Shown here piece after piece: positions 1 through 64,000 of a DNA stretch of 64,000 nucleotides. Numbering within the stretch: position 1 is the stretch's first letter; each line of letters starts with the position of its first letter. The notes beneath the pieces were generated by a model that worked only from the letters and a program-made list of their open reading frames with translations, made no database searches and had not been told where the DNA came from. This DNA is from Actinomycetes bacterium (GTDB lineage Bacteria; Actinomycetota; Thermoleophilia; RBG-16-64-13). A program made the position numbers and the translations under genes. The stretch spans positions 124,001 to 188,000 of the forward strand of contig JAGXFV010000028.1 in assembly GCA_024637095.1 (NCBI GenBank), written 5' to 3'.

Positions 1-168
1 ACCTCAATTGATTCCCGTATTGGATAGCAGCAAACAGTTTGGGGCACGACGCCCTGGTCGATGACGTGCCGCCACGAGACTGGAGAGGCTTGGGTCACAG
101 GCGCAAAGCAGGCTGGGGCCCGAGGTGCAAATGCACGCGGCCGCGTGGGGCCGATTGCCATCCGCCGG
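1..168. other. Window edge, no gene seen
   Basis: This stretch lies beyond the stop codon of the GH15 gene. I see no open frame with a ribosome binding site, no tRNA and no clear hairpin. It is probably intergenic or the tail of a gene that continues outside the window. Confidence 0.4.
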
Positions 169-1968
169 CTACTCGGCGCCGCGCTCCTTGGCGGGTGCGC
201 ACGGCACCTCGCGTAGGTTGAAGGCTGAGTCGATCAGCGACACGTGAGTGAAGGCCTGCGGGAAATTGCCCAGCAGGCGTTTGCCGACCGGATCGTACAT
301 TTCCGAGAGCAGATGGAGATCGTTGGTCAGCGAGAGCAACCTCTCGTAGAGCTTGACCGCCTCGTCGAGGCGACCCATCAGCGCCAGGCAGTCCACCAGC
401 CAGAAGCTGCAGGCCAGGAAGGCGCCCTCTCCTGGGGGCAGGCCGTCGATATGCTCCGTGTCCTGCTGCTCGTAGCGGAGCACCAAGCCGTCCCGGCAGA
501 GCTCCCGCTGGACCGCTTCGACCGTCCGCTCCACCCTGGGGTCGCTCGCAGGCAGGAACCCCACCAGGGGGATCATCAGCAGGGCCCCGTCCAGCCCTTG
601 GGACCCATAGAACTGGGTAAAGATACCCCGCTCTGAATCGTACCCCTCGGTGCACACCTCCTCGTGGATCTGCCTGCGCAGACGCTTCCATTTATCCACG
701 GGGCCTTCGAGCCCATAGGACTCAACCGCTTTGACCGCCCGGTCGGCGGCGACCCAGGCCATAACCTTCGAGTGGGTAAAGTGGCGGCGCGGCCCCCGGA
801 CCTCCCAGATGCCCTCGTCGGGTAGCTCCCAGTGGCCCTCGAGGAAGTCCATCAGGGCGCGCTGGACGGCCCACGCATTGGGCTCCGGATCGATTCCCCG
901 GTGCCGCGCGTCGTGCATCGAGTCCATCAGCTCGCCGTACACGTCGAGCTGGAACTGATCAACCGCCCCGTTGCCTATCCTCACCGGCTGAGCGCCTTCG
1001 TAGCCGGAGAGCCAAGGCAGCTCCATCTCCGGTAGACGACGCTCCCCTGCCGGCCCGTAGAGGATCTGCAGGTCACTGGGGTCTCCCGCGACCGCCCGCA
1101 CCAGCCAATCCCGCCAGGCACGCGCTTCGTCGACATAACCCCCGAGCATCAGCGCGTCCAGGGTGAAGGTGGCGTCGCGGATCCAGCAGTAGCGGTAGTC
1201 CCAGTTGCGCACCCCGCCCAGCCGCTCCGGTAGCGAGGTGGTGGGCGCCGCCACGATTCCCCCGGTGGGCGCGTAGGTCAGCGCTTTGAGAACCACGAAG
1301 GAGGTCTTGACCACATCCTCCCACGGGCCCTCGTAGGCGCAGCGGTCGTACCACTCCCGCCACCAACCCTCGGTGTCCGCCAGGGCCGCCTCTGGGTCGA
1401 CGTCGGCAGGCGGATGGTGATGGGAGGGGTACCAAGTGAGCACGAAGGCAACCCGGTCCCCCGGCTCCACCGCGAAGTCCGCCTGGTGAACCATGTCCGC
1501 GGACCTGAGCTCGATATCCCCCACAAGCCTCAGCGCGTTCGGTCCGCCGATGGCGGTCAGCGCCTTGCCCTCGCGCCTCACCCAGGGCACGGTCTTACCG
1601 TAGTCGTAGCGAGGGTTGAAGAGGGTGTGCATGGGGACCCGGCCCTCGAGTCCCTCCACGATCCGCACCACGTCGGGCTCTTCTCCGCGGGGAGGCATGC
1701 AGTCGATCAGCCGAATGAGGCCCTCTTCGGTGCGCATCTCGGTCTCGAGGATCAGGGTTCCCCGGCGGTAGCGCCGCTCGACCCAGGTCACCTCTCCCCG
1801 AGGTCGGATTTCCCAACGGCCGTTGTCAGAGGTGCCCAGGAGCGAAGCGAAGCAGGCTCCGGAATCGAACCGGGGGAAACAAAGCCAATCGATGGAGCCC
1901 AGTTTGCTCACCAGGGCCGCGGTCTGGGTGTCGCCAATCAGCCCGTAATCCTCGATGGGAAGTGACAC
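169..1968 (-). CDS. Glycoside hydrolase family 15 protein (glucoamylase/trehalase-like)
   Basis: Cytosolic GH15 hydrolase of 599 aa, the usual length for actinobacterial GH15 trehalases and glucoamylases, which release glucose from trehalose or alpha-glucans with inversion. The N-terminus has the family signature PIEDYGLIGDTQTAAL and GSIDWLCFPRFDS. The (alpha/alpha)6 barrel carries NWDYRYCWIRDATFTL. The likely general acid Glu lies in PDEGIWEVRG and the likely general base Glu in GEGAFLACSFWLVD near the C-terminus. The open frame extends 82 codons further upstream, but GTG at 1968 follows a perfect AAAGGAGGAG and the family homology begins there. It is divergent from the small membrane gene at 2228. 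Trehalose versus glucan specificity cannot be read from the sequence. Confidence 0.93.
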   Translation of the reverse strand: MSLPIEDYGLIGDTQTAALVSKLGSIDWLCFPRFDSGACFASLLGTSDNGRWEIRPRGEVTWVERRYRRGTLILETEMRTEEGLIRLIDCMPPRGEEPDVVRIVEGLEGRVPMHTLFNPRYDYGKTVPWVRREGKALTAIGGPNALRLVGDIELRSADMVHQADFAVEPGDRVAFVLTWYPSHHHPPADVDPEAALADTEGWWREWYDRCAYEGPWEDVVKTSFVVLKALTYAPTGGIVAAPTTSLPERLGGVRNWDYRYCWIRDATFTLDALMLGGYVDEARAWRDWLVRAVAGDPSDLQILYGPAGERRLPEMELPWLSGYEGAQPVRIGNGAVDQFQLDVYGELMDSMHDARHRGIDPEPNAWAVQRALMDFLEGHWELPDEGIWEVRGPRRHFTHSKVMAWVAADRAVKAVESYGLEGPVDKWKRLRRQIHEEVCTEGYDSERGIFTQFYGSQGLDGALLMIPLVGFLPASDPRVERTVEAVQRELCRDGLVLRYEQQDTEHIDGLPPGEGAFLACSFWLVDCLALMGRLDEAVKLYERLLSLTNDLHLLSEMYDPVGKRLLGNFPQAFTHVSLIDSAFNLREVPCAPAKERGAE

Positions 1969-2169
1969 TCCTCCTCCTTTGTGCCCTGCTTTTTGGGCGC
2001 GCACTGCCTCGCCGTTCGGGCCGCACTCTGGCGACCCGGTCGAGGGGCGCGTTTGCCGTGGATTCGCCGATCCGACGGCTCTTTTCTCGCCCGGACCCGG
2101 CGAGGCCAAACGAGAAGCTGCCGCGGCCCGCGTAGGCGGCAATCCCAGTTGGAGACCACCGCTTGCTGC

Positions 2170-2178
2170 TGTTAGAGT
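2170..2178 (+). promoter_or_regulatory. Extended -10 promoter, TGTTAGAGT
   Basis: TGTTAGAGT matches the extended -10 pattern TGnTAnnnT seen at several other starts in this window. It lies about 50 bp upstream of the small membrane gene that leads the molybdopterin oxidoreductase pair. No good -35 hexamer is visible. Inferred from sequence pattern only. Confidence 0.4.
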
Positions 2179-2227
2179 CAGAGGGTCCCGGCCCAGCCTG
2201 GGCTCGCTCGTCAATCAGGGGGTGCTC

Positions 2228-2413
2228 GTGATCCGGACTTTTGTGATGCTTTGGGTGGCGCTGTTCTTCTCCGTCGCCGCTCTGGTGGCTCTGCTATTTG
2301 GCGGAGACTGGCTCGAGAAGGAAATCGGCACCGGGCTATTCGTGCTCGTCGTGGTGGTGACTTTCGTCGTTCTGGCGGCCGTGGCGACGCGGCTTGCCCG
2401 GCGAGGACGTTGA
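2228..2413 (+). CDS. Small two-TM membrane protein, translationally coupled to the downstream oxidoreductase
   Basis: Predicted 61-aa protein with two hydrophobic helices (about residues 2-22 and 34-54), an intervening acidic GDWLEKEIG stretch and a basic tail ending RLARRGR. A CAGGGGG purine run sits five bases before GTG 2228; GTG 2222 is an alternative start. Its stop codon TGA overlaps the TTG start of the molybdopterin oxidoreductase (TTGA), which suggests coupled translation and a functional link, perhaps a membrane tether. I do not recognise the family, and being short it could be a chance frame. The membrane character and the overlap argue for a real gene. Confidence 0.5.
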   Translation: MIRTFVMLWVALFFSVAALVALLFGGDWLEKEIGTGLFVLVVVVTFVVLAAVATRLARRGR

Positions 2414-4428
2414 CGCCGGGGAGCACTTGTCCCGGCCCCGAGGTCAGGAGCGCGTGCAACCTCGACTGCGGAGACCGGTGCCTCCTCCTCGTGAGCCGCA
2501 CGGCCTCCGGTCTGCAAATCCGGCCCGACGAGAGCGATTCCTGGACCAACGGGCTGACCTGCGGAAAGATCCTTCGCTATCCGGAACGCCTGGCGAGCCC
2601 GTCGCGTATCCGCGAGCCCCAACTCAAGCAAGCCGACGGCATCTGGCGCACGGCAAGCTGGGAGGAGGCTTGGACCCGGATAATCCCCGCCCTGGAGAAG
2701 GCGCTGGAATCCGATCCCGCCTCGGTACTCTTTCTCAGAGGTAGCGGTTCGCTGGGAAGGAGCAAGGCCCACCTGGACCACGTGTTTCGCCGTCTGGGGG
2801 CCCGCTCGACTCGGGGAAGCCTCTGCGACGAGGCCGGCATCGCGGCGCTGGAGCAGGACTGGGGTTCCCTGGACATGAACGACCCCCAGGAGATCGATGC
2901 TGCGGAGGCTGTGGTTCTCTGGGGAAAGCACCCAAGGGCCTGCTCCACGCACACTGCCGCCGCGGTTCGCCGGGCTCGGCGACGGGGAGCGCCGGTGATC
3001 GCGGTGAATCCCGACTCGGCGGCGGTGGCCGGTCTCTCCACTGAGGTCATCCGGATTCTGCCCGGAGCAGACCGCTTCCTGGCCCTGGCGGTGGCAAAGC
3101 GTCTCCTGGAAGATGATGGCTTTCCCCAAGAGGCGGACCGGCTCGCCGGACTGAGGGAGTTCCGTTCGCTCTGTCGACATTGGGAGACCGGCAACCTGGC
3201 AGAGGCTGCCGGGTGCTCGGAGGACGAGATCGAGCTTCTGGCCCGCACCTACGCCTCGACCACCCGAGTCGCAACCCTCGTGGGTTGGGGCCTCCAGCGC
3301 TACCTCCACGGTGGGGAGAACGTCCGCGCCATAGACACCCTCTGTCTGATCGCGGGGACGATCGGCCGGGAGGGTGGCGGCCTCTACTACGGTCTGCCTT
3401 CTAACCGCGGCTTTGCACCCCTGCCCCACGCCTACCCCACCCCGCCAGAGCCGCTGTCCCTGCCGCGACTGGGCCGGGAGTTGGCCACACGCGGCGCCGG
3501 CATCGAGTTCGCCTGGATCGCCGCCGCCAACCCGGTGAATCAGTGTCCGGACAGCGCGGCGGTGGCCGAGGGCCTGGCGGGCGTGCCCACGGTGGTCGTG
3601 GTGGATGCCTTCTGGACCGACACCGCCCGGAGCGCCTCCGTGGTCCTGCCGCCGGCACTCTGGCTGGAGGAGGAGGATGTCGTCGGTTCCTGGTGGCGCA
3701 AAGGGCTCGCAGCAGTCCGCAAGGCGACGGAGCCCCCGGCCCAGTGCCGCACGGACTGGGAGATCACCTCGGAGCTGGAACGCAGACTGGGCCTTGAAGC
3801 CCACTACCCCGACCTCGACTCGTGGCTGAACGCCTCGCTCCCCTCGGAGTGCGGCGGTCTCGACCGGCTGCGCCGCGAGACCTGGTGCGAATTGCCCCAT
3901 GACCCGGTGGTCTTCCGTGACGGCTCTGCCCACGCCGATGGGCGTTTCCGCCTGCTCGACAGCCTTTCTCCGCCCGAACCGCCCGAACCGCCCGAAACGC
4001 CCGAAACGCCCGATCTATCAGGCGCCGAGAGACCTCTGCGCTTACTCAGCCTCATCCGCCGCGAGGCCATGCACTCGCAGATACTTCCCGAGAATCAGCG
4101 CGGGTGGGATTCCGACGACGGGCTGGGGCTGCCAATGCGCATGAATCCCGAGACGGCGCGTTCGCGCAACCTCGCGCCTGGAGACACCGTCGAACTCGAG
4201 GCTTCCGACCACCGCCTGACCGGCCGGTTACTCTTCGACGAAGGCCTGGTCCCCGGGGTGGTGGCCTGTCCCCGCGACGGCTGGGTGCAGTTCGGCCTGG
4301 GACCCAATCTGCTCACCGCCGACCTGACCAGCGATATGGGCGAAACCGCGGCCTTCTACGAGACCCGGGTGGCCGTGCGGGCGGGGTCCAGCGAGAAGGC
4401 CCGGCGAAGCCGGCCATCGAGCGAGTAA
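2410..4428 (+). CDS. Molybdopterin-dependent oxidoreductase (formate dehydrogenase/DMSO reductase superfamily)
   Basis: Protein of 672 aa with an N-terminal 4Fe-4S site: Cys residues in SACNLDCGDRCLLLV and a fourth in GLTCGKILRYPER, followed by the molybdopterin oxidoreductase fold and a C-terminal MGD-binding domain (about 555-650: NPETARSRNLAPGDTVEL, VACPRDGWVQFG). No twin-arginine signal is seen, so it is probably cytosolic. TTG 2410 was chosen because the Fe-S motif starts just after it and the codon overlaps the previous stop; the frame itself opens earlier at 2251. A Pro-Glu repeat (3970-4014) separates the last two domains. The electron partner and substrate are unknown; formate or another small molecule is possible. 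Its last 73 bp overlap the opposing gene at 4356. Confidence 0.85.
   Translation: MTPGSTCPGPEVRSACNLDCGDRCLLLVSRTASGLQIRPDESDSWTNGLTCGKILRYPERLASPSRIREPQLKQADGIWRTASWEEAWTRIIPALEKALESDPASVLFLRGSGSLGRSKAHLDHVFRRLGARSTRGSLCDEAGIAALEQDWGSLDMNDPQEIDAAEAVVLWGKHPRACSTHTAAAVRRARRRGAPVIAVNPDSAAVAGLSTEVIRILPGADRFLALAVAKRLLEDDGFPQEADRLAGLREFRSLCRHWETGNLAEAAGCSEDEIELLARTYASTTRVATLVGWGLQRYLHGGENVRAIDTLCLIAGTIGREGGGLYYGLPSNRGFAPLPHAYPTPPEPLSLPRLGRELATRGAGIEFAWIAAANPVNQCPDSAAVAEGLAGVPTVVVVDAFWTDTARSASVVLPPALWLEEEDVVGSWWRKGLAAVRKATEPPAQCRTDWEITSELERRLGLEAHYPDLDSWLNASLPSECGGLDRLRRETWCELPHDPVVFRDGSAHADGRFRLLDSLSPPEPPEPPETPETPDLSGAERPLRLLSLIRREAMHSQILPENQRGWDSDDGLGLPMRMNPETARSRNLAPGDTVELEASDHRLTGRLLFDEGLVPGVVACPRDGWVQFGLGPNLLTADLTSDMGETAAFYETRVAVRAGSSEKARRSRPSSE
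3970..4014 (+). repeat. Five tandem 9-bp units encoding a Pro-Glu linker
   Basis: Five successive 9-bp units, CCGCCCGAA three times then ACGCCCGAA and ACGCCCGAT, encode a PEP/PET linker inside the oxidoreductase. In-frame 9-bp steps allow linker length variation without breaking the frame. Confidence 0.85.
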
Positions 4429-5336
4429 CCCGCGCTCTTGTCGCCCAAATAGGCGCGGATGACGTCGGCGTCGGGATGGGGGGCCTGGCCCGCGAAATCG
4501 TAGACGTCCTCCCAGTTCGCCTTCGCCAGCCGACGGCCTTCGGCGATGCGCAGGCCGCTCTCGAACGACTCCCCAGCGGCCCCATTGGCCCATCGGGGTG
4601 AGATGTCCAGGAGCACGAAGGCAAGGCCCCGCAGCTTGGCGGCGTATGAGCCAAGGGCCCAGATTCTGAGCAAGGCGGCTGCCAGACGCATGTCGAGCAG
4701 TTCACGCCAATCCGGCATCAGTACTTCGCCGAGCCAATCGCTCTCCCGCTCGGGCGCCCAGCGCTTCCGCCCGGAAGCCTCATCGCCAATGTTGATCGGG
4801 CCGAGCCGCGGAGCCACCACCACGAAATGGCTGGAGGTCTCGATGCAGACCGGGAAGAGCGTTTCGTCGGATTCCGGTTCCGCGAAAGCGATGCGCGCCC
4901 GGCGCAGACTGGGCAGCAACTCATGGTTGCGGGAACCGTAACCCCAGTAGGCAACGGCGTTTTCCAGTACGGTCTCCCCCAACCACTCTTCCAACAGAAG
5001 GGCGAGCCCTCCGGTACTCTCGAGCCAACGGAACACGTTCCAGGTCACCGCCCCCGGGCTCGAATCCAGCCCGAAGCTCCGTTCCCCAGTCCCTTTCCTT
5101 GCGGCCCCAAGCAGCGCCAGGTCTTGGCGCCCGGTCCACAGCAGATTGTCGGTCTCTCTCTCGTAACGAAAAGTAGTGCGAGAAAGGAAGATGCGGTGGA
5201 GGGGGCAGCGGCGGTCCCCGGCACTGGGCACCGGTCCGGGTTCCCAGGGAGCCGACACCCCACAGCCGCGCACCGGGCATACGGCGCGGTCGGGCGGATG
5301 CTCCACTTGCGGCTGCAGCAGGGATACTCCGTACAA
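4356..5336 (-). CDS. Uncharacterised protein with N-terminal Cys-rich motif
   Basis: 326-aa protein I do not recognise with confidence. Residues about 20-48 contain CPVRGC, then 18 residues later CPLH, which looks like a zinc knuckle. A mixed alpha/beta body follows with FRYERETDNLLWTGRQDLALL, and the C-terminal third is rich in charged residues (RWAPERESDWLG, NWEDVYDFAG). The overall pattern recalls uncharacterised, possibly nuclease-like proteins of actinobacteria, but I cannot name catalytic residues. TTG 5336 is chosen because GGAGGAGG lies five bases upstream. It converges with the molybdopterin oxidoreductase and overlaps its 3' end by 73 bp. Confidence 0.7.
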   Translation of the reverse strand: MYGVSLLQPQVEHPPDRAVCPVRGCGVSAPWEPGPVPSAGDRRCPLHRIFLSRTTFRYERETDNLLWTGRQDLALLGAARKGTGERSFGLDSSPGAVTWNVFRWLESTGGLALLLEEWLGETVLENAVAYWGYGSRNHELLPSLRRARIAFAEPESDETLFPVCIETSSHFVVVAPRLGPINIGDEASGRKRWAPERESDWLGEVLMPDWRELLDMRLAAALLRIWALGSYAAKLRGLAFVLLDISPRWANGAAGESFESGLRIAEGRRLAKANWEDVYDFAGQAPHPDADVIRAYLGDKSAGYSLDGRLRRAFSLDPARTATRVS

Positions 5337-5393
5337 GATGCCTCCTCCGGTGCCGTCTTCCTCCCTAGCCCTAACGAGCGTAGAGCGCCGGCG

Positions 5394-6236
5394 TTACTCC
5401 GGTTCGCGCGGCAACCGTCTCCGGTAGAGACGCACGCCGGCATAAAGCAGCAGATTGGCGGCCAGAACGGTCAGCCCCACTGCGAGCAGCACAACGGCTT
5501 GAGCCTCCAGATCGACCATGAAGCGGTCGACGATCCCTGCGGTAATCACGGCTATCTGGGGGTCGACTATTGGGTCGAGTATCTCGGCACGAACCCGAGG
5601 GAGCGTACCCTCGACAAGCGCGGCCCCCAGCAACAAGGTCAAGCCGATGACGACGGGCGTCCAGAGACGCCGCCGCCCCAGCCAGAGGCCTGTCGTCAAG
5701 AGCAGCGCACCGGCGACGCCAACCGGCCAGGTCCAACGTTCGGCGGGGCCTCTCAGGCGCCAGAGTTCGGGAACCTCGTCGTCGCCGGCGATCAACACCG
5801 GCTGCAGGCTATCCAGGGGAAGGAAGCTCGAGACCAGATCGGCGTCGATCCCGAGAACCGCCTCGATGAGCAACGGGTATTCCGCAGCCGGGTCCAGAAC
5901 GATGTCCTGGCTCTCCGCCGACACCGCCGCCTCCTGAATGCGCCGGCCCGTACGGACCAATACCGGGGCCATTTGCGGCCGTGCGAGAAAACGGTCGATC
6001 GTCCGGATGGCGGAGTCGCGGTCCAGAAGCGCCACCGGCGGCAGTGTCTGTTCCAGATAGGTCCAGGTCTCCGTGGCCACCGCCCGTCGGCCTTCGTCCG
6101 AGCTGAGCGCCGCCACGGCTTCCGTCCGAAAGCGCTCCTCGTTGAGCAAGGCCGTATCCACCCAGCGGCCGAACGCGCCCAGCGCGAGCAGCAGCACTCC
6201 CAGAAACAAAAGCATGATTGTAAGCGGCCGTGGCAT
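5394..6236 (-). CDS. Uncharacterised membrane protein
   Basis: 280-aa protein with an N-terminal transmembrane helix (PLTIMLLFLGVLLLALGAFG), an extracytoplasmic segment of about 140 residues (acidic, with LNEERFRTEAVAALSS), and three C-terminal helices (about 175-265) ending in RLYRRRLPREPE. ATG 6236 is preceded by GGGGAGG; the frame opens earlier but the hydrophobic N-terminus fits this start. No enzyme motif is visible. Actinobacterial membrane proteins of this layout are usually annotated hypothetical. It is divergent from the membrane-anchored protein at 6373. Confidence 0.75.
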   Translation of the reverse strand: MPRPLTIMLLFLGVLLLALGAFGRWVDTALLNEERFRTEAVAALSSDEGRRAVATETWTYLEQTLPPVALLDRDSAIRTIDRFLARPQMAPVLVRTGRRIQEAAVSAESQDIVLDPAAEYPLLIEAVLGIDADLVSSFLPLDSLQPVLIAGDDEVPELWRLRGPAERWTWPVGVAGALLLTTGLWLGRRRLWTPVVIGLTLLLGAALVEGTLPRVRAEILDPIVDPQIAVITAGIVDRFMVDLEAQAVVLLAVGLTVLAANLLLYAGVRLYRRRLPREPE

Positions 6237-6304
6237 CAGAGATGACCTCCCCCCAAACCGGCGGCAGGATGCGCGCCGGTTTTCCGCCTCCCCCGGATAT
6301 CGCG

Positions 6305-6310
6305 TAGAAT
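6305..6310 (+). promoter_or_regulatory. Possible -10 element TAGAAT
   Basis: TAGAAT lies 62 bp upstream of the ATG at 6373, in the divergent intergenic region. The same hexamer precedes metG, the rhomboid gene and tRNA-Leu in this window. No convincing -35 is seen. Confidence 0.35.
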
Positions 6311-6372
6311 GGCCGCCTGTCCGCTCGTTCATTGGACCTGATCACGGCCCGGCGAAAGGAATACTGGAGAGC

Positions 6373-6948
6373 ATGGCTAAACGCGGCAACGACCAACCGA
6401 CCGGAGGCGGCCCTTTGGGCTGGTGGCGGCGTCGGGACGAGATGCAGAAGGTGCTCATGCTGGTCGTATTGGTTATCGGCGGTTGGTTTCTCTGGCAATC
6501 CGGCGTGCTGCCCGGAATCGGCTCGGACGACGGCACGACCTCGGTGGCGGACGGTGAAGCGACCTCGGATTCGGTAGCCGTGCCCACCACGGAGCTCCAG
6601 CCCTTCGATACTTACCAGGATCAGTCCGAAGAAGTTGACTATGACGAGCTCAAGGCAAAGGCCGAAGACTACCGCGGCCGAATGATCACCTTCACGGGCG
6701 AGGTTGTCCAGGTCGAGCGGGACCTGGGGCTGACCGTGATGAAGCTCGCCATCACCCGCCTCTCCGAAGGCTTCGACCCGGATGACGCCGTGGTGGTGGG
6801 CTACGGCGGCCAAGAAGAGATAGTCGAAGGAGACGTTCTTACCGTCTGGGGCGACGGATTGGGCACACTGGAACTCCCCGAGGAGGAACAGACCAAAGGG
6901 CTCCCCTCCGTGCTGGCAAAGTACATAAAGGTGGGCGAGAGCTCTTAG
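6373..6948 (+). CDS. Membrane-anchored protein with OB-fold-like domain
   Basis: 191-aa protein. A basic, Gly-rich cytosolic start (GGGPLGWWRRRDEMQK) precedes one membrane helix (VLMLVVLVIGGWFLWQSG). After a Thr/Ser/Asp-rich linker comes a domain from about residue 88 (YDELKAKAEDYRGRMITFTGEV) whose beta pattern, with VVVGYG and VEGDVLTVWGD, resembles small tRNA_anti-like OB-fold domains of secreted proteins. The ATG at 6373 has GGAG close upstream and a GAAAGGA 13 bases before. The function is unknown; it probably acts on the outer face of the membrane. Confidence 0.72.
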   Translation: MAKRGNDQPTGGGPLGWWRRRDEMQKVLMLVVLVIGGWFLWQSGVLPGIGSDDGTTSVADGEATSDSVAVPTTELQPFDTYQDQSEEVDYDELKAKAEDYRGRMITFTGEVVQVERDLGLTVMKLAITRLSEGFDPDDAVVVGYGGQEEIVEGDVLTVWGDGLGTLELPEEEQTKGLPSVLAKYIKVGESS

Positions 6949-6967
6949 TCAGAATCGGCGATAAATC

Positions 6968-7126
6968 TCAGCCTTCGGCCGGGAAGGCGATCGTGCTGAG
7001 CAGCGCGTTCTCCGCCTGACGCGAGTCGGTCTCGTGGCTTAGGAACTCGGGCTCGGGTCCGTTACTCCAGGTGGGGATGTATCTCTCGGCAATCACCCGC
7101 CGCCGCTTGCCAATTGGTTCATGCAT
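6968..7126 (-). pseudogene. Internally deleted sensory rhodopsin transducer (ASRT family)
   Basis: A 52-codon frame, MHEPIGKRRRVIAERYIP followed by TWSNGPEPEFLSHET, matches the N-terminus of the roughly 125-aa Anabaena sensory rhodopsin transducer family. It then jumps directly to DSRQAENALLSTIAFPAEG, the family C-terminus. About 70 central codons, the main part of the beta-sandwich, are missing, but the frame is kept and the gene still has a perfect GGAGGAGG eight to ten bases before its ATG. The family homology is recalled from memory, not searched. No rhodopsin gene is nearby. It is either a decaying gene, a functional miniature or an assembly deletion. Confidence 0.75.
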
Positions 7127-7209
7127 TTGGCCTCCCTCCTCCAACCGCTGACATGGCTATTCCGTGGTTGGCCCCTCACGCACCTAAGCATTCGCGAGGC
7201 AGCAATTAG

Positions 7210-7243
7210 AGAGGGACCTCGGACATCGATCCGAAGTCCCTCT
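7210..7243 (-). terminator. Strong hairpin, probable terminator of the PRC-barrel gene
   Basis: AGAGGGAC-C-TCGGA, a six-base loop, then TCCGA-A-GTCCCTCT: a 13-bp stem with one mismatch. It starts 85 bp downstream of the PRC-barrel stop on the minus strand, between it and the truncated transducer gene. It lacks a clean T tract, so it could also be an mRNA stability element. Confidence 0.5.
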
Positions 7244-7327
7244 ATCCTTGGCCCGTATTGAAACGCGCAGCCCGCATATCCCAAGCCCCGCATGTCTCAA
7301 GCGGTCCAGGCGTGGCGTGTTGCGTGA

Positions 7328-7669
7328 CTAGCCGTAGAACTTATCGATCTCCGTGGCAAAGGTGTCGGCCAACATATCGGGCCAGTTCTCCTTGTCGAAA
7401 CCCGGAGCCTCTTGGAGCCTTTCCTTGTCGACGTTCAGCTTGAAGCTGTGCTTCTCCTCGTCTAGCTCGAGCGCCTTCCACGGGACCGCGAAAAGCTTGT
7501 CGCCCAGGCCGACAAACCCGCCGAACGACAGCACGGCATAAGCGAGCTTGCCGTCCACCGTGTCGAACATGAACTCCTCGATCTTGCCGAGTTCCTCGCC
7601 CTCGTAGTTGACTACCGCGTCTCCCGTAAGGGTTCCGGCGGACATGAGTCTTCTAACGTGTGTCATCAT
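7328..7669 (-). CDS. PRC-barrel domain protein
   Basis: 113-aa protein with a PRC-barrel: SAGTLTGDAVVNYEGEELGKIEEFMFDT, then GKLAYAVLSFGGFVGLGDKLFAVPWKAL, the beta pattern typical of stand-alone stress-related PRC-barrel proteins. The C-terminal 40 residues are charged (DEEKHSFKLNVDKERL, PGFDKENWPDM). Such proteins are usually cytosolic, stress-induced or RNA/photosystem-associated; the exact role is unknown. ATG 7669 is preceded by AAGGAA with five bases' spacing. Its leader contains a perfect 7-bp inverted repeat (7700-7717). Confidence 0.85.
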   Translation of the reverse strand: MMTHVRRLMSAGTLTGDAVVNYEGEELGKIEEFMFDTVDGKLAYAVLSFGGFVGLGDKLFAVPWKALELDEEKHSFKLNVDKERLQEAPGFDKENWPDMLADTFATEIDKFYG

Positions 7670-7699
7670 CGTATTCCTTGTAATCCTTGGTTCGTCTTT

Positions 7700-7717
7700 A
7701 CTTACCTTGGGGTAAGT
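7700..7717. promoter_or_regulatory. Inverted repeat ACTTACC-TTGG-GGTAAGT
   Basis: A perfect 7-bp inverted repeat with a 4-base loop lies 31 bp upstream of the PRC-barrel ATG, in the divergent region shared with the small gene at 7779. It may be an operator for a dimeric regulator or a small hairpin in the leader. The regulator is not identified. Confidence 0.45.
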
Positions 7718-7778
7718 GATGCCCGCAATCCCGGCCAGAGCAAACAGCATATGTCACTACCAACAAAAGGAGCGCGCA

Positions 7779-8024
7779 TTGGACGGCTACCAGTACCTGG
7801 AGGCAGTTTTCAGCCGGATGATCCGCTGCGGAAATGAGCGGCGGCCGGCAGAGAAGGACCTCCGCACGCGCTTGATTTCAGTAGTCCAGGAAGTGATCTC
7901 CCCTGAAGACGCCGAACGCATCGCCGATGCACTCGACGGGGAACTGGACCTGTGGGAGCGCGAAATCTCGGGCGAGGCGGACAGTCTGGCCGAATCCCCC
8001 GGTCAATCGGGAGGCGCCATTTGA
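7779..8024 (+). CDS. Small acidic hypothetical protein
   Basis: 81-aa predicted cytosolic protein with helical, acidic composition (DAERIADALDGELDLWEREI) and no recognised domain. TTG 7779 follows AAAAGGAG with a six-base gap, a strong ribosome binding site. It is divergent from the PRC-barrel gene. I cannot assign a function; its shortness makes it only moderately certain. Confidence 0.5.
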   Translation: MDGYQYLEAVFSRMIRCGNERRPAEKDLRTRLISVVQEVISPEDAERIADALDGELDLWEREISGEADSLAESPGQSGGAI

Positions 8025-8261
8025 CCTGAGCGCTCCGCGCCACCGGGCCCGAATCCCCATCCGGCGCCGAACAAGGTGCGGTTCCAAGCGACCCTCCACC
8101 CGCGCCCCCACCTATGGGGCGCGGCCCCTTTCCCCCCTCTCCCACCGGGTTGATTCTCCGGCGTGACGCGGTCAGATCAGTGCAGGCCCCTCCGGGTTGT
8201 TTTCCTCCCTGCCACTTTAACCACCCATTAACCTACCAAGGGTCTACCATTGATGACGCTG

Positions 8262-8270
8262 TGGTATACT
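8262..8270 (+). promoter_or_regulatory. Extended -10 promoter TGGTATACT
   Basis: TGG followed by TATACT is a good extended -10 element in a locally AT-richer stretch. Transcription would start near 8277, about 37 bp before the 33-codon gene at 8314. Confidence 0.5.
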
Positions 8271-8313
8271 CCTGTCAGCCCAAAAAGGACTTAATGGTTA
8301 GAAAGGGGGCAAG

Positions 8314-8415
8314 ATGAAAGACACCGCAACGCAGATCGGTCAAGACCTCGGAGGACTGCTCGTTTCCCTCGCCGCCTACGGCACCGGTTGGGTGGTTCTC
8401 GGCTGGCTCGTCTAG
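8314..8415 (+). CDS. Putative 33-aa membrane peptide
   Basis: The frame begins MKDTATQIGQDLGGLLVSLA and ends YGTGWVVLGWLV, one hydrophobic helix of about 22 residues after a polar start. It has GAAAGGGGG five bases before ATG and an extended -10 promoter 44 bp upstream, so both expression signals are present. A short GAGCC...GGCTC hairpin followed by TTCTTT (about 8425-8450) could end the transcript. The family is unrecognised; it could be a small membrane regulator or a toxin-like peptide. Support comes from the signals, not homology. Confidence 0.45.
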   Translation: MKDTATQIGQDLGGLLVSLAAYGTGWVVLGWLV

Positions 8416-8807
8416 AGCCGGTCGAGCCCGCCCCATCAGGCTCTTCTTTCCCTAGAGGCCGGTGGAGCCTCGCTTGTTCGGGTTGCTCCGTCCCGGAGCG
8501 TGTAACCACACTAATCTCCCCGAGCCGCTCCATGAACGCCCTCTCCACCAAGGCAAGATCTTCGACCCGCGCATGCAGTTCCGGCTGCAGCTGCAGCAGC
8601 CGATCCACGGCCCTTAGCAAGCCTCGACTTTCGAACCCCCACAGTCAGCGGATTCTACTAGGACCCTCCCCGTATTGGCGCCTTTTCGCATGCGACCACG
8701 CAAGAACTTCATGCTAGGTTGACACCGCTGAACATTCGTAGTTGCACGCAACGGGTCAATACCGGACCATTGACGGAATATGGCCGGTCGATGCAAGCAG
8801 AGGGGTC
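8416..8807. other. Intergenic stretch without a confident gene
   Basis: No well-supported gene. On the minus strand about 8500-8620 a GC3-rich frame reads AVDRLLQLQPELHARVEDLA and VERAFMERLGE, which looks protein-like, but it has a stop just upstream, a degenerate continuation and no ribosome binding site. It may be a gene remnant. Given its position in the decayed island, I list it only as unexplained sequence. Confidence 0.35.
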
Positions 8808-9237
8808 ATGACAGGAAAGATCGCGCTACTCGGGATGTTGCTAACGTTAATTCTGGCAGCACCTGCGCTCGCGTTCACCGACGCACCCGGCAGCCATCCG
8901 AACTACGAAGCAATCAACGCCCTACAAGAGTGGGGGATCATCGACGGCTTCGACGACGGCACGTTCAAACCCAATGACGGGGTGAAGCGGCCAGTTCGCT
9001 AAGATGGCCGCGGGAATGCTGAATCTCGCCGTGACTGAGGGCCTGACTTCCCCCTTCACAGACCTCGGCGCCAACGACGCCACCCTCTATCCTCACGAGT
9101 TCGTGGCAGTGACCTGTGCAAGTGGGATCACCAAGGGTGTCACACCGTCGACCTTCAATCCCTGGGCTTACATCACTCGCGCCCAGTCGATCACCACGTC
9201 CATCAGGGCCATGCAGAACCTCTATCAGGTGAGCTAG
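8808..9237 (+). pseudogene. SLH (S-layer homology) domain protein, frameshifted
   Basis: Starts at ATG 8808 after AGAGGGG. A signal peptide (KIALLGMLLTLILAAPALAF) leads into an SLH repeat (FTDAPGSHPNYEAINALQEW, then GIIDGFDDGTFKPNDGVKR). At about 8990-9000 the frame breaks: the expected KRAQFAKM reads KRPVR-stop, and the frame one base later continues QFAKMAAGMLNLAVTEG. It then covers a second SLH repeat with CASGITKGVTPSTFNPW and ends NLYQVS. Two lost bases (or one extra) would explain it. SLH domains anchor proteins to cell-wall polymer. The two parts total about 143 residues with nothing attached, so the gene was short even when intact. Confidence 0.8.
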
Positions 9238-9352
9238 ACTCGACAATCTATTGTCTATAGCCCCTGGGGTGACTTCTCTCCAGACCATGGTCGCTCTGCG
9301 GCCATTGCCGGCGCCCCACATGAACGGGGCTGACTACAGGACTCGTCGGTGA

Positions 9353-9396
9353 AGGTGGTCAATTATTCGATGATCAAACGGCCCTCAGGTGGTCAA
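9353..9396. repeat. Direct repeats AGGTGGTCAA, possible IS21-type end
   Basis: AGGTGGTCAA occurs at 9353-9362 and 9387-9396, 34 bp apart, with AT-richer flanks (ATTATTCGATGATCA and CTTTTAGGGTATCG). Spaced GTGGTCAA-like repeats are characteristic of IS21-family termini. No istA/istB gene is present, so this would be a remnant end. From memory of the family, moderate to low certainty. Confidence 0.35.
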
Positions 9397-9585
9397 CTTT
9401 TAGGGTATCGAACACACCGCTCTGCTAGCCCGTTCACGCCCGTTACCCCCTCGGTTGGCGCTGGGGCAGCGCCCTCCTAAACCCGTACAGATTCCGAGCC
9501 GCTATGCCGACGACGACTGTCTGAAGGAGCCCAGGTGGCTCTACTACCGGCCGGAACCTGCAAGAGGCGAACGGGACTTGGCCGC

Positions 9586-9910
9586 CTGCTTACCCGCTGG
9601 CGGCAGACCTACCCGGAGTTCTGCGACTCCGGTGCAGGAGAGCATCGCCAAGACCCGCACCTTCTACCTGCCGAGGGAGTACCCCAAGCATCTGGAGAGC
9701 ACCAATATGCTGGAGCGAGTGAACGAGGAGATCGAACGGCGCAACCGCGTCGTGCACATCTTCCCGAACCAGTAGAGCTGCGTGCGCTTGATCCAGGCAC
9801 TGGCCGCCGAGACCGTTGTGGGCCGACTCGAGGAGCACCTCTATCTCAACCTGCAACTGCTGATCGAGCAGAAGAAAGAGGAGATCCGACGGCTGGAGGA
9901 GGCGGCCTGA
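9586..9910 (+). mobile_element. Degraded IS256-family transposase, C-terminal remnant
   Basis: Recognisable transposase C-terminus: LLTRWRQTYPEFCDS in one frame; then after a frameshift near 9640 TFYLPREYPKHLESTNMLER and VNEEIERRNRVVHIFPN in the next. An in-frame TAG (9773-9775) interrupts it before SCVRLIQALAAETVVGRL and EEHLYLNLQLLIEQKKEE. This matches the IS256/Mutator-type C-terminal region, whose final catalytic Glu lies in the LER-x-NEEI segment. The DDE N-terminal part is absent. At least one frameshift plus one nonsense codon make it non-functional. Confidence 0.82.
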
Positions 9911-10075
9911 GCAGGCCCAAGCCACAAAAACACGCTTCTGCACAACTTGACGTACACAACCGCTGTCCGGGCCTCTCATCAGCATATCGCTCTCACCTCA
10001 CCAAACGGGGTGTAATGAAAAGGGGGTCGACCGGGATGTAGTAGTGAACGCCCTCCACGGAAGAAGGAGCCTCGG

Positions 10076-11086
10076 GTGAACCACCATTCCAGACAGCCGG
10101 CTGACTGCCTTGACCTCCTACTGGAGGCCCGCAATCCGGTCGACCCGTCGAAGCTCAGGACCGCCGGCATAGAGGGTGCCCTCGACGAACTAGGGGCCGA
10201 TATTGCCATTCGTTCTCGCCGGGGCCCGAGGCGTTCTCGGGGCGTATCCGCGCGGGTGGCGCTGGTAGCGGCCGCAGTCATAGTGGCCACAGTCGGAGTG
10301 GCCGCCGCAGGTTGGAGCGCCCACACCGGCATCTTCCAGCCCACCAAGGAGCAAATTGCCAGCGCCGAGGGGCAGGAACGGGCTCAGCTTCAGTCCGAAG
10401 TAGATATGGGTGGCCCCGGCGAGCTCCTCAACGCAGCGGCCCCTGATTTTCGCGAAGTGGCTCTCCAGGTCGGCGCCGACATCCCCTACCCGGAAGGCTA
10501 TGAGTCCTGGCGCGATTTCCTAATCTTTAACACGATACGCACCGCCACGGGCAAGGATGTGGTCTCGGAGGGGGCCCTCCACGGATGGTTTGCCGCGAGC
10601 GCCTTTGTCGCTTGGATACAGGCCTGGCGCCAAGCGGAGATGGCTGGTGATGCCGAGGGCGCTGCCCAAGCCGCCCAGGTGATCGCCCAGGCCCCCAGCT
10701 GGAAGGCCGTCACCGACGAGGACCCTCATCCAAATCCTTCCGCGCCCGGGGATGAGGGCTCCAAGCGGCCCACCCTCTTTGGGTGGATGCTTCCCTACCG
10801 GGACGCCGTCGTGGCCGGCGACCGCGCTCGGGTGGAGCAACTTCTCGCCACTGCCTATGGTAGCTGGAGCTACACGAGCGATCCGCCTTGGAATGCCCAG
10901 CTTGACGCCCATCCGGAGTGGTCCAAGCTTCCGGCCGAGGATATGGCCCGCAGGTACGAGGAGTTCCTCGCCGCGGGGAGGCCGGGAGAAATCGGCGCCG
11001 TGGACCAGGATCCTGCGACCACAGAGGCGGCTACGACGGGGACAGACGCCCCCGTGACCACCATCCAGCCGCAGGAGCGCCCCTGA
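10076..11086 (+). CDS. Membrane protein partnered with ECF sigma factor (putative anti-sigma)
   Basis: 336 aa with a cytosolic N-terminus of about 60 residues, one membrane helix (VALVAAAVIVATVGVAAAGW) and an extracytoplasmic domain of about 250 residues rich in Trp and Ala (YESWRDFLIFNTIRTATGKD, AAQAAQVIAQAPSWKAV). The tail is Thr/Asp-rich. GTG 10076 is preceded by GAAGGAG with six bases' spacing. The stop overlaps the sigma gene start (TGATG), so the two are cotranscribed and probably cotranslated. The topology is that of an anti-sigma factor, but no zinc-binding anti-sigma motif is seen, and the order (membrane protein first) is less usual. Role inferred from context. Confidence 0.75.
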   Translation: MNHHSRQPADCLDLLLEARNPVDPSKLRTAGIEGALDELGADIAIRSRRGPRRSRGVSARVALVAAAVIVATVGVAAAGWSAHTGIFQPTKEQIASAEGQERAQLQSEVDMGGPGELLNAAAPDFREVALQVGADIPYPEGYESWRDFLIFNTIRTATGKDVVSEGALHGWFAASAFVAWIQAWRQAEMAGDAEGAAQAAQVIAQAPSWKAVTDEDPHPNPSAPGDEGSKRPTLFGWMLPYRDAVVAGDRARVEQLLATAYGSWSYTSDPPWNAQLDAHPEWSKLPAEDMARRYEEFLAAGRPGEIGAVDQDPATTEAATTGTDAPVTTIQPQERP

Positions 11087-11643
11087 TGGAGCGTGAAGGA
11101 GAAGCTCAGCGGGCGGCCTTCGCCGAGTTCTTCTGCGCCACGCGCACCGATCTGCTGGCCTACCTTGCTCGGCGCTGCTCCTCCCCCGAGGAGGCGGCCG
11201 ACCTCTTGGCCCAGACATACATGATCGCCTGGCAGAAGCTGGAGCTAGTCCCACCTGGAGAGGGGGCGCGACCGTGGCTCTTCGGGGTGGCCCGCAAGCT
11301 CATCCTCAAGGGGGTGAGCCAACGCCATCGTGAGGACGCGCTCGTGGAACGACTGGCCGTTGAACTAAGAGAGGCGCAGCCAGCTACAGGGCTCGCAGAA
11401 GACGAACGACATGAGACCCTGCGTAGAGCGCTTGCCACATTGCCAGAGACCGAGCGAGAGATCGTGACCTTGGCCGCTTGGGAAGGGCTGACCCCAAAGC
11501 AGATTGCCTCGGTCATGGGTATGTCGGCCAACCTGGTTCGGGTGCGGCTACACCGGGCAAGAGCTCGTCTGCGCCGGCAGCTTGATCTGCCAGGTAGCGC
11601 CAGAGCCCGCCGGAGGACCCTCCCTATGGAGGGGGACTCTTGA
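11086..11643 (+). CDS. ECF-type RNA polymerase sigma factor
   Basis: 185-aa sigma-70 family protein. Region 2 is at about 10-75 (TRTDLLAYLARRCSSPEEAA, DLLAQTYMIAWQKLELVP, PWLFGVARKLI) and region 4 at about 105-165 (LRRALATLPETEREIVTLAA, WEGLTPKQIASVMGMSANLV, RVRLHRARARLRRQL). No region 1 or 3, as expected for ECF factors. AGGAG lies eight bases before ATG 11086. It presumably directs RNA polymerase to a stress or surface regulon under control of the upstream membrane partner. Located inside the decayed island next to tRNA-Leu but intact. Confidence 0.9.
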   Translation: MEREGEAQRAAFAEFFCATRTDLLAYLARRCSSPEEAADLLAQTYMIAWQKLELVPPGEGARPWLFGVARKLILKGVSQRHREDALVERLAVELREAQPATGLAEDERHETLRRALATLPETEREIVTLAAWEGLTPKQIASVMGMSANLVRVRLHRARARLRRQLDLPGSARARRRTLPMEGDS

Positions 11644-11670
11644 CGTAGCGTGCGGGCTGGGGCCGCCCGA

Positions 11671-11793
11671 GCCGGCCACTCGAACATTGCCATCACCGCG
11701 GACCTCTACGGCCACCTTCTGCCCGGGGCGGATGAGCAGGCCGCGGCCCACCTCGACACCACCTACAACGTGAAGGTGGACGGCAGCAAATGA
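11671..11793 (+). pseudogene. Tyrosine recombinase/phage integrase, C-terminal fragment
   Basis: In-frame remnant AGHSNIAITADLYGHLLPGA then DEQAAAHLDTTYNVK, ending at TGA 11793. GHS-x-I-x-T-x-x-x-Y-x-H is the conserved C-terminal block of tyrosine recombinases: the His of GHS and the catalytic Tyr of LYGH are both present. Upstream sequence does not continue the fold. Lying 100 bp from the 3' end of a tRNA-Leu, it marks a former integrated element. Confidence 0.82.
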
Positions 11794-11893
11794 ACGCGGG
11801 CGACGTGTCGGGCGGCAACTGGGCGGCAATTCGCCTTCCTACCCTCTCTCGCAGGGTCGGGGCACAGGGCGTTTTCCCTGCAAATACCGATAA

Positions 11894-11974
11894 TGCCGGA
11901 GCCGGGACTTGAACCCGGACGGGTTTCCCCTACGGTGTTTAAGACCGTTGCGTCTGCCATTCCGCCACTCCGGC
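11894..11974 (-). tRNA. tRNA-Leu (anticodon UAA)
   Basis: Minus-strand cloverleaf: acceptor GCCGGAG/CTCCGGC, D-arm around GGCGGAATGGCAGACGC, anticodon stem ACGGT/ACCGT with loop CTTAAAC giving anticodon UAA, a class II variable arm (GGGGAAACCC) and T-loop GTTCAAGTC. CCA is not encoded. Its 3' end faces the degraded island, as expected for an integration target. Confidence 0.95.
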
Positions 11975-12045
11975 AGGAGGGCCTCCCCGACCGAGCACCC
12001 GGTGCTGAGCGCCCGGGTGGCTGAGCGCCTGGTGGGCCGATAGCG

Positions 12046-12054
12046 ATTCTACCA
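12046..12054 (-). promoter_or_regulatory. Extended -10 (TGGTAGAAT) for tRNA-Leu, overlapping the ppx stop codon
   Basis: On the minus strand TGGTAGAAT fits the TGnTAGAAT element found elsewhere in the window. It contains the TAG stop codon of the DUF501-Ppx gene. Transcription would start near 12039, giving a leader of about 65 bases before tRNA-Leu. Confidence 0.45.
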
Positions 12055-13668
12055 GTGACTCTTGAAGCCCGCTTCGCCGCCACGCCCCACCCCGCCCGCC
12101 TCCGCCAGCAGGGCACCGTCGAGCAGATCACGCTCCGAGACTCTCAGCCGCACGGCGCCTAGGAAGTCCATGGCTGCCAGGAGCACCTCTCCGCCCCCGA
12201 TTATCACTCCTGCACGGCCCGGTTGAATGCAGGGTAGTGCGGTGCGTTCAGCCTCGGGCATGGCCGCCAGCCGGTCAACGAGTTCGGCGATCTGAGCGCG
12301 GGTTAGGATCGATCCGTGCACCCGTTCGGGGTCATAGGCCGTCAGGTCAAGGGCAAGGCAGGCGAGGGTAGTTACCGTGCCGGCGACGCCGACGATAGTC
12401 TCGGACCTCGGGGGTGCCGGCGTCTCCGCGAAAGCATGGTCAAAGGCCGCGAGAGCGGCGGCGCGGGCGGCCGCGCGCTCGTTCCTGGTCGGCGGATCCG
12501 AGTGCAGATAGCCCTCGGTCATCCGCACGGCCCCGGCCGCAGCGCTACGCGCGCTCGTGAGGTCATCCGCCCCGCACCAGATGATCTCGGTGCTGCCCCC
12601 GCCCGGATCGATTAGCGCAGTGTCCCCACAGGCGTCGCCCGCCCCCAGGTAGGTGAGCCGAGCCTCTTGCTCGCCACTCACGACCTCAGTCGCCAGACCA
12701 AACTCGTGGCCCATCCGCTCGACGAAATCGCGGCCGTCAGCGGCCTCACGGGCGGCGCTGGTGGCAATCAGAGTGACGGTCTGCGCTCCCAGCGTGCGGG
12801 CGCGGTGCACATAGTGGCCCACCGCCGCCCTGGTGCGCTCGGCAGCCTCCGCCTGGAGGGTCCCTCCGGGTGCCAGCCCTTCCCCCAGACGGGTCACTAC
12901 GGCGAGACGAGCCAGCACTTGATATGTCGGTCGTGGTTCGGCACGATCGCGCAGTCCCGAGTCGCCGGCAGGCATCGAGTCGGCGGCAGGCTCCGAGGCT
13001 CCCATCTCCGCTACCAGTAGCCGCACGGAGTTGGTGCCCACGTCTATGACCGCCCGCCGGTCCCGGTTTGGGAGGAAGTGGGCGCAGCGAACGTCCAGGC
13101 ACCAGAGCGGTTCGAACGACTCGAGCAGGGTCCGCCACTGCTCTACGGCCTGGGGCGGCTCGCCCCCGGGCCCGGTGGTCCGGGGCTCATCGCCCCGGGG
13201 CCCGGCGCTCCGGCCGGCGACATCTCTGGGCGGACCCGCGAACTCCAGCAGTGCGGCGATGAGGGCGTGCAGGCAACTGACTCGATCCGGCGGAGTCGGT
13301 CCGCCGATCCCGGCTTCGAGCACCGCTCCAGAATCGATGCGTCTCTCCCGAGGCAGAGCGCCCGCGGCCGCTTGACTCTCCGCCAGGCGGATACGTCGCC
13401 CTCGATACTCCCTCTCGAGGGCGTTGAGAGCGTCGGCCAGCCCGGTGTCCCCGGCGACCTGCCGTCGGAGGTCGGCCATTCCCCCCCGGCTCTCGGCGGC
13501 ACCCGCCGCTTCAACCGCGGAAGGGCAGGTGAGGTAGAGCAGCGTAGGGAAAGGCGTGCCGTCCGGAAGGTACGGATAGGTCTCGATTACGGCCGGAAAG
13601 CCGTAAGGGCAGGATACGGGAATGCCGGCCACCGCCCGCGCAGGCCTCCCCAGTTGTCCTCGGAGCAC
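12049..13668 (-). CDS. ppx: DUF501-Ppx/GppA fusion (exopolyphosphatase-type)
   Basis: 539 aa. Residues 1 to about 200 are a DUF501 domain (QLGRPARAVAGIPVSCPYG, LPDGTPFPTLLYLTCPS, PDRVSCLHALIAALL). Residues about 205-539 are a Ppx/GppA phosphatase of the actin-like ATPase fold (AVIDVGTNSVRLLVAEMG, LIATSAAREAADG, ALIDPGGGSTEIIW, VGVAGTVTTLACLALDL, VIIGGGEVLLAAM), which hydrolyses polyphosphate or pppGpp. In most actinobacteria these are two adjacent genes downstream of ftsB; here they are one frame with no stop or ribosome binding site between. GTG 13668 is used because DUF501 homology begins immediately. It is the last gene of the eno-ftsB operon. Confidence 0.9.
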   Translation of the reverse strand: MLRGQLGRPARAVAGIPVSCPYGFPAVIETYPYLPDGTPFPTLLYLTCPSAVEAAGAAESRGGMADLRRQVAGDTGLADALNALEREYRGRRIRLAESQAAAGALPRERRIDSGAVLEAGIGGPTPPDRVSCLHALIAALLEFAGPPRDVAGRSAGPRGDEPRTTGPGGEPPQAVEQWRTLLESFEPLWCLDVRCAHFLPNRDRRAVIDVGTNSVRLLVAEMGASEPAADSMPAGDSGLRDRAEPRPTYQVLARLAVVTRLGEGLAPGGTLQAEAAERTRAAVGHYVHRARTLGAQTVTLIATSAAREAADGRDFVERMGHEFGLATEVVSGEQEARLTYLGAGDACGDTALIDPGGGSTEIIWCGADDLTSARSAAAGAVRMTEGYLHSDPPTRNERAAARAAALAAFDHAFAETPAPPRSETIVGVAGTVTTLACLALDLTAYDPERVHGSILTRAQIAELVDRLAAMPEAERTALPCIQPGRAGVIIGGGEVLLAAMDFLGAVRLRVSERDLLDGALLAEAGGVGRGGEAGFKSHW

Positions 13669-13729
13669 CCTATGCTGAGACTCGGTTGGGGTTTCCCGCG
13701 CCAGGTCAACTCCCCCGACAGATAGTCGC

Positions 13730-14239
13730 CTAGAACAGGCCTCCGAGCGAGCGCACCATGGATTCTAAAGGACCGCCTGTCTCCTCGGCCGTTCTCTCTA
13801 CCGTCTCGACCGGGCCGTCCGGGAGGTTCTTGACGATGAAGACGTCTTCGCCCGGGCGGGCGTAAGTCAGCTCCCGGCGGGCCAGCGCCTCGACGTAACT
13901 GTCCTTCTGCAGGCGCTCGATCTCGCCCACGTAGGTGGCGTTCTCACTCTCGAGCAGAGCCACCTCTTCTTCTTCAGCCCGCAACTGCTCGCGCACCTGC
14001 TGGTAGTCCTGATAAGGCCCGGCGTTCACGAGGAAGCCGAGCGGGATCATCAACAGGAAGCCGATGACATAGGCCAGACGGCGACGGCCTCTGCCGAGGC
14101 GGCTCGAAGGTGAGGGGGCCTCAGAGGACGGAGCCTCCGGAGCCCCGGGGACACTCGGCGTCGTGCCCAGCGGGGCACCCGACCACGCTTCCGGCGTCCC
14201 GCTTGAAGACGCAACTCTATTGGCGGATGAGTTCTTCAC
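13730..14239 (-). CDS. ftsB: Septum formation initiator FtsB/DivIC
   Basis: 169-aa bitopic protein: a Pro/Ser-rich cytosolic N-terminus, one membrane helix (LAYVIGFLLMIPLGFLVNAG), then a coiled coil (QVREQLRAEEEEVALLESEN) and YVEALARRELTYARPGEDVF, the DivIC/FtsB signature. It links FtsL/FtsQ in the divisome. It sits directly after eno, as in actinobacteria generally. The start is uncertain: the frame opens inside eno at 14401; GTG 14239 is the first start clear of eno, but its ribosome binding site is weak. Confidence 0.88.
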   Translation of the reverse strand: MKNSSANRVASSSGTPEAWSGAPLGTTPSVPGAPEAPSSEAPSPSSRLGRGRRRLAYVIGFLLMIPLGFLVNAGPYQDYQQVREQLRAEEEEVALLESENATYVGEIERLQKDSYVEALARRELTYARPGEDVFIVKNLPDGPVETVERTAEETGGPLESMVRSLGGLF

Positions 14240-14294
14240 CGAGAACAAATTCCGGCTCGGCCGGGAATCTCCTGCAAGAGGACTCCGGTTCAGC

Positions 14295-16423
<2,129 letters not shown>

Positions 16424-16488
16424 CGCCACCTCCTCTGACTTGCCCGCAGCGGCGCGACCGCCCAATCAGCCGCTCCACCCGTAAACGA

Positions 16489-16514
16489 CGTGAGGGCGGT
16501 TGCCCGCCCCCACG
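16489..16514 (-). terminator. GC-rich hairpin after the PpiC-type gene
   Basis: CGTGAGGGCGG and CCGCCCCCACG form an 11-bp stem with one mismatch and a 4-base loop, in the gap between the isomerase lipoprotein gene and mazG. On the minus strand it is followed by TCGTTTACG, only weakly T-rich. It may reduce readthrough into mazG. Confidence 0.4.
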
Positions 16515-16559
16515 TCTGCTGCTCATACCCGGTCGCCCGGGGAATCTAGTCGCGCCGGG

Positions 16560-17696
16560 CTACTCCGTGGTCTCGGTGGTCTCCTCAACCGTGGCCTCGG
16601 TGGAATCGTCCGTCACGCCTTCGTCGGTGGTGTCCGGGTCATCGGCCGGCTGCTCCCCCGCTTCGGTCGTGGTGGTCACGTACTCCAGACCTTCCTGAAC
16701 GACCACGTCCAGTTCTTCGCGAGTGCTCTTCAGCCAATCTTCCCAGGCAACGCGCTTGGCCTCGTCCTCGAGTTCGGCTTTGAGCGCCTCCTGGACTTCT
16801 TCCAGGCTTGGGGTCCGCTCCGGATTGATCTCCTGCACCTGAATCAGGTGGTAGCCGAACTGGGTCTTGACCGGTTCGGAGATCACGCCCGCTTCCTGGC
16901 TGAAGACGGTCTCGTCGAACTCAGGAACCATGGTGCCCTGCTGGACGTTGCCCAGATCGCCGCCCTCTTCCTTGGACCCGGGATCGTCGGAGTGTTGCCT
17001 GGCCATCTCGCTGAAGTCCGCACCGCCCGTAATCTGTTCGCGAACCTGCTGCGCCTCTTCCAGCGCAGCCTGCCATTCGGCTTCGGTCACCTCGGCGCCG
17101 GGCTCTTCCGCCAAGCTGCCCGGTGAGAACAGAATGTGGCGCGTCTTGCGGGTCTCACCCACCTGCAGCGACTCCTTCTTCTCCTCGTAACTGGCCTCGA
17201 TCTCTTCTTGTGAGACCTCGACGTCCTTGGTGGCCTCGTCGATCATCTTCTTTATCAGTTCCTGCTCGCGCAGGTTGCCACGCAGTTCTTCGACGGTGAG
17301 GTTCTGTTCGGCGATAGCCTCTTCGAACTTGGCGTCGTCACCGCCAAACATGCCTTTGATCTGCTCCACCTGAGTGTCGACTTCTTCGTCGGAGACCTCA
17401 AGGCCGGCTTCGGCCGCCTTCTGGTTCACGACTTCGACGGTGATCAGGTAGTCGAGCACCTGCTGGCGGAAGATCTCGAAGCCCTCGGGATCCTGCTCCT
17501 CGGTCGGGACCTGTTCGCCAAGCTGGGCCTGGATCTCGGCGACCCGGGTATCCAACTGGTCCACCGTGATCTCCGTCTCGCCCACCTTTGCGGCCAGGTC
17601 GCTCGAAAGCTCCTCACCGCCGCAGCCAAAGGCCAGCAGCGCCAGCACCACGATGCCCGCCGCCGCGAGCACCTTCTTAAAGACGTCCAACTTCAT
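16560..17696 (-). CDS. Lipoprotein peptidyl-prolyl isomerase (PpiC/SurA/PrsA type)
   Basis: 378-aa secreted lipoprotein foldase. The N-terminal signal ends in LALLAFGC (lipobox, Cys as acylation site). A SurA-N-like helical region follows (about 40-190: FEIFRQQVLDYLITVEVVNQ, FEEAIAEQNLTVEEL), then a parvulin domain (about 195-300: TRKTRHILFSPG, GADFSEMARQHSDDPGSKEE, GGDLGNVQQGTMVPEF, VKTQFGYHLIQV). The tail is very acidic and Thr-rich. ATG 17696 has GGAAGGGG upstream. Likely assists folding of exported proteins. Its position between mfd and mazG is compatible with actinobacterial and Firmicute layouts. Confidence 0.93.
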   Translation of the reverse strand: MKLDVFKKVLAAAGIVVLALLAFGCGGEELSSDLAAKVGETEITVDQLDTRVAEIQAQLGEQVPTEEQDPEGFEIFRQQVLDYLITVEVVNQKAAEAGLEVSDEEVDTQVEQIKGMFGGDDAKFEEAIAEQNLTVEELRGNLREQELIKKMIDEATKDVEVSQEEIEASYEEKKESLQVGETRKTRHILFSPGSLAEEPGAEVTEAEWQAALEEAQQVREQITGGADFSEMARQHSDDPGSKEEGGDLGNVQQGTMVPEFDETVFSQEAGVISEPVKTQFGYHLIQVQEINPERTPSLEEVQEALKAELEDEAKRVAWEDWLKSTREELDVVVQEGLEYVTTTTEAGEQPADDPDTTDEGVTDDSTEATVEETTETTE

Positions 17697-17739
17697 GAGT
17701 CCCCTTCCTTGGGTTCCGCTCGTACATGTGGAATGGCGC

Positions 17740-20700
17740 TCAAGCTGCGCCCTGAACTCGCTCGGAGCAGAGCGAGAGTATATCACCGAGGATTTGCTCG
17801 ACCACCTGACGGAGAGGGGTTTTTTCGCCTCGCAAACCGAACGAAAGCACGCCGCTGGCGGGCGCGTAAACGTACCTGCGGTCCGCCTTCCCCAGGGCGT
17901 CCCGGCTGCCCGACGGCAGCCGCAATCCGGCAACGGTCAACTTCTGCTGTCTAATTGAAAGAGAGTCTGCCTCGAGCTTCTGCAGGGCCGTGCGCACCTC
18001 GCCCAGGAAGATCAGATTGTCGACGGGTTCCGGGATCTCTCCAAAGCGGTCGGCCAGTTCCTCACGCATAGATTGCAGTTCCTCCGCGCTTTCGGCCGCG
18101 GCGATGCGGCGGTGCAGGTCCACCCGGGCGGCCTCGTACCCGATGTATTCCCGAGGCACGTAGGCGCTGATCCCGACGTCCACCCGGGGAATCTTCTCTT
18201 CCGTGGGCTCCCGTCCCTGCAGCGCCTCGACGGTCTCATTGAGCATGGAGAGGTACATCTCGAAGCCGACTGCGGCAACGTGTCCCGACTGCTCATCGCC
18301 CAGTAGGTTGCCGGCGCCGCGTATCTCCAGGTCACGCATGGCGACCTTGAAGCCGGCGCCGAGCTCAGTGTAATCGGCGAGGGTCGACAAGCGCGCCATG
18401 GCCTCTTCGGTAAGCGCGGCTTCGTCGGGGTGGAAAAGAAAGGCGTGTGCCACCCGATTGGAGCGGCCGATGCGGCCGCGAAGTTGATAGAGCTGCGCCA
18501 GCCCGAGCAGGTCGGCTCGTTCTACCACCAGGGTGTTGGCGTTCGGGATGTCCAAGCCGCTCTCGATGATGGTGGTGGTGACCAACACGTCGTAGTCGCC
18601 GCGGAGAAAGGCGGTCATCACGGTTTCCAGCTCATGTTCGGCCATCTGACCATGGGCCACGCCGAAACGGGTGTTGGGGAGCAGTTCGCGGAGCCGCAGG
18701 GCCGCCTCGTCGATGGTCTCCACCCGGTTGTGTAGGTAGAAGACCTGGCCGCCACGGTCGATCTCGCGCTCGATGGCGCGCTTGACCATGCCCTCGTCGT
18801 AGATGCCCACATAGGTCTGGATGGGATGGCGGTCCCGAGGGGGAGTTTCAATCACCGAAACGTCGCGCACCCCGGCCAGCGACATCTGCAGGGTCCGCGG
18901 AATCGGCGTGGCCGACATGGTGAGCACGTCCACCTTGAGCTTCAGCCGGCGGAGCAGCTCCTTCTGCGTCACTCCGAAGCGTTGCTCCTCGTCAAGGATC
19001 ACCAGTCCGAGATCCTTGGGCTTCACGTCCTGGCTGAGCAGGCGGTGCGTGCCGATCAGCACGTCTACCCGCCCCTCGGCGAAATCCTTGATGATTCGCT
19101 TCTGGTCCTTGGGTGAGCGGAAGCGGGAGATCATCTCCACCGTGACCGGGAACTGGTCGAAGCGCTCGCGGAAGGTGCCGTAGTGCTGCTGCGCCAGGAT
19201 CGTAGTGGGCACGAGAATCATCACCTGCTTGCCGTCCATCACCGCCTTGAACGCGCCGCGCAGGGCCACCTCGGTCTTGCCGTAGCCCACGTCTCCGCAG
19301 ATCAGCCGGTCCATGGGCCGGGGAGCTTCCAGGTCATCCTTGACCGCGTCGATCGCGCGCTGCTGATCGGCTGTCTCCTGATAGGGAAAGCTCATTTCGA
19401 AGCGCCGCTGCCACTCCCCGTCCTCGGAGTAAGCGTAGCCGGTGACGGTTTGGCGCTGGGCGTAGAGGTGCAGCAATTCCCCGGCCATCTCCCGTACGGC
19501 CTTGCGCGCGCGGCTCTTGACCTGGTCCCAGGCGCGGCCGCCCAGCTTGGAGAGCGAGGGTTCGCCCCCGCCCGCGCCCACGTAGCGGCTGACCTTCTCG
19601 ATCTGGTCGTGGGGAATGTAGAGCATGTCCCCGCCTTTGAAGGCGAGATCCAGGTAGTCGCGGATGACCCCGGATACGGTCTTGGTGGAGATGCCGTCGA
19701 AGCGCCCCACCCCGTGGTCCTCGTGCACCACGTAATCGCCCTTGCGCAGGTCGCGAAAGCTCGACAGCTCGGCGCCGATGACCAGCCGCCGCTCCTTGGC
19801 CGCTTTGCGGCGGCGGGGAAATATCTGTCCCTCCGTCACCAGGGCCAAGCGGGCTCCGGGAAGCAGGAAGGGGCGCTGGTGGGCGGCGCTCAGAAAGGTT
19901 AGGCCGGGTTCGGCGGGGATCTCGCTCGGGCCGGCGGTGCGTCCGGTGACCCGGGTGAGGATATAACCGGCACGCTCCGCTTCGGCCCGCTGAGTGAAGG
20001 ACACAACCACCCGGTAGCCGCCGGCGGACAGGCGTGCCAGCTCACGTTCGGCCTCGGCCAGGTTGGTGGCCGAGAGCTCGCCGCTACGCGCCGCCACTTC
20101 CAGGGAGAGAACACCGGTGCCTGCGGGTTCGAGTTGCTCAGCGCCGGAGGGCGCGGCCGCTGTGGGCGTTGGGGGCTCGACCGCGGAGGGCTCGAGGGCC
20201 GACGGTTCGGACGGCTCGACGGCCGACGGTTCGGACGGCTCGGCGGCCGACGGTTCGGACGGCTCGGCGCCGGCCTCGGAGGCGCCCGGCTCGTCATCCT
20301 CCCGGGGGGTGCCGCGTTCCAGTGTGAGCGAAACGAAGGAATCCAGCTTGGCCTCCACCTTCTCCCAGGCCAGATAACGCTCTTCGTCCAAGTGATCCTC
20401 GAAGACGTCGCCCATGTCGATGCGGAACTGCTCAATGCGGCCGACGGCGCGCCCCGGATCGACCCGGATCACGCGGGCGTCCTCTGGCAACAGATCGAGC
20501 ACGCCGACGTAGGGCGCCTCGTGGTCCTCCGCCGCCGGGTACAGGGTCACCTGCTCCCGGGTTTCCAGCGAGCGCTGCGTGTAGGCGGAGAAGGCGCGGA
20601 GGCTTTCGACCTCGTCACCCCAGAACTCCACGCGCACAGGCTCGGTCTCCGTGGACGGAAAGAGATCGAGAATCCCGCCCCGCACCGAGAACTCGCCCGG

Positions 20701-21195
20701 ATCCTCCACCTGATCGACCCGCTCGTAGCCGAGTTCGACCAGCGCCAAGGTGAGCTCGTCGAAGGGAAGTTCGGCTCCAACCGCGAAGTGAAGGGCCGAA
20801 CGGCGCTCCAGCAGCACCGCTTCCATCAGGGTGCCCGGCTCGACCACGACCACGGCACCGGAGGCAAGGCCTTCGATCGCGCGGGCGCGCCGCCCCGCCA
20901 CTCTCGGGGGAACCTCTCCTTCCGGCCCATACCAGACTCCGCGGGGCGGAAGATGGAGGACCCGCCGCGCGGGCAGGAAGAGCGTCAGTTCCCGAGCGAG
21001 GTCCTCGGCCGCATCGGGATTGGCCGCAACCACCAAGACGCTGCCGATCTCCCAGGGAGGCGACGCCAACGCGCCCGCGGCGAGCACCGGATGGGCGAAG
21101 CTAGGAGCCAGCAGGCGTCCGGGGGAGCCGGCGGCGGCCTCGAGAAAGGCCTTGTATCCGGGCACTTCGCCCAGGAAATCGACCAGACGCGGCAT
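17740..21195 (-). CDS. mfd: Transcription-repair coupling factor
   Basis: 1151-aa DNA translocase that removes stalled RNA polymerase and recruits UvrA. It has the UvrB-like N-terminal module (GGILDLFPSTETEPVRVEFW), the RNA-polymerase-interacting domain (LRKGDYVVHEDHGVGRFDGI), SF2 motor motifs (CGDVGYGKTEVALRGAF, ILVPTTILAQQHY, ILDEEQRFGV, TMSATPIPRTLQMSLAGV, QLRGRIGRS) and a C-terminal D7 region. Residues about 300-355 are an unusual Glu-Pro-Ser repeat (see repeat 20197-20268), apparently a disordered insert before the D3/RID part. ATG 21195 lies just after the pth stop. Confidence 0.97.
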   Translation of the reverse strand: MPRLVDFLGEVPGYKAFLEAAAGSPGRLLAPSFAHPVLAAGALASPPWEIGSVLVVAANPDAAEDLARELTLFLPARRVLHLPPRGVWYGPEGEVPPRVAGRRARAIEGLASGAVVVVEPGTLMEAVLLERRSALHFAVGAELPFDELTLALVELGYERVDQVEDPGEFSVRGGILDLFPSTETEPVRVEFWGDEVESLRAFSAYTQRSLETREQVTLYPAAEDHEAPYVGVLDLLPEDARVIRVDPGRAVGRIEQFRIDMGDVFEDHLDEERYLAWEKVEAKLDSFVSLTLERGTPREDDEPGASEAGAEPSEPSAAEPSEPSAVEPSEPSALEPSAVEPPTPTAAAPSGAEQLEPAGTGVLSLEVAARSGELSATNLAEAERELARLSAGGYRVVVSFTQRAEAERAGYILTRVTGRTAGPSEIPAEPGLTFLSAAHQRPFLLPGARLALVTEGQIFPRRRKAAKERRLVIGAELSSFRDLRKGDYVVHEDHGVGRFDGISTKTVSGVIRDYLDLAFKGGDMLYIPHDQIEKVSRYVGAGGGEPSLSKLGGRAWDQVKSRARKAVREMAGELLHLYAQRQTVTGYAYSEDGEWQRRFEMSFPYQETADQQRAIDAVKDDLEAPRPMDRLICGDVGYGKTEVALRGAFKAVMDGKQVMILVPTTILAQQHYGTFRERFDQFPVTVEMISRFRSPKDQKRIIKDFAEGRVDVLIGTHRLLSQDVKPKDLGLVILDEEQRFGVTQKELLRRLKLKVDVLTMSATPIPRTLQMSLAGVRDVSVIETPPRDRHPIQTYVGIYDEGMVKRAIEREIDRGGQVFYLHNRVETIDEAALRLRELLPNTRFGVAHGQMAEHELETVMTAFLRGDYDVLVTTTIIESGLDIPNANTLVVERADLLGLAQLYQLRGRIGRSNRVAHAFLFHPDEAALTEEAMARLSTLADYTELGAGFKVAMRDLEIRGAGNLLGDEQSGHVAAVGFEMYLSMLNETVEALQGREPTEEKIPRVDVGISAYVPREYIGYEAARVDLHRRIAAAESAEELQSMREELADRFGEIPEPVDNLIFLGEVRTALQKLEADSLSIRQQKLTVAGLRLPSGSRDALGKADRRYVYAPASGVLSFGLRGEKTPLRQVVEQILGDILSLCSERVQGAA
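20197..20268 (-). repeat. Three 24-bp tandem repeats inside mfd
   Basis: Three units of 24 bp, GGCCGACGGTTCGGACGGCT plus CGAC or CGGC, differ only at two positions. They encode 8-residue EPSEPSA(V/A) units at about residues 310-333 of Mfd. Partial copies extend on both sides. In-frame length makes expansion or contraction harmless to the frame. Confidence 0.9.
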
Positions 21196-21199
21196 CGCC

Positions 21200-21754
21200 C
21201 TAAACCGAGGGCTCTGAGGCGGACAGGGCCGACGCCAGCCACTCCTCGGCCAGGTCGGCCGCGCCGCGAATCAAGCCGAGAACCGCATCCTCGGGTTCGT
21301 CGAAAGAGCTCAGCACGTACCCCGCCAGCGAACGGCCGGGTTCTTCGGGGCGTCCTACTCCGACGCGCAGGCGGTGAAAGTCACGGGAGCCGACCGCCTG
21401 CTCGATGCTGCGCAGGCCGTTGTGGCCGCCCAGCCCGCCACCTTCCTTGAGTCGAGCCTCGCCGAAGGGGAGTTCGACTTCGTCGTGCACCACGAGCAGC
21501 CGTTCCAACGGCACGCCGAAATACTCCGCCGCCCGGCCGACGGAATCCCCGGACCGGTTCATGAAGGTCATAGGAAGCAGGACCACGACTTTGACGCCGC
21601 CGACCGGCCCCTCTCCCATAAGGCCTCGGAACTTGTCACGGAAGGGGCCCCATCCGAAGCGGCGGCGCAACTCCTCGCCGACCATGAAGCCGACGTTATG
21701 GCGCTGGCGTTCGTGCTTTTGCCCGGGATTCCCCAGCGCAGCGATAAGGTACAC
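21200..21754 (-). CDS. pth: Peptidyl-tRNA hydrolase
   Basis: 184-aa enzyme that recycles peptidyl-tRNA. Motifs: LIAALGNPGQKHERQRHNVGF (Asn and catalytic His of RHNVGF), LLPMTFMNRSGDSV, VVHDEVELPFG (catalytic Asp), GGLGGHNGLRSIEQ and FHRLRVGVGRP. GTG 21754 is preceded by GAGGAGG. Full length. Lies between rplY and mfd, four bases from the mfd start. Confidence 0.97.
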   Translation of the reverse strand: MYLIAALGNPGQKHERQRHNVGFMVGEELRRRFGWGPFRDKFRGLMGEGPVGGVKVVVLLPMTFMNRSGDSVGRAAEYFGVPLERLLVVHDEVELPFGEARLKEGGGLGGHNGLRSIEQAVGSRDFHRLRVGVGRPEEPGRSLAGYVLSSFDEPEDAVLGLIRGAADLAEEWLASALSASEPSV

Positions 21755-21844
21755 GGTTTCGCCTCCTCGCGAGGTCTGCCGCCAGAAGGCGAGTCGGTCG
21801 AGCAGGGAATCCGTGGGACGCCTCCGGCATCCGCGACCGTCCGC

Positions 21845-22507
21845 TTAGGCTTCCTCGCCGCTTTCGGCCTGCTCTGCGCTCTCTTCGGTTACCTCGGGCT
21901 CGAAGCCTTCGGGCAGACCGGCTTCCTCGAGCTCCTCTTCGAGCGTGGCCGGGTGCAGAACGGAGGCGACGGTGGTCTCCGGATCTTCCAGCATCTCGAT
22001 GCCCTCAGGAACCTGGATGTCGCCGACGGTGACCGTGTGTCCGATGCCCAGGTCGGTGACGTCGAGCTGCAGGCTGTCGGGGATTTCCCGCGGGAGCGCC
22101 CGAACCATGACCTCGCGCAGGGTCTGATCGAGCACGCCGCCCTCGTCCACTCCGGCGGACTCGCCAATCAGTTCGATCGCCACGGGCGACTCGATGGCCA
22201 CGTTCAGGTCGACCCGCATCAGGTCGAGGTGGAGAATCTGATGACGTGTGGGGTTGGTCTGGATCTCCTTGACCACGGCGTAGACGGGCTCCGCCTCGGC
22301 CCCCTCGTCGGCAAAGGCCAACTGCAGGACGGCGTGATGGCCTCCCCCGACCGCCCCCCGCAGTTCACGCACGTTGATCGTGAGGGAAGTGGCCTCCGAC
22401 CCGCGGCCATAGAGCACGGCCGGGACCTCGCCCGCATTGCGCATGCGCCGACTCGCGCCTTTGCCGCGCGTCTCCCGTCGAGTCACTCCAAGCGTCATCG
22501 TCTCCAC
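21845..22507 (-). CDS. rplY: 50S ribosomal protein bL25 (CTC family)
   Basis: 220-aa long form of bL25 with the C-terminal TL5/CTC domain. The N-terminal 5S-rRNA-binding part has RGKGASRRMRNAGEVPAVLY and HQILHLDLMRVDL. The C-terminal domain runs from about 95 (VAIELIGESAGVDEGGVLDQ, VRALPREIPDSLQLDVTDL, GHTVTVGDIQVPEGIEML), ending in an acidic tail. GTG 22507 has GGAGG at six bases; ATG 22498 is the alternative. Standard place between prs and pth. Confidence 0.95.
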   Translation of the reverse strand: METMTLGVTRRETRGKGASRRMRNAGEVPAVLYGRGSEATSLTINVRELRGAVGGGHHAVLQLAFADEGAEAEPVYAVVKEIQTNPTRHQILHLDLMRVDLNVAIESPVAIELIGESAGVDEGGVLDQTLREVMVRALPREIPDSLQLDVTDLGIGHTVTVGDIQVPEGIEMLEDPETTVASVLHPATLEEELEEAGLPEGFEPEVTEESAEQAESGEEA

Positions 22508-22543
22508 GATTCTCCTCCCGATTTCATCAAGCCTTGCGGCCGG

Positions 22544-23563
22544 CTAGAAAAGTTGATTTTCTCCCTGGAACAAAGCGCTCACGGATTCGTCCGCGAACAC
22601 GTTCTGAATAGTGTCGGCGAGAATGCCCGCCGTAGACAGCACGACGATCTTCTCACGATTGACGTCGGCGCGCAGCGGAATGGTGTCGGTGACCACCAGC
22701 TCTTCTACGACGGAGTCCGCAATGCGCTCGTAAGCCGGGTCAGAAAGCACCGGGTGCGTTGCCGCCGCGAAGACCCGGGTGGCGCCCGCATCCATGATCG
22801 CCTGCGCGCCGTTACAGAGCGTGCCCGCTGTGTCAATGATGTCGTCCACCATGATTGCGGTCTTGCCCTGGACGTCGCCGATCAGATGCATAACCCGGGC
22901 GACATTGTGTTCCGGCCGCAGCTTGGTGAGCACCGCGATGGACGCTCCCAGACGGTCCGCGAAACGCTTGGCCATCTTCACGCCACCCGCGTCGGGCGAT
23001 ACCACGACCAGTTCCTGGTCCAGTTCCTTGAACTTGAAGTAGTCGGCCAGCATGGGGATGGCGGTCATGTGGTCAACCGGGATCTGGAAGAAACCCTGAA
23101 GCTGGCCGGCATGCAGATCCATGGTCAGCACCCGGTCCACGCCCGAAGCCTCGAGCAGGTCAGCTACCAGCCGTCCGGTGATGGGCTCGCGCGGCCGACT
23201 CTTCTTGTCCTGCCGCGAGTAGCCGTACCAGGGAACCACCGCCACCACCCGGTAGGCCGAGGCCAGCTTGGCGGCCTGAATCATGATAAGCAGTTCCATC
23301 AGGTTCTCGTTGACCGGGCGCGAAGTGGGCTGCACGAGGAAGACGTCGGCCCCGCGAACGCTCTGTTCGTACTTGCAATAGATCTCCCCGTCGGCAAAGG
23401 TCTTGAGCATGACTTTCCCCAGAGGGAGGTGAAGTTTCTCCGCGATGCGCTCACCCAATTCAGGATTCGCGCGGCCGGAAAACACCATCAGCGTGCGCTC
23501 CGGATACCGACGGCGGGATGCCTGGACATCCCAGTCGAACATGACGTCCTGCTTAGGCTCCAT
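22544..23563 (-). CDS. prs: Ribose-phosphate pyrophosphokinase
   Basis: 339-aa PRPP synthase (ribose 5-phosphate + ATP to PRPP). Motifs: FADGEIYCKYEQSVRGADVF, PWYGYSRQDKKSRPREPIT (ATP loop), TMDLHAGQLQGFFQIPVDH, VVSPDAGGVKMAKRFADRLG and the PRPP loop VDDIIDTAGTLCNGA. The N-terminus is about 20 residues longer than the core. ATG 23563 has GGGGAGG nine bases upstream and overlaps the glmU end by 11 bp; ATG 23572 is less well spaced. Confidence 0.97.
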   Translation of the reverse strand: MEPKQDVMFDWDVQASRRRYPERTLMVFSGRANPELGERIAEKLHLPLGKVMLKTFADGEIYCKYEQSVRGADVFLVQPTSRPVNENLMELLIMIQAAKLASAYRVVAVVPWYGYSRQDKKSRPREPITGRLVADLLEASGVDRVLTMDLHAGQLQGFFQIPVDHMTAIPMLADYFKFKELDQELVVVSPDAGGVKMAKRFADRLGASIAVLTKLRPEHNVARVMHLIGDVQGKTAIMVDDIIDTAGTLCNGAQAIMDAGATRVFAAATHPVLSDPAYERIADSVVEELVVTDTIPLRADVNREKIVVLSTAGILADTIQNVFADESVSALFQGENQLF

Positions 23564-24719
23564 CCTGGCCATCCTCCCCGTTGCGTTCGGCCGCTCGTGC
23601 CGCGTATCCCGGGATGTTCTCTTGTCGGGCGCGTGAAATCCCCGACTCCCCCTCGGCCACCTCTTTCGTGATGACCGAACCGGCCCCAATCGTAACCCCG
23701 TCCCCCAGTTCCGCCTGGGGGCACAGGTAGCTGAAGGGCTCCACAAGCGCCCGATCGCCAATCCGCGCCCGGTCCGCGTGGGAATGGATCACCCGAGCAC
23801 CTTCTCCCACCAGGGTGTCGGTCAGGCTGCTTCCCGGCCCGATTTCACTGCCACGCCCGACCGTCGTTTCTCCCCGCAGGGAGGTGAAAGGAAGGATGCG
23901 CACGTCGGCGCTCAAGCGGACCCGGGCGTCGATGAAGGTCGATGCGGGATCTTCGATGGTGACCCCCTCGCGCATCCAGTACTCGAGTATGCGCGCGCGC
24001 ATCAGACCCTGCGCCTCGGCGAGCTCCACCCGGGAATTGACACCGAGGGTCACCGTGGGGTCGGCCACCGGCAGCGCGCTCACCCGGCGGCCCTCAGCCC
24101 GGAGGGCGGCGATCACGTCGGTCAGGTAGATCTCGCCCTGATCGTTCTCGTCCCCGACCCCGTGCAGGAGCTCCAGCGTTCTGCGGCCAGGAAGCACGTA
24201 CATGCCCGCGTTGACCTCTTTGATGCGGCGCTGCTCTTCATTGGCGTCGCGATGCTCGACAATCGCCGTCACGTCGCCGGCGTCGTCCCGAATGATGCGG
24301 CCGTAGCCGCCGGGGTCTTCGAGGATCATGGTGAGGAGAGTGGCGGAAGCCTCGGAAGCGCGGTGATGCGCGATCAGTGCGCTCAACACCTCCCTGGTGA
24401 TTAGGGGCGTATCCCCCGGCAGCACCAACATGGAGCCATCGAGGATCTCGCCGGAGGCCTTGAGCACGGCGTCGCCGGTGCCTCGGGGCTCGATCTGCAG
24501 GGCCACTCGGGCGGATTCGGGCAAATGCGGCTCCACCAGCTCGTGCCCCGGCCCGAGAACCACGACCAGTCGTTCGGGCTGAAGCGCGCCAACGGCATCC
24601 AGGATGTGTGAAAGGAGCGGGACGCCGCAGACCTCATGGAGAACCTTCGGGGTTCGCGACTTCATCCGGGTACCCAGGCCCGCGGCCAAAACGACTGCGG
24701 TCGGTATGGAAGACGTCAC
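23553..24719 (-). CDS. glmU: GlmU-type uridylyltransferase with truncated acetyltransferase domain
   Basis: 388 aa versus about 455 for bifunctional GlmU. The N-terminal uridylyltransferase is complete (VVLAAGLGTRMKSRTPKVLH, PRGTGDAVLKA, VLPGDTPLIT, VNAGMYV, QGEIYLTDVI, LGVNSRVELAEAQ). The left-handed beta-helix starts at about 250 but jumps at about residues 331-336 from VEPFSYLCP to QAELGDGVTIGAGSVITKEV. The segment of about 70-90 residues with the catalytic His, the NYDG Asn and the acetyl-CoA-site Lys is absent, and the UDP-site Arg of the usual LRP is Cys. It should make UDP-GlcNAc from GlcNAc-1-P but not acetylate GlcN-1-P. GTG 24719 chosen by homology. Confidence 0.9.
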   Translation of the reverse strand: MTSSIPTAVVLAAGLGTRMKSRTPKVLHEVCGVPLLSHILDAVGALQPERLVVVLGPGHELVEPHLPESARVALQIEPRGTGDAVLKASGEILDGSMLVLPGDTPLITREVLSALIAHHRASEASATLLTMILEDPGGYGRIIRDDAGDVTAIVEHRDANEEQRRIKEVNAGMYVLPGRRTLELLHGVGDENDQGEIYLTDVIAALRAEGRRVSALPVADPTVTLGVNSRVELAEAQGLMRARILEYWMREGVTIEDPASTFIDARVRLSADVRILPFTSLRGETTVGRGSEIGPGSSLTDTLVGEGARVIHSHADRARIGDRALVEPFSYLCPQAELGDGVTIGAGSVITKEVAEGESGISRARQENIPGYAARAAERNGEDGQDGA

Positions 24720-24764
24720 CTGTTTTCGGCCCTCGATCGTGCGCGTTCTCGGAAAAGAATGAAG

Positions 24765-24836
24765 CTGGGGCGCCAGGATTCGAACCTGGGAATCACGGGA
24801 CCAAAACCCGTTGCCTTTCCACTTGGCTACGCCCCA
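24765..24836 (-). tRNA. tRNA-Gln (anticodon UUG)
   Basis: 72-nt minus-strand cloverleaf: acceptor TGGGGCG/CGCCCCA, D-loop AGCCAAGTGGAAAGGC, anticodon stem CGGG/CCCG with loop TTTTGGT (anticodon UUG), T-arm CCAGGTTCGAATCCTGG. CCA not encoded. It sits immediately upstream of glmU, as in many actinobacteria. Confidence 0.96.
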
Positions 24837-24911
24837 ATGCAAGCGCTCAACAGCGACGGGTAAGTATAGGTATAGCCGGTGGGAGCGTCAAGAGACCTCG
24901 GGGCGGGCGGG

Positions 24912-25853
24912 TCAGCCTGCCAGGGTGCTCACCCAGGTGGCGTGCACTTCGTCCCGCTCGAGCTCTTGGGCTATGGTTTCGGCTTCGACCTCGGAAGCGC
25001 AGAGACCAAAGACCGTGGGGCCCGACCCGCTGACGAGAGCGCCCAAGACGCCCCGCCGCTCGAGTCCGACCTTCGCATCGAGCAGTTCGGGCAGCAGATG
25101 GAAGGCGGCCTGCTCGAGGTCGTTGAAAAGGAGGCCGGCCACCTGAGCACAGAGCTCGGGAAGGATGAGCTCCTCGGACTCCCAGGCCCGGGAGATGGAC
25201 CGCCAGGCGGTCTCGCTTCGCCGGGCCCGGGCGGCGAACGCGGCTCTCGACTCCTCAGCGGCGACTCCATCGAAGGTACGGTAGACCTCAGCCGTGGAGA
25301 GCGAGGCGTCGGGAAAGGTCAGCACCAGCGGGAAGGGTGGCAGGCGGAGAGCCTCCATGAGCTCACCGACGCCCCGGGCCAGGCAGGGGCGCGGATCGAG
25401 AAAGAAGGGCACGTCGGCCCCTAGCTCCCGCGCCACCCGCCGAAGCTCCTCACCGGAGAACGCGGGGCCGCCCGCCGCCTCGATCAAATTGGCGCCCACC
25501 TTGAGCGCGGCGGCGGCATTCGAGCTGCCGCCGCCCATGCCGGCGGCCACGGGCAGATGCTTCCTCACCGTTACCAGCCCGCGCAGCTCCCAACCCGAGG
25601 CCAAAGCCAAGGCGCTGAGCGCCGAGCTCACCAGGTTGCCGTCGGGGGGCACTCCGGGGCAGGAGACCTTCGCCTGCCCCGAGGGTTCGCCTTCGCCCAG
25701 CCTGGCGGCCTCTAGTTCGAATATCAGTTCGTCGTAGAGCCCAACCGGGACGAAAACCGTCAGGAGTTTGTGGTAGCCGTCCCCCCGCCGGGGACCCACG
25801 AGCAGAGTCAGGTTCACTTTGCCCGGGGTTCTGACCCTGAGGGGCGCCGCCAA
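24912..25853 (-). CDS. ispE: 4-diphosphocytidyl-2-C-methyl-D-erythritol kinase
   Basis: 313-aa GHMP kinase of the MEP isoprenoid pathway. Motifs: TPGKVNLTLLVGPRRGDGYH (catalytic Lys), the ATP loop PVAAGMGGGSSNAAAAL, ELGADVPFFL (catalytic Asp), LFNDLEQAAF and LVSGSGPTVFGL. TTG 25853 begins two bases after the stop of the upstream lipoprotein gene, so the genes are coupled; no ATG is available before the conserved start. Confidence 0.95.
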   Translation of the reverse strand: MAAPLRVRTPGKVNLTLLVGPRRGDGYHKLLTVFVPVGLYDELIFELEAARLGEGEPSGQAKVSCPGVPPDGNLVSSALSALALASGWELRGLVTVRKHLPVAAGMGGGSSNAAAALKVGANLIEAAGGPAFSGEELRRVARELGADVPFFLDPRPCLARGVGELMEALRLPPFPLVLTFPDASLSTAEVYRTFDGVAAEESRAAFAARARRSETAWRSISRAWESEELILPELCAQVAGLLFNDLEQAAFHLLPELLDAKVGLERRGVLGALVSGSGPTVFGLCASEVEAETIAQELERDEVHATWVSTLAG

Positions 25854-25855
25854 GC

Positions 25856-26383
25856 CTAGCGTTCCAGGTCGATCGAACGGATGCGCCAGGGATGCCCCTC
25901 GGCTCCCGTATCCACCATGTCGATGACTATGGTGGAGATGTCGGCCACAGCAAAAAGGCCTTCCCTGCGCTGAAAGTCGAAGGTAACGGTCGCCTGATCG
26001 CCGGACTCCTCCACGCTGGTCTCGACCAGATCGGGCGGGTCCGCCTGATTCAGTGAGATATCCGCCGCCTTGGCCGCAAGGAAGAGTTGGTAATTCACCA
26101 ACTCCGCCTCGGTGTTCTGGACGTAGTCCTCGGTGGTGTAGTCATCCATCAGGGCCTCGAAGTCGATCTCGTCCTGTCGCTGAACGCCCACCACGTCGCC
26201 CAGGTCGGACAGCGTGGACTCCGGATGCTGGGCGGACCCGCAGCCGACGAGCGCACCAAATGCCAGGAGTAAGAGAGCGGCGAGCAAGAGGGCGGAGCCA
26301 AGCGGGGCGGCCGCGCGGCGGCCAGGGCGAGTCCCGGTCGGCACTGTAATGTTCGATGCATGCGTTCTTCTTAGATCGATCAT
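25856..26383 (-). CDS. Putative lipoprotein
   Basis: 175 aa. A basic N-region (RRTHASNITVPTGTRPGRRA) is followed by a hydrophobic signal ending LVGC (lipobox). The mature domain is about 125 residues (EIDFEALMDDYTTEDYVQNT, SGDQATVTFDFQRREGLFAV, WRIRSIDLER), reminiscent of NTF2-like secreted domains but not assigned. ATG 26383 overlaps the ksgA stop (ATGA) with GGAG upstream. Insertion between ksgA and ispE, usually adjacent, is noteworthy. Confidence 0.85.
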   Translation of the reverse strand: MIDLRRTHASNITVPTGTRPGRRAAAPLGSALLLAALLLLAFGALVGCGSAQHPESTLSDLGDVVGVQRQDEIDFEALMDDYTTEDYVQNTEAELVNYQLFLAAKAADISLNQADPPDLVETSVEESGDQATVTFDFQRREGLFAVADISTIVIDMVDTGAEGHPWRIRSIDLER

Positions 26384-27252
26384 GGCATCTCCATCAATCC
26401 CGTTACGGCGCCGCTCAGCTTAACAAATTCCATCGGCGGAAGCTCCTCCGCCCGCGCCTTCGGATCGAATCCCGCTGCAGCAAGGGCTTCGATAACGGCG
26501 GGCTTGTCGATGCCCAGACTGGAAGAGACCGAGTTGACCAGCGACTTTCGCCGCTGCTGGAAGGCGGCATCGATCACCCGGCGCAGCTGGGCCGGGCGCT
26601 GCGTTACGAACTCATCCTTGACCGCGCGCTCCAGGGTGAGCAGGCTGGAATCGACGTTGGGCCGGGGATAGAAGATGGCGCGCGAGAGCGGACGATGGTC
26701 GACCACATCGAAGTGAAGCTGGATCCAGGCGGAAATACCACTGTAACTCTTGGTTCCGGGACGCGCCATCAGCCGGTCGGCCACCTCGCGCTGCAGCATC
26801 ACCGTGTAGCGGCGGATACCGGGTAGCCTCCAGGCGGATTCGGCCAGGAAAGGCGCCGCCGGCGAGTAGGGCAGGTTGCTGCCGCAAAGCGTGGGCGCCG
26901 GTTCCAGCGCACCCAGATCCGCATCGAGCACATCCGCGAAGTGCACGCTGACGTTGGACTCCTCCCCCAGCGTGGAGCTCAGTGCCGGCTCCAAGGAGCG
27001 GTCGATCTCAAAAGCGTGCACGTGTCCGGCGGCTCTCGCCAGCGCGCGGGTCAGCACTCCCAGGCCGGCACCCACCTCGAGGACCACGTCCGCCGGGCTC
27101 GGCCCCAGCCGGTCGAGGATCAGCCCCAGGATATTGTCGTCGACCAAGAAGTTCTGGCCCAGACTCCGTTTGGGGTTTATTCCAAACTCGCGCAGCCGGG
27201 CGAGCGATACCTGGCGGGGCAGTCCGCCGCTCTCGCCTTCTTCTGGGCTCAT
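26380..27252 (-). CDS. rsmA: 16S rRNA (adenine1518/1519-N6) dimethyltransferase
   Basis: 290-aa KsgA/RsmA, which dimethylates two adenines in helix 45 during 30S maturation. Motifs: SLGQNFLVDDNIL, EVGAGLGVLTRALA (SAM loop), HAFEIDRSL, HFADVLDADL, GSNLPYSPAAPFL (NLPY catalytic motif), FYPRPNVDSSLLTL and FQQRRKSLVNSV. ATG 27252 overlaps the tatD stop (ATGA). Confidence 0.96.
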   Translation of the reverse strand: MSPEEGESGGLPRQVSLARLREFGINPKRSLGQNFLVDDNILGLILDRLGPSPADVVLEVGAGLGVLTRALARAAGHVHAFEIDRSLEPALSSTLGEESNVSVHFADVLDADLGALEPAPTLCGSNLPYSPAAPFLAESAWRLPGIRRYTVMLQREVADRLMARPGTKSYSGISAWIQLHFDVVDHRPLSRAIFYPRPNVDSSLLTLERAVKDEFVTQRPAQLRRVIDAAFQQRRKSLVNSVSSSLGIDKPAVIEALAAAGFDPKARAEELPPMEFVKLSGAVTGLMEMP

Positions 27253-28085
27253 CCGCCGCGGGGGTATGCGGCGAGGCGGGGGAAGGCGCGCAGGGTGTTA
27301 GCCAGCACCTTCGCTCCGAGTTCCTCCGGGGAGAGGCCACGCAACTCGGCCAAGAAGCCGTAGGTGTGAACGATGGAGGCCGGTTCGTTGGGCCGGCCCC
27401 GACGGGGCTCCGGGGAGAGGTAAGGAGCGTCGGTCTCCACCAGCAACAGCTCCTCAGGCACCAGCCGCGCCGCTTCTTGCAGATCACCCGCATTCTTGTA
27501 GGTCACGTTTCCGGCGAAGCTCACGTAGTAACCCCGCTCCACCACCTCGGCAAGCGCACCCGGCATGGAAAAGCAGTGAAGGATCACGTTGCGGCCCTCG
27601 GCCATTTCCGCCAACAACGCGAGACTGGCCGCGTCGGCCGCCCGAGTGTGAATCACCAACGGGAGGTCCAGTTCCCGGGCCAGTTCCAGTTGTCCCCGGA
27701 ACACCCGCTCCTGTTCGGAATGAGGCGCGTGATCGCGGTAGAAGTCGAGGCCGGTCTCCCCCAGGGCGAGCACCTTCGGATCTCGGGCCAGCTCCCGCAG
27801 CCCCGCCAGGTCCCGCTCCGAGGCAGCCGTGGATTCGTGAGGATGAACTCCCACGGTCGCGAAGACCTCAGGAAAACGCTGGGCGAGGGCCACCGCGGCA
27901 CGTGAGGATTCCAGGTCGGTTCCCGATTGAACGATCAGAGAGACCCCGGCCTGCCGGGCATGCTCGACGAGTACCGCGGCGGCCTCCTCGACGTGGTCGA
28001 GGTGGGTGTGGGTATCGACAAACGTCGCCCGGCTACTCCTCGATGCGGGGAAAGAGCGGAGCCCCGGCGACCACGCGGAGACCAT
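27249..28085 (-). CDS. tatD: TatD family metal-dependent deoxyribonuclease
   Basis: 278-aa TIM-barrel hydrolase. Metal ligands: His-x-His in VDTHTHLDHVEEA, Glu in ALGETGLDFYRDHAP, His in PLVIHTRAA, His in ILHCFSMPG and Asp in LLVETDAPYLSPEP. The only in-frame start before the VDTHTH block is ATG 28085, which has GGGGAGGG eight bases upstream. It overlaps the metG 3' end by 53 bp and gives a 22-residue extension. Likely 3'-5' DNase/RNase in repair or quality control. Confidence 0.93.
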   Translation of the reverse strand: MVSAWSPGLRSFPASRSSRATFVDTHTHLDHVEEAAAVLVEHARQAGVSLIVQSGTDLESSRAAVALAQRFPEVFATVGVHPHESTAASERDLAGLRELARDPKVLALGETGLDFYRDHAPHSEQERVFRGQLELARELDLPLVIHTRAADAASLALLAEMAEGRNVILHCFSMPGALAEVVERGYYVSFAGNVTYKNAGDLQEAARLVPEELLLVETDAPYLSPEPRRGRPNEPASIVHTYGFLAELRGLSPEELGAKVLANTLRAFPRLAAYPRGG

Positions 28086-29586
28086 CGGGCAGCCCTCCCC
28101 AGGTGGTTTCCGCCCAGGAGTAAGTGTCCCGACCGGGTTCGAGGCCGAGCCGCCGCAGGATTTCGTCGGCGGTCGCGGGCATGTAGGGATGCAGGAGCAC
28201 GGCCAGTAACCGCAGTCCTTCGGTCAGATCGCGCAGAGTCGCGTCCAGACCCTCGGAATCCTGAGCCTTGGCCTGCTTCCAGGGAGCGCGCTCCTCCACA
28301 TAGCGGTTCAGCCGGCGCACCAGTTCCCAGATCGTCTCGAGCGCCCCGGTCAGATCCATCTCGTCGAGCTTGGTGCGCACGGTTTTGGCCACCCGCTCGG
28401 CCTCGGGCGCGAGAGGCGAAGTCTCCGCCGATCCGCTCGGCCGGCCGGGGATCAGCCCCTCGCGGTACTTGCTGATCATGGAAGTGGTACGGCTCAGCAG
28501 GTTCCCCAGGTCGTTGGCCAGTTCCGTGTTGTAGCGGTTCTTGAAGGATTCCTCGCTCACCACGCCGTCAGAGCCGAAGCTCACCTCCCGCAGGCAGTAG
28601 AAGCGAAACGGGTCGGCGCCGTACTGTTCGATCAGCGGGAAGGGGTCCATCACGTTGCCCCGGGTCTTGGAAATCTTCTCCCCGCCCAGCTTGAGGTAGC
28701 CGTGGATGAAGAGATGTTCGGGTAACTCGTAGCCGGCGCTCATCAACAGGGCGGGCCAGATCACGCCGTGGAACTTGAGGATGTCCTGAGCCATCAGGTG
28801 GTAGGTGGCCGGCCAGAATCGCTCGAACAGTGTGTCCCCCGGTGCGCCTTCGGCGCCGTCTCCCGGACCCGAGGCGTAGTGGAGCGCACTCAGGTAGTTG
28901 ATCAGCGCGTCCACCCAGACGTATATCACCTGGGACTCGTCCCAGGGCACGGTGACTCCCCACTTGAGGGCAGAGCGGCTAATGGAGATGTCCTCGAGGC
29001 CCTGCTCAATGAAACTGAGCGCCTCGTTGTAACGGTGGCGGGGGCGCACGAAGTCGGCGTGCTCCCGGTAGTGCTCGGTCAGCCGCTGCTGGTAGGCCGA
29101 CAGACGGAAGAACCAGTTGTCCTCGGACATATGCTCCGGGCGGATACCGTGGTCAGGGCAGAGGCCGTCCACCAGTTGTTCTTCGGTGTAGTAGGCCTCG
29201 CAGGCCGGACAGTAGAGGCCCTCATAGCTGTGGCGGTAGATGTCGCCGTTGTCGTAGCAGCGCTGCACGAACTGCTGCACGAAGCGCTCGTGCTCCAGGT
29301 CGGTGGTGCGAATAAAAAAGTCGTTTGTCGCGTTGATCTTCTCGGCAACACCCTTGAATTTGCCTACCATCTCATCAACGTGCTGCTGCGGCGAGACGCC
29401 TCGTCTCTCCGCCGCCTGGGCCACCTTGTTGCCATGCTCGTCGGTACCGGTCAGGAAGAAGACCTCGTCCCCCAACTGGCGGTGGTAACGGGCCACGACG
29501 TCGGCGGCGGTGGTGGTGTACGCATGCCCGATATGCGGCACGTCGTTGACGTAGTAGATGGGCGTGGTGACGTAGAAGTTGACCAT
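28033..29586 (-). CDS. metG: Methionyl-tRNA synthetase
   Basis: 517-aa class I synthetase of the short form without a C-terminal tRNA-binding domain. HIGH motif in NDVPHIGHAYTTT, KMSKS variant in GGEKISKTRGNVMDP, a zinc insert with CPAC and a later CPDH (GLYCPACEAYYTEEQLVDGL), and the anticodon-binding helical domain at about 370-500. ATG 29586 has no ribosome binding site, but a TGTTAGAAT element lies exactly seven bases before it, so the mRNA is probably leaderless. Confidence 0.97.
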   Translation of the reverse strand: MVNFYVTTPIYYVNDVPHIGHAYTTTAADVVARYHRQLGDEVFFLTGTDEHGNKVAQAAERRGVSPQQHVDEMVGKFKGVAEKINATNDFFIRTTDLEHERFVQQFVQRCYDNGDIYRHSYEGLYCPACEAYYTEEQLVDGLCPDHGIRPEHMSEDNWFFRLSAYQQRLTEHYREHADFVRPRHRYNEALSFIEQGLEDISISRSALKWGVTVPWDESQVIYVWVDALINYLSALHYASGPGDGAEGAPGDTLFERFWPATYHLMAQDILKFHGVIWPALLMSAGYELPEHLFIHGYLKLGGEKISKTRGNVMDPFPLIEQYGADPFRFYCLREVSFGSDGVVSEESFKNRYNTELANDLGNLLSRTTSMISKYREGLIPGRPSGSAETSPLAPEAERVAKTVRTKLDEMDLTGALETIWELVRRLNRYVEERAPWKQAKAQDSEGLDATLRDLTEGLRLLAVLLHPYMPATADEILRRLGLEPGRDTYSWAETTWGGLPDGLRVVAGAPLFPRIEE

Positions 29587-29593
29587 GCGCCGG

Positions 29594-29602
29594 ATTCTAA
29601 CA
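29594..29602 (-). promoter_or_regulatory. Extended -10 TGTTAGAAT, leaderless metG promoter
   Basis: On the minus strand TGTTAGAAT ends seven bases before the metG ATG, so transcription should start at or next to the A of ATG. No Shine-Dalgarno sequence is present. The same arrangement occurs at the rhomboid and GNAT genes. Confidence 0.6.
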
Positions 29603-29678
29603 GAAGCGGCCCGGTCCCCGGCATGCCCGCCGTTACAGCGGGTATAGACCGGTAACGGAAGCATCGAAAGGAGTAACC

Positions 29679-29924
29679 ATGGCCGAAGAGAAGCTCGACA
29701 ACAACGCCTGCGCGCGCCTTCTCGAGGAGCGGGGGGAGTTCCCCGGCTGGAAGAGCATCAAGGTGGAGACCTTCGTCAACGAAACCGGCATTCCCTGCGC
29801 CGAGATCAGCGGTTACAACGAGCGCAAACAAGAGTACGGCAAACCGGTGTCCACGCAGTGGTCGATCCGAGAATTCGGGGACCGCTTCTTTCCCGATCAG
29901 GACCTGGATCTGGACAGGGATTGA
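29679..29924 (+). CDS. Small hypothetical protein
   Basis: 81-aa acidic protein, divergent from metG, with GAAAGGAG at a good distance before ATG. The sequence mixes helix and strand (NNACARLLEERGEFPGWKSI, EISGYNERKQEYGKPVS) and ends DQDLDLDRD. No domain recognised. Its stop is six bases before the GTG of the next gene, so they form a two-gene unit. Confidence 0.65.
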   Translation: MAEEKLDNNACARLLEERGEFPGWKSIKVETFVNETGIPCAEISGYNERKQEYGKPVSTQWSIREFGDRFFPDQDLDLDRD

Positions 29925-29929
29925 GCGCT

Positions 29930-30289
29930 GTGGAAATCGAACGTGTCGGGCCGCCGCGGATCCGCCGGGAGGGCCGGCTTCCCCTCTCGGTGAGCCTCAC
30001 GCTGCGCGTGTGCGCGGGCGAAGTACGCCATGTGCGGTTCGAATGGCGGAGCGAGATCCCGGAGATCGGCGGCCTCACCTCTCCACAGGAGGTTGGCGCG
30101 GACAAGTGCGTACGTCTCAGCTTCGAACTGCCGCCCCACGACCAGGCCCTGACCCTCGCCCTCTATGACGCTGACGCCACTCCGAGCGAGGAGGAGGCGC
30201 ACCCCACCTCGGGCCGCCTCCTGTGGGAAGACAAGACCTACCTGAGCCTGGCGGGGGAAGAGCCGGAACTCGTCCCCCGCCCCACCTAG
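29930..30289 (+). CDS. Hypothetical protein, second gene of a two-gene unit
   Basis: 119 aa, predominantly beta (RLPLSVSLTLRVCAGEVRHV, RLSFELPPHDQALTLALYD), ending in a Pro-rich tail. GTG 29930 has AGGGA eight bases upstream; TTG 29921, which overlaps the previous stop, is an alternative. No signal peptide and no recognised family. Tail-to-tail with the haem-binding gene with no spacer. Function unknown. Confidence 0.65.
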   Translation: MEIERVGPPRIRREGRLPLSVSLTLRVCAGEVRHVRFEWRSEIPEIGGLTSPQEVGADKCVRLSFELPPHDQALTLALYDADATPSEEEAHPTSGRLLWEDKTYLSLAGEEPELVPRPT

Positions 30290-30727
30290 CTACTCGAAGA
30301 TCCGCTCGAACTCGTCGACCATGATCTGCTTCTCCTGGTCATCGAGCCAGGCGCTTATGTGCATGGTCTTGTACGTGAAGGGGGGCATCTCGGCGTCCTG
30401 GACCGACTCGATGGTCTCCTCCTTCATGCCCTCTCTGAAACGGTCGAATTCGGAGAAGTTCAGGTGAGCGCGGCCTTCGCGGATGTCCCGGTCCAGTAGC
30501 CAGGAGGTAGGGGCGATGCGGGAGTACCAGGGCCAATTGGTCTCGTTGCTGTGGCAGTCGAAGCACGCTCCCTCGATCAGATTCTTGGCCTCGGGATCCG
30601 TCCACTCGGGAGTGCTGGTTATCTCCGGATTATTGCGGTCGGGGCCCCAGGGGAGGAACTGGATCGCGATAAAGAGGACCAGGGCCACCAGGGTTGCGTA
30701 GAAGAGGTACTTCCAGAAACGGCGCAT
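30290..30727 (-). CDS. Membrane-anchored haem-binding (cytochrome c-like) domain protein
   Basis: 145 aa: an N-terminal membrane anchor (FWKYLFYATLVALVLFIAIQ), then the haem-binding domain with CFDCHSNETNWPWYSRIAPT, a CxxCH site typical of the family that also carries SNET and PWYS. A conserved AEMPPFTYKTMH (possible axial Met) follows, and the tail is charged. Covalent haem attachment on the outer face is expected. ATG 30727 has GAGGTGG upstream. A role in electron transfer or haem sensing is inferred; no oxidase gene is adjacent. Confidence 0.87.
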   Translation of the reverse strand: MRRFWKYLFYATLVALVLFIAIQFLPWGPDRNNPEITSTPEWTDPEAKNLIEGACFDCHSNETNWPWYSRIAPTSWLLDRDIREGRAHLNFSEFDRFREGMKEETIESVQDAEMPPFTYKTMHISAWLDDQEKQIMVDEFERIFE

Positions 30728-30823
30728 CGCCACCTCGCTTGCTTTCCAAAATTGGCCGGAAGGCGGCGGAGCCGGTCCGGCGGTTACGTGTCGCTCAGCA
30801 TTATTGCGCCAAGTCAAGGTTAG

Positions 30824-31678
30824 TCAATCCCGATCTTGTCGACGTGGAGGCTTCTCGCGAACTGCGATCGCCAGGCGATAAGCCTCCCGGGCGGACATGT
30901 CGGTGAGAGAGGCAACCAGGCGGGAGGCCTCCTTGGCTCCCATCCCCCGGCCCAACATGGCAGTGAGGGCCGCCCGCACCTCGCGCTCCACCGCGCCGCC
31001 GGCGCCGGATTCCTCCTCGGGACTCAACAGCAGGACGATCTCCCCCCGCACCTCTTCCCGGCCGTCGAGCAACTCAAGCAGTTGCCCCGCCGATCCCCGC
31101 AGTAGCTCCTCGTGCATCTTGCTGAGCTCGCGCGCCACGGCCAATTCCCGTTTGGGCCACCTTTCGCCCAGCGCGACCAGCGTGCGGCGAAGTCTGCGCG
31201 GCGATTCAAAAGCGATCAGAGTCCCGCCTGCGGTCCCCGCCTCCTCGACAAAGGCCGTGAGCCTGCCCGCGGTGCGAGGGAGATAGCCGACAAAGGTGAA
31301 GCGATCGCTGGGAAGACCGGAAGCGACCAGCGCCGTGGTTATGGCCGAGGCGCCCGGCAGGACCGTTGCGGGGAGACCCCGATCGAGCGCTGCCCGCAGC
31401 AGGGTGTAGCCAGGGTCGGAAAGGCCGGGCATGCCGGCATCCGAAACCAGTGCCACCGACGCGCCGGCTTCCAGTTCCCCCAGGATCTGCTCGAGGCGAC
31501 GCAACTCGTTGTGCTCGAAGAAGCTGAGCATACGGACTTCTATCCCGTAATGCGCCAATAGCTTCCCCGTCCGGCGGGTGTCCTCGCAGGCGATCAGATC
31601 CACCGAGCGCAAAACCTCAAGGACCCGAAGCGTGATATCGGCCAGGTTGCCGATCGGAGTGGGGCAAACGTAAAGCAC
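30824..31678 (-). CDS. rsmI: 16S rRNA (cytidine1402-2'-O)-methyltransferase
   Basis: 284-aa SAM-dependent methylase of the tetrapyrrole-methylase fold. Motifs: YVCPTPIGNLADITLRVLEV, ACEDTRRTGKLLAHYGI, VALVSDAGMPGLSDPGY, LPGASAITTALVASGLP, GYLPRTAGRL, AFESPRRLRRTL and ARELSKMHEE. It methylates C1402 in the decoding centre. GTG 31678 is chosen by homology; the ribosome binding site is weak. Confidence 0.95.
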   Translation of the reverse strand: MLYVCPTPIGNLADITLRVLEVLRSVDLIACEDTRRTGKLLAHYGIEVRMLSFFEHNELRRLEQILGELEAGASVALVSDAGMPGLSDPGYTLLRAALDRGLPATVLPGASAITTALVASGLPSDRFTFVGYLPRTAGRLTAFVEEAGTAGGTLIAFESPRRLRRTLVALGERWPKRELAVARELSKMHEELLRGSAGQLLELLDGREEVRGEIVLLLSPEEESGAGGAVEREVRAALTAMLGRGMGAKEASRLVASLTDMSAREAYRLAIAVREKPPRRQDRD

Positions 31679-31715
31679 GCCTCGGACTATAGCCGCAATT
31701 GCCGGCGGCCGGCGG

Positions 31716-32741
31716 TCAGACCGGCACCGTGACGTTCTCGAGGACCTCCCAAGCGACAAGTGCCGCTCCCACCACACCGGCCTCGTTGCCCAGCTGAGCC
31801 GCGGTCACCTGAGCGACCGTGCCGTTGGGCCGGATGGCGTGAGCCTCCATCACCTTGCGGGCGGGCTCCAACAGCAGGTCCCCCAGGCTGCTGAGGCCGC
31901 CGCCTATGACGATCATGTCGGGATTGAAGATGTTGGCCATGTTGGCGAGGCCCGCTCCCAGCCAGTAGGCGACCTCGGCCACCGCGTCGCGCGCGGCCGC
32001 ATCTCCCTCCAGGGCCAGTTCGCCCACGCTCTTGCCGTTCAGATCGTCCGCGGCCGCCAGCTCGCTCAGCCGCTTGGCGTAGTCTTCGGGCCGCTCTGCC
32101 GCGGCATCCGCCGCGTCATCGCCCCCTACCGCGCTCGCCAGGCGGCCGTGATCCACAATTCGACGGGCGTAGCGCTCAAGCGCCGAGCCCGAGGCGTATT
32201 GCTCGAGACATCCACGCCTGCCGCAGCGGCAGAGATCATCATTGCCATTGACGATGGTGTGTCCCAACTCGCCGGCGCTGCCGGTCGCGCCCCGGTAGAG
32301 CTTGCCATCGAGCACGATGCCGCCGCCCACCCCGGTTCCCAGGGTGAGCATGATGACATGCGACATTCCCTTGGCTGCCCCCACCCGGACCTCGGCCAGC
32401 GTGGCCGTGTTGGCATCGTTGTCCAAAACCACCGGCAGCCTGAGCGCTTTGGCGATCTGCTCGCCCAGGGGCTCATCCTCCAGCGGCAGGTTGGGAGATT
32501 CGACCACCTTGCTTTCGTGCCAGTCGATCGTTCCCGCACAGCCCACACCCACACCCAGGATGTCGTCCTCGATCCGAGACCGAACCTCGCGCAGTTGCTC
32601 GAGCAGCGCTTCGACGAACTCCTCCGGACCTGTGGAGGGGCTGGGGAACTCCATGACCTCGCCCTGCACCGTGCCGTCCTCGGTCACCCTGGCCACGGCC
32701 ACCTTGGTCCCCCCGATGTCGATCCCCAGCATGAGCGCCAC
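31716..32741 (-). CDS. ROK-family glucokinase
   Basis: 341-aa sugar kinase. ATP loop LGIDIGGTKVAVARV, catalytic Asp in LDNDANTATLAEV, LTLGTGVGGGIVLDGKLYRG, His in AGELGHTIVNG and the zinc motif CRCGRRGCLEQYASGSAL. Length and motifs match actinobacterial glucokinases; an Ala/Asp-rich insert of about 35 residues lies at 200-235. GTG 32741 is preceded by AAAGGAGG. Likely phosphorylates glucose released by enzymes such as the GH15 hydrolase. Confidence 0.92.
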   Translation of the reverse strand: MALMLGIDIGGTKVAVARVTEDGTVQGEVMEFPSPSTGPEEFVEALLEQLREVRSRIEDDILGVGVGCAGTIDWHESKVVESPNLPLEDEPLGEQIAKALRLPVVLDNDANTATLAEVRVGAAKGMSHVIMLTLGTGVGGGIVLDGKLYRGATGSAGELGHTIVNGNDDLCRCGRRGCLEQYASGSALERYARRIVDHGRLASAVGGDDAADAAAERPEDYAKRLSELAAADDLNGKSVGELALEGDAAARDAVAEVAYWLGAGLANMANIFNPDMIVIGGGLSSLGDLLLEPARKVMEAHAIRPNGTVAQVTAAQLGNEAGVVGAALVAWEVLENVTVPV

Positions 32742-32806
32742 ACCGCCTCCTTTGACCTCTGGTGGCTTTTAGTTACCCAGGATCACACCAGGAAACGACC
32801 GGCTGC

Positions 32807-35353
32807 CTACTCGTACTGCAACGCCTTTACGATCTCCAGCCGGGCTGCACGCCGCGCGGGAAGGTAGGCGCTCACTACAGCCGCCACAAAACCCACGACC
32901 AGGGCGGAGATCACCACAATCGGGTTCACGCTCAGGTCCACCGGTTGACCGATGACCGCACCGGTGACGACGTTGAGCAGGATGGCCACGGCTATGCCCA
33001 CCACGGCGCCCGGCACCAGGCTGACCAAGGCGATCGCCAATGCCTGCGAGAGTACGGTCTTGCGCACCTGCCTGCGGGTCAGGGCAACCGCCCGCAGAAG
33101 CCCGAGCTCGCGGGTCTGTTCCAGCACGCTCACGCTGAGGGTATTGACGATGCCCAGGGAGGCGATGACGAAGACCACCGCAAGCAGAACCCAGAGGAAG
33201 GCCATCACTCCGGCCACCATTTCATCCAGGAAGGTGCGAAACTCGGCGAACGACTGTAGGAGCAGTCCTCTTTCTTGGGTGAGCTCCTCCAGTTGCTGAC
33301 CGACGGCCTCCAGAGCCCCTTCCTCGGCATGGACCAGATAGACGTCGGAGCCGTCCAAGCCGAAGAGCCGCTCCCCCGTATCCCAGGACACGTACGCTGC
33401 CGAGCCTCCGGCGGTGTACTCGGTGGCGGTTCCCTCGACGGTAAGTTCCACGGGACCTTGAGCCGTGGCCGCGGTCACCTGGTCGCCGACGCCCAGCCCG
33501 AGGCGTCCGGCAAGCGCCGTTCCCAGCACGATACCTCCCCTGCGCAGGCCCTCGAGGACTTCGGCGCTTTCACCCTCTTCCAGATCGAGCGGGAGTGAAT
33601 CCGGGAGTTCGAAGCTGCGCGCCAGGATGACCACCGATTCGTCTTCGATGGTCCCCGGCAGGAAGCGGATGGCATCCACCGCCCGCACTCCCTCGATGGC
33701 GGCGATCTCCGCACCCACCTCGGGAGACATGGTCGCGGTTAGATTGGTGCCGATCTCCGGAAGCGCTCCGCGGACGAAGTAGTCGCCCACGATTGTGCGT
33801 TCGTACCAGTCTCCCGTATCCGAAATGTTGTTGACCAGGGCGCTGCCCATGCCGATGCCGATGGTCACCGCCACGAAAAGCACGCCCACCGTCAGTGCGG
33901 TGCGCGTTGGATGCCGGTTCAACTGCCGGAAGGCTATCCGCCCTTCGGTCCCGAGGAACGGTCCCAGCAGACGTGCCGCCAGCCAGGTCAGGGGGGCGAG
34001 CGCCGGCGGAATCAGAAGGACCAAGCCGACCAGAAGCAGAACCATGGCCAGCGCGGTGACGTCTTCGTCGAGCGCGTGGGCGCGAAGGCCGGCGAGAATC
34101 GCCAGCACCAGCACGAGGAAGGTGACGCCCAGGTAGGAGGGCCAACGGCGGCGGCGGCCCCGGTCCTCGCGGGCCTCGCCGCTCAACCCCTCGAGCGGCG
34201 GCACGCGCGCCGCCCACCTCGCCGGCACGTACGCCGAGAGCAAGGAGGATCCCAGGCCGAGGGCGGCGGCGCCGAGCAACGGTCCCGCAGACAGGGCGAA
34301 TCCGCCCAGTTCGACACCCATTAGCTGCTCGACTCCTAACATGAGCACGTAGGCCCCGCCGATCCCGCCGAGCAGGCCGAGAACGGTGCCCACACTCCCC
34401 AAGACCACAGCTTCGCGAAGGACCAAGCGCACCAACTGGCGCCGGGTGACCCCCAGGGTGCGGAGCACCGCGAGATCCCGGTTGCGCCCCGTAAGCGACA
34501 TGAAGAAGGCGTTGACCACGATGAAGACCGCGGCGGCGATCGACAGCGCACTCAGGCTGTTCAGGCCCTGCTCAGTGGAAAGCATACTGTCCTCCGCCAC
34601 CGCTCCCCGCGCTTCGGGGCTGCGCACCTCGGTGCCCGCCGGGAGCACAGCGGAAACCGCCTCTTCGACCTGGCTCAGGGAGGCTCCCTCTCCAAGGACC
34701 AGCTGCAGAGAGTTGACCCGCGCTCCTAAGCTAAAGAGCTCCTGCGCCTGCGGGAGGGGCATGAAGACGATAGCCCCGCCGTTGAAGGCGGCCGTGCCCG
34801 CCGCGTCGACCAGGGCCACCACCTCGACTTCGGCGGTTCCCTGCGGGGTTATCAACCTGGCTCCGTCCCCCGGCCCCAGGTCCTGCGAGCGCGCAAAGCT
34901 CTCCTCCAACATCACGGGAACGTTACCCGCCGGCTCCACGGGCTCAGATGAGCCCGCCGTCTCGAAGAAGGACTCGCCCGCAGTCACCTCGTAGCGCCGC
35001 GCGGCGAGGTCGCGCTCCGGGTCCACCCCCAAAACCACCACCACCGTCCGCCCCAGGTCGGTGACCAGGGCGCTCGGCGACTGCACCACCGGCACCACCG
35101 CTTCGACCCCATCCACCGACGCCAAGCGCCCGTCTAGGGACGTCTCCAGACCCTCGGTACCCTGAGCCACCACCTCGAGCTCGGCTTCGCCCGATACAGC
35201 CGCGAACATCTCCCGATAAGCCGACTTGGTCGCCGTGGTCACCAGCGACACCGCCACGATGGCAGCGACTCCCAAGGCGATGCCCGCCAGGGTGAGAAGA
35301 GTCCTTCCCGGTCTACGTCTGAGTTCTCGGTAGCTGTATGACCAGAGATTCAT
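32807..35353 (-). CDS. ABC transporter permease, FtsX/MacB type
   Basis: 848 aa with two FtsX-like modules: TM helix at 15-38 (LLTLAGIALGVAAIVAVSLV), extracytoplasmic MacB-PCD-like domain (about 40-255), three TM helices (about 270-380), a central hydrophobic pair (about 410-465), a second large external domain (about 515-720) and three C-terminal helices. Typical of lipoprotein/peptide exporters with four or more periplasmic lobes. ATG 35353 overlaps the ATPase stop (ATGA). Cotranscribed with the PadR regulator and ATPase; cargo unknown. Confidence 0.93.
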   Translation of the reverse strand: MNLWSYSYRELRRRPGRTLLTLAGIALGVAAIVAVSLVTTATKSAYREMFAAVSGEAELEVVAQGTEGLETSLDGRLASVDGVEAVVPVVQSPSALVTDLGRTVVVVLGVDPERDLAARRYEVTAGESFFETAGSSEPVEPAGNVPVMLEESFARSQDLGPGDGARLITPQGTAEVEVVALVDAAGTAAFNGGAIVFMPLPQAQELFSLGARVNSLQLVLGEGASLSQVEEAVSAVLPAGTEVRSPEARGAVAEDSMLSTEQGLNSLSALSIAAAVFIVVNAFFMSLTGRNRDLAVLRTLGVTRRQLVRLVLREAVVLGSVGTVLGLLGGIGGAYVLMLGVEQLMGVELGGFALSAGPLLGAAALGLGSSLLSAYVPARWAARVPPLEGLSGEAREDRGRRRRWPSYLGVTFLVLVLAILAGLRAHALDEDVTALAMVLLLVGLVLLIPPALAPLTWLAARLLGPFLGTEGRIAFRQLNRHPTRTALTVGVLFVAVTIGIGMGSALVNNISDTGDWYERTIVGDYFVRGALPEIGTNLTATMSPEVGAEIAAIEGVRAVDAIRFLPGTIEDESVVILARSFELPDSLPLDLEEGESAEVLEGLRRGGIVLGTALAGRLGLGVGDQVTAATAQGPVELTVEGTATEYTAGGSAAYVSWDTGERLFGLDGSDVYLVHAEEGALEAVGQQLEELTQERGLLLQSFAEFRTFLDEMVAGVMAFLWVLLAVVFVIASLGIVNTLSVSVLEQTRELGLLRAVALTRRQVRKTVLSQALAIALVSLVPGAVVGIAVAILLNVVTGAVIGQPVDLSVNPIVVISALVVGFVAAVVSAYLPARRAARLEIVKALQYE

Positions 35354-36132
35354 CTCTCCAGTTCCTCCAGATGCGAGAGCACCTCCGCGATGGAGGCTGC
35401 GCGACCTAACTCGTGGTCTTCGGCTACCCGGCCATCCTTCAACATGATCATGCGGTCGGCGGTAGCCGCTCCGCGGGGGTCGTGAGTGACCATCAGCACG
35501 GTCTGCCCGCCCTCGTCTACGACGTTTCGCAGCAGGTCCAGCACCTGCTCCCCGGACGCGCTGTCCAGATTGCCCGTGGGCTCATCGGCCAGAATCAGCA
35601 CCGGCTCGGCCACGAGCGCGCGGGCTATGGCGACTCTTTGCTGCTCTCCCCCGGAAAGCTCCGTCGGCCGGTGCGCGCTACGCCCAGCGATGCCCACGCG
35701 TCCCAAAGCCGCCGCCGCCCGTTCGAACGCCTGCTTCTCGCGAACTCCGTCGACCATCAGAGGCAGGGCCACGTTCTCAGCTGCAGAAAGGATGGGGAGC
35801 AGGTTGAAGAACTGAAAGACGAAACCGATCCGGCGACGGCGAAGCAGCGTGAGTTCGTCGTCCGAAAGCGAGGCCAGATCCTGACCACCGACTGCAATGG
35901 TCCCTTCGGTCGGCCGATCCAGTCCCCCCACCAGATGGAGCAGCGTACTCTTGCCGGACCCCGAGGAACCCATCACCGCGAGGAACTCGCCTTTCCGCAC
36001 CACGACGTCGACGCCCCTCAGCGCCTCCACCGCAGTTTCACCCGCTCCGAAGACCTTGCGCACACCCTTCGCGACCACCGCTGCGGCGATGCCGTCGGTG
36101 GTGTCAGGCTTCCTCTGCTTTACCGTTGCCAT
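35350..36132 (-). CDS. ABC transporter ATP-binding protein (MacB/LolD type)
   Basis: 260 aa. Walker [22 protein letters not shown]-loop [10 protein letters not shown], signature [15 protein letters not shown], Walker [17 protein letters not shown]-loop LMVTHDP. The first about 20 residues are a polar lead. ATG 36132 overlaps the PadR 3' end by 13 bp. Drives the permease encoded next. Confidence 0.96.
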
Positions 36133-36665
36133 TTCCTTCTCGCCTCCTGGTCGAAAAGCTCTTCGCACCGCTCTAGCCACTTGAGAAACGCCTCCAGCCG
36201 AAAGGCCGCCAGGTCCAGCAGCAGTAGCAGCTCAACGCCTTTGCCTTCGGCCGCCGCCTGCCGGCGCGCCTCGGTCACTTCCCGCAGACGCCGGAAGCTC
36301 CCGCGCCTTTCCGAAGCCAACACCTCCGCCGTGTCGACGTCTCCCAGTCGCCGCGCCACCGCCAGCTTGAGGAACGTCTCATTGCGCAGGTCAAGCGCCG
36401 GCACCGAGGGGTTCCGCAGCCACCTGTCCAGTTCGCGCAGACCCTCGGCGGTGATGCGGTAGACCTTCTTGTCGGGGCGCTCCTCCTGAACGATCACCTG
36501 GTGCTCCACCAGGCCGTCGCGTTCCAGCCGCTCGAGGGAGCCGTAAACTTGCCCGTAGTTGAGCGGCGAACTCGGGAGCAGACGTTCCTCGAAAGTCAGT
36601 TTGAGTTCGTAGCCGTGAAGAGGCCCCTCGGCCAGCAAGCCCAGGAAAGCATGCTTCACCGACAC
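36120..36665 (-). CDS. PadR-family transcriptional regulator
   Basis: 181 aa. Winged-helix N-terminus (AFLGLLAEGPLHGYELKLTF, NYGQVYGSLERLERDGLVEH, RPDKKVYRITAEGLREL) with the C-terminal vir_C-like helical dimerisation domain (LLLLDLAAFRLEAFLKWLE). Start is GTG 36665 or GTG 36659; the ribosome binding site is weak at both. First gene of the exporter operon and likely autorepressor via the palindrome at 36720-36749. Confidence 0.92.
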   Translation of the reverse strand: MSVKHAFLGLLAEGPLHGYELKLTFEERLLPSSPLNYGQVYGSLERLERDGLVEHQVIVQEERPDKKVYRITAEGLRELDRWLRNPSVPALDLRNETFLKLAVARRLGDVDTAEVLASERRGSFRRLREVTEARRQAAAEGKGVELLLLLDLAAFRLEAFLKWLERCEELFDQEARRKWQR

Positions 36666-36719
36666 CGCAGCCGCCCCGCAAGAGCCTCGGTCGCGTGATC
36701 GCGTCCCACATCTGTTTCC

Positions 36720-36772
36720 ATACTCACCGGGTACATACATACCGAGTATATAAGAAGCCGCCAGAAGAGCAA
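36720..36772 (-). promoter_or_regulatory. PadR operon promoter with inverted-repeat operator
   Basis: Minus-strand promoter TTGCTC - 16 bp - TATACT (36767-36772 and 36745-36750). An inverted repeat ATACTC...GAGTAT spans 36720-36749 with GTACATACATAC at its centre, overlapping the -10 and start point. PadR regulators bind such AT-rich palindromes, so autorepression relieved by a ligand, often a drug, is likely. Confidence 0.6.
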
Positions 36773-36783
36773 GCGGTGGGGGA

Positions 36784-36806
36784 CGGAGGCATAGCTTTCG
36801 CCTCCG
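36784..36806 (-). terminator. 7-bp hairpin between the L,D-transpeptidase gene and the PadR promoter
   Basis: CGGAGGC, nine-base loop, GCCTCCG. It lies 62 bp past the L,D-transpeptidase stop and just upstream of the PadR promoter. There is no T run, so efficiency is doubtful. Confidence 0.35.
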
Positions 36807-36867
36807 GTGGGGGGACGGGGCGTGCCGTCATTGCGCGGTCGTCCGGGCGCTACCCCGGGGCAGAGCC

Positions 36868-38442
36868 CTAGGGCACGATCGATACGGGAGTGCCCACGTA
36901 GACCACGTCGAAGAGCGCCTCCACGTCAGAGATGTGCATGCGGATACAGCCGTGCGAGGCGGCGGTCCCGATAGAACCAGAGGCGTAGGTGCCGTGAATG
37001 CCCACATGCGGGGCCGAGAGCCCCATCCAGCGGGTCCCCAGCGGGTTGTTGGGTCCGGGAGGAACCGGTTCCAGCCCGTCCGCCCAAGGCGACGGCGGCG
37101 GTGACCAGGTCGGGTTCTTGGCCTTGTTGATGATGCGGAAGTTGCCGGTGGGAGTCGGGTACCGCGGCTGACCCACAGCCACACGGTAGCTCCTCAGCAC
37201 CTGATCCTCATCGTAGAGCACGAGCGTGCGCGCGGAGATATCGATTACGATCCGGCCAAGCAGCCTTCTCGCGGTTTCGGGTTCGAGAATTAACTCACTC
37301 CCCAGACCCCGCTTTTCCTTGTACGCAACGACGGCAGCCATGGTGGCCTCGTCCAGTTCGCCCGTGTTGTCGCCTTTGTAGGTCCCCCTGCGCGCGAGCA
37401 GACTCTGCAACTGCTTGACGTCGGCGCCCCGAGCTCCCTCGATCATCGGTCGACTGCCCAGAGTGGAGGAAGAGTCCACCAGCAGTTTGCCCTGATAGCC
37501 CACCTCGTTGCCTCCGCGGTCCACCACCAACACTTCGAGTTGATGGAGACCTTCGGCCAGGTCCTCGGCCACCAGTTCGTAGGCCGCCGAAGTCGCTCCC
37601 CCAGAAGCCGCTTTGACCACTGCGGGGGTCACCGCGATCGGTTGACCATTCAACTTGGCCTCGACCTCGATCGATTCCGGGTGATTGTCCTCGATCTCCA
37701 CGGGGAGTGAGAGGTCGCTCTCGGCCCAAGCGCCCTCCGGCAATTCCGGCATCTTTAGCACGGGAGCCGTCAGATCCACCCAGAAACGCCACTCACCCCC
37801 GGCGGCGTTCCCCGCCTCGTCATGCACTTCGACCACCGCGGTGTAGTGACCCTCGACCGGCTTCGGCTGAGCCACCAGCTCACCGCCTTCCGACGCCAGA
37901 TCGCTGACCACGCCGTTCAGTCGCAGAGTACCTTTCACCGGTTCGCTGACCGCGAAGCGCAGAGACTCGGGAGGGGCGCCGGGACCGGCCGGCTGCCACC
38001 TCACCAATTGCACCTCAGGCGCGACGGTGTCTACCTTGACCGTGCTGGAAAGCTCGAGCAGGCGCGCGAAAATGTTCCGCGACTCCACCTTGACCAGCAC
38101 CCGATGTTCACCGTCCTCGAGCGAGCGGGAGAAGAGAATCAAGCCGTCAGCCAAAGAGAGCTCACCTGGGGGTACCGGCTCGTTGTCGAGCACCACCAGG
38201 ATGTCTTCCGGCTCGGCCCGCAGATGTGGGGCCTTGATGCGGAATGTGACCTCGGAATCGTTGACGGCCGCGGAGGGTTCGGGGGTTATGCCCGCCAGCG
38301 ACGGCGCGGTGAGGTATTGCCCAAGCAGAAAGAGAGAGACGCCACCCAAGAGAATGACCACGCCGATAAGCGTCCACACCATGGCGGTCAGCTCGCCGGT
38401 TTCGCTCCGAAATCGAAGTCTCTTCCCGAGGTCGAAGTTCAA
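36868..38442 (-). CDS. L,D-transpeptidase with peptidoglycan-binding and Ig-like domains
   Basis: 524 aa. N-terminal membrane anchor (MVWTLIGVVILLGGVSLFLL), two or three Ig/Big-like beta domains (about 50-330, with VDTVAPEVQLVRW and VDLTAPVLKMPELP), a PG-binding-1 domain (about 335-390, ADVKQLQSLLARRGTYKGDN), and a C-terminal YkuD catalytic domain with HGTYASGSIG and SHGCIRM (catalytic Cys). Makes 3-3 peptidoglycan crosslinks or attaches proteins outside the membrane. TTG 38442 has AAGGGAG upstream and overlaps the Nudix stop (TTGA). Confidence 0.94.
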   Translation of the reverse strand: MNFDLGKRLRFRSETGELTAMVWTLIGVVILLGGVSLFLLGQYLTAPSLAGITPEPSAAVNDSEVTFRIKAPHLRAEPEDILVVLDNEPVPPGELSLADGLILFSRSLEDGEHRVLVKVESRNIFARLLELSSTVKVDTVAPEVQLVRWQPAGPGAPPESLRFAVSEPVKGTLRLNGVVSDLASEGGELVAQPKPVEGHYTAVVEVHDEAGNAAGGEWRFWVDLTAPVLKMPELPEGAWAESDLSLPVEIEDNHPESIEVEAKLNGQPIAVTPAVVKAASGGATSAAYELVAEDLAEGLHQLEVLVVDRGGNEVGYQGKLLVDSSSTLGSRPMIEGARGADVKQLQSLLARRGTYKGDNTGELDEATMAAVVAYKEKRGLGSELILEPETARRLLGRIVIDISARTLVLYDEDQVLRSYRVAVGQPRYPTPTGNFRIINKAKNPTWSPPPSPWADGLEPVPPGPNNPLGTRWMGLSAPHVGIHGTYASGSIGTAASHGCIRMHISDVEALFDVVYVGTPVSIVP

Positions 38443-39071
38443 GCGCAGACTCCCTTCGCGCTTTCCTCACGCAGCAAGGCCACCGTCGCGTCCGTCAGAG
38501 CAACGCGATAGGCGAACAGAGCGCGGCCGCTAGCAACCAACCGTTCACGCACCGGGCCCTGCAACTCGTTCAAGGTCATCCACCTAGCTTCCGCGATCTC
38601 TCTGGTGTCCCTGGGTGCCAGCGCCGGCTCTCCCACGACTCTTGCTGCAATTATATGCGTCCACCAACGAATATTCCCACTATCGGGTTCGAGAAGTCCC
38701 GGAGGTAGGTCGTCAATCGGCCAAGATGCCGGAGGAGCGAAGATCGCCTGCACGCGAATCAAATAACGCTCCAGGCAGACGGTCAGACCCGTCTCCTCCA
38801 GGGCCTCGCGCCGGGCTCCGTCCTCGAAGCTCTCACCGGGTTCGACGCCGCCACTGGGTGCGCGGTACATGCCGGCAGCGAACTGGGGCTTACGTATGAC
38901 CGCCACCCTCCCCTCGTGCAGAATGAACAGGGTGACGTCGTGAGTGCGCTGCCTGCGCAATGAGCCCGAAACCAAGCGCATCTCGTAGGGATTCAGTTCG
39001 GCGTGCAGGGTTATAACCCTCGGTTTGCCCAGTCGGGATTCGACCAGCGGAATCTGTTCCCGGGTCATCAT
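38439..39071 (-). CDS. Nudix hydrolase
   Basis: 210 aa with a complete Nudix box (GGVEPGESFEDGARREALEE, TGL) after RAPSGG. An N-terminal extension of about 35 residues (PLVESRLGKPRVITLHAEL) precedes the domain. An acidic loop and a WWTHIIAARVVGEP strand follow. Hydrolyses a nucleoside-diphosphate-linked substrate; identity unknown. Starts at ATG 39071 or 39068. Coupled to the L,D-transpeptidase gene. Confidence 0.9.
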   Translation of the reverse strand: MMTREQIPLVESRLGKPRVITLHAELNPYEMRLVSGSLRRQRTHDVTLFILHEGRVAVIRKPQFAAGMYRAPSGGVEPGESFEDGARREALEETGLTVCLERYLIRVQAIFAPPASWPIDDLPPGLLEPDSGNIRWWTHIIAARVVGEPALAPRDTREIAEARWMTLNELQGPVRERLVASGRALFAYRVALTDATVALLREESAKGVCA

Positions 39072-39107
39072 GACCCGGCGGCCCGGTTGACTGCCGCCTG
39101 CATGCGG

Positions 39108-39365
39108 CTAGAAGCGGTTGGCGGATTCCGGCGTCGCCAAGCCGCGCCGCCGGTCGCGGATCAACACGTAGGCCAAGAAGGGCAGGTACGCGAAGAAGTC
39201 CAAGAAGAAGATGGCGAACATCACCCCGAACAGGGGCATGAAACTCATCCTGCGGCGAATGGTGTGCAAATAGGCGAGGGCCATCAGTCCCACGACGACC
39301 GAGAACTGCAGATAGGCCATCCAGGAGGCGGGCTCCTCGACGTAGAGATAAAGCAGGCGGAACAC
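39108..39365 (-). CDS. Small membrane protein
   Basis: 85 aa with two hydrophobic helices (MAYLQFSVVVGLMALAYLHT, FMPLFGVMFAIFFLDFFAYL) separated by RRRMS, and a basic C-terminus (RDRRRG). GTG 39365 has GAGGAG at the right spacing. No family recognised. Lies between the DUF3786 and Nudix genes on the same strand. Confidence 0.65.
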   Translation of the reverse strand: MFRLLYLYVEEPASWMAYLQFSVVVGLMALAYLHTIRRRMSFMPLFGVMFAIFFLDFFAYLPFLAYVLIRDRRRGLATPESANRF

Positions 39366-39423
39366 CGCGTCTCCTCTTCCAGGGTCCAACCCGGTCGAGT
39401 ATAGAGGATGAAGCTGCTTTCGT

Positions 39424-40083
39424 TTACCGAAATCCCGCTGCCGCAAGCTCCAGCAGGCGCTCAGCCAGCAGTTGTCCCACCACCGCCAGGTCCTCGACGT
39501 GATGGAGATATCCTGCGCGGCGGGGAAAGAGGATGACGCAGGCGGGCGGCAGCGGGCTTTCTGCGGGGGCCAGCCTCACCACCAGCGGCAGATGCGGGAA
39601 GAAACGGAACTCCCAGAGGCCGTCGACCCTTCGGGTGCCGAGTGCGTCCGCTGCGCCGATCAGGCGCTCGGACTCCTGGTCGAGGCGCGCGGCCAGAGGC
39701 CGTTCCGCACGCGCCTCAAAGGCGCCCGCGTAGGCCGACGCGCCGGGGAGACCCGCGTAGCGCACCAGGGCATCCCCCGCCAGGGGGCCGGCGGCGCGCG
39801 CCAGATAGTGCAGGCTCGTCAGTGCGTAATCGGTGCCGGGAGCAGTTCCGTCCGGCCACGCGAGTTCCCCCTCGGTCAACTCCATCCTCAACTCCCGGTC
39901 GAGCACCGGTAGATGAAGGGCGGGTTGGGTGGTCGGGGACGGTTCTAGGCGGGTTTCCGACGGCGGGAAAAGCCGGGCACCCGAGGCCGCGCATACCTGC
40001 GCGAGGGGCATAGCCAGCACCTGCCGCCGAGCATTGGCAACTATGGGAGCGTAGCAATCCGGCGACGATGATGGCGAAACCAC
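39424..40083 (-). CDS. DUF3786 domain protein
   Basis: 219 aa with DUF3786 features: DYALTSLHYLARAAGPLAGD, ASAYAGAFEARAERPLAARL, LWEFRFFPHLPLVVRLAPAE and HHVEDLAVVGQLLAERLLEL. In other bacteria this domain often occurs beside corrinoid or Fe-S proteins, but its function is unknown. GTG 40083 follows AAGGAG by five bases. It starts eight bases after the amidohydrolase stop. Confidence 0.8.
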   Translation of the reverse strand: MVSPSSSPDCYAPIVANARRQVLAMPLAQVCAASGARLFPPSETRLEPSPTTQPALHLPVLDRELRMELTEGELAWPDGTAPGTDYALTSLHYLARAAGPLAGDALVRYAGLPGASAYAGAFEARAERPLAARLDQESERLIGAADALGTRRVDGLWEFRFFPHLPLVVRLAPAESPLPPACVILFPRRAGYLHHVEDLAVVGQLLAERLLELAAAGFR

Positions 40084-40091
40084 CGGTCTCC

Positions 40092-41012
40092 TTAGGCCCC
40101 CTGGGCAAAGTCGAGCGGACAACTGTAGCGGCAAACCGGGCCCTCTTCCATCCACCGCCGCAGATTCCCTCCCAGAATCAGTTCCAGCTCGCCCTGAGGT
40201 ATCTCGAGCTCTTCGGCCAACTCCAGAAGATGGAGCAGGTCCTCGGCGTGCGGGTCGAAAGGCACATCCGAGCCATAGACGATTTTATGCGGATCGGCGA
40301 TCTGCAGAAGCGACCGTAGCCTCTCCTTACCGATGCTCGAGGTATCGAACAGCAACCAGTCGCAACTCTCGCACCTCGCACAGCATTCCTTCAGCTCATA
40401 GGCGGCGGAGTGTCCGAGCACCAGGCGCAGCGCCGGGTGCTCGTCGGCCACATGGCGGATGTCGCGGACCACGTTCTCGATCCCCCTGCCCGTGTGGATC
40501 AGGATAGGGATGCCGTCGCGCTCGGCCCAACCATAGATGCGCATGGCCTCGGGCTGAGAGATGCTGAAGCTCTGCGAACGAGGATGGAGCTTGATCCCTT
40601 GAAAACCCTGCTCGAGTCGGTGCTCGTACTCGTCGCGCGAGGGGTAGTTGGGGTTCAGCCGGAAGAAGGGGATGATCCGCTCCGGAAAGGCCCGGTAAGC
40701 CTCCCAGACCACATCGTTCGGGTGGGTGAAGCACTCCCCCTGCCGGGGATCATCCATCGGAAAGACGACGGTCTTCTCGACGCCGAGCATCTCCATGCGT
40801 GCCAACAGTTCAGCCGGATCGAGCACGCTACCGTCATGATCGCGCCCAACGTGGGCGTGCATGTCCCAGATCCGAACGCCGCGGAGCTTTTCGCGGAAGC
40901 GCTCCAACGGCTCGGTTTCGCGGCGCAACCCGCCGAGCCTCTCGCCGTCCGGCTCGTGCCCGACGAGGTCGCAGTTAGCATGAGTTGTGCGGCCGGTCTT
41001 CGATGGCTCCAT
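40092..41012 (-). CDS. Amidohydrolase-2 family TIM-barrel hydrolase/decarboxylase
   Basis: 306 aa. Metal-site motifs: HxH in IWDMHAHVG, GIKLHPRSQSF, ILIHTGRG, LVLGHSAAYE and IVYGSDVPFDP, the order of amidohydrolase-2 enzymes (decarboxylases and lactonases). The C-terminal CRYSC is unusual. ATG 41012 follows GGAAGCC; GTG 41036 is an alternative. Substrate unknown. Confidence 0.87.
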   Translation of the reverse strand: MEPSKTGRTTHANCDLVGHEPDGERLGGLRRETEPLERFREKLRGVRIWDMHAHVGRDHDGSVLDPAELLARMEMLGVEKTVVFPMDDPRQGECFTHPNDVVWEAYRAFPERIIPFFRLNPNYPSRDEYEHRLEQGFQGIKLHPRSQSFSISQPEAMRIYGWAERDGIPILIHTGRGIENVVRDIRHVADEHPALRLVLGHSAAYELKECCARCESCDWLLFDTSSIGKERLRSLLQIADPHKIVYGSDVPFDPHAEDLLHLLELAEELEIPQGELELILGGNLRRWMEEGPVCRYSCPLDFAQGA

Positions 41013-41039
41013 GGCTTCCGCTTCCCCTCGCGGCACCCG

Positions 41040-41594
41040 CTATAACCCCAGATCCCCGCTCACGGCGTGCATCGCGCTCAGGCCCAGCTGGAGAAACTCC
41101 TCGAGACCCAGTCCCAGCTGCTCGACGGTGGCGATATCCTCGCGGCGGGCCCCGCGGGCAAAGGCGGGCTCCTTGTACCGCTTCTTGAGGCTTTTGAGCT
41201 TGACCAGTTCGAGCTTCTTCTCGGGGCGGATGAGGGCGGCCGCCGTGATGAGCCCGGTGAGCGGATCGGCCGCGAACAGCGCGCGGCCCATGTCGCCCTC
41301 TATGACGGCGCCGTTGGCGGGGTTGTGCGAGGCGACCGCGCCGAGCACCTCGTCGTCGGCGAGTCCGGCGGCACGCAGACGGGAGATCGTTTCCCTGCCG
41401 TGGAGTTCTGGCCGTCCCGCAGTTTCTTCGACGTCGAGATCGTGCACCAGACCGGCAAGGCCCCAGCGCTCCGGATCGGCGTCAAGCCGAACAGCCAGCG
41501 CCTTCATGATCGCCTCAGTTGCGAGCATGTGCCGGACCAGGTTCTCCTGGGATACGTTCTCTCTAACCAGTTCCAGGGCGCGCTCGCGCTCCAT
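41040..41594 (-). CDS. HD-domain phosphohydrolase
   Basis: 184 aa. HD motif in AGLVHDLDVEETAGRPELHG, an upstream His in LVRHMLATEAIMKALA and VASHNPANGAVIEGD. The fold matches small HDIG proteins that hydrolyse phosphate esters of nucleotides. ATG 41594 has AAGGAGG upstream. Its 5' end overlaps the Nudix gene by 32 bp, so the two are cotranscribed. Confidence 0.9.
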   Translation of the reverse strand: MERERALELVRENVSQENLVRHMLATEAIMKALAVRLDADPERWGLAGLVHDLDVEETAGRPELHGRETISRLRAAGLADDEVLGAVASHNPANGAVIEGDMGRALFAADPLTGLITAAALIRPEKKLELVKLKSLKKRYKEPAFARGARREDIATVEQLGLGLEEFLQLGLSAMHAVSGDLGL

Positions 41595-42219
41595 GTCCGC
41601 CTCCTTGCGCTCTGCAGCCGTCTTCATCCTCGAGGTCCTGCGCGTCTATCGGTGAATCCATGAGCGTGTCCGCCAAAAGTGTCCCTCGGAGGACGTCGAC
41701 TTCGCGCCACGGCGTCCGCCCTTGCCGCGCAAACTCAACCCACTCCTCGCGGGTAAACCAGCCCACATCGCCTACCTCCTCGTCTCCCCCCTTGGGCGCG
41801 TCCTCGTCGGCCGGCACTTTCTCCCCCAATACCAACCCCTCACCCATCGCTTCGGCGACCGGAGTCGCGGCCAGGCTCACGGCCAGTGTGTCCTCGCTCT
41901 TGTGCGCGACCAGCGCTGCGTAACAGGGACCGAGGATGCAGGCCTCCAGACCCACCTCCTCCAGGAGTTCGCGGCGAAGCGCCTCGGCCAGGGTCTCATC
42001 GAACTCCACCCGTCCTCCCACCGGCGCCCAACGCGATGGATCGTGGCAAGTCCGCACCAGCAGCCAGCGGCCGCGGGAATCCCGAAGCAGAGCCACCACG
42101 GCGAGGCGGGGATAGACTCCCCCCGGACGGCGGGCCGTGGCGTTCAAGATCGCTCCGGGCTCACGCGCTACCCCCGCCTCACCTGCGGCGGACCCGTTGC
42201 CGGCCCGCCGCCGCTTCAA
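41563..42219 (-). CDS. Nudix hydrolase (MutT-like)
   Basis: Up to 218 aa. Nudix box in [25 protein letters not shown], preceded by RWAPVGG. The fold spans about 35-190; a long Gly/Asp tail follows. TTG 42219 (GGAG four bases before) overlaps the threonine aldolase end by 41 bp; TTG 42147, also with GGAG, would give a 194-aa protein that covers the same domain. The choice is uncertain. Substrate unknown. Confidence 0.88.
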
Positions 42220-43264
42220 CCATCTCCGTCAGGGCATTCGCGATCACTTCGCCGGCCCGCTCCACCTCCGGGCGATCTACCCCCAGATGGGTGACGAAGC
42301 GAACGGTCTGGGCAGCCATGGTCCCAGCGCGCACGCCCCGCCCGGCCAGGACTTCGACCACCTCGGCTCCGGTCACCCCCAGCCCGCCGACCTCCGCCAT
42401 AACGATGTTGGTCTCGACGGGATGAGGGATTACCACGCCGTCCACCGAGGCCAGCCTCTCCGCCAGCACGCGCGCGTTCTCGTGGTCCTCCGCGAGACGT
42501 TCGAGCTGATGGTCCAAGGCATACAGACAGGCAGCCCCCAGGATGCCCACCTGGCGCATGGCCCCGCCGTAGCGCTTGCGCGTGCGGCGAGACTCGGCGA
42601 TGAATTCCTGAGAACCGCCGATCACGGACCCGACTGGGGCCCCAAGACCTTTCGAAAAGCAAACCGAGACGGTATCGACGCCCTGTGAGTAGCGATCGAG
42701 GGGAACGCCGGTGGCAACATGGGCGTTCCATAGCCGGGCGCCGTCCAGGTGCACGGCCAACCCGTGCTCTCGGGCCGCGGCCACGACGGCGTCCTGAGCC
42801 TCGAGGGGCCAGATCGTGCCGCCGGCCCGGTTGTGGGTGTTTTCCAGAGCGACCGCCGCCACCTTGGCGAAGTGCTCGTCCGGGGGGCGGACCGCGGCGC
42901 GCACGTCCTCAGCCGACAGGATGCCGTTGACCCCCGGCAAGGGATGCAGTTGGATTCCGGAAAGGGCTGCAGCCGAACCGCCCTCGAAATTGAGGATATG
43001 CCCCCATTCGTGGACGAGGACCTCGTCGCCCGGCCGCGTGAGATTCCGCACGCAGATCTGATTGCCCATCACGCCCGAGGCCACGAAGAGCGCCGCCTCC
43101 ATCCCCAGAATAGCGGCGACGCGCTCCTCTAGCCGGTTGATAGTGGGATCCTCCCGGTAAACGTCGTCCCCCACCTCCGCCTGAGCCATCGCACGGCGCA
43201 TGCTCGCGGTGGGCTGGGTCACGGTATCGCTGCGGAGATCGACGGGATCGTGAAGCTGGCGCAC
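42179..43264 (-). CDS. ltaE: Low-specificity threonine aldolase
   Basis: 361-aa PLP enzyme (fold type I) splitting threonine or allo-threonine to glycine and acetaldehyde. Motifs: [79 protein letters not shown] and PLP Lys in [17 protein letters not shown] 43264 has AAAGGAA upstream. Could feed glycine to the cleavage system encoded near 63 kb. Confidence 0.95.
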
Positions 43265-43286
43265 GAGATTCCTTTCCGATAGCTCT

Positions 43287-43931
43287 CTAGGCGGGTTTTT
43301 CGGGATTTCCCGGGGTAGCGGGCCTCGGCGAGCCGTCGGGGGCTGCCCACGTGGACCCGTCGGCGCACTCGCGTGACGGAGTGGAGATGCCGGCGACTCG
43401 CGCGAGATAACTCACCCTGGCCGAGGCCTCGAACGCGGTCGTCAGGCAGTAGGCTTCGCTCAAGGTTTCTCCGCGCACGAAGAGGCCGTGGCCGCGGAGC
43501 ATGCAGAGGCGATACTCCAGCAGCGCTTCGGCGATTATATCGGCCATCTCCAGCGATCCGACGGGAGAGGCGGCGCTCAACACGGGCACTTCGCCGACCA
43601 GGTGGCAGCCCTCCACGTCAAGGGGCACGATTCGAGATCCAAGCAGCGAAAGGACGATCCCGTGCGGGGGGTGCGTGTGGAGAATGGTCCGAGCCGGCGT
43701 CCTGGAGTAAACGGCGCGGTGCGTCGGGAGTTCGCAGGATGCCTCTTTCGCCTCCCCCTCCTCGTCCAGGGACGCCTCCACCAAATCCTCTGGACGCAAT
43801 CGCCCCAGCATGGCACCGTGCCGAGTGATGATGAGAGAATCCCCCGAGCGCACGGAGATATTGCCGGCGTGCGAGCTGATGAGGCCGGAACGGAAGCAGT
43901 CGCCTCCTATTTGGTCAAAGTCCTCGAAGAT
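43287..43931 (-). CDS. Class II aldolase/adducin-domain protein, probable ATC start
   Basis: 214 aa. Aldolase II fold: [30 protein letters not shown], zinc ligands ILHTHPPHG and [11 protein letters not shown], acid residue in [12 protein letters not shown]. Like fuculose-phosphate aldolases or epimerase/dehydratases. Start: the frame extends to GTG 44006, but a TGTTAGAAT promoter lies inside that extension, so transcripts begin near 43956. GGAGGT (43938-43943) then stands six bases before ATC 43931, exactly where the homology begins. An ATC start is therefore preferred; GTG 44006 and TTG 43970 are less likely. Confidence 0.85.
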
Positions 43932-43963
43932 CGCTGGACCTCCGGTCGAGGGGAACTTCCCCG

Positions 43964-43972
43964 ATTCTAACA
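43964..43972 (-). promoter_or_regulatory. Extended -10 TGTTAGAAT for the class II aldolase gene
   Basis: Identical nine bases to the metG element. It would start transcription near 43956, leaving a leader of about 25 bases with GGAGGT before ATC 43931. It lies in the divergent region with the discoidin-domain gene. Confidence 0.5.
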
Positions 43973-44042
43973 AAGCGGATCGAGCAGGACGGACCGCGTA
44001 GTCCACGAATAGCAGCTTTATGAACGAGCACCCGAGGGACTG

Positions 44043-44807
44043 ATGATGAAAGAGTGGGATCCGGAATCGAAAGAGCGACGCCGGGAGCGACGCTCCGCAC
44101 GGAGCCGTCCCCAACAGAAATCCCGGCGCAATCCCCTGATAGCCCTGGGGCTCCTGCTGGCCCTTATCTCGGCCACCGCTTTCGTCCTCGTGCTCACGAT
44201 GAGCGTGCTGTCCGAGGAGACCCCCGACCAGGTGGCGTCGAATCCGGAGAGTCCCGGGACCAGCGACGCGGCAACCGGCCTCGAAGACGAGGGCGCGACC
44301 GGGGCCGCCGGCTCCACCACGACCAAACCGCCGACCACCACCACCTCACTGCGTGAAGTGGTCGAGTTGCCGGTGGCGGACGTTCGGGCCTCGTCCTATA
44401 TAGAGCCCTCCGCAGAGCGCACCTACGGGCCGGACAACCTCATCGATGCCGATCCGGCCACCGCTTGGAACGAGGGCGCCGAGGGGCTTGGCGAGGGCGA
44501 GTGGGTCAGGCTGCACTTCGAGACCCCGGTCATACCGGCCCGACTCGAAGTGGCGAACGGGTATCAGCGGGACGAGGAGCGCTACACCGGGAACGGGCGC
44601 ATCGAGCAGATGACGGTCAAGTACTCGGACGGTACCAGCCAAACCGTGGAACTGGAGGACCGTCAGGGTTTCCAAGAAGTGCCGTTGGCGCCCAAGGAAA
44701 CGGAGTGGCTACTGCTCACCGCGGAATCCGTGTACCCAGGGAGCACATGGGAGGACCTGGCGCTGTCCGAGATCCGGGTATTCGGCAGCCGCGGGCAGCT
44801 CCCCTAG
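44043..44807 (+). CDS. Membrane-anchored discoidin-like (F5/8 type C) domain protein
   Basis: 254 aa. A basic cytosolic N-terminus (SKERRRERRSARSRPQQKSR), one membrane helix (PLIALGLLLALISATAFVLV), a Thr/Pro/Ala linker (GSTTTKPPTTTTS), then a beta-sandwich from about 112 (VRASSYIEPSAERTYGPDNL, IDADPATAWNEGAEGLGEGE, WVRLHFETPVIPARL) resembling NADase-type or F5/8 glycan-binding domains. Probably binds surface carbohydrate. ATG 44043 after GAGGGA. Tail-to-tail with dinB: the two stop codons overlap within CTAG. Confidence 0.83.
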   Translation: MMKEWDPESKERRRERRSARSRPQQKSRRNPLIALGLLLALISATAFVLVLTMSVLSEETPDQVASNPESPGTSDAATGLEDEGATGAAGSTTTKPPTTTTSLREVVELPVADVRASSYIEPSAERTYGPDNLIDADPATAWNEGAEGLGEGEWVRLHFETPVIPARLEVANGYQRDEERYTGNGRIEQMTVKYSDGTSQTVELEDRQGFQEVPLAPKETEWLLLTAESVYPGSTWEDLALSEIRVFGSRGQLP

Positions 44808-46060
44808 CGCGAAACCTTCCCGCCGCCAGAAGGTGCCCCGCCGGAGCCGGGCGGAGCCGAAGAACTCTGCGCCGCGCCTCGGCGGATGGCGTTTCGCCCG
44901 TACTTTTCCCGAATGACATCGAGCTTGAGACCGAGTTCGCGCAGCAGCGGCAACTCCTGGTCAAAGAGATCGTCCTGCCAGCACCGCGGCACCAGATTGC
45001 TGACCCCCACCCCCACCAGACGGATGCGGTAGCGCCGCGTGCGGCCCTTGCGGAAGAGAGCCAGCACCTCGCGGAAGAAGACCTCATCCACATCCGCGGG
45101 CTTGCCCAGCGTGTGGGAGCGCGTGTGCGTGGCGAAGTCGGAGTAGCGGATCTTCACAGCAACGGTTCGCGCCTGCAGGCGCTGGCGGCGCAGCCTGCGG
45201 CAAACGTCTTCGGCCAGTTCAAGCAGCGACGATTCGAGTAGTCCGGTGTCGGTCACGTCCTCCTGGAAAGTGGTTTCCCGGGAGATGGACTTGACCGTCT
45301 CTCGCGGAGTCACGCTGCGCGGGTCGATTCCACGCGCCCGGTGCGCCAGAACCTCACCGGGTTCCCCGAAGCTCAAGCGCATGAGCTCCAACGGCACCTG
45401 GGCCAAATCGCCAACGGTGGCGATCCCTCGGTCGCGCAGCCGCCCCAGGAGCACCGGCCCAACGCCAGGGAGACGCTCCACTGCGAGCGGTGCGAGAAAC
45501 GCGGCTTCTTCGCCCGGCCTGACCACGGTGAAGCCGTGCGGCTTTTTGAGGTCCGAGGCCACCTTGGCAGCCAGTTTATTGGTGGCGAGGCCGACCGAGA
45601 TGCTGAGCGACAGGTCCTCGTCGACGCGGCGCTGGATTTCCCGGGCCGTCGCCACCACCGGACCGAAGAGGCGTTCCGTACCGGTCAGATCGACATAGGC
45701 CTCGTCCAGGCTGACCTGTTCCACCAGCGGAGAGTATCCGCCAAGCAGGGTCATCAGGCGCGACGAGTATTCCTTGTAGACGGAGTAGCTGCCCCGGACG
45801 TAGACGGCGTGCGGGCAGAGCCGCCGAGCCGTGCGCATGGGCATCGCCGAATGGACGCCGTACCGGCGCGCGATGTAGTTGGCGGTGGAGACCACTCCGC
45901 GCTCGCCGCCTCCCACGATCACCGGCTTGCCCTCCAGGCCGGGATCAAGCCGTTCCTCGACGCTGGCAAAGAACGCGTCCAGGTCGAGGTGGGCTATCGC
46001 GCGGCGTCCGCCGCCGGCCTTCTCCGGGGAGCGATCGGGTCGCTCAGTCGCTCCATTCAT
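44804..46060 (-). CDS. dinB: DNA polymerase IV (Y-family)
   Basis: 418-aa translesion polymerase. Motifs: IAHLDLDAFFASVEERLDP, VVSTANYIARRYGVHSAMPM, SLDEAYVDLTG (catalytic acidic pair), GLATNKLAAKVASDLKKPHG, LPGVGPVLLGRLRDRGIATV (HhH) and the little-finger domain; the tail is Ser/Gly-rich. An upstream in-frame ATG (46066) falls inside the LexA box, so ATG 46060 is used. The perfect LexA palindrome shows SOS induction. Confidence 0.95.
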   Translation of the reverse strand: MNGATERPDRSPEKAGGGRRAIAHLDLDAFFASVEERLDPGLEGKPVIVGGGERGVVSTANYIARRYGVHSAMPMRTARRLCPHAVYVRGSYSVYKEYSSRLMTLLGGYSPLVEQVSLDEAYVDLTGTERLFGPVVATAREIQRRVDEDLSLSISVGLATNKLAAKVASDLKKPHGFTVVRPGEEAAFLAPLAVERLPGVGPVLLGRLRDRGIATVGDLAQVPLELMRLSFGEPGEVLAHRARGIDPRSVTPRETVKSISRETTFQEDVTDTGLLESSLLELAEDVCRRLRRQRLQARTVAVKIRYSDFATHTRSHTLGKPADVDEVFFREVLALFRKGRTRRYRIRLVGVGVSNLVPRCWQDDLFDQELPLLRELGLKLDVIREKYGRNAIRRGAAQSSSAPPGSGGAPSGGGKVSR

Positions 46061-46072
46061 GAACATATGTTC
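46061..46072. promoter_or_regulatory. LexA (SOS) box GAACATATGTTC
   Basis: Perfect 12-bp palindrome matching the Gram-positive/actinobacterial LexA consensus CGAAC-N4-GTTCG; the flanking C is present on one side. It abuts the dinB ATG at 46060, so LexA would block transcription start. Confidence 0.88.
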
Positions 46073-46102
46073 GCACCGCTGCCGCCCGGAGGCAAGCCCA
46101 AG

Positions 46103-47512
46103 TCACTTCCGTTCGATCCGGTAGGGCGTCTTCTCGGGCACGTCGCCGCGGATTTCCGTGGCCAGCTCTTCGAAACCCGACCTCCCCATCAACGCGTAGG
46201 TAGCCTGCTTGCCCAGCTCCACCCCCGGCTGATCGAAAGCGTCGATGTCGTAGAGCTCGCCCATCACCGCTGTCGCCCCTTCGAGCAGGTAGAGCAACTG
46301 ACCCAGGCTGGCTTCGTCGACACGGGGCAACTCAATGGTCACCGAGGGACGTCCGCGGCGGGCCAGAGCCCAGGCGGTCGCCCGCTGTTCGGCGTTAAGC
46401 AGCCCACCCATGGAGTGGCCGGCCAGGTAGCTGAGCTCCTCCGCGCCGGGATGAGCGTCGGGGATGATCAGGTCGTAGCCGAATTCACCAACCTTGAGGA
46501 AGGTAAAGAACTTGTCGTCCGGACCTTCGGCGTACAGCTGGACTTGGGAATGCTGGTCGGTCGCGCCCAAAGCTCTAACAGGGGTGGTGCCAGCATGGAC
46601 CGTCCTCCCCCGCCGGTCGACCGCCTTGCCCAGACTCTCCGCCCAGAGTTGGCGGAACCAGTCGGCCACATCGCGAAGCCGTGCCGAGTACGGCATCATC
46701 ACTGAGATGTCGCGGCGATAGCGCGTGTGCTCGAGAAACTGGAGCGCAGCGTAGACATAGGCGGGGTTGTATACCAGATCGGCCTCTGTGATCCACTCGT
46801 CCATGAAACGGGCGCCCGCCAACAGGCGCTCGACGTCGATGCCAACCAGGGCGGCGGGCAGCAGGCCCACCGGGCTAAGCACCGAGAAACGGCCACCCAC
46901 ACCCGCGGGGATATCGAACATCTGGATGCCTTCGGCCCGGCCGATCTTGCGCAGCACCCCGCCCTCGGGATCCGTGGTGAATACCAGGTGCTCGGCCAGT
47001 CTCCCCCGTCCCACCTGATCTTCGAGAAGATCGCGCATGATCAGATAGGCCGCCATGGTTTCGGCCGTGGTGCCCGACTTACTGACCACGTTGACCAGGG
47101 TCTTGCGCATGTCCAGGTGGCTGAAGAGGTCCTGGGTTTGATCCGGATCGACGTTGTCCAGCACGAACAGGCGGGGGCGCTGCGCCCGGCCCGAGGCAGG
47201 CAGCAGGTTGTGGTAGGGGTGGAGCAATGCGGTCGCCAGTGCGGTTGTGCCGAGGGCGGAACCCCCGATCCCCAGAACCACCAGGTTCTCAAAGCGCCCC
47301 TGCACCCGCTCCGCGTACTCGATCACTCCGCGGGCGTCCTTACGGGGGAGCTCAGTCCAGGCGAGCGTGCCCTCGCGGCGCCGCGCGAGCAGATGATCGC
47401 GGGCGTCCTGAAGAGGGATGCGCAGCGCTTCCAAGATATAGCGCGAAACGCCCTGCTTCTCCCCCAGGGCGTCGTCCATCGCCAGGGTGTAGTCCAGCAC
47501 CAGTGACTCCAT
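46103..47512 (-). CDS. pgi: Glucose-6-phosphate isomerase
   Basis: 469 aa, the shorter bacterial PGI form. Motifs: VVLGIGGSALGTTALATALL, NVVSKSGTTAETMAAYLIM, VGGRFSVLSPVGLLPAALVG (PGI signature region with the catalytic Arg), TDQHSQVQLYAEGPDDKFFT (Glu/His) and ELGKQATYALMG (Lys). ATG 47512 directly follows the TAG of the glycosyltransferase gene, with GGGAGG upstream. Interconverts glucose- and fructose-6-phosphate. Confidence 0.96.
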   Translation of the reverse strand: MESLVLDYTLAMDDALGEKQGVSRYILEALRIPLQDARDHLLARRREGTLAWTELPRKDARGVIEYAERVQGRFENLVVLGIGGSALGTTALATALLHPYHNLLPASGRAQRPRLFVLDNVDPDQTQDLFSHLDMRKTLVNVVSKSGTTAETMAAYLIMRDLLEDQVGRGRLAEHLVFTTDPEGGVLRKIGRAEGIQMFDIPAGVGGRFSVLSPVGLLPAALVGIDVERLLAGARFMDEWITEADLVYNPAYVYAALQFLEHTRYRRDISVMMPYSARLRDVADWFRQLWAESLGKAVDRRGRTVHAGTTPVRALGATDQHSQVQLYAEGPDDKFFTFLKVGEFGYDLIIPDAHPGAEELSYLAGHSMGGLLNAEQRATAWALARRGRPSVTIELPRVDEASLGQLLYLLEGATAVMGELYDIDAFDQPGVELGKQATYALMGRSGFEELATEIRGDVPEKTPYRIERK

Positions 47513-48769
47513 CTATGCCTCCCGCAATCGGCTCCACCAACTCCCGAACCCCGCCCTCCGTGTGCCCTCTTCCCATGCGCTCCACACTTCGCTGTCGTAG
47601 CGCGGAGCCATCACTCCCCAGTCGTACCGGGAGACCCAGGTGCGCTGCCAATCCTCGCTCCAGGGCCGGCCTTCCTGCAGCGCCCGCTCGAGCAACGGCA
47701 CCAGCTCCCCCTCCCCGTAAAGCACCTCGCCATGGACCTCGGGCGGGATCAGCTCGGGATAGCTCAAGCGGTCAGGGAGCAGCGGACGACAGCCACAGTA
47801 GATCGCCTCGGTGACCGCGGCCCCAAAGAACTCATGCAGGGCGGTGGAGACCACCAGGTCGGCGCTCCACAGGAGCTCGGCGTACTCGGCGAAACTCGAG
47901 GCCATGCCCCAATGCACCACCCGATTGCCCAGCCGCTCCCGCGCCTCGACGAACTCGCGGGTGGGAAGACCGCGATTGGGACCGGCGACGGCAACGCGAA
48001 AATCCACGTTACGCTCCTGCAGGGCGTAGAGGGCGCGAAAGAAGTCGCCCGGCGCCTTGTCGTACTCCCAGCGCTGGTTCCAAAGGATCAACAGTGCTTG
48101 CTTCCCCGCAGTTTCGGCGGTTTCTTTCTGCCCGCCGCTGCCGACGCCGGCACCCCCGGCCCTCGCCGAACGAAACTGGTCGAAGCGGCGCAGATCCAGC
48201 CCCAACGGCAAGACCTTCGCCTTCGCCGAGACCGAGGCCACGGTCGCTCGGGGCGGTTCATCGGGCAGCTCGTCGAGCAGGGCGGAACAGGCCTCCAAGA
48301 ACTCCCTGCGGTGAAATTCGCTGTTGAAGAGCAGGCGTTCTGCCGCCGCGGCCCCGGCCAGCTGCCGCACCCCGTAGGTCAAGTCGCGCTCCACTCCGGG
48401 AGGGAGGGGATAAGTCAGCTGATTCTCGTGCATGTAGAGCAGGCAGGGGGCGTGGAGAACTTCTGGCGGAGCCAGCATCAGATAGGTCGGCACGTCCAGC
48501 ATGCCCGAGGCGAAGACCACCTGCGGCGGGAGCTCTCCCTCACCCAGGCGTCGCTCGGCCTCCTCGGCCAGACGCAGGGCGCCACCGTGCATCCGCCACT
48601 TCCAGTGCCGGCCCGGCAGGGTGTGCAGCTGCACCTGGTGCTCGCCCGCAGTCTGCCATCCTTCCAGAAATTGGCGGTGCGATCCGCCGAAATAGGGCTC
48701 TACCGCCCAGACCCGCAGCCCGGGAGGCGGCGGCTCGAGCCAGGGCGGGACGTTGAGGCGAGGGGTCAT
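47513..48769 (-). CDS. DUF3524-type glycosyltransferase (tRNA-queuosine mannosyltransferase-like)
   Basis: 418 aa. N-terminal DUF3524 signature: VEPYFGGSHRQFLEGWQTAG, LPGRHWKWRMHGGALRLAEE, FASGMLDVPTYLML, CLLYMHENQLTYPLP and LLFNSEFHRREFL. The C-terminal GT-B half has ILWNQRWEYDKAPGDFFRAL and HEFFGAAVTEAIYCGCRPLL with the donor-site Glu. Vertebrate homologue GTDC1 (QTMAN) mannosylates queuosine in tRNA-Asp; the role of bacterial members is less clear. ATG 48769 overlaps the upstream stop (ATGA). Immediately followed by pgi, which supplies fructose-6-P towards GDP-mannose. Confidence 0.87.
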   Translation of the reverse strand: MTPRLNVPPWLEPPPPGLRVWAVEPYFGGSHRQFLEGWQTAGEHQVQLHTLPGRHWKWRMHGGALRLAEEAERRLGEGELPPQVVFASGMLDVPTYLMLAPPEVLHAPCLLYMHENQLTYPLPPGVERDLTYGVRQLAGAAAAERLLFNSEFHRREFLEACSALLDELPDEPPRATVASVSAKAKVLPLGLDLRRFDQFRSARAGGAGVGSGGQKETAETAGKQALLILWNQRWEYDKAPGDFFRALYALQERNVDFRVAVAGPNRGLPTREFVEARERLGNRVVHWGMASSFAEYAELLWSADLVVSTALHEFFGAAVTEAIYCGCRPLLPDRLSYPELIPPEVHGEVLYGEGELVPLLERALQEGRPWSEDWQRTWVSRYDWGVMAPRYDSEVWSAWEEGTRRAGFGSWWSRLREA

Positions 48770-49062
48770 TGTCCGGGCTCTTCCCCGGCCGTTTCGCCAG
48801 CGGCCTCCCCGGGCCCTGATTCCCCGGGGGCCTCGGACCCTGTTCCGCCGTGCGTCCCGGGCTCCTGACCCTTGGGGGCCTCGGCTCCCTGCTCCTCGGC
48901 GATGAGCTCGGCCAGGCGGGCGGCCTTCTCACTGAGAAACACCAATTCCTCGCGGAGTTCCCGGCCCCCGCCGGAAGGATTCATCAAGAGGTTGATCGAG
49001 CGGCTGCAGGAGTTCCCCACCAAAAAACTGAGCTCCTCCCGTTCGCGGCTCTCTTCCGCCAT
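48766..49062 (-). CDS. Small hypothetical protein with disordered acidic tail
   Basis: 98 aa: an N-terminal helical domain of about 55 residues (SREREELSFLVGNSCSRSIN, ELREELVFLSEKAARLAELI) and a Gly/Glu/Pro-rich tail. ATG 49062 follows GGAGGAGGAG. Coupled by ATGA to the glycosyltransferase gene, so it may act with it. No family recognised. Confidence 0.72.
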   Translation of the reverse strand: MAEESREREELSFLVGNSCSRSINLLMNPSGGGRELREELVFLSEKAARLAELIAEEQGAEAPKGQEPGTHGGTGSEAPGESGPGEAAGETAGEEPGQ

Positions 49063-49074
49063 CGGCTCCTCCTC

Positions 49075-49773
49075 CTATAGCCAGCTTCGTCCGGCCGTCA
49101 GTTCCTTTTTGCGGAAGAAGGTGATCAAGAGCGCACCCAAGATAAACCCGGCGGCGTGCACCCAGAAGGCCACGCCTCCCGTCCCCGCCGTGCCCGAGAC
49201 CAGGGTGACCGAGCCCTGAAAGAGCTGAATGACGAACCAGAAGCCCAGGATGACCAGCGCGGGGATGGTGAGAAAAACCGGGAAGAAGAACACCGGGATG
49301 AGCGTGACCACTCCGGCCCGAGGATAAAGGAGCACGTACGCGCCGAGCACGCCGGCTATGGCTCCGCTGGCCCCCACCCCGGGAACACCGGAGTCGGGCG
49401 CCACCAACACCTGGGCCAGGTTGGCCGCCACGCCGATCAGCATATAGAAGACGATGAACCTCGCACTTCCCATCGCGTCCTCGACGTTGTTTCCAAAGAT
49501 GTGGAGGTAGAGCATGTTGCCCCCGATATGGATCAAACCCCCGTGGATGAAAATCGCGGTGAAGAGAGTGAGCATCACCCGCGAATCGAAGCCTGAGCCC
49601 CCCAAGGAAGCAGTGATGTCGGCAGGAGTGAAGCCCCAACGGCCTATGATCGCGTGCGCCTCGAACGGGCCCAAACCGATCTGGTACAGAAAGACCAGAA
49701 TGTTCAGGGCAATGAGCACGTAGGTCACGTAGGGGAAGCGGCGGGTGGGTATCGTGTCGTAGAGCGGGATCAC
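49075..49773 (-). CDS. Rhomboid family intramembrane serine protease
   Basis: 232 aa with about six membrane helices. Catalytic Ser in GVGASGAIAGVLGAY, catalytic His in FWVHAAGFILGALL, and the conserved HIGGNMLYLHIFG Asn motif; helix 1 starts VTYVLIALNILVFLYQIG. A frame ATG exists at 49782, but a TAGAAT element overlaps it and lies exactly seven bases before GTG 49773, which gives the typical rhomboid start VIPLYDTIPTRRFPYVTY. A leaderless mRNA is inferred. Cleaves membrane proteins within the bilayer. Confidence 0.92.
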   Translation of the reverse strand: MIPLYDTIPTRRFPYVTYVLIALNILVFLYQIGLGPFEAHAIIGRWGFTPADITASLGGSGFDSRVMLTLFTAIFIHGGLIHIGGNMLYLHIFGNNVEDAMGSARFIVFYMLIGVAANLAQVLVAPDSGVPGVGASGAIAGVLGAYVLLYPRAGVVTLIPVFFFPVFLTIPALVILGFWFVIQLFQGSVTLVSGTAGTGGVAFWVHAAGFILGALLITFFRKKELTAGRSWL

Positions 49774-49780
49774 GAGACCC

Positions 49781-49786
49781 ATTCTA
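49781..49786 (-). promoter_or_regulatory. -10 element TAGAAT for the leaderless rhomboid gene
   Basis: TAGAAT on the minus strand ends seven bases before GTG 49773. It uses the same spacing as metG and GNAT. The extended TG is replaced by GG here. Confidence 0.5.
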
Positions 49787-49874
49787 ACCGTCGAGGGCCG
49801 CAATCAAAGCGAATGCGGGCAGGGCGTACGCCCCGCCCGGCGATAGAGCGGCGAGCTAGAGTCGAGAGTTGAGC

Positions 49875-50744
49875 GTGACGGCAGAACCCAGACCACTGAT
49901 AGGAGCGCATCTACGAACCGGCGGGGGCCTGGAGATGGTCCCCGTTCGCGCGGCCGAGATCGGCGCCGAAGCCGCACAGATTTTCCCCACCAGTCCGCGC
50001 CGCTGGCAGCCCCACCGCTACAGCGACGCCCAAATTCAGGGGCTCGACCAGGGCCTGCGGTCGGGCGGGATTCCCCTATTCATCCACAGCATCTACCTGA
50101 TCAACCTGGCTTCGCCCGACGAGTTGGTCCACAAAAAATCGGTGGAGGCACTGGCACACGCGCTCCTCTTCGGAGCGCGCACCGGAGCTCGAGGCGTGGT
50201 CACCCACGTCGGCTCGCACAAGGGGACCTGTTTTGCCAGCGGCCTGGAGCGCGCATTGACCGCAGTGCAGGCGGCACGCACGCTCGCCGCGGAGCAGGCT
50301 TCGCGTCCGCTCCCGCCTTTGCTCTTGGAATCCAGCGCGGGCGCGCCCAACTCTCTCGGCAGGACGATCGAGGAACTGGGAGTACTGGTAGGGGAATTGG
50401 GCCGGGGCACGGGGATCTGCCTGGATTCGGCCCATCTTTTCGCCGCAGGCTACCCCATCCATCAGGAAGCCGGGCTGGAGCAGCTGCTGGAGAAGGTCGA
50501 GGCCGAGGTCGGACTGGACAAGCTCGGAGTCTTTCACCTGAATGATTCACGGTTCGAACTGGGAGCGGGCCGGGACCAACACGCGAACCTAGGCGACGGC
50601 TACATCGGCTACGAAGGCATCCGCCGCCTGCTGCGTCATCCCTATCTGCAGAGCGTGCCCTTCGTGATGGAAATCCCGGGACTCGAGGGCCACGGCCCGG
50701 ACGTGGCGAACGTGGAACGGGCCAAGCGCTTGAGGGAGGGGTAG
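49875..50744 (+). CDS. nfo: Endonuclease IV (AP endonuclease, Nfo)
   Basis: 289-aa TIM-barrel tri-zinc AP endonuclease for base excision repair. Metal ligands: His in LFIHSIYLINLASP, His in GVVTHVGSHKGT, Glu in LLLESSAGAPNSLG, Asp-x-x-His in CLDSAHLFAAGY, His in VFHLNDSRFELGAGRDQH (with the later Asp and His) and Glu in VMEIPG. GTG 49875 or TTG 49869 can start it; the ribosome binding site is poor at both. Tail-to-tail with the sigma factor gene with zero spacing. Confidence 0.94.
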   Translation: MTAEPRPLIGAHLRTGGGLEMVPVRAAEIGAEAAQIFPTSPRRWQPHRYSDAQIQGLDQGLRSGGIPLFIHSIYLINLASPDELVHKKSVEALAHALLFGARTGARGVVTHVGSHKGTCFASGLERALTAVQAARTLAAEQASRPLPPLLLESSAGAPNSLGRTIEELGVLVGELGRGTGICLDSAHLFAAGYPIHQEAGLEQLLEKVEAEVGLDKLGVFHLNDSRFELGAGRDQHANLGDGYIGYEGIRRLLRHPYLQSVPFVMEIPGLEGHGPDVANVERAKRLREG

Positions 50745-51683
50745 CTAGGCCGGTTCCTTCAGCCTGCGGATGATCCCGTGGTACCGCAGCCGCTCGAGGG
50801 CCTTGGCCTCCAACTGTCTGACGCGCTCGCGGCTGATCTCGAGCTCTTTTCCGATTTCTCCGAGCGTTGCCGGCTCCTCGTCGTCCAGTCCGTAGCGGCG
50901 CACCAGCACCAACCGTTCCCGCTCGGGTAGTTCGGCCATAGCCAGAAAAAGCGAACGCACCTGCAGGCGGTCGCATACCGTGTCGAAAGGTGAGGGCTGG
51001 CGCTCGTCGATCACGGCGGCGATCAATTGGTTGGTCTCGTCCTCAGGGTCGGTGGAGGCGTCGAGGGACAGTGGCGACTGGGAGAGTTTGAGCAACTGCT
51101 CGAGTTCGCCGACGGTCGAGTCCATCACCTGGGCTACTTCCTCGGGCTCCGGTTCGCGCCCCAGTTCCTGACGCAAGTTGTTAGTGGTGCGGCGTAGCGC
51201 GTGCAGCCTTTCCACGATGTGAACCGGCAGCCGCACCGTGCGCGACTTGTCCGCGAGCGCCCGCGTGACCGCCTGCCGGATCCACCAGGTGGCATAGGTC
51301 GAGAACTTGTTGCCCCGGCGATAGTCGAACTTCTGAGTGGCCCGCATCAGGCCGAAGTTGCCTTCCTGCACTAGATCGGAGAAGCTCAAGCCCCGGCCGA
51401 CGTAGCGCTTGGCGATGGAGACCACCAGGCGGAGGTTGGCCTCGATCATCCGGCACCGTGCCTCCTCGTCGCCGGCCTCGATACGCTTGGCCAACTCGAC
51501 CTCATCCTCAGCGGTGAGCAGTCCGACCCGACCAATCGCTTGGAGATAGAGGTCGACAGAACCGTCGCGGAAAGCGTCGGAAGCCCTCGACCCGCGTCCG
51601 GCGGATGAGTTAGCCGCGCCTGAGGGAATAGACTTACTGTCGCCTCTCACCTTGGCTCCCGTTTTCCGAATGGAATTGCCCAC
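50745..51683 (-). CDS. Sigma-70 family RNA polymerase sigma factor (principal/group 2 type)
   Basis: 312 aa. Region 1.2 [20 protein letters not shown], region 2 [60 protein letters not shown], region 3 [20 protein letters not shown] and region 4 [39 protein letters not shown]. The short acidic region 1.1 is missing, replaced by about 40 Ser/Gly/Ala residues. Either the housekeeping factor or a close group 2 relative; its region 2.4 fits TAnnnT recognition. GTG 51683. Confidence 0.93.
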
Positions 51684-51786
51684 TACTTAACCACATTCCT
51701 CTAGGTGTAACCCTGAAAAACCGGTCAGGTCAGAACAGCGGGATTGGATGGCGGAAGAGCGGAGGTGCGGCCGCCGAAAGGCGGGT

Positions 51787-52707
51787 CTAGCTGCGGGAAA
51801 AGAGCTGGGGCGGGTCCAAGCCGGCCAGGGAAGCGGCCTCCTCGCGCAACCGGTTGACCAACTGCAGGGAGATGGGGCCCGGCCGGCCATCTGAGATGGT
51901 TCGGCCGCCCACTGATTTGACCGGCATGACGTCGCGCGTGGTCGAAGCGACGAAGGCTTCGTCTGCCCCCTCGAGCTCATCCATGGTGAAGGCCCGAACT
52001 TCGTGCGGCACGTCCAGTTCCCCGGCCAGCCTCAGCAGCGACTGGCGGGTGATCCCGTTGAGGATGAAGTTGTCCGCCGGATGGGTCCGCAACACTCCAT
52101 CGATAACCGCGAACGCGTTGGAAGAGCCACCTTCGCGCACGGTCCCGTCGGGGGCCACCCAGAGCACCTCGTCACGGCCCTGCTCCCGGGCGGCGCGCTT
52201 CCCTAGCACCGCAGGAAGAAGGTTGAGCGACTTGATGTCACAGCGGGCCCAGCGAAGATCCCCCCATGGTTGGAGCGAGATGCCCCGACGGAAGGTGACC
52301 TCGTCCGGGAAGGTCAAAGGCCGGATCAACGCCATGACCGTGGGCTCGAGGCCGCGCGTGTAATCGAAGTCGCGGGGAGAGACTCCTCGGGTCACTTGGA
52401 GGTAGACCAGACCGGCCTCAATTCCCGACTCCTCCGCCAACCGGGGCAGGATTTCCGCCAATGGATGCTTGGCCCAGGGAAACTCGAGGTCGATTTCCCG
52501 GCAGCTCTCCCCCAACCTCGCGAGATGCTCGCTCAGCCAGAGGCAGCGCCCGTTGAGGATCTTGAGCGCCTCGTAGACGCCGTCGCCGAAGAGAAAGCCG
52601 CGATCCTCGACCCCGATGCAGCCCTCCTCCGGCCGGAGGAACCTGCCGTTCAGGTAGAGCAATCCTTCGGCGCCGTCTCCCGGGTGGTTCAGTGTGGGGC
52701 CGAGCAT
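51787..52707 (-). CDS. Aminotransferase class IV (D-alanine aminotransferase-like)
   Basis: 306-aa PLP enzyme of fold type IV. GVEDRGFLFGDGVYEALKIL, Arg/His cluster in LSEHLARLGESCREI, TRGVSPRDFDY, PLP Lys in CDIKSLNLLPAVLGKRAARE, GTVREGGSSNAFAVIDGVL and GITRQSLLRLAGEL. The Arg-rich TRGVxxRDF pattern favours D-amino-acid transaminase, which supplies D-Ala and D-Glu for the cell wall, over branched-chain aminotransferase. ATG 52707 has GAGGA upstream. Divergent from GNAT. Confidence 0.9.
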   Translation of the reverse strand: MLGPTLNHPGDGAEGLLYLNGRFLRPEEGCIGVEDRGFLFGDGVYEALKILNGRCLWLSEHLARLGESCREIDLEFPWAKHPLAEILPRLAEESGIEAGLVYLQVTRGVSPRDFDYTRGLEPTVMALIRPLTFPDEVTFRRGISLQPWGDLRWARCDIKSLNLLPAVLGKRAAREQGRDEVLWVAPDGTVREGGSSNAFAVIDGVLRTHPADNFILNGITRQSLLRLAGELDVPHEVRAFTMDELEGADEAFVASTTRDVMPVKSVGGRTISDGRPGPISLQLVNRLREEAASLAGLDPPQLFSRS

Positions 52708-52729
52708 GGCTGTCCTCGTTTCAGAGTTC

Positions 52730-52738
52730 TGCTAGATT
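52730..52738 (+). promoter_or_regulatory. Extended -10 TGCTAGATT, leaderless GNAT promoter
   Basis: TGCTAGATT ends seven bases before GTG 52746. No ribosome binding site precedes that GTG, so a leaderless transcript is expected, as for metG. Confidence 0.5.
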
Positions 52739-52745
52739 CCTGACC

Positions 52746-53231
52746 GTGGCCTACGAGAAAGACAACCGAGGGCAATCCCCGAGGGCCCGCGAAGCCGGCA
52801 AGGGCGATGTCCGCGAGGTCGGCGCATTGCTCGTTGAGATCATGCGCGAGCACGGCATCGAGCCTCCCGCGCCGACCGAACTCGAAAAGGTGATCCGGAA
52901 GATCCTGGAGCAACCGGGGCACTCCTTCCTCCTCCTCGAAATCGAAGACGAGATCGCGGCGATGTGCGCACTCGTCCTCACCTGGAGCACCTGGCGCGCC
53001 TCTCTGATCTGCGAGCTCCAAGACGTGGTGGTCTCCGCCCCCTACCGCGAACGCGGGTACGGCCGACTGCTGCTCGGGGAGGCCGAACGAAGCGCCAGGG
53101 GCAAAGGCGCCACCCTTCTCTACCTCTCGGCGGAATCCTGGAATCTGCCCGCGCACGCCTTCTATCGATCTCTGGGTCTCAGCGAAAAGACGTCCCTCTA
53201 CTTCGAACGGGACCTGACCCGAGGGAGTTAG
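52746..53231 (+). CDS. GNAT family N-acetyltransferase
   Basis: 161-aa acyltransferase. Acetyl-CoA loop VVVSAPYRERGYGRLLLGEA (RxxGxG/A type), SARGKGATLLYLSAESWNLP and AHAFYRSLGLSEKTSLYFER, the C-terminal GNAT signature. Substrate unknown. Start GTG 52746 is supported by the -10 seven bases upstream; the frame itself opens at 52692 inside the dat promoter region. It overlaps the next, opposing gene by 4 bp. Confidence 0.9.
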   Translation: MAYEKDNRGQSPRAREAGKGDVREVGALLVEIMREHGIEPPAPTELEKVIRKILEQPGHSFLLLEIEDEIAAMCALVLTWSTWRASLICELQDVVVSAPYRERGYGRLLLGEAERSARGKGATLLYLSAESWNLPAHAFYRSLGLSEKTSLYFERDLTRGS

Positions 53232-53485
53232 GGCTCGCGGAAGCGGATGCGGCAGGTCTGACCCTCGACGACCTCTCCCGCCTCGTACCCGTGCTCACGC
53301 AGAGTGCACTGGATGGTGGTCAGATCGAGATTGTCGAAGTCCTGGAACATGTCGAATTCGACGACCTGCGCGTCCAGATCGGCATCGACGAAGACCGCCC
53401 CGGTGATCCCGCAAATTATGTTCCTGACCTCTTCGACCTGCTCCGGGGTTTCCAGGTTCGAAATCTTCAAATCCTCGTGCCGCAT
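53228..53485 (-). CDS. Small protein with ferredoxin-like (HMA-like) pattern
   Basis: 85 aa. The order of strands and helices (DLKISNLETPEQVEEVRNII, GAVFVDADLDAQVVEFDMF, DLTTIQCTLREHGYEAGEVV) recalls heavy-metal-associated domains, but the metal-binding CxxC is absent; single Cys residues occur at about 25, 61 and 79. It may be a degenerate HMA fold with another ligand. ATG 53485. The stop overlaps the GNAT end. Confidence 0.7.
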   Translation of the reverse strand: MRHEDLKISNLETPEQVEEVRNIICGITGAVFVDADLDAQVVEFDMFQDFDNLDLTTIQCTLREHGYEAGEVVEGQTCRIRFREP

Positions 53486-53622
53486 CGGACTCCCTTCGGG
53501 CTCGAGGCCGCGCTCACGGCCGGGTGGCTGTCGCTTGCCGTATGGCTAATTGCTGCCATCGTACCACCCGTGTAGAGAGCCTATTCCTCGGGGACAAGAA
53601 CCGTTAAAGGAGGCGCTAGAAC

Positions 53623-54477
53623 ATGAAAACCATGTGGAAGGGGGCCATCCAGTTCGGGTTGGTGTCCATCCCGGTACGGATGTACGCCGGAACCTCGGAC
53701 AAGAGCCTCGGATTTCATCAGCTGCACGACGAGGATATGGGGCGGATCCGCTACCACCGAGTCTGCCATACCTGCGGCCAGGAAGTGCCGTTCGAGGACA
53801 TCATCAAGGGCTATGAGATCGAGAAGGGCCGGCACGTGCCCCTGACCGACGAGGACCTGGAAGCCGTCGAGGTCGCCTCGAGCCGCGCGGTGGACATCGC
53901 GGCCTTCGTCAAGAACGAAGAGATCGACCCCATCTACTACGAGCGCACGTACTACCTGGCGCCCGAAGAATTGGGGGCCAAGCCCTATCATCTTCTCCGA
54001 CAGGTACTGCAGGAGACCGACCGGGCGGCGGTGGCGAAGATCACCCTGCGGGAGAAGGAGCACCTAGCCCTGATCCGGCCCATGGGCGAAGCTCTGGTAC
54101 TGGAGACCATGCACTGGCCCGACGAGATCAGGGAACTCCCCCGAGAAGAACTGCGCGCAGACGTCAAGATCCGTGATCAGGAGCGGCAGATGGCCGTGAG
54201 CCTGATCGACAACCTCACCGAGGATTGGAACCCGCAGGAATTCCGGGATGAGTACCGCGAGGCCCTGATGACAGTCATCGAGCAAAAGGCTGCCGGCGAG
54301 ACGGTCGAAGCGCGCAAGGCCGAGGAGCCCGCGCCGGCCATCGATCTCATGGACGCGCTGAAGGCGAGCGTCGAGGCAGCCAAGAAGCGTCGGACCCAGC
54401 GAGACGACAAGAAGTCGGGCGAAGAGCAGAAGAAGCAGAAGAAAGAGAAGAAAGAGAAAGCCGCCGCGGCCTCTTAG
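53623..54477 (+). CDS. ku: Ku domain protein (non-homologous end joining)
   Basis: 284 aa. Ku core: MWKGAIQFGLVSIPVRMYAG, HRVCHTCGQEVPFEDIIKGY, EIDPIYYERTYYLAPEELG, HLALIRPMGEALVLETMHWP and DRAAVAKITLREKE. A Lys/Glu-rich C-terminal tail (about 245-284) probably helps threading on DNA. Homodimeric ring on double-strand breaks that recruits ligase D; no ligD lies in this window. ATG 53623 with AAAGGAGG upstream. Overlaps the opposing nitrilase gene by 4 bp. Confidence 0.95.
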   Translation: MKTMWKGAIQFGLVSIPVRMYAGTSDKSLGFHQLHDEDMGRIRYHRVCHTCGQEVPFEDIIKGYEIEKGRHVPLTDEDLEAVEVASSRAVDIAAFVKNEEIDPIYYERTYYLAPEELGAKPYHLLRQVLQETDRAAVAKITLREKEHLALIRPMGEALVLETMHWPDEIRELPREELRADVKIRDQERQMAVSLIDNLTEDWNPQEFRDEYREALMTVIEQKAAGETVEARKAEEPAPAIDLMDALKASVEAAKKRRTQRDDKKSGEEQKKQKKEKKEKAAAAS

Positions 54478-55379
54478 CGCTTGGTCGGCGCGGCCTCCAC
54501 CACTCGGCGCTCGTAGGCTTCGGGCATGCGGTGCTGGAGCGCGGGCAGGTGGCGGCGAACCCTGGTCAGATAGTTCAGGTCCAGGTCGGCGAGGGCGACG
54601 CCCTCGCCGTCGCTCATGCGGGCGATAACCACTCCCCACGGGTCGATGATCATGCTGCGGCCGTAAGACTCCTTGCCCGCCCCGTGGGTGCCGTACTGAT
54701 TGGCTGCCAGCACGAAGGCCTGGTTCTCGATGGCCCGTGCCCGCAGCAGAACCTCCCAGTGGTCGCGCCCCGTGGTTTCGGTGAAGGCGGCGGGGACCAC
54801 CAAAATGTGCGCACCCAAGAGAGCCAGGGCGCGGTAGAGTTCCGGAAAGCGCAGGTCGTAACAGACGCTGAGACCGACCACCACCTCCCGGGGCGCACCG
54901 GTCTCGTCGGCCGCCTCAGCATCGACGCGGACCGCGACCACGCGATCACCAGGAACGCAGCCGTCGCTCTCCCGGTAGACGTGCCCCCCCACCTCAACGT
55001 CGAACATGTGCAGCTTGCGGTAGACCGCCAGTTGACGGCCATCCGGGCCGAAGAAGACGCTGGTGTTATAGGCGCGCCGCTCCCCTTCGGCCTTCTCCCA
55101 GATGCTCCCCGCGATCAGATAGACCTGGTGATCTCGGGCCGCCTCGGACATGCGCGCCATCAGCCGGCCGTCGAGGGGTTCCTTGTGCTCTTGGGCGCCC
55201 TCGGCCGTTCCCAGATAGTGGAACTTCTCCGGAAGCACCAGGAAGCGGGCGCCGCGCGAAGCGGCGCGCTCGACAAGGTCGAGCGCCGTGGACTCGTTGC
55301 GCTCCACGTCGTCGGTGGTGTTCATCTGCAGGACGGCGGCGCGCACCACCGCATGCTTGTCTGCGAGAGGAACCTTCAT
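54474..55379 (-). CDS. Carbon-nitrogen hydrolase (nitrilase superfamily)
   Basis: 301 aa. Catalytic triad: Glu in FLVLPEKFHYLG, Lys in AVYRKLHMFDVEVGGHVYRE, Cys in GLSVCYDLRFPELYRALALL. GRSMIIDPWGVVIARMSDGE is the C-terminal signature. Close in pattern to omega-amidase or deaminated-glutathione amidase (Nit1/NitP type). ATG 55379 starts four bases after the ftsZ stop; the ribosome binding site is weak. Confidence 0.93.
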   Translation of the reverse strand: MKVPLADKHAVVRAAVLQMNTTDDVERNESTALDLVERAASRGARFLVLPEKFHYLGTAEGAQEHKEPLDGRLMARMSEAARDHQVYLIAGSIWEKAEGERRAYNTSVFFGPDGRQLAVYRKLHMFDVEVGGHVYRESDGCVPGDRVVAVRVDAEAADETGAPREVVVGLSVCYDLRFPELYRALALLGAHILVVPAAFTETTGRDHWEVLLRARAIENQAFVLAANQYGTHGAGKESYGRSMIIDPWGVVIARMSDGEGVALADLDLNYLTRVRRHLPALQHRMPEAYERRVVEAAPTKR

Positions 55380-55383
55380 CCGC

Positions 55384-56853
55384 TCAGTCTTCTTGGCGCC
55401 GCAGAAAGGAGGGTATGTCCAGGTCTTCCTCTTCCTCGCCCGTGCTCAGCTCGGGGCCGGATGGCTGAGTCTGCGACGGCGCGGTCTCGCTGGAGGGCGG
55501 AGGCGCATCGGGCGCCGTCGGCTCTTCGGCTTCGGCACCCTGCATCACTCGCTCGGGATCGCGCTCGGGCTCGCGCACCGTGGTCCAGGCCGGCAGTTCC
55601 AGCTCGGGGATCTCGTCCGACCCACCCGTGGCGCCCCCGTCTTCGCCGCTCTCGCCGGGCCCGCCCGTCTCCGGTTGCTCGCCTTCCGCCACCGCACCGG
55701 TCTCGTGCTTGTGGCTCGGACGGGACTTACCTTCAAAACCCGCCGCCACAACTGTGACTTTCAGTTGATCGCCCAAACTCTCGTCGACCACTGCGCCAAA
55801 GATGATATTGGCCTCGGGATCGGCCGCCCTATTCACGATTTCGGCGACCTCATTGGCCTCGAACAGCGAGAGGTCGGAGCCGCCGCTGATATTCAGCAGG
55901 ATGCCCCGCGCCCCTTCGATCGAGGTCTCGAGCAGAGAGGAGTTGACCGCCATGTCGGCCGCCTTTTCGGCGCGCTGCTCGCCGCGGGCCACACCGATGC
56001 CCATGTGGGCGGTGCCCGCGCCGGTCATGATGGTGCGCACGTCGGCCAGGTCCAGGTTGATCAGGCCGGGGACGATCACCAGGTCGCAGATGCCCTGCAC
56101 GCCCTGGCGAAGGACGTCGTCCGCCACTCGAAAGGCTTCGACCATGGTGGTGCCCCGCTCGACCACCTCGAGCAGCCGGTCGTTGGGAACCACGATAACC
56201 GTGTCCGCCTTCTCGCGAAGCTCGCGGATGCCTTCCTCGGCTTGTTGTTGCCGCCGACGGCCTTCGAAGGCGAAGGGCTTGGACACCACGGCTATGGTCA
56301 AGGCGCCCACGCTGCGGGCGATCTCGGCGATCACCGGCGCGGCGCCCGTGCCCGTGCCGCCTCCTTCTCCCGCCGTGATGAAAACCATATCGCTGCCCTT
56401 GACCAGGGACTTCAAGTCGTCGTAAGCGGTGAGGGCCGAGTCCCGCCCGATGCCCGGATCGGAACCTCCGCCAAGTCCTCGCGTGAGGTCGCGCCCGATC
56501 CTCAGCTTGTGGTCGGCTTCGGACATCTGGAGCGCCTGGGCGTCGGTGTTCACCGCGATGAACTCGACGCCCTCCAAGCCGGCCTCCAGCATCCGGTTGA
56601 CGGCGTTGGTGCCTCCGCCGCCGACGCCCACCACACGGATAACCGCAGGGAAGCTGCGGGAGGGTTGGAACAGGCGGCGTTCCCGGGACCGAGCCTCCGG
56701 CGGTTTGACCGTCGAGGCAGAGCCTTCAGCTTGCGAACCGCCTTCCGCGGATTCGTCCTCGGGATCTACGCGCCGCCGGGGTTCTTCGCGTTCCCCACCC
56801 CCGCGAAACAGGTCGGCGAGCCCGCTGTTCTTCAGACTAGACTTCTTCTTCAT
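55384..56853 (-). CDS. ftsZ: Cell division protein FtsZ with N-terminal extension
   Basis: 489 aa. GTPase: RVVGVGGGGTNAVNRMLEAG, FIAVNTDAQAL, GGGTGTGAAPVIAEIAR (tubulin signature), VVPNDRLLEV; T7-loop NLDLADVRTIMTGAGTAHMG. A long acidic Pro/Glu linker follows, then the partner-binding tail LDIPSFLRRQED. About 70 residues (charged, Ser/Glu-rich) precede the GTPase, whereas most FtsZ have fewer than 15. ATG 56853 (GAGAGGT upstream) overlaps the ParA end by 17 bp; no closer start to the core exists except weak ones. Confidence 0.96.
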   Translation of the reverse strand: MKKKSSLKNSGLADLFRGGGEREEPRRRVDPEDESAEGGSQAEGSASTVKPPEARSRERRLFQPSRSFPAVIRVVGVGGGGTNAVNRMLEAGLEGVEFIAVNTDAQALQMSEADHKLRIGRDLTRGLGGGSDPGIGRDSALTAYDDLKSLVKGSDMVFITAGEGGGTGTGAAPVIAEIARSVGALTIAVVSKPFAFEGRRRQQQAEEGIRELREKADTVIVVPNDRLLEVVERGTTMVEAFRVADDVLRQGVQGICDLVIVPGLINLDLADVRTIMTGAGTAHMGIGVARGEQRAEKAADMAVNSSLLETSIEGARGILLNISGGSDLSLFEANEVAEIVNRAADPEANIIFGAVVDESLGDQLKVTVVAAGFEGKSRPSHKHETGAVAEGEQPETGGPGESGEDGGATGGSDEIPELELPAWTTVREPERDPERVMQGAEAEEPTAPDAPPPSSETAPSQTQPSGPELSTGEEEEDLDIPSFLRRQED

Positions 56854-57595
56854 TGATGACCTCTCTAGCGAGGGCTCGATAGCTGTCGGCGGCTTCGCTC
56901 GAGGGAGCGTAGCGCAGGACGGAGGAACCCTGAACCGGTGCTTCGGCGAACTTGATCGTCTTGCGCACCACGGTGTTGTACACGAGATTGCCAAAAGTGC
57001 TCTTGAGCAGCTCGACCGCTTCGCGGGCGTGAATCGTACGGCCGTCGTACATGGTGGGCAAGATGCCGGCGATATGGACGTCGGGATTCAGGTTCTCCCG
57101 CACCAATTCCAGGGTGCGCTCCAGCTGAGCCAGACCCCGTAGTGAGAGATACTCGCACTGCGCCGGGACGATGACGGCGTCCGAGGCGGTTAGCGCATTG
57201 ATCGTCAACAACCCAAGCGAGGGCGGGGTGTCGATCAGTATGAAGTCGTAGCGGTCGCGCACGCGGAAAAGGGCTTTGCTCAGAGCGCGCTCGCGCCCTA
57301 TCACCGAGGCCAGAGCGATATCCCCACCGGCCAGATCGATGTTGGCGGCAGCGATGTGCAGTTCGCGCTCGAAGATCACATCCTCGATGTCCACGCCCTG
57401 CACCATGACGTTGAACATGCTGGGGTTGATCTCGTCGGGGTTCAGTCCCTGACTCATGGTCAGATTTCCCTGAGGGTCCAGGTCGACTGCAAGCACCCGG
57501 TAGTCGAGCTCTCCGAGCGCGACCCCAAGGTTCAGAGTGGACGTGGTCTTGGCCACGCCTCCCTTCTGGTTTGCAAGGGCTATCACCCGGGCCAA
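56837..57595 (-). CDS. ParA/Soj family ATPase
   Basis: 252 aa. Deviant Walker A ALANQKGGVAKTTSTLNLGV, Walker A' VLAVDLDPQGNLTMSQGLNP, Walker B FILIDTPPSLGLLTINAL. Soj-like, without an N-terminal extension. TTG 57595 follows GGGGAGGAG. It normally partners a ParB; here the next gene is ftsZ, overlapping by 17 bp, so it might position the Z-ring rather than chromosomes. Confidence 0.95.
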   Translation of the reverse strand: MARVIALANQKGGVAKTTSTLNLGVALGELDYRVLAVDLDPQGNLTMSQGLNPDEINPSMFNVMVQGVDIEDVIFERELHIAAANIDLAGGDIALASVIGRERALSKALFRVRDRYDFILIDTPPSLGLLTINALTASDAVIVPAQCEYLSLRGLAQLERTLELVRENLNPDVHIAGILPTMYDGRTIHAREAVELLKSTFGNLVYNTVVRKTIKFAEAPVQGSSVLRYAPSSEAADSYRALAREVINEEEV

Positions 57596-57754
57596 GTGCC
57601 TCTCCTCCCCGACAAGTAAGGCATTGTCAATTGTACGGACTCTCGCTGGACGAAACGAGACGGCCGGCGGTACCGGCTGTTCGCTTCTTCGCCAGGCCAG
57701 CGGGTATTCCTGCCGTCAGTTTACACGGTCGCGGCGGACCACCGGTCGGGAAGG

Positions 57755-59146
57755 TCAGACCGTGCGCATCGAAGGGGGCTGAGGGGTGTCCCGCGTGAAA
57801 ACGCTGAGTTCTTTGAGGTAGGCCATGTTCTGGGGGACGCGCTCCCAGCCGCGGGAGATCACGAACCCCTCGAGCCGGTGCTTTAGGTTATGAGGGATTC
57901 GCGCCGGACTGTAGAAGCGCCTATGCGCCTCCAGCGTCGCGGCCTGAAGCTCCTCCGGCGACATGTGCTTGGGCCAGAAGACGACGTGGTGCCCGTCATA
58001 AAGACTCCAGTTGCGGGTGAAGAGCCGGCCTTCACGTTCCAACCGGGCGAACTGCCGGGTGCCGGGAAGGGGGGTCAGCAGCAGGAACTGCGCCGAGCCC
58101 ACCGGATGTTCGAGCGCGAAATCAACGGTCTCCTCGACGGTCTCCAGCGTGTCACTGTCCGAGCCGAACACGAACATGCCGTGGGTCTTGATCCCATAAT
58201 CAGCGAGCGCCCGCAGGCCCCCGGCGATGTCTTCCACCGTCTGCTGCTTGTTGAAGTCCCGCAGGGTCTCCGGGTTCGCCGACTCGAGCCCCAGGTAGAC
58301 CAGGTAGCAGCCGGCCTCGCGCAGCATATGCAGCATCTCGTGATCGGTGCGGCCATTGCGGTGGATCGAATCCACGCGGATCTGGGCGGAGAACGGAACA
58401 TTCACGCCTTCGTGCAGCATGAGCGCCAGCAGACGCTTGGCCCGTTTCTTGTTGAAGATGAAGTTGTCGTCGTAGAAGAAGACGTTGCTGGGCTGGGCTG
58501 CCTTCATAGCCTGGATGATGCGCTCCGGCGCGATCGAGCGGACGCGTCGGCCAAACATCTCGATCACCGAGCAGAAGTCGCAGTCAAAGGGACAACCGCG
58601 GGAGGTGAGGAAGGGCGTCGGTGAAATGCGCTCGTGATGCTCGACCAAGCGCAGGTCGGGCATGGGGATGTCGTCCAACTCAGGGCGCTCGACGGGTGCC
58701 GGATTGTGCCGGGTCACCCCGGCCTCGTCGATATACGAGAGTCCCCGAATATCCTCCAGACGCCCCTCCCCCAGGAGGTGGGCCACCAGCTGCATCAGGG
58801 GGGCCTCGCCCTCGCCGCGGACCACGTAGTCCGCAAACTCGAGGGCTTCTTCGGCGAAGAAGGTGACGTGCGGTCCCCCCATCACCACGGGAACGCCCTC
58901 GGCGCGGACGGCCCCGGCGTAGCGGTAGGCCTTCATGGCCGTGGAGGTGGTGGTCGAGATACCCACCAGGTCCGAGCAGGCGACGCGACCCCAATCCACC
59001 CGGCCCAGACCTTCCACGTAGACGCGCACGTCGTGCCCCGCCGAGCGGAGCATGGCTCCAAGCAGCGGCAGTCCAAGCCTTACCTGCTTGGTGAAGCTAT
59101 AGACGTGAAAGCCCGGCGGCGCGGGCTCCAAGAGGGTAATGCGCAT
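57755..59146 (-). CDS. Cobalamin-binding radical SAM protein
   Basis: 463 aa. N-terminal B12-binding-like domain (LLGAMLRSAGHDVRVYVEGL, SDLVGISTTTSTAMKAY, VPVVMGGPHVTFFAEEALEF). Radical SAM core with PFLTSRGCPFDCDFCSVIEM (CxxxCxxC), FFYDDNFIFNKKRAKRLLAL and YLGLESANPETLRDFNKQQT. A C-terminal region follows (PLPGTRQFARLEREGRLFTR). Resembles B12-radical SAM enzymes for lipid, hopanoid or bacteriochlorophyll methylation; substrate not evident. ATG 59146 with GGAG at six bases. Confidence 0.92.
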   Translation of the reverse strand: MRITLLEPAPPGFHVYSFTKQVRLGLPLLGAMLRSAGHDVRVYVEGLGRVDWGRVACSDLVGISTTTSTAMKAYRYAGAVRAEGVPVVMGGPHVTFFAEEALEFADYVVRGEGEAPLMQLVAHLLGEGRLEDIRGLSYIDEAGVTRHNPAPVERPELDDIPMPDLRLVEHHERISPTPFLTSRGCPFDCDFCSVIEMFGRRVRSIAPERIIQAMKAAQPSNVFFYDDNFIFNKKRAKRLLALMLHEGVNVPFSAQIRVDSIHRNGRTDHEMLHMLREAGCYLVYLGLESANPETLRDFNKQQTVEDIAGGLRALADYGIKTHGMFVFGSDSDTLETVEETVDFALEHPVGSAQFLLLTPLPGTRQFARLEREGRLFTRNWSLYDGHHVVFWPKHMSPEELQAATLEAHRRFYSPARIPHNLKHRLEGFVISRGWERVPQNMAYLKELSVFTRDTPQPPSMRTV

Positions 59147-59246
59147 GGGGCACTCCAAACGGTGACATTGTAGCCATTCCCACTTCTATTGCGGGCAAAC
59201 GTCCCGCCCACTGAGGACTTCCGCGGCGGTCAGACTCCCGGCCGCC

Positions 59247-60746
59247 CTACGCACCGTTCAGGGATGCGCCCTCGATCGGAGTCTGAGCCGGGGCCAGGGA
59301 CGACCGGGGGAGCCTCACCCTGAAGACGGTGCGCTCCGCCTCGCACCCGGCCTCAACGGTGCCGCCCAAGACTTCGACGATCTCCTTGACCAGGGGCAGA
59401 CCGAGGCCAAAGCCTTCCGAACCGCGAGAGGCATCGCCCCGATAGAACCTCTCGAATACGCGTTCGCGGTCCTCCGCTCGCAGCCGGTCTCCGCCGTTGG
59501 TCACGGTCAGTTTCAGCGTGTCCGGATGGCCCTCGATCTCGACCAGTACAGGTTCGCCGCCACCATAGGTGACCGCGTTCTTCAGAAGATTGGCGATCAC
59601 CTGCCGCAGCATGTCCCGATCGCTGGTGACCACCGTGTCGCCCTCTCTCTTCGTGTCGACACCTCCGGCCTCGGAGAGGCCCGCTGCCTGCAGCAGTTCG
59701 ACTTCCTCGGTGACCAGATCGAAGGCGTCGACCGGCACCAGGCGGGGAGTGAACTCTCGGGAGTCATAGCGGGAGAGTGTCAGCAACGCGTCAACCAGTC
59801 GCCGTAGCCGGCCCGCCTCCCGGTAGATGGCGGCCGCCGAGCGTTGGCGCGAAACGGCGTCGGCCGCGGTGCCGTCGAGCAGCGCCTGACTGAAGCCGGA
59901 GATTGAGGTGAGCGGCGTCCTCAATTCGTGGGCGGCCGAGGCGACAAAGGCGCGCAAGGAGGTCTCGCTGCGCGTCACCTCGCGGCGCATCGTCTCCATG
60001 CTCGAGGCCAGATCGTAGAACTCCCCCGCGTAGTCTCCTTCGATCGGCTCGGTGTACGAGCCAGAGGCCATGCCCCGAGAGGCCGCGGCCAGCCGGCGAA
60101 GCGGGCGGTTCAACCATGCACCCAGACCCAGGCCGACCGCCACGGCGATGCCCAACGCGATGACTCCGGAGAGCAACAACACGCGAAAGAGACCCCAGCG
60201 GTCGGCAACCGCCTCCGAGGTAGGCAGGCCGATGGTGATCAGCGCCTCTTGGAAAGGAGTGGAAGGCGCCGGTTGCGGCATCTCTGCGGCGGCAACTATC
60301 AGCCGCTGCCCTTCTCCCGGAGCCGGGAGGTCGGCGACGCCGGATTCCCCATCAGAGACGAGTTCCGTCGCCTTCTGGTACAGGCCTTCCGAAGAAACCG
60401 CCTGCACCCAGGGCGGCCCTGCCGCCGCGATCACCTCGCCGCCCTCGAAGACCATGATCCCCGCCCCGGCCGGCAGAGCCTGGAGGTCCACCCTCAGCAG
60501 GGTGGCGAGGCCGCGGGGACTCCGCATCATTCCCATCGTGGGGAAGGCCTCGCCGATGCCCGCGACCTGCTCCGCGACCACCTCGACCTGGGAGAGCAGC
60601 TCATCCTTTTGCCGCTCGACAACATAGCGGCCCAGGAACCCGTAGAAGAGCACGCCCACCGCCAGCAAAGTGACCACAGCGACACCGACCACGGAGAGGA
60701 TCACCCGCCGCGAGATCGAACCGGGGATGCGGCTGAGCGCGCTCAC
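59247..60746 (-). CDS. Two-component sensor histidine kinase
   Basis: 499 aa. TM1 at about 14-36, an external sensor of about 145 residues, TM2 (LLLSGVIALGIAVAVGLGLG), HAMP (RRLAAASRGMASGSYTEPIE), phospho-His in ASAAHELRTPLTSISGF and the ATPase with NLLKNAVTYGGGE, FYRGDASRGSEGFGLGLPLV. GTG 60746 overlaps the regulator stop by one base. The sensor region is small-residue rich, signal unknown. The response-regulator and Spy-like genes upstream suggest envelope stress. Confidence 0.94.
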   Translation of the reverse strand: MSALSRIPGSISRRVILSVVGVAVVTLLAVGVLFYGFLGRYVVERQKDELLSQVEVVAEQVAGIGEAFPTMGMMRSPRGLATLLRVDLQALPAGAGIMVFEGGEVIAAAGPPWVQAVSSEGLYQKATELVSDGESGVADLPAPGEGQRLIVAAAEMPQPAPSTPFQEALITIGLPTSEAVADRWGLFRVLLLSGVIALGIAVAVGLGLGAWLNRPLRRLAAASRGMASGSYTEPIEGDYAGEFYDLASSMETMRREVTRSETSLRAFVASAAHELRTPLTSISGFSQALLDGTAADAVSRQRSAAAIYREAGRLRRLVDALLTLSRYDSREFTPRLVPVDAFDLVTEEVELLQAAGLSEAGGVDTKREGDTVVTSDRDMLRQVIANLLKNAVTYGGGEPVLVEIEGHPDTLKLTVTNGGDRLRAEDRERVFERFYRGDASRGSEGFGLGLPLVKEIVEVLGGTVEAGCEAERTVFRVRLPRSSLAPAQTPIEGASLNGA

Positions 60747-61516
60747 TACCCTGCCGGCGTCCCGCCGGCCGCCTCGTCCGATTGCTCAGTTCCGGATGCT
60801 CCGTCAGACTGCTCGGCCTCGGCCGCCGGATGTTGATTCGGGTCCAGCTTGTAGCCCACGCCCCACACCGTCTGGATCAGAGGACTCCAATTCTCCAGCT
60901 TCTTGCGCAGCTGCCGGATGTGGGCGTCAACCGTGCGTGCGTCGCCGTAGAAGGTGTAGCCCCAGACCTCCTCCAGCAACCGTTCCCGGCTGAGCGCGAT
61001 GCCCCGGTTATAGAGGAGATATCGCAAGAGCTCAAACTCCTTGGGGGTAAGGTCTAAGGAGCGCTCCCCCACCCGGACCACGCGTTCCTCGGGCAAGAGC
61101 TCGACGTCTCCCGCCTGCAATGAAGCGCTCTCCCCCGACGAGGCGCGACGCAGGACTGCCCGGGCGCGGGCCACAAGCTCGCCCGGGCTGAAAGGCTTGG
61201 TCATGTAGTCGTCGGCGCCAAGCTCGAGTCCCAGGATCTTGTCGTGTTCGGCGTCCCTCGCCGTCAGGATGATGACCGGCACCTGCGAGAATGAGCGCAC
61301 CTGCTTGAGCACGTCGAACCCCGACTGCTCAGGCAGCATCAGGTCCAGGACCAGTAGGTCGGGCCGTCCTTCGCGCACCATCTCGGCCGCCTTGGCCCCG
61401 GAGCTCTCCGTGTCCACGGTGTAGCCTTGGCCGCTCAGGTACAACTCGAGCAACTCCAGGATGGACGGGTCGTCCTCGACCACGAGAATCCGCGCCTGCT
61501 CTCCAGCAGATGGCAT
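60746..61516 (-). CDS. OmpR/PhoB-family response regulator
   Basis: 256 aa. Receiver: ILVVEDDPSILELLELYLSG, phosphoacceptor Asp in LLVLDLMLPEQSG, Thr in VIILTARD, Lys in DYMTKPFSPGEL. DNA-binding winged helix: LDLTPKEFELLRYLLYNRGI, ARTVDAHIRQLRKKLENW. The tail is Ala/Glu-rich. ATG 61516 with GGGAGGTGACG. Cognate kinase follows. A TATAGT -10 (61545-61550) gives it its own start point. Confidence 0.95.
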   Translation of the reverse strand: MPSAGEQARILVVEDDPSILELLELYLSGQGYTVDTESSGAKAAEMVREGRPDLLVLDLMLPEQSGFDVLKQVRSFSQVPVIILTARDAEHDKILGLELGADDYMTKPFSPGELVARARAVLRRASSGESASLQAGDVELLPEERVVRVGERSLDLTPKEFELLRYLLYNRGIALSRERLLEEVWGYTFYGDARTVDAHIRQLRKKLENWSPLIQTVWGVGYKLDPNQHPAAEAEQSDGASGTEQSDEAAGGTPAG

Positions 61517-61554
61517 CGTCACCTCCCTCGAGTTAACCACTTGCACTATAGCGG

Positions 61555-61600
61555 CAAAGCCGCGAGGAGGGCGCCTCGCGGCGACCCTCCTCCGGCTTTG
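61555..61600 (-). terminator. Strong hairpin between the Spy-like gene and the response regulator
   Basis: CAAAGCCG-C-GAGGAGGG, a 13-base loop, then CCCTCCTC-CGGCTTTG: a 16-bp stem with one bulged C. It starts 26 bp past the Spy-like stop. A TATAGT box for the regulator lies at 61545-61550 next to it, so it likely separates two transcripts. No T run follows. Confidence 0.55.
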
Positions 61601-61626
61601 GCCGGTCTTCACCCATGACCCGGCAG

Positions 61627-62208
61627 TTAGACGCCGGTCTCCGAAGCCGACGGGGAACCGTCACCTTCCTGCACCGTCGCGTCTTCCCGGTCGATGGGCA
61701 GATAAGGTTCGACGAGATCCCGAACTTGCGAACCCATTTCCCTGACAGCCTCGCGGGCCTGGTCGAGCGCTTCGCGCCGCTCTTCCAGCTGACCAAGCAA
61801 CTCGTCGAACTTGGCCTGATCCTCGGCGTTCATCTCCGCCCGTAGTTGAGCGTGGAAGGCGTCCCGGCGCTCCTCGATCAGGGCGCGGCGCTCCTCCATC
61901 TGCTCCTCCATCTGCTCCCGGAGGGCGGGATCGTCCATCATCGCGCCGGCCATACCGCGTCCCATTTCGCCCCCCATCCCGCCGTGCATGCCGCCACGTC
62001 CGCGGCCGCCGATGTCCTCACCCATCATGAAGCCGCCGCCGTCACCCGGTATGAATCCTTCGCTCTGGCTCTCGTCGAGCGCTGCCGCTTGAGTGTCGCC
62101 GCCCTCTCCTTCCACAGTTGTCGCCGCCCACGCCGCCGCCACCAGGCCAAAGGTGAGCACTGCGGCAAGAAGGCCGATCAGTCGTGCCTGACTCACTATG
62201 CGTCTCAT
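61627..62208 (-). CDS. Spy/CpxP-like secreted protein with Gly-Met motif
   Basis: 193 aa. A signal sequence (LIGLLAAVLTFGLVAAAWAA), an Asp/Glu/Gly-rich segment with repeated GGM/GRGM and Met-rich MAGAMMDDPALREQ, then a helical domain (MEEQMEERRALIEERRDAFH, EERREALDQAREAVREMG) like Spy-type chaperones. The Met/His pattern (HGGMGGEMGRGMAGAMM) may bind copper. ATG 62208 follows GGAGGAACGG. Its neighbours are a regulator and kinase. Confidence 0.8.
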   Translation of the reverse strand: MRRIVSQARLIGLLAAVLTFGLVAAAWAATTVEGEGGDTQAAALDESQSEGFIPGDGGGFMMGEDIGGRGRGGMHGGMGGEMGRGMAGAMMDDPALREQMEEQMEERRALIEERRDAFHAQLRAEMNAEDQAKFDELLGQLEERREALDQAREAVREMGSQVRDLVEPYLPIDREDATVQEGDGSPSASETGV

Positions 62209-62394
62209 CCGTTCCTCCGTTATCGATCTGCGATTGCTCATTCCGACATCCTCAGCATCTCCCGAACTTGTTGCCGAAGTGTGAGGCGCGCACGAAGATC
62301 CGGCGGAGTCGGCAGGGCATGCGGGCGTAGCACGCTATGTTCCGCGGGTAAGTACAGACGGAATTGCGACAGACTGCCGAAGGAAGGAGCAGCA

Positions 62395-63540
62395 GTGGCG
62401 GAAGACGCCTACCAAGCCTCACCGGAGCACCACTTGGCCCTTGAGGCCGAGCACGAGCGTCTGGGAGCCCGGATGATCGAGTTCGCGGGGTGGCGGATGC
62501 CGCTGTCCTACGGGTCCATCATCGAGGAACACATGTTGGTCAGGTCGCGAATGGGCCTCTTCGACGTGTCTCACATGGGCAAGCTGCTGGTGCGCGGCAC
62601 GGGTGCCTTCCGCAGCGTGCAGGGGTTGGTCCCCACGGCCATCGATGACCTGGAACCGGGGCAGGCCCGCTACACCATGTTGCTGACGCCTTCCGGCGGA
62701 GTGCTGGACGACATCATCGTCTACCGTCGCGAGGACGGTTTTCTGCTGATCGTGAACGCGGCGCGTACCGAAGAGGACCGTGATTGGGTGGACGAACACC
62801 TGGACGAAGATGCCCAGCTGGACGATCTCACCATGTTCGCCTCGCTCTTCGCGCTTCAAGGCCCGCTGGCGCTCGAGTTCCTGCAGCGCCTGACCGAGAT
62901 CGACCTGGGATCCCTGCCGGCCTTCACCTTCGCAAGCGGCGAGGTGACCGACGTCGAGGCCACAGTGATGCGCACCGGATATACCGGCGAGCGAGGAGTC
63001 GAGCTCCTAACCGACAACGCCGATGCCGCCGAACTCTGGCGAACTCTGCTGGCCGAGGGTAGCGCCGATGGACTCGCTCCGGCAGGACTCGGCGCCCGAG
63101 ACACGCTGCGCCTGGAGGCCGGTCTGCTCCTCAACGGCCAGGACATGACCCAGAACGCCACCCCCTTTGAACTGGGGATGGCGAAGATGCTCGATCTGGA
63201 AGGCCACGACTTCGTCGGCAGGGAGGCATTGCTTGAGCTCAGGGACCGCCGGCCCGAACGATTGCTGGTGGGTCTCGTCGGGGAGGAGCGCGGAATTCCC
63301 CGCACCGGAACCCCAATCCTGGCGGAGGGCCGACCGATCGGCAGGGTGACCTCCGGCTCCATCAGCCCCGTTCTGGGGAAGCCGATCGCACTGGGCTTCG
63401 TGTCTCCCGAGCACGCCGAGGCCGGAAGGAAAGTCATGTTCCAGCTTCGGAACCGCACGGTTGTCGCCGAAGTGGTCAAGCCCCCGTTCTACAAGCGAAG
63501 CCAGACGCCGTCCACGGACTCGGACTCGCCCCTCACGTGA
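62395..63540 (+). CDS. gcvT: Glycine cleavage system T protein (aminomethyltransferase)
   Basis: 381 aa. Folate-binding: HERLGARMIEFAGWRMPLSY, FDVSHMGKLLVRG, ARYTMLLTPSGGVLDDIIVY, VMRTGYTGERGVELL and GARDTLRLEAGLLLNGQDMT, C-terminal barrel GRVTSGSISPVLGKPIALGF. Transfers the methylene of the aminomethyl-H protein to tetrahydrofolate. GTG 62395 has GGAAGGAG upstream. The stop overlaps the gcvPA start (TGATG). Confidence 0.95.
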   Translation: MAEDAYQASPEHHLALEAEHERLGARMIEFAGWRMPLSYGSIIEEHMLVRSRMGLFDVSHMGKLLVRGTGAFRSVQGLVPTAIDDLEPGQARYTMLLTPSGGVLDDIIVYRREDGFLLIVNAARTEEDRDWVDEHLDEDAQLDDLTMFASLFALQGPLALEFLQRLTEIDLGSLPAFTFASGEVTDVEATVMRTGYTGERGVELLTDNADAAELWRTLLAEGSADGLAPAGLGARDTLRLEAGLLLNGQDMTQNATPFELGMAKMLDLEGHDFVGREALLELRDRRPERLLVGLVGEERGIPRTGTPILAEGRPIGRVTSGSISPVLGKPIALGFVSPEHAEAGRKVMFQLRNRTVVAEVVKPPFYKRSQTPSTDSDSPLT

Positions 63541-64000
63541 TGCGCTATCTATCGCATACGGAGGCGGACCGGCGGCGGATGCTCGATGTCATCGGGGTTG
63601 ATTCCGTTGACGTCCTCTTCTCCCCCATTCCCGAGGGTCTCCGCGCGACCGGCCTCGATCTGCCGGCGGGCCTCAGTGAGCTCGAGACCCGGCAGCGCCT
63701 GGAAGCGCTGGCGGGGCGGAACCGAACCTACGGCGGTGCTTCGTTTCTCGGCGCGGGCTCCTACCACCACGGCGTCCCGGCGGCGGTACGCTCGCTGACG
63801 TCGCGGGCCGAGTTCGCCACGGCGTACACGCCCTATCAGGCGGAGGTCGCCCAGGGCACCCTCCAGCACATCTTCGAGTTCCAGACGGCGCTCTGCGAGC
63901 TCACCGGGCTGGGGGCGGCCAACGCTTCCATGTACGACGGGCCAAGTGCTCTGGCCGAAGCCGCCTTTCTCGCATTGCGCCACAATCACCGCGAACGCAT
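63540..64000 (+). CDS. gcvPA: Glycine dehydrogenase subunit 1 (GcvPA), partial at window end
   Basis: The first about 153 residues of the alpha subunit of the split P protein, cut by the window edge. The visible part matches family N-termini: MRYLSHTEADRRRMLDVIG, FLGAGSYHHGVPAAVRSL, FATAYTPYQAEVAQGTLQHI, FEFQTALCELTGLGAANASM. It decarboxylates glycine and passes the aminomethyl group to the H protein. ATG 63540 overlaps the gcvT stop by one base. The gcvH gene is not between them; gcvH and gcvPB are probably beyond the window. Confidence 0.95.
   Translation, partial: MRYLSHTEADRRRMLDVIGVDSVDVLFSPIPEGLRATGLDLPAGLSELETRQRLEALAGRNRTYGGASFLGAGSYHHGVPAAVRSLTSRAEFATAYTPYQAEVAQGTLQHIFEFQTALCELTGLGAANASMYDGPSALAEAAFLALRHNHRER

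Follow-up and report, generated by a model that had tools for sequence, protein, structure and literature searches.

A 52-codon reading frame in a thermoleophilian genome is probably an ASRT pseudogene left by a recent in-frame deletion

When a short reading frame joins the two ends of a known protein family and lacks its middle, is it a new miniature protein, or what is left of a broken gene? The question arises at complement(6968..7126) of the window, a stretch of 64,000 nucleotides from an Actinomycetes bacterium (Thermoleophilia; assembly GCA_024637095.1, contig JAGXFV010000028.1). A preliminary description had named this frame a miniature sensory-rhodopsin transducer (ASRT) whose middle was deleted in frame with neither stop nor frameshift. 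The frame does consist of 52 open codons and a TGA stop, on the minus strand, which that description left unstated, and its translation is MHEPIGKRRRVIAERYIPTWSNGPEPEFLSHETDSRQAENALLSTIAFPAEG. The family identity is equally secure: PF07100, with a curated cut-off of 25 bits, matches the frame at 33.9 bits (E 3.4e-8; 29.4 bits in the genome-wide search), the match being divided between profile positions 1-29 and 103-119 of 119. The comparison with Anabaena ASRT that the preliminary description proposed gave a phmmer E of 8e-13 to 2II7 over the collinear pieces 4-33 and 106-122 and, together with the PF07100 match, indicates that the resemblance is not chance. The frame fuses ASRT residues 1-33 (7028..7126, minus) to residues 108-126 (6971..7027, minus), and the junction-spanning stretch reads YIPTWSNGPEPEFLSHETDSR. 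Both pieces align without gaps to the ASRT or stand-alone ASRAH-domain family (PF07100; PDB 2II7 from Anabaena and 1NC7, TM1070), and the SHET and DSRQAENALLSTIAFP motifs are retained.

The origin of the fusion is indicated by the one further genome of this genus included in the search, the MAG 'Actinomycetota bacterium isolate Soudan_30', whose contig JADQBG010000007.1 encodes an identical ASRT and supplied the Soudan_30 locus of our locus set (L007). At the same locus as the remnant, this sister genome carries an intact ASRT of 126 amino acids (PF07100 1-119, E 2.4e-56). The region flanking ASRT is about 87% identical overall between the two genomes: window 4033-7027 aligns to 5432-8400 of the sister locus (L006) at 87% identity, and window 7024-7147 to 8619-8742 of the same locus at 85%. 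Exactly 222 bp of the sister gene, or 74 of its 126 codons, have no counterpart in the window, the junction lying at 7027..7028 (minus). The in-frame internal loss proposed in the preliminary description therefore stands, while its count of about 70 codons becomes 74 when measured against the intact sister gene. Because this gene is whole at the corresponding locus of the nearest relative, the remnant is most likely a pseudogene rather than a new miniature protein; two marks of a pseudogene are present, an intact orthologue in the matching position of a relative and a disabling change here. In the same area, some 23 bp lie between the stop codon of the 6373-6948 gene and that of the ASRT remnant (window 6945-6970); this spacer is absent from the sister genome, where the ends of the ASRT gene and of the counterpart of the 6373-6948 gene overlap.

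A missing middle might also be produced by assembly, if the population possessed a full-length ASRT and the contig of a mixed strain sample had skipped 222 bp. The window's genome is a draft of 49 contigs, and the C-terminal piece is identical to the sister gene at 57 of 57 bases although the region is only about 87% identical, both of which would be compatible with such an artefact. We considered whether this 57-base identity was abnormal and rejected the idea: it falls within an exact run of 58 bp, which is not exceptional because it ranks only third in length across the aligned region, behind runs of 63 and 59 bp. A search of the sister gene for direct repeats flanking the deletion found none in register; the break points have one base in common (G on the coding strand), so that assembly had no repeated sequence to collapse. 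The junction, moreover, sits inside a 196-kb contig, and profile and DNA searches for the missing ASRT middle across the remainder of the window's genome located it on no other contig, the other matches being chance pieces of 15-36 bp. Finally, two substitutions in the retained part of the remnant, W10R and G15R, which the preliminary description had missed, lie outside the gap and so point to lost constraint independently of the junction assembly. Overall, we consider an assembly or strain-mixture origin unlikely.

These substitutions and the deletion together remove much of what defines the family. De Souza, Iyer and Aravind (PMC2739507) describe as fold-defining the Trp at the start of strand 1, which holds the two sheets together, and the Asn that ends strand 2; within the SHEshChhN signature, they identify His and Cys as ligand contacts. 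In our alignment, W10 and G15 are identical in 39 of 39 intact homologues from many phyla; in the remnant the hallmark Trp is replaced by Arg, and the signature is reduced to SHE, with Cys35 and the hallmark Asn38 deleted. The deletion begins within strand 2 and removes residues 34-107; of the sandwich there remain strand 1, the opening residues of strand 2 and the C terminus. Compared with the family, the 52-residue remnant lacks 74 internal residues and falls short of the complete eight-stranded β-sandwich of about 120 residues. A typical family member would also be expected to bind a small molecule as a tetramer. AlphaFold models built on the same family alignment agree: the intact sister protein is predicted with confidence (pLDDT 89.6, pTM 0.82) and with strands at 7-16, 31-38, 44-52, 58-65, 69-74, 89-107 and 118-120, while the remnant is predicted to possess no strands at all (pLDDT 58.8, pTM 0.13), in keeping with the earlier suggestion that it is too short to form the sandwich.

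Could the 52-residue fusion nonetheless have been retained for a new role, for instance as an interaction peptide? The open frame without stop or frameshift, the ribosome binding site and a low dN/dS would each favour this. The ribosome binding site is retained as had been described: a Shine-Dalgarno-like purine tract, GGAGGAGGGAGG, lies upstream of the ATG at 7129..7144 (minus), and GGAGGAGGGA is common to the remnant and the intact sister gene. The open frame itself is weak evidence of function, since a deletion stays in frame by chance one time in three, and 52 codons evolving neutrally from the sister sequence remained stop-free in 89% of simulations at 2% divergence and in 51% at 13%. The dN/dS of 0.13 between remnant and sister gene rests on 8 synonymous and 4 non-synonymous differences in only 52 codons, and the intact neighbors range from 0.07 to 0.23 (169-2214 gene, 0.07; 6373-6948 gene, 0.21; gene at about 7773-8024, 0.11). 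So low a value fits recent loss, and would equally be expected of a short peptide under constraint; most simply read, the divergence arose largely while the ASRT gene was still complete, and its loss came recently. On relaxed selection the remnant gives mixed signals, W10R and G15R falling at invariant sites and the overall dN/dS staying low. Frames with a dN/dS near 1 at 1414 (+), 4827 (+) and 2215 (-) were set aside as antisense shadows of real genes. Against a functional mini-protein stand the two lost invariant residues, the absence of a predicted fold, a genome that offers neither a full-length ASRT to act on nor a rhodopsin, and the lack of the short form in every other genome searched. 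We regard this explanation as highly improbable, and the fuller proposition, that selection maintains a translated ASRT-derived peptide of 52 residues in a new role in a bacterium lacking both full ASRT and rhodopsin, as very improbable too.

The distribution of the family is consistent with a deletion pseudogene. The preliminary description had suggested that relatives be searched for the same short form, and a search through 47 GTDB loci and through 399 class and 396 phylum genomes found no fusion of the N-terminal 33 to the C-terminal 19 residues. With the hallmark Trp and Asn lost, no fold predicted and no relative sharing the form, the notion of a working miniature transducer is not borne out. 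ASRT itself is sporadic, being present in 13 of the 399 genomes of the class and, among the searched members of the window's family, only in the window's genome and its sister. Damaged copies occur elsewhere: ASRT genes appear frameshifted in Nitrospira (L018) and Azospirillum (L037) and seem to lack the N-terminal part in Myxacorys and a Verrucomicrobia MAG (L048 and L049). These broken genes suggest that decay of ASRT is nothing unusual. A literature search for short or pseudogene forms of ASRT found nothing relevant among the papers listed.

The role implied by the name fares no better than the short form. A search for microbial rhodopsin (PF01036) found no match, even with E allowed up to 10, in either the window's genome or the sister genome, drafts that are 97% and 99% complete, and the proposed transducer role is not supported. 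'Sensory-rhodopsin transducer' is here the name of a family and not a likely role. ASRT homologues in rhodopsin-free bacteria have been proposed to bind or sense sugars or other small molecules (PMC2739507), and by analogy the function lost with this gene was probably small-molecule (sugar) sensing.

The remnant's surroundings carry further traces of decay. It adjoins an intact gene for a PRC-barrel protein (PF05239; 7328..7666, minus); in the sister genome, beside the intact ASRT, this gene is recognizable by its last 27 bp only (L006 8740-9000). The two sister genomes have therefore each lost a different one of the neighbor pair. Other decay is found at 8.8-9.8 kb, where a frameshifted SLH-domain gene is followed by a transposase fragment, and the stretch around the remnant has the look of a region that is shedding dispensable genes. 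The SLH-domain gene (8805-9237, plus) has its apparent frameshift near 8999-9003, KRPVR* closing one frame and QFAKMAAGMLNLA continuing in the next, and both parts match PF00395. The fragment (9455-9775, plus) is the C-terminal part of a Mutator-family (IS256-like) transposase, matching positions 267-358 of the 379 in PF00872.

Taken together, these data make it probable, with good though incomplete confidence, that the frame is a pseudogene, what a recent in-frame deletion has left of an ordinary gene for a stand-alone cytoplasmic ASRT/ASRAH-domain protein. The ancestor of the genus would have carried a full 126-amino acid ASRT gene between the 6373-6948 gene and the PRC-barrel gene. A single, fairly recent 222-bp deletion, with break points almost without homology, probably then removed the middle and kept the frame by chance, W10R and G15R being acquired either before or after it. 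As the ribosome binding site survives, a 52-residue peptide may still be made; without most of the β-strands and both hallmark residues, it should be unfolded and degraded. The remnant resembles other deletion-type bacterial pseudogenes in its intact sister orthologue at the same place, its break points of little homology and its lost invariant residues, but differs from them in staying in frame and in retaining its ribosome binding site. It is a clear and traceable in-frame deletion pseudogene that in itself matters little; since it passes the Pfam cut-off, an automated pipeline could annotate it as an intact short protein. Its value lies in adding to the evidence that ASRT is dispensable, patchily distributed and unlinked to rhodopsin in these bacteria.
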